Source: Branchiostoma floridae (taxonomy: Eukaryota > Chordata > Leptocardii > Amphioxiformes > Branchiostomatidae). Taken from it: a DNA stretch of 64,000 nt. The translations under genes were made by a program, and so were the position numbers. Shown here one piece after another: positions 1 to 64,000 of this stretch. The stretch spans positions 26,053,670-26,117,669 of the forward strand of contig NC_049981.1 in the NCBI RefSeq assembly GCF_000003815.2, read 5' to 3'. The notes under the pieces are model-generated. The model had not been told where the DNA came from. It searched no databases and worked only from the letters and a program-made list of their open reading frames with translations. Every line of letters begins with the position of its first letter. The stretch's first letter is position 1.

Positions 1-906
1 ACGTACAGTACAGGGCACGCCCAAGACTTGCGATGTCGCAAGGGGTTTATAAATATGAACTCCTGCCGTGCCCAAAGCGAGGATATAATTGGGCGCTTAT
101 CAAAGTTGATGGGTGAGATTTTGGAGACGGCGTCATTTTAAGCACGATTAGGCCTTATTCGGTGTTTAGAAGCTCGGCGAGAGCTAACTTATCGAGCGTT
201 CTTGCTGGGAAAATCAGGCGAGCTTTTAAAATGATAACGGAGACCAAACAAATGTTAGATAAATGATCTGGTAGATCTAATACAATTAATTATTTGTGCC
301 AGTACGCGCATTGATGATGGCGACATTATTGCGTGTGGATTGTTCTGGAGTGTTCTTTATCAGCGCCGCTTCTTGAGTTATGGATGGGAGATATTTTTGG
401 TAGTCTGGACTCTCTGGTTGTAGGAGAGCACACTCTCTTTCACTCACCCTTACCGGTAGATATCGATAGCAAAAATGGGCTTGTAACTTTTGGAAGTCGG
501 ACTGTCAGAAAATTGCAGCGCATTCGGGCTGAGCTGTGACTAGCTATCCACCTTCCACCATATTCGGACAACCTTCTTTTGCAATGTATTTGTTTAAAAA
601 AAAGACTTCTATGGAGTAGTAAGAACTTGAGGGAGGATTGGTAAGTGAAACATGTCCGGCCGCGAAACAAGCAAGGGGCTGACACGTCATGTACCTTATA
701 CACCTGACTACCGCCCGTCTGGCCTTCCTACACACCTTGATAGTTTTTATGACATTTAGGGTTGCAATTCCTACTCCAGTAAACAGTGTTTGTATTCAAG
801 AGTTTATGGTGCGTAAACTTATGCCCAAGTTTACAAGTTAAAGGAGATCGCGGTGATTGCCACCTGCGGGCCCGGCCCGACGTGCGGCAGGTGCGGGCCG
901 ACTCAC
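1..906. other. non-coding left edge, no gene recognised
   Basis: Only short open frames without recognisable motifs are seen here. A downstream exon of the minus-strand candidate at 907-1024 would be expected to the left of 907, but no convincing acceptor plus open frame was found, so it may lie outside the window. Confidence 0.4.
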
Positions 907-1024
907 CTCCTTCTGTGCCAGCCGCTGCAGCGCCACTTGCTTCCGGTCGAGCACCTGCTGCCTCCGCAGCGCTTCCAGGTGATACGCCCCGCAGGTAGTC
1001 GTCATGTCGTCCGCCTACACCTTC
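907..1024 (-). CDS. candidate start-codon exon of an unknown minus-strand gene
   Basis: On the minus strand a possible acceptor (pyrimidine/GT run ending CAG, just above 1024) is followed by a short leader, an ATG at 1005-1003, and 33 codons that end exactly at a GTGAGT donor (901-906). The peptide begins MTTTCGAY and continues with a Leu/Arg/Gln/Lys-rich stretch (LEALRRQQVLDRKQ) that looks helical or coiled-coil. The segment is GC-rich in an AT-rich surround, as exons are here. The acceptor is weak and the continuation was not found, so no product is assigned. It could instead be a CpG-island fragment with a chance open frame. The gene would be divergent from the downstream plus-strand G3BP gene. 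Confidence 0.35.
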
Positions 1025-1913
1025 CTGCACACACACCGAGCCGAAATAACGAGCGGATCACTGCCGTATCGCGAGCTGAAGTGACGAGAAAATTCCGATG
1101 GTAGGCGGCCAGGTGAGCCTCTGTTTGCATTGCCGTGAATAGGCCCACCTCTCGGCTTCCCCGTCGGCATGGCAACGGGCGTGCAGGGCGCATGCGCTGT
1201 GCGTATGAATAGAAGGACGTGCCCATTCTGGTTTTCTGTTGACGGGGGATCAATTACCTGGACTTTAGCCCACATTATTGAAAACAAATAAGACGACGTT
1301 ATAACAATACGCCTGCCTGGGTGTCGCAAAATTACCTAGCTACATGTAAATACTATTCTGGGATATATGTTTCAGTGGTTACGTCTGTGATCTTGTTAAC
1401 TGTCTAAGTCTTCTTTATCGAGACGTGTTGGTAATTTCAGAAATATATTATAAAACTTAATCAGTAAGAATTTACTCTTGCCTTTTCCCAACTGTGCAAT
1501 CTTTGTCGAAATTCTGAAACGAACCTAATAACCTTAATATTGCCCTACGTCCATTCGCCATTTGAAAATATTATAGTAATTCATAGCAGACATATTTATG
1601 TGCAAGTAAGTATATAAGCTCAAGATATTCTGACATACATGGAACAATTGGGATGTTGAGTCAGCTTTAATCTACCTGAGCTCTCATTTCACAATAAACA
1701 TCAATACGATCTGTACCTGTCTGCAGTATGCAAACTTTGGCGAAAATGTGGAGTTTAGACCAAAGACTCTACCATGTACCATGCAGTCACATTGGCCATA
1801 TACTAGTATATAGAGTCGCAAATTGTCATTAGCTGTATCTGTTATGTCGGTATAACCACGTACCCTTCGGCGTAACATAACAATTTCTGTATCTATAGCC
1901 GGCTCTTCGGCGT

Positions 1914-2227
1914 AAAGGTGGGGTCACACGTGCGTATATATTTAAGTCCGTATGAGGCGCGCATGGGAGTATTTACCTCCACCAGGCCCCACAGGTCGTT
2001 GGAAAAATAGTAGAAATTGGACAAACGTAAACAGGTAACATGTCAGCGAGGTTAGCTGGATCACTAACCATACTTCTCAATCAGCTAACTCATCTGACAT
2101 GTTATGTATCTATATTTGTCCAATTTGCACTATTTTTCCCGCGACCTGTGGAGCCTGGTAGAGACTAAGAGCTTCATACGCACCTCAAACGGACTTGAAT
2201 ATATACGCATGTGTGAACCCACCTTAA
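1914..2227. repeat. nested inverted-repeat (MITE-like) element
   Basis: The outer arms match in inverted orientation: AAGGTGGGGTCACACGTGCG at the left, and the right end read backwards gives AAGGTGGGTTCACACATGCG, continuing through AAGTCCGT-GAGG. Inside, 1982-2163 forms a second palindrome (ACCAGGC-CCACAGGTCG ... CGACCTGTGGAGCCTGGT, with GAAATTGGACAAA in the stem). That inner core recurs at 47088, 58740, 60550 and 62239. Flanking short direct repeats (CTTCGGCGTAACA-type, 1865-1915 and 2270-2345) suggest insertion into an older tandem repeat. Confidence 0.65.
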
Positions 2228-5100
2228 CGCACCGACTTCTGTATCTGTATAGGCTATGGTGGATATATCAAACTGCCCCTCGGCGTAACACACCGACTTC
2301 TGTATCTCTATCTGTATAGCCGATGTAATCGTCCTTTGGCGTAACGCTTTCAGTTTTGTATACATATCCACACGGCGCGTCAGCTAGCAATCACTTCCAT
2401 TGGTTGCACAATTATCACAGAAAACTAGAGATCCTGCTGCTAGTATCGAATAGCCAATTTCAATGGCGTGTGCAGGACGTACGGAGGTCAAGTGCAGTGA
2501 ACGGATCTTATGTCTCGCAACACAAAGAACTTGTTATGGAGACCGTAATGCAAACTGTATAAACAAAAAGTTTGCCTGGCGACGATGAAATATGCGTGGG
2601 ATGTCGCGATTTTCAACGAGGGCTAATGCTATGAGAACCTTAACCTGGCTCATGTTGACTATTGCGAATCAGCGCTCCCCACAGAAAATAAACAGTAGTC
2701 GCTCCGAAAGTCTGCGACATGCGCCCGTCCTTGGTCTCGCTCGACCGTGCCTGATTGGGGTATGTCGAGTGTCGACATAACCGGACACGTCGTGGCGAGC
2801 TCATTGAAAAGTGAAACATAAGTTTTGTACCTGTGTCCCAATATCGCTGTAAACAAACAAAATATTCAACCATTTACGAGCTAGTTAAAAGAAGTGAACA
2901 TAAAGTGTGTCCTCAAATCCATTTCTATTGACAGATTTGGAAAACCGAGGAGATTATTGCATATTGTATCTCAGGGCGTTTGACACTCTTGCGCCATCTG
3001 GCGTTCACCTTGAATCCTGCACTCAGGCACCATCTCCTCAACTTGATCATTTCAAACCATATATCATGAATCTCTGAAAGAGCCTTCTTTCAAGTTATGC
3101 AGTGTTAGATTTTTTCTTTGTAATCTCTAAACATCCATGCGGTCGAATTAGCTTATGTATTTGGGCCTTAAGGGGCAGGGTGCATGCTACCAAAGCATGT
3201 AACCAGTGGTTTCCAACCAAGAGGAAGAGAGAAGTCTAGATTTATACGTAGGGGATATGGAGGGTAAAAATAGGACTATGCTCTGTTGTAGTAGGTGGTT
3301 TGATGACATCCTCTACCGACTCCAAATATAATGAGAGAGGGCGAAAAAAAATTGGGTTGCAAACAAAAGATTTTCAAAACAGACACCATAAACGTCGTAA
3401 CAAGAACTGAATTAAATAAATAAAGTGAAAGTGAATTGTTACAGTGTCACAGCCAAAGTGTCTTAAATTTCTGTATTCAAGAGGTGCAAAAAGTGACACT
3501 GGTCTGGCAGACTGGTCATTGCTACAACATTGGTGTCACTTTAACGTAGTTTCATTTCTACAACTACGCACAGTCATTGCTAGATATTCCGCACTAGTGT
3601 CACTTCTACAAGTACAATCAAGCTACTGCATGACGTCTTTTCCCTTTTCGGTATTTTCCTGTCATGTTCACCATGTCCGGAGGGTAATATTTTTCATAAT
3701 CAGGGGAAAATGAATGAGCGCGCTGATGTCAAAATTTACTTGCTGTAGCCTAAAGGATTGAGTCAGCTAGGGAGATCTGGCGGAGTATTTTTTTTCACAT
3801 ATAATGCTTTTTCTGTCATGCTTTTTCCTATCATGCTTTTTACTATCCCCCACAAAGAAAACTGGTATGTAGTAGTATCTTAGATTAAGATGGAGGCCAG
3901 TGGTTTGCGGGTCTTTGCCGGAGAGTCTGTTTATCTATTTTATTTCTCAGTGATGATACATAACTGTAATATAGTGGGGACATGGGAAGCTTCCTTGTGA
4001 CTTACTATTGCTGGCGAGAATTTCAGGAACGTTACGACGAAAAGCCATCCGGTTTCGAATCTTACGGGGGGAGAAGGCAAACCTTAAAAATCACTATACT
4101 AGAAAAGAGTGTCAAATGGAACAGGTGTAGTTAACTCTAACAATGAACCGGATTTTCACATCTGCTTGAAGATAGCGAGAGCCAAGGTTCAATTTTCGCA
4201 GTGCAGTGGTTTATTGTTTGCGGATCGTTTTCGCGGTAAACTTGAATTTGAAACCGTTTGCTCCGTCTTTTGCTAGCGCCTGACCGCGACTCCTGTTTCC
4301 ACGACGGGCAAAAACCACCGATAACACTACTTTCCAAGTAGTTGGGAGGTTGCCCTCTGACTGACGGGGTCTGTTTTTCACATGTTTTAGGAGTTTTTTT
4401 TTTTTTCGGGCTTTCTATTTCTTTTTCTTCCCGTTAGTAACGCTTTTTGTCGGGCTTTCTATTTTGTCTGTCATGTCCGCCGGTCGCACGCTGACACCTT
4501 ATTTTCTGACCACCGTCAATGAAACCTGGCGTCAATGTAAAGGTTTTATTCGGTAAGGCTCTCGTGGGCAACTCAAAGTACACCAGAATTTCGTCCTTTT
4601 AATATCGCGAAACACGTGCACTCCCACCCCTCTCCAACTTGCACAGGCATACAGTACTGTACTGTCTTCCCTGTAGCCCTTGAACCGCTCCCGGGGACAC
4701 AGAGAACTGACCATGAGGCCGCGTACCAATGGCCTTCGCCTTATTCGGCCTTCCCGATGTAATGTATCAAAAACTTGGCATTTGTCCAACACAAGGTCGT
4801 GCTAATAAATCACTCAGTACCTTTGATAGTACGGCTGAGAACACTTTTTTCAAGAAGGCCAGAAGTGACTCAGCCTTTAATTTAACCATGACTATTAAAC
4901 TACTGAGTGCGTAGCCCCTGCCAAACATTGTTTATAAACCATGTCAACTTTGCCGACGTTGATTTTATTACTACTACCAGTCACAATAACATGAAAAAAG
5001 ATCTGATGGAAGACATTGGTTTGTCCTCAACTTGTGTGCCGGAAGGCGGTTGCCACTCCCGAACTGTTGCGCGCGAAAAGTTGATAACGTGCTCACACAT
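2228..5100. other. intergenic, no gene recognised
   Basis: Beyond short direct repeats (CTTCTGTATCT at about 2235-2310, a repeated CATGCTTTTT at about 3818-3842, and CGGGCTTTCTATTT at about 4408 and 4453), no coding exon, RNA gene or long repeat could be supported. Confidence 0.4.
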
Positions 5101-5330
5101 TTTCGCGGGAAATTCGTGACGTCAGGATCACATCCGGTAAATTTCTGTTTGCCGGGGTTTCCCTAGTGGCTTAGCAGGGGTGGGGTGCGCGCACCGCCCA
5201 AATTCGTATTTCTGTGTGAACACACCCTTATCGACCAATCAGAGGTTAGATTTATTCACAAGCGACCAATGAGGAAAAAGAAATAATTATTTTTCTGTCG
5301 CTATTGGCCAATCAGAGGGTGAGCTTTGGG
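5101..5330 (+). promoter_or_regulatory. G3BP promoter region with E2F-like, CRE and CCAAT elements
   Basis: Seen directly: TTTCGCGGGAAA (5101-5112, E2F-type), a perfect TGACGTCA (5117-5124, CRE-type), CCAAT boxes at 5235-5239 and 5266-5270, and the palindrome ATTGGCCAAT (5303-5312, CCAAT on both strands). They lie 90-400 bp upstream of the non-coding exon that ends at 5501. No TATA box is evident, which fits a housekeeping promoter. Factor identities follow from consensus matching only. A divergent transcript to the left could also start here. Confidence 0.5.
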
Positions 5331-5389
5331 AGAGCTGTGGGGTAAGCCAGAAATTGACAGCATTGCGCACGGTGCATGTGCGGCGCAAT

Positions 5390-5501
5390 CTGTACTCACG
5401 GAGAACATCACGTTTCTGTAACGATTTTAACACCAGAACCTTGAATTTCCTCCATGAAATTTTAGGATTTTAGATTAGAGCTCTCCACTTCCAATCGAAA
5501 G
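5390..5501 (+). other. G3BP 5' untranslated exon (start approximate)
   Basis: The sequence up to 5501 ends at a consensus donor, G|GTAAGT (intron from 5502). The next acceptor in a good context is the G3BP coding exon at 9162, whose 16-nt leader CACCAGGTCTGATCAG precedes the ATG. The transcription start is not visible and the 5' limit is a guess placed between the CCAAT cluster and the donor. Confidence 0.45.
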
Positions 5502-16588
<11,087 letters not shown>

Positions 16589-17059
16589 TATAAAAAAAAA
16601 TACACAAAACTTACTCTTAACCGCACGGACTTGCGAGTTGACGATATAGAAAAAAATTGACCTGGACTGAAACCAACAACAGCCTTGTTTGTTTCTGCCT
16701 GGTGCTTTCCTGGAAATATGCAATTCTGGATTTGTCAAGCCCCAACAATCGCTGCCTGTGTGAAATGCGTATCTTCTGTACCAGGTTTTTCTTCACCCAT
16801 GTACACGTACAACACAGGAGACGTGTGTGTGCGACTGAAAAAAGCCCGCTCAAGGACCTGTTGAATTGCCAAAGGACTTGATCATGAACTTTCACCTCAC
16901 GAAGCGTGTAATTTTATACTATTATGAATTGCAATAATATAGCTGTGTCAGGAACGGTTACTGTTTATTTTACAATGCAGTCAGTGTCTGTAGCAAGACT
17001 GATGGGATAGTAAGATGGCTGGAGCTGGAAGCTGGGGGTCAAAAGGTCCTTGTAATAAA
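16589..17059 (+). other. G3BP 3' UTR with candidate poly(A) signal
   Basis: Directly after the TGA (16586-16588) comes an A-rich run, then ordinary AT-rich sequence. The first clear AATAAA is at 17054-17059, with another at about 17204. Which is used cannot be told from sequence alone. Confidence 0.45.
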
Positions 17060-20000
17060 TAAGACAAATGTACCTCTAGCCAATTTCTAAATATTAGGTT
17101 ATTTTTGTATAAGAGTGCAGTGTTTAGGTGTAAACACCTGAGGCATGTCATTCTGCGTGGCTGCTTGCTCGGACACTATGACTGAGTGGAAATTTTGGGT
17201 ATGAATAAATGTCATCAAAGCACTTAACAACGGTGGGTGGGCTGTAGGACCTGATCGTGACCTTCCCAGCTTCTTCTGACTTCAGCTCACTCGTGTCATA
17301 CATGTGTAATGTCTTTTGTATTTGCTGTAGTAACACTGTTGCTGAATTGCATATTTTCAGTCAATGGAGGGACAGAAAACTAAGGAAAAATCAGCTACTG
17401 TACATCCTCGTTTTTCGCTCTCTTCCAAAATTCCACTTCGGTGTTCTCTTGTTGTTAAAAACAGAAAGGAGAACGCCTCTAATATTATGAGTATTGTCTG
17501 TCGACTTACTTCCAAGGAAAAAAATCTAGTGTATATTTGATGTCATAGGCATGTGGCCTGTACCTTCTTGTCTAGTCTTAGAGTAAATGATACTAATGTT
17601 TATTTGTCTGGCTGCATTTTAAGTTTTGACAAATCAGTAATAAAAAGATCTCTAGAAACAAATTCTTTTGTCTTTGTCAAATTTTGTCTAAAAAGTTGGA
17701 TTTTGGGATGGCAGCCTGGGAGAGGACTTGTTGCAGAATTCTCAACTTTCATCCGTCATGTTACAAACCAAATGTGCCGTTTAACTTATAAAGCTAATAT
17801 TTGACAAACTTGCAATATACATGTCCGTATGTGTGTGTCTACTTATGTGATCCTTCTCTTGTCTGATGGGAAAGTGTTTTGTTCTCAATCTCTGGGTTTG
17901 TTCAGGATGTTAGTGTTGACTGTTGTATACCATCTATTGCTGGTAATGGTAGTGTTTGATGCTTGTTTTCTGTTGCAAAAAAAAATGTTGCGTCCATACT
18001 TTCTGTAGACCTGATTTTACAACAGGCATGGAAGAATCATGCATAATTGGAAATGACGCTTCTCTGCTGGTTTTCACCAGAAGTGTTGGCCAGTGCAGAT
18101 GAACAGCAGCTTTTCATGCTGCCAATGTTGGGCCTAAAACAAGGTCAACAGCTACTTCTGAAGCCTTGACTTGGATAGAGTCACTGCTCCAAAATATAGT
18201 CTGAAGCCTTTCTTGCCATTGGTCAGCGCAGTAGTAGCTGTGCACTAAACGTATCTAGCCTAAGCCAATGCCTTTGAACTTCCATATTACATTCATTACC
18301 CATTGGTCAATGCTAGTCAACATTGTTATATGTAGTATGATGTAAGGCCTTGCCAATTTGATTATCTATTCATAAGACAGCTTGCTCTGTTGGGTTATCA
18401 CCCCCAGAAATGTGAATGTTTTGTGTTGAAGATGAGAATGTCCAGTAGTCTTTGGGCATCCTGTCATACATTGTAGTCTGTGTAAGGTACAATGGCTTGG
18501 GTATGTAATGCTGATTAGGAGAGATGGGGACAGCCCTTATGTTCCAACATCCCTGTGTTTGTTATGCTTAAGAAATGTCTGAACATAAGGATGTTGGAAC
18601 ATGGCAATGCACCATAAAGGTGATGGAACATAAGTGTAACCAGAGAAGACACCAACTATTCACCCAAAGCCCTCATTCATATCACAACTACTTGACATGT
18701 GAAGTGTGGACCACGAAAATTGAAACATGCTCAATCATCTACTCTCCAAGCAGAGGTTGAGTCGTGGAGATAGATATAGTAGTAGTCGGAGGAGCGCCCG
18801 TGTAATTTTTCCGACTACTACTATATCTCCGCGACTCAACCTCTGCTTGGAGAGTACAATCACCCCCGTTTAAGATGGTATTCTGTGTTACCGGACGTGA
18901 CAGAATGCTGGAAACACCCGAGAATTGCTGCTAATATTGTAAACAGATGGCACCCATACAAGGCTAATTTCCTTCAAATGTATTGCCAGTTCTGTCTTTT
19001 TACCATGAGGTGGTTATATGAAGTTTTCCAGCATTCTGTGTCAACGTCGGCTATTGATGTGATACAGTGCAAGAGTGGACTATCTAAACATGTTGTATTT
19101 CACCAATAGCATTTTTTCGAAAAGTGGTCTCATGTTCAATTCTATAACATGCACTTTGTCAGCTACAAAACGTTGAAGGCAAGTTAAGAAATTTACATCA
19201 TTTAACTTAAGCCATGGGACTTAAACTTACCCCTAGATGTTTCACAATTGGTCGGACAGTAAGACACACCATGTAAAAAATCTTAACAGTTCAGAATCCC
19301 CTGTTCACAAATGATATGACGTCACTTCTATGTATAGATACCCTCATATTCTAGTGCCATGCTAACTGTTAACTCTTGACCTGCCAAAATGGATTGTAGT
19401 GATTGCGTTGCTGTGTTGAGATTCCTTTGCTTGTACATTTGTACTTTGATGTTCAAGTGTTCTTATTCGTCCATAGCGGACACTCGATCATGCTCCAATT
19501 CCATCTTCTACCCGACGACTGTTATTTCTTGTCCTTCCTTAGACTGATCTAGCTAGCCTCTGTGGCAACATCTATGTTATTTTTTAAAAAGTTTCTTAAC
19601 ATTTATTCTTGTTTGATATGGACTAGATAAGGAAATATAATGAGAAAAGGGCGAGTGCAACCAGATGGAATCTACAACAGAGGTCACAGGCAGCCTGATT
19701 GAAATTCGTATGGCATATTCTGGATTTTTTTATCACCTCAGCTTGTACATCAGTATCGTCTGTTGAGTATTGTCTGGTTAACCAGAGACGGGGGGAGGGG
19801 CGTGACTGTAGAGCAACATGTACAGGTCAAAGGTTAGACATCCAGGTGGAACATGACGTAATACAAAATCACAAAATCTGCGTAAATTCTCTAAAGGGTC
19901 AGTGATCTTTCATCGGTAACTGATATTCTCAGTCACTATAGGGTCAAGATAGTGGACGTTATCAAATCTGGGCAATCTGACTCTTAACAAGAGTTTGTCT

Positions 20001-20415
20001 AGTTGCTAGGAATAACGTTCGTATTACGAGGGTGTAGCATACTAGTAGTTTGTCTGTTTGAAACAAGCCTTGGGCTATATGTGCTGAAAATAAACCTTCG
20101 TGCCTTTGTACGGGCGGGTTTTGCCACAAAAACGCATTGTCATTGGACACATAGCCTCCTCAACAGCCCTCTAGGAGCGTTAGCATTCATTTTTGGGGGA
20201 ACTGATTAGCCAATTTGAACTTATGAGCCAGGTTCTTAGGCGCCGTAAAGATCGTGTCTGCACCCAGTGTGTTTTTACATGAGGACCTGCCCCATGTGCT
20301 GAAAATCAGCGTTGCATTCAAACTATAGGTCATTGCTCCTCAGAGGCTGCGTGTACGCCCATATTATGGCGTTGCAAAACAAATATACTACTGAACTGGG
20401 AAAATCGAGTCTTAC
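17060..20415. other. gene-free spacer between G3BP and the tandem array
   Basis: No exon with splice signals or family similarity was found. Contents are AT-rich sequence, the hairpin at 18740-18856 and a smaller inverted repeat (ATGTTCCAACATCC at 18539-18552 against GGATGTTGGAACAT at 18588-18601). Confidence 0.45.
18740..18856. repeat. near-perfect 117-bp hairpin (snapback MITE)
   Basis: The left arm (18740-18790) and right arm (18810-18856) are reverse complements with only a few differences. Both start TACTCTCCAAGCAGAGG and run on through GAGTCG-GGAGATA-TATAGTAGTAGTCGGA. The loop is about 20 nt. The arm end CTCCAAGCAGA matches the TIR of the 14842-15017 element, so it is most likely a fold-back transposon. 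A transcript would form a long stem, so a small-RNA source is possible but unproven. Confidence 0.8.
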
Positions 20416-20767
20416 CAGAGTTTAAAATCTCGTGGAATTCTTTTAGAACCGGTGTGAGTGCTTCTCCTTCTTCATCGGTACCTTCTGTTGTGGCGAAAAC
20501 CTCCGCCAAATACAACACAATTGAATTGTAAAACTTTTGAAATTCATTTTGGAAAATTTTGATGATAGTATACCTATGGCATGGCAAAACCCCTTCATAT
20601 TTGTCTTTGCCCCAAAAGTCCTGCGATAGTAGTCCATGTCCCCTTGTGCTTGTGCTTTCTGCAATAAATTTTGAGGCGTCGAGCCTGCTCATTTTGGGGG
20701 TCTTTGACCATGTCAATCGCCATGGGCGAAAAACTGACAGTGTTCTCCTTTGACCCAGAAGCACCAT
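20416..20767 (-). pseudogene. NNMT-like methyltransferase exon 1 relic fused to inverted flank
   Basis: On the minus strand the last 33 codons before the donor G|GTAAGA (20416/20415) match exon 1 of the array methyltransferases (TTEGTDEEGEALTP, LKEFHEILNSG). A second exon-1 block (DYYRRTFGAKT, in another frame) lies near 20600-20640. Between and upstream sits sequence that is the inverted form of flanking DNA at 24960-25140 (GCCATGCCATAGGT, TTTTCCAAAATGAATT). A frame is open from an ATG at 20767 to the donor (about 117 codons). No exons 2-5 follow to the left. This is a rearranged leftover of the array; whether it is transcribed is unknown. Confidence 0.7.
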
Positions 20768-20942
20768 GCCCGGGACTGGTGTGAGTCGTGGTCAAAGTTC
20801 AAATGAAAACGTTCTGGGCAAAAGCGTATTTTCTTCTTTGTTCTTTCCAAGTAACTGTGGGATAGGGTACTGGCCAATAATTGAATGATCATTCACTGTT
20901 ACTCTGGATGAAAGTTGAAAGACGGCGGGATACATTGGCATC

Positions 20943-21110
20943 GATCAAGATTGTACTGACTTGTGTGGCTTGTAGTTGTGGTAGTGTTGTTTGGGGATCT
21001 TGGTTATTTCATTTTCCGAGAGAGAAAGGGGGAACCTATTGAACGTATGACGTCGCCATTAGCATATGTGCGTACATACATCAGTTTTACTCAAGTGAAG
21101 TATAAATACA
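20943..21110 (+). pseudogene. folate-receptor-like last-exon relic (leftmost)
   Basis: Plus-strand similarity to the transmembrane/tail part of exon 3 of the array receptors: GTGGCTTGTAGTTGTGG, then GGTTATTTCATTTTCCGAGA and GAGAAAGGGGGAACCT, followed by the 3' flank (ATACATCAGTTTTACTCAAG) seen after the intact genes. The ectodomain is missing. It shows the array once began further left with the same order as today. Confidence 0.75.
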
Positions 21111-21381
21111 GGATACTAGCAGCATGCAGGTAGTATTCATGAAATACAGTTCACTGAGAAACTGTCATTTTCGCTCTCTTTAATTTCGCCACCTAAAATA
21201 CCAACAACGTAAGATGTTATGCGTTGTTATCTTGGTAAGCTTTAATCCATATACGATGTACAAAATTCCAAATAGATATTGACAATGGGTAGATCAAAAA
21301 TATCATAACATGAGTGGACCTCCATTTTGCCATTCCATTGCGATTGGATGACTCTTGACTTCACTTCAGTTGAGCCTTAAT

Positions 21382-21621
21382 ACCCCCTTTCCACTAGGAC
21401 GGCGCTCTCGCCGCGCGCTCTCTGTGACCTGAAATTTGACGTATCTTTCAACGAATTGTATAGAAAAGAAACGAATCTTTTTACACTTTCTGTGTTTTGT
21501 TGTCGGATCAGTCACACTTTTAAGTTTTGTATGATATACCCAGTGTGAAAGCGAAGGTTAGACATATCCTATTTATGTTGCAGTGAGAGCGCAGCGCGAT
21601 CGCCGTCTTGTGGACAGGGGG
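21382..21621. mobile_element. inverted-repeat element, CCCCCTTTCCACTAGGACGG family
   Basis: The left end CCCCCTTTCCACTAGGACGG and the right end (reverse complement CCCCCTGTCCACAAGACGGC) are imperfect TIRs around a 240-bp non-coding body. The same end is found at about 49876, and a related one may start near 57660. It is non-autonomous; the superfamily is undetermined. Confidence 0.6.
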
Positions 21622-22024
21622 CCACAATAGTTTATTCACAGGCTGCATTATTTTTAAACAAAAAGATCTTGACATGCTAGAAGTGGACATGTTCAACTTG
21701 ACCTGTGGCTTGACAAATGCTTCAAAATGTGTAAGATTTAAAAAAATTCTATGTTATACAGGACTTTTTAAGCTGTATGCGTCATTTGATGTATGATTTT
21801 GGCTATAAGATGCATGTAATAACGTTAATGACTCGTTTGCTTCGGTACTTATGGTGTCATATGGCATGGTCTGTACCTATAACCACCTCCTAGCTGGTTC
21901 GCTTCGCTCATTCGGTGATTACGTCCAAAACCAACCATGCATCATGGCGCCGTTTACATCGATCGGGATAGTGTGGCGTGTGTGTGACATTAACCCTGTA
22001 TCGAACCCTGTGGTCCAAACACTT

Positions 22025-24878
22025 CTAAATCTCTGCCTTACGAGCATGGAGAACAACGAGCCCGTCACAGTCGGAGACGGTGTTGTTCTCAGGATTTGTA
22101 GCCGGGAACGACTTGATATTGATATCGACATATCCCGCCTTCTCAAATACTTCCCTCATGAAGCTGCTGTCGATATGAAGGGTAAAGAACTTGTAGCCAC
22201 CGAAGGAGTAGAAGGTCTGGTTGGTGACTCCTGCGAGAGCGAGCGTGCCTCCCGGCTTGAGTAGGCGGGTGATGTTGCGTACAGCAGCGGAGTAGGTCTC
22301 CCGGTCAGGGCACGCTACCTCCAGGCAAAAGCTTATAGTTACCACGTCGAACTGAGTACGACAAGATGTGGGCGTCAATAATGTGATCGAAAGCAAGATT
22401 CAGTCATCTACGTGCAGCCCTTTATACGGTTTTCTTTATGCCCATAAAGTATTTGACTAGGCACCGAATAAACAGAGAACCACTAGAAAGAAGTACTAAC
22501 GTTACATACACTACAACGTAGTACATTTTTATCGACAACCACTAAGCCTCATCCTATATATATGCTTAAAGATCATGTATAGGACTTCTATATCATACGT
22601 CCATTAGGATTTAACGTTAGACTGAATAATACTTTAAGCATCTGCGAATATATGTTACGTGTATCGAAACGTTTGGCTTAATAAATTCACCTGATATTGG
22701 AGAGGAGGAAAAGGTTCAGGCTTGGTAAGGTCGCAAGGAATGACTTCCTTTATAGCATCTCTGAGATGAGACTGGCGCGCTTCCCACGAGGAGCTGTACA
22801 AGAACGTGATCAACACGACAAATTTAACCCCTTCTTCTCAGAAAGCGATGTATGCAATATATTAACCTGGTAACCATAGGCTTGGCAGTGCTGGAAGTGT
22901 TTCTCCCCGCCCAGTTAATTAGTGTGCGATTGGGAATTTTTACGTGTTGGTTTCAATTTCCTCGCTCTATTAGAATGGCCGCATGGATCCGATGGAAAGA
23001 CAGGCCGTCAGAAACAGAAGCCATATGCTTGGAAAAGACATGGCCGGCTAAAAATATCTTAGCCGGCCATTTAGCATGGTTACCAGGCAAGGAACACTAT
23101 GCACTGCACGAAATACGATCTTAAAGCATATACTTAAATGCATACGCAAAGATTACATTTTCTTCCTTGATCATGGAAAACACACACATACACACACACA
23201 CAGTGTATATGCATGCTTTAAAGTATGTCAACAGATTAGAGTTCTTGCCAAACACAAGCTGAGAGACTCGAAATGTCGTCGTCATAAGTAAATTATCACA
23301 AAATAAGTTAGCTATCATAGGTTTATTGTTTTATACACTTTCATAGCAACACGGAATGAAAGCGGTCAGTTGTACGAGGGTGGATACGAACAATTGGTAA
23401 GCCTGAGCATGACCCGGAATTATTTGGTTCAGATTTCCAACCATAACTACACATAACAAAGTCTCCTACCAATGCCAGTCACATTTTACAACAACAACAA
23501 CATCAGCAGCAATTATCATCATTGTTTTACATACAGCGCTCTTTTCAACACAATTTTGAGTTTAATTATTTTTCCCTACTCATCGGATGCCCAAAAGTGG
23601 CTCACATGCAAGAAACATGATACTGTCAAATTTGGTGGACATGGAGAGAAGAAAGATTTGGTATGTACTATATATTTATGTATTCGACTTTTCTCACCAC
23701 TTTCTAAACTAACCAAAGACATCATGATTTATATATGACCTAAGGTGAACATAACGTCCTTGTTCGACCTGTTCCCAACAAGACAGCAAACACTCAAATA
23801 GCATACCTATCTCCTTCCAGATCAGCTACAAACTTGAAAAAGGGGGCCCAGTCGTGCATATCCGGGTCCTTCTTCACCCATTTCTCAATCTCGGTTCGGT
23901 TATTCTGGAATAAAAGGACAAATTTTATCAATATTTTTAACAAGATGGCGCGTGCATGACGTCATTTCCAGCATGATGGTGCCCATCCACGACGGCGAGG
24001 ACAAAAAGGTTTTGCTAGCATAAATCTGTATGCCACATACAACGCACAGACAGATTCAAGGTAACTCCCCAGCCAAAGCAAACTCCCTTCCACGGCATTA
24101 GAGATCCTTAGCCAACTAGCGAACAAGCCAAAAATAAAAGCCAGCCCCGCTCAAAGTCCAGGGGGCACGGCGAGAATCAAACTCGGGACCTCTACGCCAC
24201 ATAGGACACCAAACTTGGCTAACGCACGTTGTTTAACTTTGAGTGCTCCACATTTCTTCATCCACGAAAAAATGCATTAGGGAGTTTTAGTAACTAATCT
24301 GTGAACAATGTAGGGCACACGGAGCGAAACTCTCCTACACACATACCTCAATGTACTCTGCGCAGACGATCTCTGTACAGAACCTGCTGGCGCTGATCAG
24401 CTGATGAATAGTCGGGCCGCTCCCGACATCGAGCAGGCGACTTCCCGGTTTCAGACGACCTACACAACATTGAGAAGGTAATGTGATAACCGAGTACACT
24501 TAAAGCTTTACAGGCTTACAGTTACACGTTCGAAAGTAAAAGTGATTTTTCCTACTGTACGGGTACCGTCAAGTGAGGAGCAAATAATACCTCCTTGTCA
24601 TTGTTTAGGGGAAGACTGACGGACATTGTTGGTTGTGCCAACGCATACGCACGTACGCCCATATTATAAGAACGACGTGGCTGTACAAATATATTACTGA
24701 ACTGGGAAAATCAAGTCTCACCAGTTGAGTTGAAAATCTCGTGGAATTCTTTAAAAATCGGTGTGAGTGCCTCTCCGTCTTCATCGATACATTCTGGCGA
24801 AGTATAAAATGTCTTCAAATACGCCTTTGAACCAAACGTTTTGTGGTAGTCCGTGCCTTTTTGGATCGGTGCTGCCAT
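22025..24878 (-). CDS. NNMT/INMT/PNMT-family SAM-dependent N-methyltransferase, copy 1 (intact)
   Basis: Five exons, minus strand: 24722-24878, 24347-24459, 23807-23904, 22691-22793, 22025-22351, all GT/AG, joining to 265 aa (human NNMT has 264). The ATG at 24878 starts MAAPIQKGTDY. Exon 1 carries YHKTFGSKAYL (the family's N-terminal YxxxF...YL). Exon 2 has the SAM motif LLDVGSGPTIHQL (residues 61-73) and ends VCAEYIE with acidic Glu87. Exon 3 is [14 protein letters not shown]...DLEGD. Exon 4 has WEARQSHLRDAIKEV. Exon 5 has ACPDRETY, LLKPGG and KFFTL. The family transfers methyl from S-adenosylmethionine to small amines or pyridines in the cytosol. The segment after LLKPGG (AGVTNQTFYSFGGYKF) lacks the Asp that NNMT uses for nicotinamide, so the substrate is unknown. 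One extra codon precedes the exon 1 donor compared with other copies. Confidence 0.9.
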
Positions 24879-25289
24879 TTTACAACTTCACGTCGACACC
24901 TTCAATTGAACTTTGACCATGATGCTGTTGCACACCAGTCCGGGCGTGGCGCTTCTGGGTCACAGGAGAACACTGTCAGTTTTTCGCCCATGGCGATGTA
25001 CATGGTCAGGGACCCCTAAATGAGCAGGTTCGACGCCTCAAAATTTATAGCAGGAAGCAGAAGCACAGTGGCACATGGACTACTAACACAAGCCATGCCA
25101 TAGGTTACCATTAACAAAATTTTCCAAAATGAATTCCAAAAGATTTTCTACTCAGTTGGGGAGTCTTGATTTTTTGTTTTTGTTCTTTCCAAGTAACTGT
25201 AGGGTAGGGTACTGGGCCAACAATTGAAGTATTCTTCACTGTTACTCCGGATCAAAGTTTCATAGAAGTGCTATTAAAGACAGCGGGCT

Positions 25290-25500
25290 ACATTGGCATC
25301 GATCAAGATTGTAGTGACTTGTGTGGCTTGTGGTTGTGGCATTGCTGTCTGGGACTCTTGGTTCCTTTTCCAAGAGAGAAAGGGGCAACCTGTGGTCAAC
25401 AAACAAACTGGAGGTTCGACGTTTTAAAAATGTTGCGTAACATTGAACGTTTCACGTCTCCATTAGCATATGTGCATACATACATCAGTTACTGAATTGA
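25290..25500 (+). pseudogene. folate-receptor-like last-exon relic (second)
   Basis: Plus-strand remnant of receptor exon 3: GTGTGGCTTGTGGTTGTGGC, GGGACTCTTGGTT, GAGAGAAAGGGGCAACCTGT, then GGTCAACAAACAAACTGGAG matching the terminal FNKLE codons with a 4-base insertion, and the usual 3' flank. Signal peptide and ectodomain are absent. It sits head-to-head with methyltransferase copy 1, the same spacing plan as the intact units. Confidence 0.75.
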
Positions 25501-25947
25501 ACTTTAAGTACAGAATTCTAGCAGTATGCAGGTAGTATTCGGGAAACACAATTCACTGAGAAATTGCCATTTTTGCTCTCTTTAATTTTGCCACCTAAAT
25601 TACTAACAACGTAAGATGTTATGCGTTACTATCTTGCTATTCAAACGTTGATCCATGTACGATGTCCAAAATTTCAACATAGATAATGAAAATGGGCAAA
25701 TCACAAATGTTATAACAAGGGTGAACCTCAATTTTACCATTCAATCGGATGACTCTTGACTTCATTCACCCCAGTTGAGCCTTAATGGTTTGTTCACAGA
25801 CTGTAATTTTTTAACAAAAAGATGTTGACATACTAGAAGTGGACCTGTTACTTCAACATGACCTATGACTTGACAAATGCTTCAAAATGTGTAAGATTAA
25901 AAGATTTCTATACTATACAGGACTTCTTAAACTGCATACGTCATTTT

Positions 25948-26338
25948 ATTTATTTATCTATTTATTTATTCCACTTCGCAGATTGGGTACAGTCTGAGGG
26001 GAGTCGGCAACAGAAATCTAGTTCCTCTACGAGGCCGACTCCCCAAAAGCATACAAACTTAGGATAAAAACAATAAATGTAAGACAAGTCTGACATTAAA
26101 TACTAAAAGTAATACATACAATATAAATGAGAAAATAGCAAGGTCAATAATGATTAGGAATAACAGAATAATGGGAGATCAAACGGTAAAGCTGTGTCAC
26201 TATGCATAATGAGCATCTGCAGGTGGTTATCCAGGTACATAAGTTATCAACAGTAAATGTGTCACTTAATCGGGATCTATAATATGAAATCAAGAATTTT
26301 TTAACGGACTGTAGAGTGAGGTTTGAGTACATATGTTG
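25948..26338. mobile_element. probable retroelement 3' end inserted in array flank
   Basis: The flank shared by units (CGTCATTT|GATGTATG, see 21782) is split here by about 390 bp that begins with a TTTATTTATCTATTTATTTA run, as an A-rich tail does when a retroelement lies on the minus strand. There is no long open frame. Class is inferred from the tail only. Confidence 0.4.
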
Positions 26339-27146
26339 ATGTACATTTTAATGTATGGTTTTGGCTATAGTAATGTAATAGCATTAATGACTCGTTTTCT
26401 TGGGTACTTACGGTGTCATAGGGCATGGTATGTTCCTATAACCACCTCCTAGCTGGTTCGCTTCGCTCATTCGGTGATGTACATGCAGGAACCAACCATG
26501 AATCATGGCACCGTTTACATGGGGGTGGGGCGTGACATTAACCCTGTATCGAACCCTGTGGTCCAAGCACTTCTAAATCTCTGCCTTACTAACATGGAGA
26601 ACAACGAACCCGTCAAAGTCGGAGACGGTGTTGTTCTCAAGATCTGTACCCAGCCCCGGAAACGACTTGATATTGATATCGACATATCCCGCCTTCTCAA
26701 ATACTTCTCTCATGAAGCTGCTGTCGATAGGAAGGGTAAAGAACTTGTAGCCACCGAAGGAGTAGAAGCTAAGGTCTGGTTGGTGATTCCAATGAGAGCG
26801 AGCGTGCCTCCCGGCTTGAGTAGGCGGGTGATGTTGCGCACAGCAGCGGAGTAGGTCTCCCGGTCAGGGCACGCTGCCTCCAGGCACAGGGTCGTAGTTA
26901 CCACGTCAAACTGAGTACGACAAGACAAACTGAGTACGTCAATAATGTGCTTTATTGCACCGTTTAGTCATCTACGATTTTATTCTGCAGCCCTTTATAC
27001 GTTTTTCTTGTGGCCAACGTATTCGACTCGAAACTTGATAAACAGAGAACCACTAGAAACACGCACATTTTGTATATGAAGCCGAAAAACGCCCAACACA
27101 CTAAGCCTCACTCTATATATGCCTAAAGATCATGTATAGGACTTTA

Positions 27147-28174
27147 TTGCCTCCATGAAATGTCATGAAGGTTATATTTTACCCTGCGTTTGTCTGTGTA
27201 CAAGATAACCCAAGAGCGGCTGGGTGGATTGGTTTCATACTTGGTGTGTTGGTGGGGTGTGATGAAAGCTGGAAGTGATTAGATTTTGCCCCCTCCCCCC
27301 TAGCGGTATCCCTTGGTACTGCAGTGCAACTTCCGGTTTGCTATCTCGTGCTTTGAACAACCTATGGTCACGAATTTTAGGTACATGTATTACATAGCTC
27401 TTGTGCTCAGAAATAAGTGACATAAGGTAGGGCTACCAAGCGACTAGTTTTGGGATAGCAGTTGCATTTTTGTCAAAAACTTCTGAAGTGGACAACTCAA
27501 GAAGGGAACAACGAGTTTTCATGATTTTTGGTATTAGACTTGTAGTACCTTATGTTGTACGAAATGAAATACTCATTATGCAAAATAGTAGTACATTTGC
27601 ATAAGTAATCAGTATAATCTATCATAGCAGTTTTTTCAATGTATCTCTTGTCCAGGACATGATATGGTCTTGACATTTTATTGGTAGATAGCTTTCAGCG
27701 TCATCGTTAAGTGAGACAAGTTTCCCTAACGTTTATTTTTGGAACTGCAGGGGCATTTTTGTCCAAAGAGAATAACTGCAGAAAGGAATGACGGATTGAC
27801 ATCATTTTAGACATGCGGATAGCTTAGGCAAAGATGTTCATAATGATATACATGTTATTGAGGACTTAATTTGCATAATTAATGTGGAAAGTACATAATT
27901 CCATTGTTTTCAGTAACTTGACTTCAATAAATGTAACACATGTAAGTTATGATTGATACCAAATATGCTAACAAGGAACTGATTTGCATAATATGTGCGA
28001 AAATTGCAAAAATCGCTCAATGATTAATGATAGGAATTCTATACTTGTGACATGTGTATGTTAGTCAATGATGAACATCACCATGCATAGATCATGTCAA
28101 TGTGCAAGTTATTTGCATTAAATTTACAAAAGCTGTAAATATTTCATGGAGGTATGAGATCGCCGAACTCTAGT
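27147..28174. repeat. AT-rich fold-back element (TTTGCATAATT family) in copy 2 intron
   Basis: Comparison with methyltransferase copy 1 (break in GGACTT...TATACGTCCATTAGG) shows a 1-kb insertion beginning CCTCCATGAAATGTCATGAAGG and ending ATTTCATGGAGGTATGAGATC...AACTCTAG. The ends are inverted repeats (CCTCCATGAAAT against ATTTCATGGAGG). The body is rich in TTTGCATAATT/ATTTGCATA. Relatives lie at 32225-33045, 34755-35633, 36350-36812 and 58290-58660. It is non-coding. Confidence 0.65.
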
Positions 28175-29011
28175 TTTATACGTTCATTAGGATTTAGACT
28201 GAAAATACTAAAGCATCGGCAATTTTTTTCATCATATTGGTCATATATGTTACGTGTATCGAAACGTTTGGCTTATTAAATGAAATATAAAAATTATATT
28301 CCATTCATCTCCTGATATTAATTATTGCCGAGGAGCGAAAGGGTCAGACTTGGTGACGTCACAAGGAATGACTTCCTTTATAGCATCTCTGAGATGGGAC
28401 TGGCGCGTTTCCCACGAGGAGCTGTTCAAGAACATGATCAACACGAAAAAAACTTTCTTCTCATGCAGAAGGTGATGCCTGTACATGTGTAATATATTAG
28501 CCTGGTAACCATATCATCGGGAGCTTCCTCGTATTCGATGCTGGAAGTCTTGTTCCCCCGCCCAATTTATAAGCGCACGCCGGGGAATTTTTACGGGTTG
28601 GTTTCAATAACTTTCTCATTATATTTATTTAACAAGAAGAAAGGCTGGAAAGATAGGCTGTCAAAAGAAGCCCTATGCTTGGTAAAACATAGCCAGCAAA
28701 AACACCTCAGCCGGCAATGGAGAATAGTTACCTAGCGCTGTTTTGGCAGTTAAATCTGTCAATCGTTTTCCCTACTCATCAGATGCCCAAAAGGGCGTCA
28801 CATGCAAGAAGTTAGGATGATGTAGTGTAGTGGACATTGATAAAAAAAAACTTGCATGGTTATGTACCAAATATGTAACTATTCTGCTTTATTCATCACT
28901 TTCTTATCCATCCTTTTAGCTAGCTAAACAAAGACATTATGATTTACATATAATCTTGAGCGAACATAACGTCATTGTTTGACCTGTTCCCAACAAGACA
29001 GGAAATAGTCA

Positions 29012-29182
<171 letters not shown>

Positions 29183-29563
29183 CTAGCATGGTAGTGCCTT
29201 CCCCGACGATGAGGACAAAAAAGGTTTTGCTAGCATAAACCTGTAACTAGACTAATGAAAGTAAGTGAATTTGAAAGGGAAAGAAGGGTATCAAAATATA
29301 CTTTGGTCTGGCAACCACCGAGCAACTGTACATCAATCGCTTGCTTTCATTGTTGGGACACTCACAGACAATGTGGCAGTGCACTCAATTTAGTAACGTA
29401 TTCTAAAACTGACACATACAACGTGCAGACAGATTCAAGGTAACTTACCAATCAAAGTAAACTCCCTTCCTCGGCAAACTCCTTTAACGGCATTTATAGA
29501 ACTTAAGCCAACTTTGAATATAATATTTTATTGCAAATTCTTGCTCGAGAGCTAATTGCAGGT

Positions 29564-30004
29564 TAGCCTGGGTACCATCCGGATAGTAGTTCGCTCCTAT
29601 GTTCACTTCTGCTATCCGTCTGGAGACGTGCGCATTCAAACCGTTTGGTGGTGACGCCAGTTGATGAGCGAATCAAGGAATGGGTTCTAGAGCACTCGTT
29701 CGATGACAACAGGCCGGCGCCCACATGCGCAAGCAAGGGGACGTGGGGCTTTTCCGGTGTTGGAACACCGGTTCGAACGATCACATGAACCCATTCCATA
29801 ATTCGCTCCTATGTGGGGACCAATCAGCGTCTGCGTCCAAAATTTGGACGATTCCAGACGTACGTTGAGATGGTCCGCGTTCCCAGACGGAAACACAGAG
29901 AAGCGACTGTATATAGTGTATAATGAATGTCAGAGCTAGAAGCGACTGTATATAGTATATAATGAACGTCGGAGCGAACTACTTTCCGGATGGTACCCAG
30001 GCTA
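29564..30004. mobile_element. 441-bp Mutator-like MITE with 10-bp target-site duplication
   Basis: TIRs are TAGCCTGGGTACCATCCGGA at the left and its reverse complement at the right, flanked on both sides by AATTGCAGGT (29554-29563 and 30005-30014). A 9-11 bp duplication is typical of Mutator-like elements. The body is non-coding and contains a direct repeat (AGCGACTGTATATAGT at about 29903 and 29942). It lies in the second intron of methyltransferase copy 2. Confidence 0.8.
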
Positions 30005-30717
30005 AATTGCAGGTAACATGAAAGGAAACAAACAAATATTGTATAACAGTTTAGAATATGTCAACTCTTAGTCTAAAAGCTAACTCTAAACCGAAACGTG
30101 TTGGGTTCCACTCCTTTTCCTGAGACAGTTGAAGACAAAGGATCCCACCTTTTTTATCATGTCTGGGTTCTGTGATGTTAGGAGGAATGTAGTTTTCATA
30201 GTGTTTTAGTCTAGCGAACCAGCACCACGTACCCACCACCCCCGCCCACCGTGACAACCACCATAAAGTAAAAGCCAGCCCCGCTGGGGATGAATTCATT
30301 CATTCAAACTTGGTGAACACACGTTGTTTGCGTGCACCATAAAAAATGCATGAGGGAGTTTTAGTGACGAATCTGTGAACATTGAGGGGCACACTGAGCG
30401 ACACTTCTGAACGTACCTCAGTGTACTCTGCGCAGACGATCTCTGTACAGAACCTGCTGGCGCTGATCAGCTGATCGATAGTCGGACCGCTCCCGACATC
30501 GAGCAGGCGACTTCCCGGTTTCAGCCGACCTACACAACATTGAGAATGTAATGGCGATAACCGTGTACAGTTAACGCTTTACAGGCTTGCACGTTCGAAA
30601 GTAAAAGTGCTTTTCCCTACAGTACCTTACGAGTACCATCTAGTGAGGAGCAAGGAGTACCTCCTTGTCATTGTCAGGGGAAGACTGACGGATATTGTTG
30701 GTTTCAAGGTGCGTTAA

Positions 30718-31538
30718 TACCCCCCTCACATTAGGCGCGATTCGATCGGAAGATTAGTTTACGAGCTCTAAAAGACATTTTCGTGAGTTAGACGTCCGGT
30801 GTTCTCACGATCATCTTACGATTTTTAGAGATCGCCGGCAATTTTCAGGAGTCTTACGACGGTCGCGGTGCAGCGAAACATGTTCTTAACATAAGCGACA
30901 AGTCGCAGGAGATCTCCGAGATCGCAGAGTTCGTTACCGAGTCGCAGATCGTGCGTGCAAATCGTGCGTACCTCGCAAGTGTATTGGTCAATAGTCTTGC
31001 GTCAATCCAACGATTGAAGACCGATAGGCGAGCACAGACATAGTTATTAATCATAGAGCGCAAATCGGATGGCGAACGCCCGTTAGTTGGGCGACGTTCG
31101 GGCGACGTTCACTCGACTTCCGATTGTTTACAAAAATTGAATTTCTGGGAATGTGAGGGTAATTCTAACATTGTGGCCCCTGTGGCAATATGTAGACTGG
31201 CTTTGTGACACACTTTCCTTTCTTGTGTCATTTCTATTATGCCCGCGCATTCCATTCATTGGTTAAAAAGATTCCGACAACAAAATAAGCAACATTTATT
31301 GATCTCTTTCCTTTTTTGAGGAACGTTTTGTGTTCCCTTGTCCGCGTGCAGGAGGTCATGGGAGGTTCATTATCATAGATTTATTCACCGTCGATCGCAC
31401 GAGGCTCGCTTGTATGTGAGGGGGACAGATTTTGGGCGAAAAATACGCAAGACCATCTTAAGATCTTAAAATCAGCCGACCTTCCTGCGATGGCGAAGTA
31501 CGTCCGAAGATCGTATATAATGTGAGGGGGGTATAACG
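30718..31538. mobile_element. 820-bp TIR element, ATACCCCCCTCACATT family, copy A
   Basis: The left end ATACCCCCCTCACATTA and the right end (TAATGTGAGGGGGGTAT read forward) are inverted repeats. It is non-coding. The interior holds GATC-rich sequence near the left end. An inverted second copy lies at about 32085-33606. Superfamily undetermined. Confidence 0.65.
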
Positions 31539-32084
31539 TATACGCACGTACGCCCATATTATAAGAATGACGTGCCAAAACAATTATACTACTGAACTGG
31601 AAAAATCAAGTCTCACCAGAGTTGAAAATCTCGTGGAATTCTTTTAGAACCGGTGTGCCATCTCCTTCTTCATCGGAACCTTCTGGTGTGGTAAAAAAAC
31701 CCGTCAAATACGCCTTTGCCCCGAAGGTTTTGCGATAGTCCGTGCCTTTTTGGATCGGTGCTGCCATTTTTCAACTTCACGTCCACAATTCATTTGAACT
31801 TTGACCACGACACTGTTGCACACCAGTCCCGGGCGTGGTGCTTCTGAGTCACAGCAGAACACTGTCATTTTTTCGCCCATGGCGATTTACATGGTCAGTG
31901 ACGTGGGATATGCTGTGATCTATGCGACAAATGGTTCCATACTAAATGTATAGACATGGACTTACAACAGTACCTTACATTGGCCAATAGTAATGAATAC
32001 TGGTATTGCAACCCTTGCTTGCTACCATGTTTTAATGATTCCTTTTTTGATTCACCGCACAGAAGTTTGTCTGACATGGAACAT

Positions 32085-33606
32085 TTTAAAGATCTTAAGA
32101 TTGTCTTGCGTAGTTTTCGCCCAAAAACTGTCCCTGTCACATATAAGCGAGGCTCGTGCGATCGTCTGTGAATAAATCTATGATAATGAACCCCCCATGA
32201 CCCCCTGCACGCGGACAAGGTAACTTAAAACATTCCTCAAACAAGAGTTCGGAGACCTCATATCTCCATGAAATAGTCAGATTATGTAAATGATTTCCAC
32301 ATATATGCTTGGTTGTGTACACATTTAGATAACTTATACTGGCCACAATGTGGATTAATCAATTGCGCAATCATTTACTATCTAGAAGAATTCTAGCACT
32401 TTTACATTAATTATGCAAATTAGGTATGTATTTGCATAATTGATATCTGTTAATATTCCACCAGCCACAAACTACATATATGACAGGTATTTGAGACCTA
32501 CCATGGCAAACACTACAAATATAGATTTCCCTCGTTAATTATGCAAATTAAGTGCTAGTTTGCATTATTTGCACTTTATTATGTACATCTCTGTCTAAGC
32601 TTCCTACATACCAAATATCATCTATATTTGTCATTCCTTTGTCCAGTTATCCTCCTTAGAGGATTTTGAGGAAAACACTCCTGCAGTTCCAGAGCAAGCT
32701 GCTAGGGATCCCAAACTTGCACAACATATTCCTCACGTCACAAGCTATCTGCTACCAAAAAATTAAGACCATAGCACATCCAGATCAAAAGATACAAAAA
32801 ACGGAACTTCTGCTGCAGTACCAAGGTCACATAGCAGGGGGCCCAAAATTGACCTTGACCTCCGTCTTTACAACACCTACCCACATACCAAATATTATGG
32901 CAATCCATCGAGAGGTTCTTGAGTTATGCTGACCACAAATATCCGGAAACACAAACACACAAACACACAGACACACACACAGACACACACACAGGCACAC
33001 ACACAGACACACCCAAAACTAGATCTCCATTTTTCTTGGAGATAAAAAGGCAAGAGATCAATAAATGTTGCTTAATTTGCTGTCGGAATCTTTTCAACCA
33101 ATGAATGGAATGCGCGGCATAATAGAAATGACACAAGAAAGGAAAGTGTGTCAAAAAGCCAGCCTTCATACTACCATAGGGGCCACAATGTCAGAATTAC
33201 CCTCACATTCCCAGAAATTCAATATTTGTAAACGGAAGTCGGGCAAACGTCGCCGGGAGTTCACCATCCGATTTGCGCTCGACGATTAATAGCTAGGTCT
33301 GTGCATAATTGACGCACGACTATCAATCGAATGTCGACCGATACCCTTGCGATGTACGCACGATTTGCACGCACGATGTGCGACTAGGTAACGAGCTCTG
33401 CGATCTTAGAGATCTCCTGCGACTTGTCGCTTATGTTAAGAAAATGTTTCGCTGCTACGCGACCATCGAAATCGCCAGCGATCCCTAGAAATTGCAAGAT
33501 GATCGTGAGAACACCGGACGTCTTACTTACGAAAATGTCATTTAGAGATCGTAGACTAGTCTTCCGATCGATTTTCGCCTAATGTGATGGGGGGTATTAA
33601 GACTTG
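32085..33606. mobile_element. second copy of the 820-bp TIR element, inverted and interrupted
   Basis: The reverse complement of 30718-31450 is recognisable from GATCTTAAGATTGTCTTGCG (about 32091) to AATGTGATGGGGGGTATT (33606). The copy is split at about 32225-33045 by an AT-rich fold-back element: GGACAAGGTAACTTAAAACA is on one side and AAAAAGGCAAGAGATCAATA on the other, while copy A is continuous there. The outer left end of this copy is missing or diverged. Confidence 0.65.
32225..33045. repeat. nested AT-rich fold-back element with (CA)n
   Basis: The ends are AGTTCGGAGACCTCATATCTCCATG (shown in two parts: AGTTCGGAGACC, TCATATCTCCATG) and TCTCCATTTTTCTTGGAGAT. The interior repeats TTATGCAAATTA and TTTGCATAATT and includes an ACACACAGAC microsatellite (about 32950-33012). 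It is inserted in the older element at 32085-33606 and belongs to the family at 27147, 36350 and 58290. Confidence 0.6.
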
Positions 33607-33721
33607 GATAGTGCCAATTTATTTGTCTGAACAATTTCATCCGCCTAGCCTTTTTATGACGCCATAGTTCACTGCTAGGTATTTATCAGTGTATTGATAC
33701 CACCTTTCTCCATTCACGTCA

Positions 33722-34302
33722 ACAACCTTAGTTTGATCTTTGTCCCAGATACTGTTGTCAAGGGTTTGTTTGTCTAAAGAGCGCTGCGTTGGTACACAGG
33801 TGTGTTTGGGCTACATGCAGAGGTACAGACGCGTACTTCGGGTATTTCCATATTATAAGCATAACTACTACAGCATTCCGCCAAATCGATTAAGTGTCGA
33901 ATGGACATATTGGTGGTCAAAAAAGTACCGTAACCATTCATCATCCGGATTATGCACATTTCCTGTACAACATGTCATAAACACCACCTAATAATCATTG
34001 ACGATATAGGTCCACCTCACAATTCAAATATTGACCTAGTACCACGCCGAGAAGGCTCGGCGAGGTCGGACGTTCATGGTCATCCCAGTTTTTGTTTCCT
34101 CCTTCCTGTTGGAGTAACCACTTGCAGGTCATCTTACATTAATTAGTATATTGAATTTGCTGTGAATAGTATACATACGCCGGAACGTCTATATTACTAA
34201 CCTTATAATGCCAAGTTCAAGGTAGTGTCAACTCAAAGAGCAAGGTGCAGCACATTTTAAAAGTTTTATGTTTTCATGTATGACAGGTCCAGCTGTCTCA
34301 CC
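33722..34302 (+). promoter_or_regulatory. 5' flank of folate-receptor-like gene 1 (shared block)
   Basis: This block is homologous to 40203-40691 and 50481-51066. Shared words include CAGATACTGTTGTCAAGGG, CAATTCAAATATTGACC, CTGTTGGAGTAACCACTTGCAGGT and AGAGCAAGGTGCA just upstream of the ATG. No TATA box is obvious. Retention in all three receptor copies suggests it holds the promoter, but it may only reflect recent duplication. Confidence 0.4.
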
Positions 34303-37230
34303 ATGGATGCCGTAACCTTTGTCGTCCTAGTCCTGCTGACTGGACCAGCCGTTCAGTCCGCAGACGTACCGTGCAGGACGTTCGAAGAAATCTACCCCAC
34401 CGGGAAGGAGCTGTGCGAGAAGATGTGGGACGACGCCTTCGTGTACGAGACGAACCTCAGCGTGGCCTTCACCATGTGGTTCTTTGAAGCCGAGAATCCA
34501 AATAACAAAGTGGCTGAGAGACTCGGATGGTCCTCACCGGTTGATGACTGTCATTTAGAGTACTTTCATAAGGTTTGTTCATGTAGAGTAAAACTACTAG
34601 TAATGGGTGGAGTTAATGTCGCCATCCCCTCACCACCACCAGTAAAGACGCTATCAATGTCACACATTTTGGGCCACTTCGGCGCTGAGTTTTAAGCCAG
34701 TAGCCTGAAATCTTAGCTTAACAAATTCACAAAACGGCTGTGAAATTCATTACCTTCGCCAAGAAGGTTATATTTTCAGTAGAGTTTATGTATGTTTGTG
34801 TGTGTGTGTGTGTGTAAGTGTGAGTGTAGAAGACCAGTATAACTCGAGAACGCTTAAAATCAACCAATTAAATGGATTGTATTGACATTTGGTATGTGGG
34901 TAGGTCTTGGTGAGACCAGAAAACGATTAGATTTTGGGCCCCCTAGCAACTTATTACGGTACGGCAGAGGAATTTCCTGTTCTGGACATGCTGTTGTCGT
35001 GATATGTAGATCTCGGGGCTGAGGTAAGTGGTGTAGGTATGGGCCCCTAGCGGCTTGTTTTGGAACTGCAGTGGCTAGTTTAGTGTCAGAACTTGAAAGG
35101 GAACACTAGTAACTCAAGATGGCATTGACGGATCGTCATGATTTTTTGATACGTCGATAGCTTCTTATAGTTAAATGTTACTCATGCAAATCCACATCTA
35201 ATTTACATAAATAATGAGGAGATTGTCTAACCCCGTTTTGTTCCATAATAGGACAATTGCAACATGTGCCATTGGTAACTGAGAAAGAGAATATTGATGG
35301 ATAGATTTTATGCAAATATAGGCCTAATTGGCATAATTGATGAGGAAATATTATGATCCCATTGTGGTAAATGACAGGATTTTTTACTTGTGGCATTTGG
35401 AAGTTATGTAAAGGTAAAAATTGAACCTCAATCATGCACATGAGGACCTCATTTGCCAATTATGCAAATGAGGACCTCATATGCATTAATTATGAGAAAT
35501 GCAACGAATACCTTCTTTCTTGCTGTAGATCTGCATACATCTGTTATTTGGGTGGAGGAGATGATCAACTAATATCAATTATGCAAGTGGTGAAGTTTAA
35601 AATTATTTGGCGAAGGTATTGAGTCGTGGAACTCTAGTTAACAATGTACTAAGTATCAAACAAGCTTATATTGGAAATGAAAAGACTCGAATCCACTCCC
35701 CTCTATCAGTTTCGCTCGTATGGTGCAACCCCATCAAAGCCAAACGTTTTTCCTCCTGACAGGAAGCTCCAGGACCAGAACCAGACAACTTCACGGAGTG
35801 CCATCCTTGGAAGGACTACTCCTGCTGTCACCAGGACACGGTGTCCTCCGTACAGAAGATCAAGGAAGCGTACGGCAAGGAATGGCACTGGGACCGGTGC
35901 GGTCCCCTCAGTTCTGCCTGTGAGCGCTTCTTCGTGCAGGAGGCCTGCCTGTACGAATGTGAACCGAACGCAGGTACTACAAAAATCGCCTCGGTTTATC
36001 TGTGAAGTTTTGAAAGTAACATATCTCTCTATCCATTCATTCAGCCAGCCATCCATCCATCAAGAACCTCCCCCCCCCCAGTTGTAATGTAATCTGTATT
36101 GATTACCTAATTTACTACTCTAATTCATTTGATATGGCACAAATAGGCCGGCCATATTGGTCTCACCCCTGCACTTTCTTTTTGACGAACTTTTTTGTTT
36201 TTGAAGTGTGCGAAATAAAACAAAGCCATCAAGAAAGACAATTGGGCCCGAGTCGGCTTAGCCTGCTGGAAAAAAATTGGACCTGGGACAACTCAGCCTC
36301 TGAGTTAAACTATGGACACACACCAACATAAAAAGACAACTGAAAAAAAAAAGAGTTCGGAGACCTCATATCTCCATGAAATAGTCTGATTATGTAAATG
36401 ATTTCATTTACATTTACATTATCTATGCTTGGTCATGTACATTATCTATGCTTGGTCATGTACACATTTAGATAACTTACACTGGCATAATGTTAATTAT
36501 GCAATCATTTACCATTTAGAAGGTAAATTATGGACGTATTTGCATAATTGATATCTGTTAATGTTCCACCAGCCACAAACTACGTATATGACAGGTATTT
36601 GAGTTCTACAATGGCGAACACCACAAATAAAGATTTCCCCCATTAATTATGCAAATTAAGTGCCAGTTTGCATAATTTGCACTTAATTGTGTATATCTTT
36701 GTCTAAGCTACCTACATACCAAATATCATCTAGATTGAGAGCGAGAGAGAGAGACAGACACATAGACAGACAGAAACACCCAAAACTATATCTCCATTTT
36801 TCATGGAGATAATAACACCATCTTCACGAAAGTAATGACGACTTGTATGTGAACTTTTCCAATCACGACGTGTACATATGAACTTCCAGGTTTTTACCGG
36901 AAATTCCCGGACCACGTCTACAACGACTCGGATCCGAACCACAACAAGTGGCAGATGGAGGGAATGCCCATCCGCGCTGACTACTGTGACGCCTGGTTCA
37001 GAGCGTGTCGGTACGACCGCTTCTGTGCAGCGGACAGTGGGAGCTATAGTTCATGTGCCAGGGAGTACGCCAAAGTTGATAACACAGGGGATAACGGGGG
37101 AAACGCTGGGCTTATTGCAGGGGTAGTCGTGGCTTGTGTGATTGTGGCAGTGCTGATTGGTACTCTTGGTTATTTCATTTTCCGAGAGAGAAAGGGCCAA
37201 CCTGTGTTCAACAAACTGGAGGCCGAATAA
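34303..37230 (+). CDS. folate-receptor-like type I membrane protein, copy 1 (intact, permuted domain)
   Basis: Three exons: 34303-34572, 35763-35973, 36890-37230, GT/AG borders, joining to 273 aa. The ATG at 34303 sits in a good context (ACCATGG); an upstream in-frame ATG at 34276 would spoil the signal peptide. Residues 1-20 are a signal peptide (VVLVLLTGPAVQS). Residues 24-76 (CRTFEEIYPTGKELCEKMW...ENPNNKVAERLGW) match the block that ends vertebrate folate receptors. Residues 91-161 (ECHPWKDYSCC, RCGPLSSACERFFVQ, ACLYECEPNAG) match its opening. Residues 162-206 (FYRKFPDHVYNDSD, DYCDAWFRACRYDRFC) match the middle. Residues 234-257 are a transmembrane helix, then tail FRERKGQPVFNKLEAE. There are 14 extracellular Cys and N-glycosylation sites NLS, NFT and NDS. 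The family binds folate or riboflavin at the cell surface; ligand here is unknown. Confidence 0.88.
34755..35633. repeat. AT-rich fold-back element with (GT)n in receptor intron 1
   Basis: It begins CCTTCGCCAAGAAGGTTATA, followed by a GT microsatellite (34795-34816) and AT-rich sequence with TTATGCAAATGAGG and ATTTGCATA words, and ends near GGCGAAGGTATTGAGTCGTG with AACTCTAGTT. The ends are inverted repeats (ACCTTCGCC/GGCGAAGGT). Starts of the same element are seen in the other two receptor genes at about 41158 and 51542. Confidence 0.6.
36350..36812. repeat. AT-rich fold-back element in receptor intron 2
   Basis: Same family as 32225-33045: GAGTTCGGAGACCTCATATC at the left, CTCCATTTTTCATGGAGATA at the right, with ATTATGCAAATTAAGTGCC inside. 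It is non-coding and absent from the corresponding intron of copies 2 and 3. Confidence 0.6.
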
Positions 37231-38735
37231 TAAAAATGTTCCGTAACGTCGAAAGTATCACGTTCCATGAGCATATGTACGTACATACATCAGTTTTACT
37301 CAAGTAAACTATAAGTGCAGGATACTAGCAGTATAAATGAAATGAAATAAGAATATTGTAAAAGGTAAACTGGGATGTTCTGTATACCAAAAGTTACATG
37401 ACAAAACGATTGATTGAATCGTTGTTACCCGCGGTCATAACAACCAGAAGATACAGTGTTGAACAGAAGCGGGGAAATTTGGGCACTTTTTTTGGTGACC
37501 CTCTCAAGTAAGTAGGCCTCGTGCTTGTTCTATGAGTTCATAATGATAATGAATTTGACACCATTGGAAAGAAAATCACACAAGCTTTCTATTGATATAT
37601 AATACACAGAAATATGATCAACCGAAGTTGATATTCCAAACTTTTTGTGCCGAGTTTTTATAGGTGCAGGATACTGGCAGTACGTAGGCAGTATTAAGGA
37701 AACACAATTCACAGAGAAATTGCCATTTTGGCTTCGTTCATTTTGTCATCTAAAATAATAACAACATAAGATGCTATATATGCGTTGCTATTTTTCTAAA
37801 CTTAATTAGTTTTGGGTAAGGTTCCAAATGGCTACAGACCCATGTATGATGCACAGCATAGTCCTATTCTCTTCATCCACCAAGTTACACGTATTTTGAT
37901 AAACTGTGTAATTTCAACTTTTACTTGACAGTTAATATACATGTGGTAATTTGAATTGAATACAATATCTTCATTGAAAAACGTTATGTCCAGTGCTGAA
38001 AAGCAAAGCTTACCTGATCTAAAGCTTATGAGTTTTAAGTATGCACTAATTGTCATTTTAGAAAGCTTACCTGGACAACATGGCTGAATTGTATGAATGA
38101 TAATTTGTAAATTACCTACGTGATCTACAGTTAGTTGTAAGTATGTTATATCATCTATAAAAAGCTTGCAATTCAAGTTTTAAAAAATACGTTCATGTTG
38201 AAAATGGGCAGATCACAAATATTAAAACAAGAGTGGATCTCCATTTTATCGCAACCACCAGTCATTAGATTACTCCATATTGTCCACTTTTCAAAAGGCT
38301 TCCACTTGATTACTTTTGACTTCACTTCAGCTAAGGCTAATTTTGTTTACAGTCTGCTTTTTTTTAACAAACAGATCTGGATATTCTAGAAGTGTGCCTG
38401 TTACTCTCGACTTGACCTATGAGCTATGACCTATGACAAATGCTTTAAAAGTGTGTAAGATTAAATGGTTTCTATGTTATACAGGACCTGTGTCACTGCA
38501 TGAGTCATTTTGATGTATGATTTTGGCTATGTAATACAGATACATGAAATAACGTTAATGAATTTGGTACTTACGGTGTCATATGGCATGGTCTGTTCCT
38601 ATAGCCACCTCCTACCGGCGGCCGGTTTGCTTCGCTCATTCTTTCATTGAATGTAGGAACCGTACCAACCACCGTTTACATCCCAGGGGGGGGGGGTCAT
38701 AAACCCTATACTTGACCCCTGTGCTCCAAGCACTT
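37231..38735. other. intergenic between receptor copy 1 and methyltransferase copy 3
   Basis: No gene. The block 37370-37870 is repeated at about 43200-43740 (GTTACATGACAAAACGATTG, CACACAAGCTTTCTATTGAT), and 37890-38560 is repeated at about 44830-45480, marking a segmental duplication of this intergenic stretch. Confidence 0.6.
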
Positions 38736-39062
38736 CTAAATCTCTGCCTTCCTAGCATGGAGAACAACGAGCCCGTCAAAGTCGGAGATAGTGTTGTTCT
38801 CAAGATTTGTAGCCGGGAACGACTTGATATTGATATCGACATATCCCGCCTTCTCAAATACTTCTCTCATGAAGCTGCTGTCGATAGGAAGGGTGAAGAA
38901 CTTGTAGTCACCGAAGGAGTAGAAGGTCTGGTTGGTGACTTCTGCGAGAGCGAACGTTCCTCCCGGCTTGAGTAGGCGGGTGATGCGGCGTACAGCAGCG
39001 GAGTAGGTCTCCCGGTCAGGGCACGCTGTCTCCAGGCACAGGCTTGTAGTTACCACGTCAAA
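38736..39062 (-). pseudogene. NNMT-family methyltransferase, copy 3: orphan exon 5
   Basis: A complete, undamaged last exon (acceptor CAG at 39065-39063, TAG stop at 38738-38736; 108 codons) with ACPDRETYSAAVRRITRLL, LLKPGGTFALAEV, KFFTLPIDSSFMREVFEKAG and ending HARKAEI. Exons 1-4 are not found between here and the next receptor at 40692. Homology to other units stops near 39300, where inverted-repeat DNA begins. Alone it lacks the SAM-binding motif, so it cannot encode an active enzyme unless spliced to exons elsewhere. Confidence 0.85.
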
Positions 39063-39755
39063 CTGAGCACAAGATGTGGGTGACTAGTTGATAAGAGTTT
39101 GTGTGGCTTTATCAAATACATGTAATATGTAAAATAAAATGCAATGTCACATTTATGTCTACAGACATCATTACATACAGACATAACACACCTGGTTTAT
39201 TTGGTGACGGTATGTGTTCGTGGAACTCTGTTTAAAAATACATTTTTTTTCTGGCCAACGTATTCAGATCGACAAAAATATAAAGGACCCACCAGAAAGA
39301 CGTACATTTTGTATATAAAGTCGAAAAGCGCACAAAACTCTAAAGCTAAGGGCACAACCCGCCTTAAGCTAAGGGCACAACCCGTCGTACATGCAATTTG
39401 TCCGTACGTTTATTTGGGAGTCCACGTCCACCACGTATTTCTCAAAATGTTCAGGCTGTACAGGGCAGGCGCGTCGCCCTTACGGGGGACGAATCCGCAG
39501 CCAGATAGCACACAACGTGTTGTCTGCACGTATTAGTTCTACGCCGTGTCTGCGTGCTCCAAAATCCGTTGGATTCCCTACGAGTTCGTACGGAGGCGGT
39601 ACTCACCACTTACGGATCCCAAAAGATTGCCCACGTTTTGGCACGTAGACAGCACGTATTTGCACGTACGGAGGGTTGTGTAGCCTCCATAGCAGGCTTT
39701 CTGGTTGTTGTTTTTTTGGCTCATAATGCACTTTTGCTGGCCATTTCTATTTGTA

Positions 39756-40061
39756 CTGGTCGCTGATTGCTGGCCATAGAAACGCTGCATCAAGGTGATA
39801 TTAAAAAACAATTAGCCATTCATTTGCCCTATTAACACACACGTTAGGAGTAATTCACAACTCCGTGAGAGGCAATTCGCGTGTCAGCTGCAAGCATTTT
39901 ACGGCTCTGTCCGGTGGAGATGCGTGCAGTTTATTAGGAGGCAGGAAATTCGCACCTCCTAGTTAATCGCCCTAATTGTTTTTTAATATCACTTTGATGC
40001 AGCGTTTCCATGCAGGCTCTTGGGGGTTGGCAGTCAGAAAAGGCCAGCAATCAGCGACCAG
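39756..40061. mobile_element. palindromic element between array units
   Basis: CTGGTCGCTGATTGCTGGCC (from 39756) and AACGCTGCATCAAGGTGATA with TTAAAAAACAATTA (39781-39813) recur in reverse complement at 39973-40061, about 160 bp apart. Sequence to the left (39361-39660) holds the direct repeat AAGCTAAGGGCACAACCCG, also seen at 59163. No coding capacity. Confidence 0.55.
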
Positions 40062-40202
40062 TACGCTTCGCTCACTTGGTGGTTTTATTCGGTGGTTATA
40101 GCAAAGGACCAGGCGTTATGACACCATATACACCTCGGGGCGGGTCATTAGCCCTTAATTATTATCGTGTTGGTGCCGCCTTTTTTCCATTCACGACAAC
40201 AA

Positions 40203-40691
40203 GCTAAGTTTGACCCTTGTCCCTGACACTGTTGTCAATGGTATGTTCGTCTAAAAGAGTTATGAGTATGGTTTACAGATTTGTTTATTTGAGCTACTGG
40301 ACATATTGATGGTCGAAAAGCACTCTTTCATCGTGCAGATTATACGCCATAAACACTTCATTAGAATCCAGCCCTACCTCACAATTCAAATATTGACCAG
40401 GTACCACCCCGAGAATGCTAGGCGAGGTCGGACGTTCAAGGCCATCACAGTTACCGTTTCCTCCTTGCTGTTGGAGTAACCACTTGCAGGTAATCTTACA
40501 CTAGTACTTTGAATTTGCTGTGAATACTAGTAGTATACATACGCTGGACTTTCTAGATTACTATCCTTCTAATGCCATTCACTGTACCAAGTTCAAGATA
40601 GCCACTGCACAAGGTAATCTCAACTCACAGAGCAAGGTGCAACACATTGCCCTTTTATGTTTGCACGTATGATAGGTCCAGCTGGTTCGCC
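40203..40691 (+). promoter_or_regulatory. 5' flank of folate-receptor-like gene 2 (shared block)
   Basis: Homologous to 33722-34302 and 50481-51066. The stretch just before the ATG (CAAGGTGCAACACATTGCCC, then TTTTATGTTTGCACGTATG) is almost identical to the copy 3 flank, so copies 2 and 3 are the closest pair. Confidence 0.4.
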
Positions 40692-41191
40692 ATGGATGCC
40701 GTCATCTTGGTCGCCTTAGTCCTGCTGACTGGACTAGCCGTTCAGTCCGCAGACCTTTCTTGTAAGACGTTCGAAGAAATCTATCCCAGCGGGAAGGAGC
40801 TGTGTGAGAAGATGTGGGGCGACGGCTTCGTGTACGAGACGAACCTCAGCGTGGGCTTCACCATGTGGTTCTTTGAAGCCGAGAATCCAAATAACAAAGT
40901 GGCTGAGAGGCTCGGATGGCCCTCACCGGTTGATGACTGTCACTTACAGTCCTTACATAAGGTTTGTTTTTTGTAGAGTACAACTACTAGTAATGGGTGG
41001 AGTTTATATCACCCTCCATTCACCACTACCAGTAAAGACCCTGTCAATGTCACACATTCAGGGCCACTTCGGCGCTGAGTTTTAAGTAGCCTGAAATCTT
41101 AGCTATAGCTTAACAAATTAACAAAACGGCTGTGAAATTCATTATATTGTTTCATTACATTCGCCAAGAAGGTTATATTTTCGGTAGCGTT

Positions 41192-41241
<50 letters not shown>

Positions 41242-42549
41242 TGTGTCTGTGTGTGCGTAGAAGACCAGATATTACTCCAGAACGGTAAATAGANNNNNNN
41301 NNNNNNNNNNNNNNNNNNNNNNNNNNNNNNNNNNNNNNNNNNNNNNNNNNNNNNNNNNNNNNNNNNNNNNNNNNNNNNNNNNNNNNNNNNNNNATTACTC
41401 CAGAACGGTTAAATAGATTGTCTTGACATACTGTGATGTGATCCTTATGTTTATTGATGAAAACTGGTGAAGCGCCGAGTTGATATCCATACTACACGGC
41501 AAGGCACAGCTTTTTTTAAAAGCACTTGTTTCTCCTGGCAGGAAGCTCCAGGACCAGAACCAGACAACTTCACGGAGTGCTACCCTTGGAGGGACTACTC
41601 CTGCTGTCACCAGGACACCGTGCAGAAGATCAAGGAAGCGTACGGCAGGGAATGGCACTGGGAGCGGTGTGGTGCCCTCAGTTCTGCCTGTAATCGCTTC
41701 TTCGTGCAGCTGGCCTGTCTGTACGAATGTGAGCCGAACGCAGGTATTACAAAAATCACCTTGGTTTATCTGTGAAGTGTTGTTGTTAAGTAACATATCT
41801 CTCTGTCCATTCATCCAGCCAGCCAGTCATCCAAGAACCTCCTTCCCTAACAAGTTGTTATGTGATCTAATTCATTTCATATGGCACAAATAGGCCGGCC
41901 ATATTGGTCTCTGTCTCACCCCTGCACTTTCTTTTTGGTGAAACTGAACTTTGTGTTTTTTTAATTATGCGAAATAAAACAAAAACATAAAGAAACGGCC
42001 TTAGTTGGCATGACCACATTTGGACTCGGCTGGCTTTGCCTGCTGGAACAAAATTGGACCCGGGACAGTTCATCCTCTGAGATGAACTATGGTATAGTAT
42101 GGACACACACGAACTTAAAAAGACAAACCGAAAAAAATACCTCCATCTTCACGAAGGTAATGACGACTTGTATGTGAGCTTTTCCAATCACGACGTGTAC
42201 ATGTGAACTTCCAGGTTTTTACCGGAAATTCCCGGACCACGTCTACAACGACTCGGATCCGAACCACAACAAGTGGCAGATGGAGGGAATGCCCATCCGC
42301 GCTGACTACTGTGACTCCTGGTTCAGAGCGTGTAGGTACGACCTATTCTGTGGGAGTGGGAGTTATAGTTCATGTGCCAGGGAGTACACCAAAGTTGGTA
42401 ACACAGGGGATAACGGGGGAAACGCTGGGCTTATTGCAGGGGTGGTCGTGGCTTGTGTGATTGTGGCAGTGCTGATTGGGACTCTCGGTTTTTTCATTTT
42501 CCGAGAGAGAAAGGGGGAACCTTTGTTCAACAAACTGGAGGCCGAATAA
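40692..42549 (+). CDS. folate-receptor-like type I membrane protein, copy 2 (intact, permuted domain)
   Basis: Exons 40692-40961, 41542-41743, 42215-42549 join to 268 aa. The signal peptide (VALVLLTGLAVQS) is followed by the C-terminal-type receptor block (CKTFEEIYPSGKELCEKMWG...NPNNKVAERLGW), then ECYPWRDYSCCHQDT, WHWERCGALSSACNRFFVQ, ACLYECEPNAG, the FYRKFPDHVYNDSD/DYCDSWFRACRYDLFC block, a transmembrane helix at about 229-252 and tail FRERKGEPLFNKLEAE. It lacks three codons of copy 1 in exon 2 (SSV) and two net codons near the GSGSYSSC linker. The stop codon overlaps an AATAAA (42545-42550). The N gap in intron 1 does not touch coding sequence. Surface location is expected from signal peptide plus one helix; ligand unknown. 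Confidence 0.88.
41192..41262. repeat. (GT)n microsatellite in receptor copy 2 intron 1
   Basis: An almost pure GT run in the fold-back element fragment that starts at about 41158; it directly precedes the assembly gap and probably caused it. Confidence 0.85.
41294..41393. other. assembly gap (100 N)
   Basis: Exactly 100 N, the usual placeholder for unknown size. The bases on both sides are near-duplicates (ATTACTCCAGAACGGTAAATAGA and ATTACTCCAGAACGGTTAAATAGA, given as ATTACTCCAGAACGG plus tail), whereas the homologous intron of copy 3 has this sequence once (about 51668). The two contig ends probably overlap. Confidence 0.9.
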
Positions 42550-43730
42550 AAAATGTTCTGTAACGTCGAACGTATCACGTTCCATGAGCATATGTACGTA
42601 CATACATCAGTTTTACTCAAGTAAACTCGGCACAAAAGTTTTTCACCATTCCAGGCAACTTCAATGTGGTGAGTTAAAGGGGCACAATCCTCCATCCAGT
42701 TGGAATATCTTACCTCTTCAATATTGGACCAAATCCCATTCTGCAAGATTAAAACACTCGTCCACACATAGCAAGGACCATCGCAGACTACCTATTAGGA
42801 TGGAATAGCCTTCCTACGGTTTATGGCTAGCACCTCTTGCTTCAGATTGTTTGCTTGAATAAAGAGTAACAGTGGCTTTGATTGACATGGCCTGTTTATT
42901 CAACTTGCCTTCATTCACAAGTCAATATTGACGGAACAAAATGAGCTGAATGGAGTGTTTGACTTTCAATCAATCGTTGGCATGCATCATTTGTTGATGC
43001 GTGGCGGCTACAGACAGTTCAGACAGTTCTCGCCATGTTGTTCTGCACTGGGCGTAGACAGTCCAGTCGGATCTGCAGACCCCCAGCTCCTGGAGACTTT
43101 AGTAGCGGTAATTGCGGCACTTTATTTTTATGACCATCCTGTACGCAAACAGGCCTGGTGCCCGTTCCATAAATTTACAATCATAGAATACTCAAATATG
43201 GTAAAAGGTAAACTGGGATGTTCTGTATACCAAAAGTTACATGACAAAACGATTGATTGAATCATTGTTACCCGCGGCCATAACAACCGAACGATATGTG
43301 TTGAACAGAAGCGGGGAAATTTGGGCACTTTTTTTGGTGACCCGCTCAAGTAAGTAGGCCTGGTGCTTGTTCTATGAGTTCAATAATGATAATGAATTTG
43401 ACACCATTGGAAAGAAAATCACACAAGCTTTCTATTGATATATAATACACAGAAATATGATCAACCGAAGTTGATATTCCAAACTTTTTGTGCCGAGTTT
43501 TTATAGGTGCAGGATACTGGCAGTACGTAGGCAGCATTAAGGAAACCCAATTCACAGAGAAATTGCCATTTTGGCTTCGTTCATTTTGTCATCTAAAATA
43601 ATAACAACATAAGATGCTATTTATGCGTTGCTATTTTTCTAAACTTTATTAGTTTTGGGTAAGGTTCTAAATGGCTACAGATCCATGTACGGTGTACAGC
43701 ATAGTCCTATTCTCTTCATCCACCAAGTTA
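42550..43730. other. intergenic after receptor copy 2
   Basis: The 3' flank (ATGTTCTGTAACGTCGAACG) is followed by about 560 bp not found after copy 1 (42640-43200), then by the duplicated block shared with 37370-37870. No supported gene. Confidence 0.5.
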
Positions 43731-44818
43731 CGAGGGGTAATCAATAAGTTCTCGGCCTCACCAAGAAATAACAAGCACAACTCAGATTTTCAGGCACAAC
43801 TTCATAGTATGAAGTCTTTTATCAATATCCTCCAAATTTCAAATCATTGGAGTAATTACTTTCCAGGCATTCATTTTTTCTAAATTAAAAGGTAAGTGGC
43901 GCGAAAAAAGCTGTGTGGATTGTGATCAGACGTGTTGGTCGAGTTCCCCATGCCGTAAATTAACAAAAGACATTGTCAAAATGTTTGATAATGATTCTCT
44001 TCCTATTTCAAGCAAAAAGAATTGGGTTTCTAACTTCCAGCAGCGCAAATTGACCCGTACACTCAGGCCAGGTCAATTGTCCACGTTTTTCCTTCTCCCT
44101 CACCTAACGTTACTGGGTGTCGCCTGCAAAGTAATGATCACAATAATTTGAATTTTGGTACATATTTATATAAGACTTTTATTTGTGAAATTTGAAAATT
44201 GTTCAATAAACCTATAAACACACACCATTACACATACTTGTTGCAAAAAACATGAGCGATGGACTCAAATCTGGTATATGGTTCACTCATTTGGGTCACT
44301 TCTTTTACTGTAAACGTCTTTCAAGGTTATCACATAACATAAGTAACATATTATGCATCATCACAAGGGAAAATATTTCGATATAAATCTCATTTTGAGC
44401 CAAATTCATCAGTTTACAGTGACTTTCATACATTGACAACGCTGCGGCTTCCGATAACCTGTTCATTTAGTCTAGAAACGCAACAGTGACGCAAGTAAGT
44501 GTGAGCGCAACAGAAAATCGGCGAAAATAACACAACAGTGACACAGTGAATGAACCCCGCAGCGACGCAAGCGTGACGCGAGTGTAGTGAGAGGGGCCTT
44601 AAGGTATGAGGTCAAATTATCTGATCACACTTCACCCTTCTTTTTTCGCCACTTACCTTCTAATTTAGAAAAAAAACGAATGCCTGGAAAGTAATGACTC
44701 CAATGATTTGAAATTTGGAGGATATTGATAAAAGACTTCATACTATGAAGTTGTGCCTGAAAATCTGAGTTGTGCTTGTTATTTCTTGGTGAGGCCGAGG
44801 ACTTATTGATCACCCCTT
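43731..44818. mobile_element. 1.1-kb element with long inverted repeats, probable TA-type (mariner-like) insertion
   Basis: The left arm (43733-43910: AGGGGTAATCAATAAGTTCT, CGGCCTCACCAAGAAATAAC...) and right arm (44637-44818) are reverse complements over about 170 bp. The block shared with 37880 (CACCAAGTTA|CACGTATTTTGATAAA) is interrupted here. TA flanks both ends (GTTA|... and ...CCTTA|T). The middle (about 44160-44605) matches another repeat at 50060-50490, so an element is nested inside. No transposase frame remains. Confidence 0.6.
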
Positions 44819-45650
44819 ATTTTAATAAAATGTGTAATTTCAACTTTTACTTGACAGTTAATATACATGTGGTAATTTGAATTGAATACAATATCTTCAT
44901 TGAAAAACGTTATGTCCATGGCCAATGCTGAAAAGCAAAGCTTACCTGATGTAAAAGCTTATGAGTTTTAAGTATGTACTAATTGTAATTTTAGAAAGCT
45001 TACCTGGACAAGATGGCTGAATTGTATGAATGATAATTTGTAAATTACCTACGTGATCTACAGTTAGTTGTAAGTACATTATATTATCTATAAAACGCTT
45101 GCAATTCAAATTTTTAAAACACGTTCATGTTGAAAATAGGCAGATCATAAATATTATAACAAGAGTACATCTCCATTTTATCGCAACCATCAGTCATTAG
45201 ATTGCTCCATATTGTCCACTTTTGCAAGGCTGGATCTCCGGATCACTTTTGACTTCGCTTCAGCTAAGGCTAATTTTGTTTACAGTCTCCTTTTTTAACG
45301 AAAAGATTTGGATATTCTAGAAGTGTGCCTATTACTCTCGAATTGACCTATGACCTATCACAAATGTTTTCAAAATGAGTAAGATTAAAATATCTCTATG
45401 TTATAAGGACCTGTCTCACTGCATGCGTCATTTTGATGTACGATTTTGGTTATGTAATACGTACAGATACATATACGTTTGCTTCGGTATTTACAGTGTC
45501 ATAGGGCACGGTCTGTTCCTATAGCAACCTGCAAGCCGGTTCGCTTCGCTCATTTTTTTTATTAAATGCAAGAACTAACCATGCCTCATGGTACCGTTTA
45601 CATCCCAGGGGGCCATATCGAACTCTGTGGTCCAAGTCCTAGCACTACAT

Positions 45651-47014
45651 TTAAATCTCTGCCTTACTAGCATGGAGAACAACGAACCCGTCAATGTCGG
45701 AGATAGTGTTGTTCTCAGGATTTGTAGCCGGGAACGACTTGATATTGATATCGACATATCCCGCCTTCTCAAATACTTCTCTCATGAAGCTGCTGTCGAT
45801 AGGAAGGGTGAAGAACTTGTAGCCACCGACGGTGTAGAAGGTCTGGTTGGTGACTCCTGCGAGAACGAACGTACCTCCCGGCTTGAGTAGGCGGGTGATG
45901 TTGCGTACAGGAGCGGAGTAGGACTCCCGGTCAGGGCACGCTGCCTCCAGGCACAGGGTTGTAGTTACCACGTCAAACTGAGTACGTCAAGATGTGGGTG
46001 TAAGTAATATAATTTAATAAAGCTCGGTCATCTACGCCTTTATGCTGCAGCCCATTATACGTTTTTCTCTTGTGGTCAACGTATTCGACTCGAAACCTAA
46101 TAAACAGAGAACCACTAGAAAGAAGTACATTTTGTAAATGAAGCCGAAAAACGCCCAAAACACTTATATATGCCTAAAGATCGTGCATAGGACTTTTATT
46201 TTATACGTTCATTAGGATTTAGACTGAAGAACAAAAGGTTTATAGTATTGGTCATATATGTTACATGTATCGAAACATTTGGCTTAATAAATGAAATGTA
46301 AATAAAATATTCCATTGACCTCCTGATATTGGCGACGAGCGAAAGGTTCAGGCTTGGTGACGTCACAAGAAATAACTTCCTTTATAACATCTCTGAGATG
46401 AGGCTGGCGCGCTTCCCACGAGGAACTGAACATGATCAACATAACAAACCTTCTTCTCAGAAGGTGATGCCTGTACAGGTGTAATATATCTGGTAACCAT
46501 ATCAACGGGAGCTCCCTGGTGTCCGGTGCTGGAAGTCATTTATTAGGGCACCCCCGCCCAACTTATTAGGTCACGCCGGGGCGTTTTTACGCGTTTGTTT
46601 CAATAACTTGCTCATTATATCAATATAACTAGAAAGGCCACCTTTAAGATAGGCCGTCAGAAGAAGCCCTATGCTTGGTAAAACATAGCCAGCTAAAAAC
46701 ACCTTAGCCGGCCATGGATAATGGTCACCATAGGAACATGTATACACTGCACGAAATCCAATCTTTAAGCATACTTTAAAGCATGCGTAAAGATTGCAAA
46801 TATAAATATTATTGTTTACAAACCATCACGGTATGAAAGTAGCCAGTTGTATTTGTATGTCTAAGGCTCAATAAAGATGATTCTGATCTCTCTACGAGGA
46901 TGGATCAAAAAGTGCTGAGCCTGAGACTAACCCGGAATAAAGGAATTACTTGGTTCAAATTTCCGATCCGAACGTTTTGTGATAGTCCGTGCCTTTTTGC
47001 ACCGGTGCTGCCAT
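45651..47014 (-). pseudogene. NNMT-family methyltransferase, copy 4 (exons 2 and 3 deleted)
   Basis: Exon 5 (45651-45977) is intact, ending in TAA, with ACPDRESYSAPVRNITRLL, LLKPGGTFVLAGV and ending HASKAEI. Exon 4 (46320-46425) is intact, with WEARQPHLRDVIKEV, a GTCAAT donor and a shortened acceptor. The next homology is the first 40-odd bases of exon 1 (start codon 47014-47012: MAAPVQKGTDYHKT), which breaks off into unrelated sequence. Everything from codon 14 of exon 1 through intron 3 is gone, including the SAM motif. This is a deletion-type pseudogene. Confidence 0.82.
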
Positions 47015-47087
47015 CTTACAACTTCACGACGACCAAATTCAATTGAACTTTGACCATAATGCTGTTGCACACATGGTACTTCCAGGT

Positions 47088-47245
47088 TAGCCTCTACCAG
47101 GCTCCGTGGATCGGTGATCTAATTGTAGAAATTGGACAAATAGAGTCTATAGTACGTTAGGGGAGTTAGCCGGCCAGAAGAGTACGTTTCCTCACCACGT
47201 GGTGAGGATAATGATTCTACCGATCCACGGAGCCTGGTAGAGGCC
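47088..47245. mobile_element. 158-bp snapback MITE with 10-bp target-site duplication
   Basis: Flanked by ACTTCCAGGT on both sides (47078-47087, 47246-47255). The ends TAGCCTCTACCAGGCTCC and GGAGCCTGGTAGAGGCC fold back. The stem contains CGTGGATCGGTGATC-type sequence and GAAATTGGACAAATAG. The 10-bp duplication and TAGCCT end match the 29564-30004 element, pointing to one Mutator-like source. Confidence 0.8.
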
Positions 47246-47886
47246 ACTTCCAGGTTACAACAGCACACAGTATTTCGACCATGGCTAAAGTTTACATAGT
47301 CAGGGACCCCAAAATGAGCAGGTGCGATGCCTGAAAATTTACAGCAGGAAGCACAAGCAATTTACAAGAATTGAACATGTTGGCGATCAGGGAACAATCG
47401 ACAAGGTCTCAAGTCTGCCTGCTCGTTAAAGAAAGCCACTTTTTATTTGACCCCAGTAATGGTCATGATGCATACTCGGCAATAAATGAAAACCAGTTGG
47501 GGGTATCAATATCCAGGCGCAAATATCAATCCGGCCGAAAATACATCGTAATCCATATCCGAAAAAAAACTGACATATTTCTCTACCATTCATCACAGTT
47601 TCGGCCTCGCTGATGTTCACAGAAGAATCGCTAGGCTCTTTCAACTACTGACAGTGACGCACTACCGTAGTTCCCAACTACTGTTACCATTACCTCCTAC
47701 TACCGTATCAATTTGACGTCTGTGCAGAGCTCTAGTTTCAATGCATCTTGATATCGATGTCAATGTAGACCGCGGTCTTTAGCACTTCTTCTATCTATGG
47801 GGCTTTCATCCAGAGTAAGAGTGAAGCATAATTTATCTACTGGCCTATCCTACAGTTTGGAAAGAACAAAAACGCTCAAGACTCAC

Positions 47887-48025
47887 CAGAGTTGAAAATC
47901 TTGTGGAATTCATTTAGGACCGTTTCGACAACAATACCCTCTGTCGTGCCGAAAAACTCCGTCAAATATGCCTTTGCTTCAAAAGTTTTGTGATAGTCCG
48001 TGCCCTTTTGTATCGGTGCTGCCAT
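47887..48025 (-). pseudogene. orphan NNMT-family exon 1
   Basis: A complete exon 1: ATG at 48025, MAAPIQKGTDYHKTFEAKAY, then 26 more codons, and a G|GTGAGT donor (47886-47881). It is 46 codons, a few shorter than other copies in the acidic EEG part. The next family exon to the left is the broken exon 1 start at 47014, then exon 4, so exons 2 and 3 are lacking. It may be the promoter end of a second lost gene, or a transcript could splice it to exon 4 of copy 4 (phase would not match: phase 1 into phase 2). Confidence 0.75.
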
Positions 48026-49210
48026 TTTCCAACTTCATGTTTACAATCTAAATGGACTTTGACCATACATCGCGGAACATTATACTAGTAAAGTTGCGCA
48101 CTCCTGTCCGTGGTAACAGGCATTGCCATGATAACGCCACTAATCATAATGCGTGCCAAAGTAAATTGAAAATTCTTGACAGTATACGTTTTCTTACGGC
48201 TTTTTGTATGCTCATGCACATTTTTTGTGCAATTACTAACAGGAAAGAAAGGAACGACAGAGGATATACATAGCAGCAGTTAATAGTGCCGTGTACTTCT
48301 ATGAAACTTTCATCCAGAGTAAGAGTGAAGAATAATTCAACTATTGGCCCAGTACCCTACCCTACAGTTACTTGTCTGCAATAGCACATTCCCAAGCCAT
48401 ACTACGTAGTCTCTTATAAGGTAGGTTACTTTCGAAGAATTATCGTTTTGTAGCAAAAGATGTCATACGCTGTTACTTATGCAATATTTGTGATCTTTCT
48501 GGGAAAGATAGGGATCGAGAGACATACTACACAAGATAATTTCTGAATAAAGCATTTATAAATATGTTAAGCATTATGTTGAAAAATTCAAAACAATTCG
48601 CAATCGGCAAGATGGCACAGATTATTACAAAATGGCACAATTACTGCAAATCTCGTTCTGACGAATCTTAATCATTGTATATCAGTTTTTTTTATTAATT
48701 CAGTTACAAAAATGCACTATACAGTAAAGTTATCTTGTATGGAAACAGACAAAGCGACATTCCGGTCGCGGTCAGAGTCTGTTTGTTGAGGCTACTTATT
48801 TTACCGTGCAGGTATCGTAATCTCCAAGCAGAGCAACCTGACGCAATAGAGTATCCAAAAGGACCCAAACAGTATCCAACTAGCCTCCGTTGTTGTGCCC
48901 ACAAAGGAAATTTGGCGAAAATTCAAAGTTGATGCAATCTCCTATTGTAATTTGGCACCGACCAGAGAGACCAGTGAGATGAGTTTTCAATTTTTGCACA
49001 ACCTCCGGACGTGCCACACTGCGGCGCGCCACAGTCAGCGCGTCATTTTCGTTTTTACACGGACAAAAAAGTGTCGTAGGACACGCGCCGCGCGTCGAAC
49101 GTCGTAAGACATTTTTAGGACATTTTTTTTCCTCGTGTAAACCGGGCCTTTGTTTTACACATGCACTAATATTGGTCATTGCGCAGCTGCTAATAATCCA
49201 CTTTGTGGGC

Positions 49211-49873
49211 TAAGGCCCGATTTACACGAGGCAAAAAATCAAACGACGTACGTCGTTCGACGCGCGTCGAACGACGTACGTCACTTTTTCTCCCCGTGTA
49301 AAAGCGAAAACGACGCGCTGCGGCGCGCTGTGGCGCGACGCAGTGTGGCGCCTCCGGAGGTGACTTATGACGCTCCGCGGGGAGTCTGCGGCGCCGCCCA
49401 ACCTCGTGTAAACGGATCTGCGTCGCAGGTAGCCCATTTCTTCGGCACAGTGTGCGCTCCTGGTATGCTCTCGCACCCAAACTTTTCGGTTGACATTTCC
49501 TTGAGCTTCAATGATAGCATCTGCAGCAAAGAAGGCTGCCCGTTGAATGTCGTGGTACCGGCGCCTATAACGTACAAGCCGTCTTCTGGGCCATGCCCGG
49601 CGCTGCATGTACGCGCGAGTAGACAAGAAAATCATCATCTGCCCGATGAACAACAACAACAAAACTTGTTCTATGATCCCGCCATTTTGAAAACACGCGC
49701 TGTCAAATGTCACGGCGGGTCACCAGAGTTCACGGCAACGCCACGCACTGTGGCGCGTCGCGACGCGCTGCGGCGCGCCTCAGGGTTGTGTGTGAAACGA
49801 AAACTGTCCTACGTCACTGTCCTAGGACAAACGACGTACGTCGTTCAAAGTGCCTCGTGTAAATTGGGCGTAA
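49211..49873. mobile_element. Harbinger-like non-autonomous element (TAA duplication)
   Basis: The left end GGCCCGATTTACACGAGG and the right end (reverse complement CGCCCAATTTACACGAGG) are TIRs flanked by TAA on both sides, the TWA target typical of PIF/Harbinger. Palindromes such as AACGACGTACGTCGTT and GCG/CGC-rich arms make both strands open for long stretches. A further right-type end lies at about 49135-49150, belonging to a related copy at about 48985-49150. No full transposase is present. Confidence 0.6.
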
Positions 49874-50059
49874 GACCCCCTTTCCACTAGGACGGCGATC
49901 GCGCTGCGCTCTCACTGCCTTCACTTTCATTGGGTATATCATACAAAAAAAGTGTGATTGACAAGACAACAAAACGCACAAAGTGTAACAAGATTCGTTT
50001 CCTTTTGATACAATTCGTTGAGCGATATGTCTAATTTTAGGTCGTCACAAAAAAACGTA

Positions 50060-50490
50060 TGAAATATCGAAGTTTTTCATTTGTGAAATTTGAAAATCGT
50101 TCAATAAACATATAAACATACATCATTGCTCATACTTGGTGCAAAACACATAATCGATCGAGTCAAATCTGGTATATAGCTCGAGTCCGTTCATTTGGGT
50201 CACTTATTTTACTGGAAAAGTCTTCCAAGGTTATCATATAACATCTGTAACATATTAATCATCATCACAAGGCAAATTATTTCATTATAAATCTCATTTT
50301 GAGGTATTTATATCGTTTTTACAGATTTTTCGTGAATTGACAACACTGCGAATTCCGATAATCTGTTCATGTAGTCTAGAAACACAGTCACGCAAGTTAA
50401 ATGTTAGCGCAACAGAAAATTGGCGAAAATAACACAACAGTGACACAGTGAACGAACCCCGCAGCGACGCAAGCGTGACGCAAGTAGTGA
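50060..50490. repeat. repeat shared with 44160-44605
   Basis: Matches include TGTGAAATTTGAAAAT, GTTCAATAAAC, AACACAACAGTGACACAGTG and CCCCGCAGCGACGCAAGCGT. It ends at a GC-rich CGACGCAAGCGTGACGC-AGT end related to the GGCCCC-TCTCACT TIRs seen at 44590 and 56235, so it is probably part of a transposon body. Confidence 0.5.
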
Positions 50491-51066
50491 GATCTTTGTC
50501 CCAGATACTGTTGTCAAGGGTATGTTTGTTTAAAGAGCGCTGCGTTGGTACACAGGTATGGTTTGTTTGGGCTACATGCAGAAAAGTACAGACGCGTACT
50601 TCGGGTATTTCCATATTATTAGCATAACTACTACAGCATTCCGCCAAATCAATTAAGTGTCGAATGGCTATATTGATGGACGAAAAAGTACCGAAGCCTT
50701 TCATCATTCAGATTATGCACATTTCCTGTACAACATGTCATAAACACCACCTAACAATTATTGACGATATAGTTCACATCTACCTTACAATTCAAATATT
50801 GACCTAGTACCACCCCAAGAAGGCTCATCGAAGTGACATTCATGGTCATCACAGTTTCTGTTTCCTCCTTCCTTCCTTCCTGTTGGAGAAACCAGTTGCA
50901 GGTAATCTTGTACACTAGTATTTTGAATTTGCTGTGAATAGTCGGACTTTCTAAATTTCTAACCTTATAATGCCATTCACTGCACAAGGTAATCTCAACT
51001 CAAAGAGCAAGGTGCAACACATTGCCCTTTTATGTTTGCACGTATGATAGGTCCAGCTGGTTCGCC
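50481..51066 (+). promoter_or_regulatory. 5' flank of folate-receptor-like gene 3 (shared block)
   Basis: Homologous to the flanks of copies 1 and 2, including CAGATACTGTTGTCAAGGG at the left limit and the CAAGGTGCAACACATTGCCC stretch before the ATG. Left of 50481 the sequence is a repeat, so the flank has been cut by an insertion. Confidence 0.4.
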
Positions 51067-51575
51067 ATGGATGCCGTCATCTTGGTCGCCTTAGTCCTGC
51101 TGACTGGACTAGCCGTTCAGTCCGCAGACCTTTCTTGTAAGACGTTCGAAGAAATCTATCCCAGCGGGAAGGAGCTGTGCGAGAAGATGTGGGGCGACGG
51201 CTTCGTGTACGAGACGAACCTCAGCTTGGGCTTCACCACGTGGTTCTTTGAAGCCGAGAATCCAAATAACAAAGTGGCTGAGAGGCTCGGATGGCCCTCA
51301 CCGGTTGATGACTGTCACTTACAGTCCTTACATAAGGTTTGTTTTTTGTAGAGTACAACTACTAGTAATGGGTGGAGTTTGTATCACCCTCCCCTCACCA
51401 CCACCAGTAAAGAAGTAAAGACCCTGTCAATGTCACACATTGAGGGCCACTTCGGCGCTGAGTTTTAAGTAGCCTGAAATCTTAGCTATAGCTTAACAAA
51501 TTAACAAAACAGCTGGAAAATTCATTGATATTGTTTCATTACATTCGCCAAGAAGGTTATATTTTCGGTAGCGTT

Positions 51576-51656
<81 letters not shown>

Positions 51657-52908
51657 AGAAGACCAGTATTACTCCAGAACGGTTAAATATATTGTCTTGA
51701 CATACTGTGATGTGATCCTTATGTTTATTGATGAAAACTGGTGAAGCGCCGAGCTGATATCCATACTACACGGCAAGGCACAGCTTTTTTTAAAAGCACT
51801 TGTTTCTCCTGACAGGAAGCTCCAGGACCAGAACCAGACAACTTCACGGAGTGCTACCCTTGGAGGGACTACTCCTGCTGTCACCAGGACACCGTACAGA
51901 AAATCAAGGAAGCGTACGGCAAGGAATGGCACTGGGAGCGGTGTGGTGCCCTCAGTTCTGCCTGTAATCGCTTCTTCGTGCAGCTGGCCTGTCTGTACGA
52001 ATGTGAGCCGAACGCAGGTATTACAAAAATCACCTTGGTTTATCTGTGAAGTGTTGTGAAGTAACATATATCTCTATCCATTCATCCAGCCAGCCAGTCA
52101 TCCAAGAACCTCCTTCCCTAACAAGTTGTTATGTGATCTAATGTTCAGCTCTAATTCATTTCATATGGCACAAATAGGCCGGCCATATTGGTCTCTGCAA
52201 GTCCTTGGTCTCTGTCTCACCCCTGCACTTTCTTTTTGGTGAAACTGAACTTTGTGTTTTTTTAATTATGCAAAATAAAACAAAAACATAAAGAAACGGC
52301 CTTAGTTGGCATGACCACATTTGGACTCGGCTGGCTTAGCCTGTTGGAACAAAATTGGACCCGGGACAACTCAGCTTCTGAGTTGAACTATGGTATAGTA
52401 TGGACACACACGAACTTAAAAAGACAAACCGAAAAAAAATACCTCCATCTTCACGAAGGTAATGACGACTTGTATTTGAACTTTTCCAATCACGACGTAT
52501 ACATGTGAACTTCCAGGTTTTTACCGGAAATTCCCGGACCACGTCTACAACGACTCGGATCCGAACCACAACAAGTGGCAGATCGAGGGAATGCCCATCC
52601 GCGCCGACTACTGTGACGCCTGGTTCAGAGCGTGTCGGTACGACCTATTCTGTGGGAGTGGGAGCTATAGTTCATGTGCCAGGGAGTACGCCAAAGTTGA
52701 TAATACAGGGGATAACGGGGGAAACGCTGGGCTTATTGCAGGGGTAGTCGTGGCTTGTGTGATTGTGGCAGTGCTGATTGGGACTCTTGGTTTTATCATT
52801 TTCCGAGAGAGAAAGGGGGAACCTTTGTTCAACAAACCAGTCGAAGGGCCAAGCATTGAACATTCGGTTCTACTTCCGGGGTTTTCTAAGACGGCACAGA
52901 TCACGTAG
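51067..52908 (+). CDS. folate-receptor-like type I membrane protein, copy 3, transposon-altered C-terminus
   Basis: Exons 51067-51336, 51816-52017 and 52517-52908. The first two exons are almost identical to copy 2 (changes include NLSLGFTTWFF for NLSVGFTMWFF). Exon 3 keeps the FYRKFPDHVYNDSD/DYCDAWFRACRYDLFC block, the transmembrane helix and FRERKGEPLFNK. Then at 52838 the transposon begins, so LEAE-stop is replaced by PVEGPSIEHSVLLPGFSKTA plus three residues and a TAG at 52906-52908; predicted length 287 aa. The normal ending (CTGGAGGCCGAATAA) is displaced to 54946-54960. Signal peptide, permuted ectodomain and helix are intact, so a surface protein may still be made, with a new cytoplasmic end and a new 3' UTR. 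Confidence 0.8.
51578..51655. repeat. (GT)n microsatellite in receptor copy 3 intron 1
   Basis: An almost pure GT run of about 75 bp, longer than the corresponding runs at 34795 and 41192, as expected of a mutable repeat. Confidence 0.9.
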
Positions 52909-54941
52909 AACTATAAATTATATATTAGATTAAAGCTAAGGTTTTCGTGAACCGACACACAAATTTCAAGAGATAGAGAACTCGTCATGACTGTAAAACC
53001 GTTACAAACATGGCAGTCAGGTTCTATAGGTACACGATGAGATACTGCGCTCCGCGGTAGAACGCGCGAGGAGCCGCGTACTTTATAACGGAGTGAAAAT
53101 CTTCTATTTTGGTGCTGTGCTATCAACCAATTAAGTCGACAAAATGCTATATATCAAATGAAAGTAAAGGTTTCTAGAAATCAGTACACACATTTTCAAG
53201 AATGTTCATGAAGTCGACTTGTTTACAACACCGTGACAAATTTGACCGTCTGGTTCCGTGGTTGTATGCAGAGCGACCACGTTCAGAGGCGTAGAACACG
53301 ATGTCTTGGTGCCGTATCTTTATAACGAGGTGACAATTTTCAGTGTTGTACCATTGTGCAATAAACCAGTTAAATGAATGAAGACCTTTATTGTACATTC
53401 ATACCCACTGGGTTTAGTACAGGTCACAACAAATGATACAACATGATATAATGATACAATGAATCTACACTACTCAAGGATCATATTCTACTGCGTACAT
53501 TCGGCTTCTTCTCGTTTCTTTGTGATATTGAAAATGTAAGAACAGATATGCTTTATAAGTAAAAGTTTGTCTGGATTCATAAGGAATATAAATTTGTCTA
53601 TATTACTTAGTTGTATGAAGTGGGGGAACATGGATTCTATTAGTCTGTAGAGTTCAGCTCTCTCTTTCTTGTACAAACTACATTCTACTACAAAATGATG
53701 TTCGTCTTCTAACTTATCTAGATTGCAGTATCTACATATTCGTTGTTCTAGAGGAGTGCGGTTATGTCTTCCGGTTTCGATGTGTAATTTGTGGCAACTG
53801 ACTCGTAGTTTTGTGACGGCCGTCCTGTGCCGAATATTGTCAATATCCAGGTATTGCTCCACATTATAAGTGGACTTGAACAGTCTGTAAGACCTCAATT
53901 TGTTTTTAGCGGATCCACCTTTGTTGTCATTGTGTATCTCTCTTAGAAAAGTTTGGAAATAAATGTCTTTCAGACGCTGATTGATAGAATTGATAATTTG
54001 AGACGAATTTGTATTGTGCTGTAGAGGACAATGCCATACATAACCATAGCCGCATTCCTCCAGTGACTGGCGAACTCCTGACGCCCAACACTTGGCTCCA
54101 GCCTTGTCTAAATCTATCTGGCAAGAAAGAGCGTCTGACTGGAAACTGTCTGCTGGTACTTTCTGGCGAAGTCTAATTAAGTGTTTAATAGCATTTAGGG
54201 AGGCTTCCAAATGAATGGGGAACCTCCCTAACTCGGCTCTAGCGGCGAGGCCACTTGTGGATCTTGGCACGTGTAGGGTTTGCTTACAGAATTTTAGATG
54301 TATTGTTTCAATAGGACAGGATTTGGGGCTTTTAACAGAACCCCAGATTTCCGATCCATAGAGAATTATGGGCTTAACACCACAGACATATAGATGTGTA
54401 TCAAGTGAAAGCTAAGTTTAAGACGGATGGCGAATTCTAAGAGCTTACGACCCCGTGACAAAGATGAACATAAGTCTCGTACGTGCTTTCCACTGGGCCG
54501 ACGCGTGTTCGGAACGCGCGCGGCGCGGCGTCTTGATTTCAACAGAGTGGCGATTTTCTATTTTGGTGCTGTGTTATCAAGCACTCCTGTCGACAATAAG
54601 CTATATATCAAATGAAAGGTTATGTCCCTGAAAATCAGCACACAGATTTTCATGAATATTCATCAACGTTTCATGCTTGCTAAAAGCCAACAAACTTAAC
54701 GTAAAGTGTGCAATGTTCATGGAACGACTTCTCAAAGTGTAACTCAACAAACACCAATGATTTGACCATGATTAGACACACTCAATCCTGTGCTTTCAGC
54801 ATGCCAAATCTCATGGACCTGTAGTCATCCAAGTTTATGCTATGAGTACTTAAGTAAAGGCTAGTTTTACGGGAGAGGCGCGTGGCGTCGTTTTCGCTCT
54901 TTTGTAAAATAAGCGTGTCTAGGGCATTGGCCCTTCGACTG
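52838..54941. mobile_element. 2.1-kb DNA transposon inserted in the last exon of receptor copy 3
   Basis: It begins CAGTCGAAGGGCCAA and ends TTGGCCCTTCGACTG, a perfect 15-bp inverted repeat. AAAC is duplicated on both sides (52834-52837, 54942-54945), while copy 2 has AAAC once at this point (CAACAAACTGGAGG). The body contains repeated units (CTATTTTGGTGCTGTG at 53103 and 54557; GCTATATATCAAATGAAAG at 53142 and 54599). No transposase is seen, so it is non-autonomous. A LINE fragment is nested inside. Superfamily not assigned: a 4-bp duplication with CAGT ends fits no common animal group clearly. Confidence 0.85.
53376..54403 (-). mobile_element. LINE (non-LTR retrotransposon) ORF2 3' fragment, nested
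   Basis: The minus-strand frame runs from about 54400 to the stop at 53488, about 300 codons: PIILYGSEIWG, IHLKFCKQTLHVPRSTSG, ELGRFPI, then RICRYCNLDKLEDEHHF with a downstream Cys (C-x2-C...H...C), the usual C-terminal end of many animal LINE ORF2 proteins. The reverse transcriptase and endonuclease parts are missing (5' truncation). Downstream of the stop are an AATAAA-type signal and an ATTCATT-type 3' end (about 53376-53400). The target repeat of the host transposon resumes on both sides, showing nesting. It is recently inserted, since the frame has no stops. Confidence 0.8.
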
Positions 54942-54945
54942 AAAC

Positions 54946-55050
54946 TGGAGGCCGAATAAAAAAAATGTTCCGTAACGTCGAACGTATCATGTTCCATGAG
55001 CATATGTACGTACATACATCAGTTTTACTCAAGTAAACTAAAATTTATAA
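54946..55050 (+). pseudogene. displaced 3' end of receptor copy 3
   Basis: CTGGAGGCCGAATAA, the original last codons and stop, is followed by the usual 3' flank (ATGTTCCGTAACGTCGAACG, ATACATCAGTTTTACTCAAG). It is separated from the rest of its exon by the 2.1-kb transposon. Confidence 0.85.
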
Positions 55051-55324
55051 GTGCAGGATACTGGCAGTACGTAGGCAGTATTAAGGAAACACAATTCACA
55101 GAGAAATTGCCATTTTGGCTTTCGTTCATTTTGTCATCTAAAATAATAACAACATACGATGCTATCTATGCGATGCTATTTTGCTAAACTTTATTAGTTT
55201 CGGGTAAGGTTCTAAATGGCTACAGACCCATTTATGATGTACAGCAAAGTCCTATTCTCTTCATCCACCAAGTTACACGTATTTTAGTAAACTGCGTAAT
55301 CTGTGGTCCAAAGTCCAAACACTT

Positions 55325-58300
55325 CTAAATCTCTGCCTTACAAGCATGGAGAACAACGAACCCGTCAAAGTCGGAGATAGTGTTGTTCTCAGGATTTGTA
55401 GCCGGGAACGACTTGATATTGATATCGACAAACCCGGCCTTCTCAAATACTTCTCTCATGAAGCTGCTGTCGATAGGAAGGGTGAAGAACTTGTAGCCAC
55501 CGACGGTGTAGAAGGTCTGGTTGGTGACTCCAATGAGAACGAACGTGCCTCCCGGCTTGAGTAGGCGGGTGATGTTGCGCACAGCAGCGGAGTAAGTCTC
55601 CCGGTCAGGGCACGCTGTCTCCAGGCTCAGGCTAGTAGTAATCACGTCGAACTGAGTACGCCAAGATGTGGATATAAGTAATGTCATTTACGGTACAACT
55701 CGGCGTTTTACGCGTTTCTTTGCAGCTTTATATGCGTTTTGTTCTTGCCACTAACGTTTTCACTAGATAGAACTACATTTTGTGATGTTTTGAAGCCGAA
55801 AAACACCCAAACCACCAAACGTCACCCTATATATACCTGAAGATTAGGTTTTCTTTATACACATGTACTTCCATGGAGATTTAGATTGAATAATACTCAA
55901 GAAATGAGCGAAAGAAGGTATATTTCTATTGGTTAAATACGTTACGCGTATCGAAACGTTTGCCTTGATAAATGAAATATAAAACAAAAAACATTCCATT
56001 CACCTCCTGATATTGGCGAGGAGCGAAAGGTTCAGGCTTGGTGACGTCACAAGTAATGACTTCCTTTATAGCATCTCTGAGATGAGACTGGCGCGCTTCC
56101 CACGAGGAGCTGTACAACAACAACATGACAAACTCAGAAGGTGATGTCTGTGATCTGTTAGCCTGGTAACCAGACCATCGGGAGCTCCCTGGTATCTCGG
56201 AGGTGCAGGTCTTGTCCCCCCGCCTAGGTCATTAAGGCCCCCTCTCACTTGACGTGCGGCACGCTTGCGGCATTGCTGCGTTCGTTCACTGCGTCACTGT
56301 NNNNNNNNNNNNNNNNNNNNNNNNNNNNNNNNNNNNNNNNNNNNNNNNNNNNNNNNNNNNNNNNNNNNNNNNNNNNNNNNNNNNNNNNNNNNNNNNNNNN
56401 NNNNNNNNNNNNNNNNNNNNNNNNNNNNNNNNNNNNNNNNNNNNNNNNNNNNNNNNNNNNNNNNNNNNNNNNCGCCAGTATAGTCAGCACTGACGGCACA
56501 TGCGCACGTCAAGTGAGAGGGGGCCTTTAGCGCAAGCGGGGAAATTTTTACGGGATGTTTCTTTTCGGGTGCTACAACAACTCTTAACCGGCTATTAAGC
56601 TGGTCACCAGGCTATGAACACATTGCGCGGAATCCAATGTTTTAGCATACGTTAAAGCAAGGATTTTAATAAAGAAGGAGATAGTTTATATGCATGTTTT
56701 TGCCACGCGCGTGAATAACATCCTTGATAAGATCATGCGTATAGCATGCTTTTAAATATGCTAACAGATTGGGTGTAGTCTGACATCTGTTTTGACAAAT
56801 ACAAGATGAATCAATGACTCGTATGCCAACGTCGTCATAAGGAGGTTCTTTCAGCAGAGTTAAGTGCCAAGATTCTGTGAGTTTTGGTTATCAAAATAAT
56901 ATAGCGCATAGCAAACATAGTTTTATCGTTTACAATTGTCCGCACACTTCTGTCCGCATACGCTGCCGAAATCCAAAATCCCAAACCGGTGCGGTCCAGC
57001 TGGATAACTTCGCATTGTTGCACCAACCGGATAATTGCACAAAACACGCTGGCAAATGTAGTGTGCAATTAAACGACTTCTACTGTATACTCGTACTAAG
57101 TACTCGTTTGACCTTGAGCGAACATAACGTCCTTGTTTGACCTGTTCCCAACAAGACAGCAAACACTCAAATAGCATACCTATCTCCCTCCAGATCAGCT
57201 ACAAACTTGAAAAAGGGGGTCCAGTCGTGCATATCCGGGTCCTTCTTCACCCATTTTTCAATCTCGGCTCGGTTATTCTGGAATTAAAGGACAAACTCTA
57301 GCACTATTGTGACCATGCTAGGAGAGATTAGCAACAAAATCATTCATACCTCTTTGCGATTGGCTGTCACGGATATGAGTATTTCTTAACAAGATGGCGC
57401 ATGCATGACGTTATTTCCAGCATTGTGGCGCCAATCCACGACGACGAATACAAAATAAGTTTTGCTATTGTAAAAAAAAAAAAAAAAAACTATACACATA
57501 CTTTAGGAAGTGAAAGACTTTAATACGCTTTCATTCCCTGAGGAACAGGAAGTATCATAGTGAAAAAGTATGTGTTTTAATCCGGGAGCTATTGTAAAGC
57601 TACTTCATGTACGGCATCATAGAGCATCGATGGTGGTAGATAATACTTTAATAGTTAAGGCCCCCTTCCTACCAGACGAGGTCGCTAGACACGTATGGCG
57701 ATCCCCAATCGAAGCCCAGCAAACGTACTGAGACCAAAGCTTGGATTTGTGATTTCATAATTGGAATATGACACCAGATACAAAAGTAAGATAGGCTACA
57801 AAAGAAAAGACGACAAAACACAGAAATCGTAAAAAATCGTTCTTTATCTATCAAAGTCGTTGAGCGATCTGAGAAATATTTGGTCGCTCAGCGGACGCAG
57901 CCCGAGTGACTGAACTAGTGACAATGGCCGGGGTATATATTTTGTTAATCTTTTAGTGCTTCACCGATTTGACCATTAAACAAACAGATTGCAGGAAGGA
58001 GTTTTAGAAAAGAATCTGCATGTGGACAACGTAGGACACAGCCGACGCTCCCCTGAGCGTACCTCAGTGTACTCAGCGCAGACGATCTCTGTACAGAACC
58101 TGCTGGCGCTGATCAGCTGATGAATAGTCGGACCGCTCCCGACATCGAGCAGGCGACTTCCCGGTTTCAGCCGACCTACACAGCCGATTGGGAATGAAAT
58201 AGTGATAAAGGTTCAGTTGGAGAAAGATTTAGCATTCACTTTCGAAAGTAAAAGTATTGTTCCCAACATTACCTTATCCTTAAACTTCCCTCGTTCAGTT

Positions 58301-59096
58301 ATCCTTCTTAGAAGATTTTGAGAAAAACGCCCATGCAGTTCCAGAGCAACCTGCTAGGGGACACAAATATACACCACGTATTCCTTACGTCACAAGCTAT
58401 TTGCCAACAAAAATAAATTCCATAGCACATACAGGTCAAAAGATATAAAAACGGAACTTATGCTGCAGTACCAAAGTCACATACCAGGGTGTGTTTTTCT
58501 AACACCTACCAAATATCATCGTAATCCATTCAGAGATTCTTAAGTTATGCTGACCACAAATATCCGGAAACACAAACAAACAAACAGCCACACACATGTA
58601 CACAGACAAACACACCCAAAACCAAATCTCCAATTTTTATCGAGATAAATATAAGTGGGAGGCTTCGCTTCACTGACCGGATGTACCCAAATGCAACTCT
58701 CTTCCCTGGCCGGTTATATTCCTCTGGCCGGCTTACTCCTCTATTTGTTCAATTTCTACGATTTTTCCAGCGATCCGGAGTCTGGTAGAGACTAGAAACC
58801 ATGTAGGTTGGCTGGCTACATGTTCAAAAACAAAGTGGTAGGACATGGCCAACATTTTCAGACTATATACAAGCATGCGCACGAACTCTGACAACGACGT
58901 GGTACATGTATATCCTCAGAACCGGGAAAAATCATGTCTCACCCGAGTTGAAAATCTCGTGGAATTCTTTTAGATACGGCGTGAGTAACTCTCCTTCTTC
59001 GTCGGTACCTTCTGGTGTGGCATAATATAATGCCAAATACGCCTTTGCCCCAAACGTTTTGTGATGGTCCGTGCCCCTTTGTATCGGCGCTGCCAT
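55325..59096 (-). CDS. NNMT/INMT/PNMT-family SAM-dependent N-methyltransferase, copy 5 (intact)
   Basis: Exons 58943-59096, 58063-58175, 57180-57277, 56004-56109 and 55325-55651, all GT/AG with phases 1, 1, 2, 0 or equivalent, give 265 aa. It begins MAAPIQRGTDHHKTFGAKAYL. The SAM motif is LLDVGSGPTIHQL in exon 2; exon 3 is [14 protein letters not shown]...DLEGD; exon 4 has WEARQSHLRDAIKEVITC and one more codon (Glu) than copy 1; exon 5 has ACPDRETYSAAVRNITRLL, LLKPGGTFVLIGV and KFFTLPIDSSFM, ending HACKAEI. Cytosolic small-molecule methyl transfer is expected from the family. The position of the NNMT nicotinamide-binding Asp is not acidic here either, so the substrate is not predicted. Intron 4 holds a Harbinger-like element and the N gap at 56301-56472. 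It stands tail-to-tail with receptor copy 3. Confidence 0.9.
56235..56526. mobile_element. Harbinger-like MITE with TTA duplication (contains assembly gap)
   Basis: The ends AGGCCCCCTCTCACTTGACG and its reverse complement CGTCAAGTGAGAGGGGGCCT are perfect inverted repeats, flanked by TTA (56232-56234 and 56527-56529). The middle is mostly N (56301-56472). It lies in the intron between exons 3 and 4 of methyltransferase copy 5. Sequence beside the gap (GCGTTCGTTCACTGCGTCAC) resembles the inner ends of the repeats at 44550 and 50450. Confidence 0.75.
56301..56472. other. assembly gap (172 N)
   Basis: 172 undefined bases inside the palindromic MITE; probably a failure to sequence through a hairpin. 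No coding exon is affected. Confidence 0.95.
58290..58660. repeat. AT-rich fold-back element fragment
   Basis: Matches 32640-33045: AGTTATCCTTCTTAGA, GCAGTTCCAGAGCAA, AAACACAAACA-CA tract and ACCAAATCTCCAATTTTTAT at the end. It lies in intron 1 of methyltransferase copy 5; non-coding. Confidence 0.55.
58680..58795. repeat. half of a TAGTCTCTACCAG-type snapback element
   Basis: GGCCGGCTTACTCCTCTATT, CAATTTCTACGATTTTTCCA, GCGATCCGGAGTCTGGTAGA ending GACTAG matches the right arm of 60550-60698. The matching left arm is not visible, so this is a truncated or diverged copy. Confidence 0.55.
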
Positions 59097-59282
59097 TTTC
59101 CAACGTAGACAACTTGAACCAGACATCGCGTAACATGATACAAATGTACTGATCATGAAGCTAAAGCTAAGGGCACAACCCGTCGTACGTGCAACTGTGT
59201 GGTGATGTCTATGTGCCAAGTCGTGAGCAATTTGTTTGGATCCATATGTACGAAGGACTATTGGGACAAAACGTGTTTTAGC

Positions 59283-59490
59283 GGAGGAGCTGTGTGCTCA
59301 CAGCGAAGGGGCTGAGTGCTCGGCAAAGGAGCTGTGTGCTAACATCGAAGGGGCTGTGTGCTCGGCGAAGTAATTGTGTGCTCACAGCCGCGAAAGAGCT
59401 GTGTGCTCACAGCAAAGGGGCTGTGTGATCGGAGAAGGAGCTGTGTGCTCACAGCTAATGGGCTGCGTGCTCGGCGATCGAGCGAGCAAA
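59283..59490. repeat. minisatellite of GGAGCTGTGTGCTCACAGC / GGGGCTGTGTGCTCGGC units
   Basis: At least seven alternating units of about 19-24 bp (59285, 59309, 59329, 59352, 59396, 59419, 59441), each ending GTGCTC(A/G). GAGCACACAGCT at about 59709 is a reverse-complement unit (59690-59722), so the set can also form inverted pairs. GTGTGCTCACAGC units are partly self-complementary. Confidence 0.75.
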
Positions 59491-59739
59491 GGGATACTAC
59501 AGCCCCACCTAGTCCTTGTAAATGGGAAGAATGGCGGATATTGTTGGTTTTCCAGACGTCTCAACTCGCGATGACGCCAAAATGTGTATGTTCTGCTTCA
59601 GTGGAGTAGAAAGACAACTTCAGTGTAAAATATATATGTGAGGCCTCTTCACTAACCGCTATGTTCAGTCTTATCGCTCCTTCGCCGAGCACGCAGCCCC
59701 TTTGCTGTGAGCACACAGCTTGCAAATGCACAAATCATT

Positions 59740-61230
59740 GGTAATGCAACTGACGGACGTGACTAAGCTATAAGCACCTATAAAGCCTTGCTGGCACATG
59801 TTCAAAACAAACTGGTAGGACACGGTCGACATTTTCAGAACTATCTTTGGGGCTCAAATCATGTATTAAAAACGAGCCCCCAACATATCCTAAAAAAACT
59901 GGGGAAAAATGTTAGCCTTCCCAAGCAAGTCTCCGAAGGGGGTTGTTTTTTGTTCGGGGGGTGGGGGGGGGGGGGCAGTTTTTCAACGTTGGCTAGGTTC
60001 TCTTATAATTCCACCTTGGTGACTTCTCTCTATCTATTACTATTAAATATATTGATTCTATGCAACACCACATGAAGGGAAATAAACATTATAGAAATGT
60101 CGAAAATGTATACGTATCCCTGGCTTTAGCGATGCTGGACAAAGGAAGTCAGGTGTTTCAAGATGCAAAAATATTCGTAGGATTACACATGAATTTGAAA
60201 TAGATTGGACTATACACAAAATCGCTGAAACAGGTCCTGATTTGAATACTGCATTTAATATAGATATAGCACATAAGAGCTTTCATGCTAATATAGATAT
60301 GAGATACATTGAATTACCATACAAGACCGTAACAATAAATCAAAGTACAAAGGTCCTGCATGGAACAAGAAGAATGTCAAACCTGACATACATCACTGTA
60401 ATTAGTAAGGACTCTGAGAATGGATATTATTCGGGGGAAAGTAGTGACCGGGATTTTTTATGTGGGCAGACGTAAAAAAGCTCGTCCACCACTTACCTTC
60501 CGACTAAAACTTCTACTAGGAGAACAGGAGAGGTAGCACCTACTGCGGCTAGTCTCTACAGAGACTCCGGGTCGCTCGAAAACCGTAGAAATGGAACAAA
60601 TAGAGCAGTACGCCGGCCAGAGAAGTATAGCCGGCTAGGGAATATCTATTTATTCCATTTCTACGATTTCCCAGCGACCCGGAGTCTGGTAGAAACTATA
60701 CTACGGCCATATCTATATCCATTAATCTATTTTACGTATTTATTGAATTCGCGTATTACTATTTACTTCTCTGTGCTAGCGTGTGTGTGGAGTATTCACA
60801 TACCTGCATCTTATTTGTGATTTATATAGATATCTGCATGGCCACTTGATATGATATACTTGTGACTTCAGTCTTGTACACACATGGCGGAAGGAAATCA
60901 ACTCTGATTAAGCTTTCCATTATATTCATTTCCCGAGAAAAACGACTTCAAGATTGCCAACGCAATGATGTCCATGTGGCAACACTTTGTAAACACTGAA
61001 ATCATACTCGTGATATGAACGGTCGACATAATGGGGTACATGTGTATATTCACGATTTATGTTATTCAACGTCAAATCATCTGTCGATTCTAGCACGGTA
61101 TTTTGTAGACTATGATGTTCTAAAGCTGACATGAAGTAACATACGCTTCCATAAAACAGGCAGACCCTTTTCTCCGTTGCCCATTAGTACCGACTTTTGT
61201 AACATATATGCAGCGAATTCATTATATAAA
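59740..61230. other. intergenic, no gene recognised
   Basis: Contains a poly-G run (59957-59977) and the MITE at 60550. A 77-codon open frame at 60242-60475 has no recognisable motif or splice context and is not called. Confidence 0.4.
60550..60698. mobile_element. 149-bp snapback MITE with 9-bp target-site duplication
   Basis: The ends TAGTCTCTACAGAGACTCCG and the right arm CCGGAGTCTGGTAGAAACTA fold back. The flanks are TACTGCGGC (60541-60549) and TACTACGGC (60699-60707), a 9-bp duplication with one difference. The stem GTAGAAATGGAACAAATAG matches the inner palindromes at 1982-2163 and 47088-47245. Confidence 0.75.
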
Positions 61231-61288
61231 CTATCGCCAGTTAACTGTTTTCCTTTGACTATCATCATTGTACATGGACAGCGTGTTG

Positions 61289-62756
61289 TCAGTCGCCCTC
61301 TTCCTCAGAGTCCCTTTCGTCCACCATGACGACCATGTCGGTTGTGACGCCGACCTGCGCGAGTGTCCGGTCCCGGTGGGGGTCGAAGCTGCGCCGGGGG
61401 AAGGTGCTGCTGATGCCGTAGACAGTCGGGTGGTAGCCGAGGGTCTGCATCCAGTCGTAAAGGATCTGGTGGAACGTGGAAGGGTTGAAAAGAAATGAAG
61501 CACTTTAGACCTAACAAGACAGGTAATTGAGATTGACATACCTTTTCCACAACTACACACTAGAGACTGTGATGGCTGTGCGACCCTGATCAGCTAAACC
61601 TTGGACAGATCGCTCAACGATTTTTTTCATTGATAAACAGTAATTTTTTAACGTTTTGTACGTTATATTATCTTTACATACTTGGATATTTTACATTCTG
61701 CACCGTGTTCCAATTATAAAATCAAGTTTTACACAAAGCCAGTTGGTTCGTGTAGACTTTGTAGGCCCAAACTGATCCACATCATCGATATCGATATAAT
61801 TCTACGTTACTGGAAATATTTGGTTACACAATGTGCGCAAAAGACACTAATAGTTATCACGCGTAGACGGATGATCTATCGACAGAAAACAAGGATGGAT
61901 ACGCACATGTACGGCAGTAGCAGTGTGAAATCTTCTTCGGTGGACTTTTCCATTTGGGCATTTTAGTCCTACGGTCACGGTCTGGATAAGATATTCGAGA
62001 AAATCACAACTTCAGAACTTATTAAAAAAAACGGACGCACTAATGTGAATGAGAGAATCAATGCCAATTTCACCATCGAAAGCACACCGCTTTATTCAAC
62101 AGCTCGTGTGCATTTCACTGTAGTCTGCATAGGGTATTGTGGTATCAGTACACGGTAGGCTTCTAATTTCTGTTGTCAAAAGGAACCAAAGCCCCACCGG
62201 CGCACCATTCTCAGTTAGTAATCCTTAGCAAGCCAATAAGCTCCATGGGTCGCTGGAAAACTGCATGTTATCTGTCTCTTTGATCAACTTCTACTATTTT
62301 TCCAGCGACCAGTGGAGTTCGGTATGGGCTAGTCTTCAGCTCATTAGCGCGAGTTAGTGTTGTATTGTCCACCAGGCACCCCTCAAGAAAATACTGTACG
62401 CCCAAGACGCTCAAAGAAAACACCCCATGCGCTCCAAAAGAAACGAAAGAAAGAAACATTGCAAGCCGCAAACATACCTCAGGTTCGCCAGGAGCTGGCT
62501 CCTGTGGCAACGTAATCACCTACAAACGATAAAGCAGATTTTCACTCTAAAACGATCGCTATAGCAGTATAGGTAAAATCAGGACGAACCAATCGACAAC
62601 CCAGGAAATCACTGTCAATGGGAACGCAAACGTTATTTAACTGGCACTTACCCTTTTTGTTCGCCGTTTGACATCGGCAGCTTGTGGGGCAAGTTTGGGG
62701 ACAGCACTCTCTGGTAGTTTCCGTGCAATTGCTGCATCTCTGGCGCCACCGTACAC
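61289..62756 (-). CDS. UBX-domain protein, 3' exons (partial)
   Basis: The minus-strand exon 61289-61465 follows a strong acceptor (long pyrimidine tract ending CCACCAG) and encodes ILYDWMQTLGYHP, STFPRRSF, RTLAQVGVTTDMVVMVDE and an acidic end EEEGD-stop. This is the second half of a UBX fold, with the FPRR turn that contacts the p97/VCP N-domain and the TL...G strand. Two upstream exons have clean borders: 62478-62519 (VITLPQEPAPGEPE) and 62652-62756 (VYGGARDAAIARKLPESAV..., basic end RRTKR), both phase 0. The exon carrying the first UBX strands was not found between 61466 and 62477, so the model is incomplete. UBX proteins are p97 adaptors; the exact family member (UBXN10 or FAF-like) cannot be told. 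5' exons lie beyond 62756 or off the window. Confidence 0.6.
62239..62332. repeat. short snapback element, CTCC-GGTCGCTGGAAAA family
   Basis: CTCCATGGGTCGCTGGAAAA on the left and TTTTTCCAGCGACCAGTGGAG on the right (split: TTTTTCCAGCGACC, AGTGGAG) pair as arms with a 40-bp loop. It belongs to the group at 1982, 58680 and 60550, and lies in the UBX gene region. Confidence 0.55.
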
Positions 62757-64000
62757 CTAATTAACATAATGAATACAGTCATCTTGTGGCCTAAGCAGAT
62801 GTTGAGAGAGGCAAATCGTTTTCCCAGTAAGATTATGTAATACTGGTTTTAGCAAGAAGATTTTAACATCCTTGGTTTGACTGTGTCATGCCGACACCCC
62901 CTTTCCACAGAAAAGGGCAGCTTTAAGAAAACGTAATATTTTTCTTTCGCAATATCTGCTTGGAATTGGACATTAGTACAATGGGACATTTTTTTCAATT
63001 AATCAATTGATAGTGGTAAGGTCACTGCCTTTAACCACTCAAACGAAGAAGTTAAGCCCAACAAAAGTAGCTCTTGACCTTAAAATTTCACTTTTGATAT
63101 TACGATATAAGTATAGGCAACACCTGTTGATCCTATTGTACCATTACCATAATACATGTATTTGCAATTAGCCTTCCGTCATGTATCATAAACGATTATA
63201 TCATCATTGCGTTGTTTGAGAGAAGGCATGAGTCTATGCCTGTGGCACCACCTACCAAGTCTGAGTATCATCGTAGTTAGTTTACCGGGATCCCCACATA
63301 CTCTGTCTAATAATAGGATAATACTCAGGCTACACACCGCCCCCCTCCCCTCCCGGATCCAAACGATGCGACGTGAAGGACGATCTGATCGCCCAGTACA
63401 TGTATACATGTAGTAGATAATCGAATTCAAATCACATTGTCAATATTCAAATCAAAACGCAAGAACCTACACTGTACAGGGGCACTATACAACAACAAAT
63501 CGCTGATAAGGCAATTACTAGTACTAGTACACTGTGACTGTACTTTGAATGGAACAGCAGCGTTTTTAGAAAAGAGAGACATGGAATGTCTGGTATGGCG
63601 GCTGTGAAAATGACAATACACCGAGTCTGGTCCACGAGCACCATGTCTCATCACCTCTATAAATTCATTTATCGTTTTTTCTCGAGCAGATTTAGATTCC
63701 CTGTAAGCCGCAGTTGACAGGTTTGCGACTGACCGCGGAAAAAAAGCACCGCGAACAGTTAAAAATTCAACGTCAGACGTACGGGAACATGATAACATCA
63801 CAAGCAGACATGTGAGAGAATTTCGTGACGTTTTCGCAGTTTGTTATATCAAGCATACTCAAGTTTGAAGACAGTAGCCACAGTACCCTCCCTCCGTTCT
63901 AAGCCGCGAGGCTTATAAATGTAGGACATTTGCATCTTTCCGACCTCAAGGTCTCTTTCACATATGATCATATATATTCAAGGACAAGAAAAAAAAGGCG
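62757..64000. other. right edge, no confident gene
   Basis: Upstream exons of the minus-strand UBX gene are expected here or beyond. A minus-strand frame at 63649-63801 (EFLTVRGAFFPRSVANLSTA...INEFIE then GTGATG) could be a first exon, but the donor is weak and the peptide is not recognised. Confidence 0.3.

Follow-up and report, generated by a model that had tools for sequence, protein, structure and literature searches.

Lancelet genes predicted to encode a naturally circularly permuted folate-receptor domain

Results

Three tandem genes carry folate-receptor blocks

The window (the whole 64,000-nucleotide stretch of Branchiostoma floridae DNA that was analysed, on contig C3) contains three genes, W1, W2 and W3, arranged in tandem on one strand and sharing the same layout:

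34303-37230, + strand: W1 gene, three coding exons, 273 amino acids plus stop
34303-34572, + strand: W1 exon 1, with a signal peptide followed by the C-terminal (LC..MW..NPN) Folate_rec block, a linker and the ordinary N-terminal start (C83..HK90)
35763-35973, + strand: W1 exon 2, PGPE..PW..CC..CLYEC.PN block, Folate_rec 67.9 bits alone
36890-37230, + strand: W1 exon 3, with the C..W..C..C block and the final disulfide loop, then a stalk, a transmembrane segment and a short tail before the stop
40692-40961, + strand: W2 exon 1
41542-41743, + strand: W2 exon 2
42215-42549, + strand: W2 exon 3
51067-51336, + strand: W3 exon 1
51816-52017, + strand: W3 exon 2
52517-52908, + strand: W3 exon 3, with a tail beyond FNK unlike that of W1 and W2

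Both W1 introns are GT-AG, the first in phase 0 and the second in phase 1, and the Folate_rec motifs quoted for W1 in the original prediction are present in this three-exon reading. The product runs from a signal peptide (a hydrophobic leader) through an ectodomain to a transmembrane segment; it has three N-glycosylation sequons, and the hydrophobic segment near its C-terminus covers residues 235-253 (Kyte-Doolittle 2.97).

Other features of the window were recorded. The similarity of W3 to W1 and W2 stops at 52837, after FNK, and its stop codon is supplied by other sequence (to 52908). NNMT/PNMT/TEMT-like methyltransferase open reading frames on the minus strand (22028-22399, 38739-39083, 45654-45986 and 55328-55687) recur around the receptor genes; two of the four were scanned against Pfam and both matched. 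It looks as if each receptor gene and its opposite-strand methyltransferase had been duplicated together as a pair. Relics of a transmembrane/tail exon on the plus strand (20960-21040 and 25308-25413), with no receptor exons found adjoining them, are probably decayed older units of the array.

The C-terminal block of the domain comes first

A phmmer search against PDB sequences matched W1 residues 85-208 to residues 12-127 of a folate receptor beta chain, and W1 residues 20-72 to folate receptor beta residues 144-200 (i-Evalue 2.2e-4). Against four folate receptor alpha chains among the matches listed, the latter stretch scored weakly (i-Evalue 0.44-0.57). W1 matched the Pfam family Folate_rec (PF03024) in two stretches (121.5 bits, E 4.4e-35). 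Whole-protein Pfam scans covered W1 and two genes described below, P9 and P2, all of which passed the curated cut-off of 29.8 bits (121.5, 127.7 and 130.9 bits, respectively). W1 exon 1 alone matched profile positions 133-162 with 22.7 bits (E 1e-4), which is under that cut-off. Scored with a model of four ordinary-order receptors, this first block reached 31.5-38.5 bits in W1-W3, P9 and P2, against 12.3 bits for the best shuffled version (1000 shuffles per gene, 774-887 of them with a reported score). A chance likeness was thus ruled out.

The ordinary N-terminal start of the domain (FOLR1 C37, HHKEKPGPE) corresponds to C83..HKEAPGPE in W1, so that exon 1 holds the C-terminal block, then a linker of about 11 residues and then the ordinary start (C83 to HK90). 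The splice sites are therefore not the block borders. Part of the original prediction was that the last block of the domain had moved to the front in an exon of its own: the position was correct, but the exon is shared with the ordinary start. The ordinary PF03024 block order is found in none of the five genes, all of which are rotated, and, as had been proposed, the three array copies share one order.

Related genes elsewhere in the genome

Genome searches were carried out on a 513.4 Mb assembly of 431 contigs, and the match counts given here are lower bounds. The following genes were found outside the window:

Contig C9, locus L011, - strand: P9, permuted gene, single copy on its contig
Contig C2, locus L012: P2, permuted gene, single copy on its contig
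Locus L013 from 5640 through L014, C2:24651639 onward: gene T, four Folate_rec domains in ordinary order

Together with W1-W3 there are at least five permuted genes on three contigs. All ten of their introns are GT-AG, and the two intron positions and phases match in all five. The P9-region search of the genome gave at least 13 matches: five exon-1 copies, five exon-2 starts, two ordinary genes (E 0.0016-0.0019) and one match at C7:903231 with E 8.7. A search with an ordinary C-terminal block recovered the ordinary lancelet receptors Can7 and Can6, the five permuted copies and C2:1847945 at E 0.23.

Could the order be an artefact of an array whose true genes consist of exon 2, exon 3 and the exon 1 of the next copy, restoring the ordinary order? 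The borders of three tandem copies on one strand could be placed otherwise, but exon 1 opens with an ATG and a hydrophobic leader, W1-W3 exon 3 closes with a transmembrane segment and a stop, and mis-drawn boundaries cannot explain the order because P9 and P2, single-copy on other contigs, each have, within their 9.9 kb loci, a single significant C-terminal block that precedes the remaining blocks; this explanation is hardly credible.

An alternative is that the genes encode two partial domains of a multidomain protein, each completed to an ordinary domain by missing upstream or downstream exons, and the presence of the four-domain gene T in the same genome lends it some weight. The extra block that this would require, named in the original prediction as the observation to look for, was sought. 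Among 2196 window open reading frames of at least 20 amino acids, only the nine W1-W3 exons gave clear matches to Folate_rec blocks, and the next-best frame scored 6.5 bits (E 0.93). No extra significant Folate_rec block was found in the 9.9 kb loci beside P9 and P2, except an exon-2 relic in P9 intron 1. The three parts jointly supply one domain, once, and we consider a multidomain protein very unlikely. The relic itself (L011:5075-5143, - strand) is a decayed duplicate of the first part of exon 2.

A single rotation restores one continuous domain

A profile was built from FOLR1, FOLR2 and two lancelet receptors of ordinary order, and all rotations of the five permuted ectodomains were scored with it. 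In native order, the highest-scoring domain of the five genes reached 80-90 bits, and a second, separate one 27-34 bits. At the best rotation each gave one continuous domain (W1, 120.7 bits; W2, 112.3; W3, 110.1; P9, 120.7; P2, 122.9), starting 3 to 7 residues upstream of the C83 equivalent in all five genes, with neighbouring rotations tying. As controls, Can6 scored best unrotated, and unrotated FOLR1 tied with rotations by one or two residues; since both sit in the profile, they control for the method and not for homology. The Pfam comparison, made for W1 only, agreed. Cut just after C83 and rotated, the W1 ectodomain matched in one stretch (profile positions 6-162 of 172, 131.1 bits), against two stretches and 120.2 bits in native order. 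A single-point rotation thus gives one near-full match in all five genes by the scan, and in W1 by Pfam. The rotation point lies in the loop between the equivalents of FOLR1 C169 and C175, inside an ordinary exon. Three of the weaker Folate_rec loci, L015, L016 and L017, reached at best 16.5, 10.5 and 6.4 bits with the same profile; the block order of L016 looks ordinary, and in principle L015 and L017 could hide other forms.

Collectively, the permuted order proposed in the original prediction has strong sequence support. It recurs in five genes across three contigs, and the rotation scan, the lack of an extra block and the cysteine pattern described below all agree with it. We put at roughly 85% the probability that at least five lancelet genes encode a naturally circularly permuted folate-receptor domain, the permutation being encoded in working genes.

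The missing cysteines are predicted partners

FOLR1 has 16 cysteines and the permuted ectodomains have 14 in all five genes; the cysteine at FOLR1 position 189 is taken by sequence. The equivalents of C135 and C209 are both absent in all five, replaced by R or W and by A or G, respectively. Printed disulfide numbers for FR1 were not found in the literature searched, and the generic pattern of pairs given for the folate receptor domain in the accessible part of the ECOD paper was used instead. It includes C8-C12; it also prints C5 twice, an apparent slip, and we read the pair concerned as C2-C6. By our own mapping, C8-C12 corresponds to FOLR1 135-209, and therefore one whole disulfide, and no half one, has been lost. 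Two random cysteine losses would hit partners with a chance of 8/120 (about 0.07); nor do the five genes count as independent cases. Cysteines for seven of the eight disulfides are present, the C169 equivalent being assigned by order, in a gap column of the alignment.

We take the pairings 89-175 and 152-169 to be two of the seven kept disulfides, and W1 C24-C136 to be the FOLR1 pair 89-175. The kept pairs W1 C24-C136 and C38-C193 would pin the moved block to the core. We infer that the protein adopts the folate-receptor fold, its old ends linked by about 11 residues and its new ends opening in the C169-C175 loop, and that seven of eight disulfides are retained, two of which would tie the moved block to the core. 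The order could also be real without the chain closing up: the moved block might complete a neighbouring molecule (a swapped dimer), or the protein might adopt another fold. The shortness of the link in W1 speaks for this, but the moved-block cysteines expected to pair with the core are retained, and the sole two lost cysteines are mutual partners by our mapping; we regard such an arrangement as rather improbable.

Loss of folate contacts and a predicted change of membrane anchor

The accessible text of PMC4947182 names nine folate-contact residues of FR1. All five permuted genes retain Y85 and W171, P9 alone retains S174, and the other contacts are changed or gapped, so the permuted genes lack the set of contacts of a functional receptor. 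The ordinary lancelet genes retain more of them (6/9 in Can6 and 7/9 in Can7). Because most of the nine FR1 contacts are gone, folate binding by the permuted proteins appears unlikely.

A hydrophobic leader is found in all five permuted genes and a transmembrane segment in four, the exception being P2. The modelled last exon of P2 (L012:5557-5810) ends without such a segment, and P2 may be a secreted form or may have a missing exon. Since the anchor now exits at the new end of the chain, the domain would turn another side towards the membrane than an ordinary receptor does.

Constraint and phylogeny

Pairwise dN/dS was estimated by NG86 over the codons preceding the transmembrane segment, for the 10 pairs of the five permuted genes. 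Ratios were 0.10-0.39 in eight pairs, and dS was undefined in the other two. Within the array they were 0.29-0.39 and between loci 0.10-0.13; between-locus dS was 1.7-3.1, and with dS above 1.7 in 5 pairs the ratios are rough. Identity between W1 and W2 was 0.93 and 0.96 in exons 2 and 3, against 0.91 and 0.89 in introns 1 and 2 (best local intron alignments). Exon 1 (0.91) was no better conserved than intron 1 (0.91), and between W2 and W3 exon 3 (0.966) was slightly below intron 2 (0.972). The permuted family looks constrained, and its intact frames, splice sites and constraint, as read from the DNA, are those of working genes.

In an unrooted maximum-likelihood tree of 13 rotated domains, which does not fix the order of splits, the permuted genes formed one clade (100/100) and the domains of the tandem gene another (99.7/99). 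Vertebrate and ordinary lancelet receptors were split from the permuted and tandem clades (98.5/99). Permuted sequences were 0.26-0.31 identical to tandem domains and 0.28-0.35 to ordinary receptors.

Intron positions and the tandem gene

The ordinary lancelet genes Can6 and Can7 have four coding exons, with introns between NQ or QQ and C, after GPWLVP/VK, and between TS and G. The permuted genes have a phase-0 intron between HK and E (or D, T) and a phase-1 intron between NA and G. Neither coincides with any of the three ordinary introns, and the cut falls within an ordinary exon. Exon movement, one of two origins suggested at the outset, finds no support in these positions, which rule out exon shuffling along splice sites.

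Gene T, a putative gene whose splice sites were read by frame and consensus only, has four Folate_rec domains in tandem, followed by a stretch rich in histidine and a match to CTHRC1_C. Its exons cross the domain borders, spanning the C-terminal block of one domain and the start of the next. Domains 3 and 4 have a phase-0 intron after HK that matches the first permuted intron. Another intron lies between CRTF and the LC block, a position within permuted exon 1. Gene T differs from the permuted genes in its ordinary-order domains, in what follows them and in its other introns.

This four-domain gene with a common intron favours, but does not prove, the second suggested origin, in which a tandem duplication was followed by loss of the outer halves. 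Because gene T shares the HK phase-0 intron in two domains, duplication, fusion and trimming is the route that we favour, and we lean towards a tandem-domain stage in the origin of the permuted genes. Most likely there was one event, in which two duplicated domains fused and then lost their outer halves. Against a tandem stage, the common intron is a single position, the CRTF-LC intron of gene T falls within permuted exon 1, and the permuted sequences are as far from the domains of gene T as from ordinary receptors. Retroposition or another rearrangement of an ordinary receptor, with no tandem-domain stage, would fit the absence of all three ordinary lancelet introns from the permuted genes. 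It appears unlikely, if less so than the other alternatives considered here, as the intron shared with gene T (domains 3 and 4) is in keeping with a tandem stage.

Discussion

The permuted genes have the blocks of the FOLR1/FOLR2 domain (PF03024), 14 of its 16 cysteines and 28-31% identity after rotation. They differ in being rotated, in lacking cysteines 135 and 209 and in having most of the nine folate contacts changed. FOLR1 and FOLR2 are GPI-anchored, whereas the permuted genes have a transmembrane segment (4/5) instead of a GPI signal. Can6 (L009) and Can7 (L010), from the same genome, have the ordinary order and other intron positions.

JUNO (IZUMO1R) is described, in the parts of the reports available, as a surface recognition protein that has the folate-receptor fold and has lost folate binding, with eight disulfides conserved with folate receptors (PMC4947182), seven of them superimposed in another comparison (PMC4751342), and as mammal-only (PMC4807442). 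The permuted family would resemble it in fold, lack of folate binding and surface recognition. It differs from JUNO, which has the ordinary order and a GPI anchor, in being rotated. The permuted protein is probably a variant of a known fold and a surface receptor without folate binding. By analogy with JUNO, we tentatively suggest a role in cell-surface recognition of another ligand or protein, and not in folate uptake.

FrLRR and the BfFR-like genes come from the same genus (PMC10199209, JBC 2023), and FrLRR is described, in the text available, with few folate-binding sites, like the permuted family. The residue positions reported there fit, in our interpretation, the ordinary order, and we ruled out that these amphioxus genes are the permuted ones. 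Locus L016, on contig C13, has a leucine at FR1 D81, as the same text reports for FrLRR, which supports FrLRR being distinct from the permuted genes. The accessible text of this paper, the one on amphioxus folate receptors among the results listed, contains no mention of permutation, and that of papers on HHIP and fertilization proteins nothing on it. No report of a permuted folate receptor was found among the top results of searches of the open-access literature.

To our knowledge, circular permutations that arose naturally have rarely been documented in disulfide-rich receptor domains of animals. It is possible, and we propose it with less than even confidence, that a single ancient permutation, reached through a tandem intermediate and kept by selection, re-hung the domain by its other face and founded a new class of lancelet surface receptors that do not bind folate. 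The class is perhaps wider, because the permuted clade lies outside the vertebrate and ordinary lancelet receptors in the unrooted tree.

The ordinary, tandem and permuted forms occur in one genome, which makes the route of duplication, fusion and trimming testable. A small lancelet gene family appears to carry a disulfide-rich receptor domain that has been rearranged in nature. It would be an example of a receptor whose orientation changed with the fold unchanged, since the rotated order should alter how the domain is seated on the membrane.
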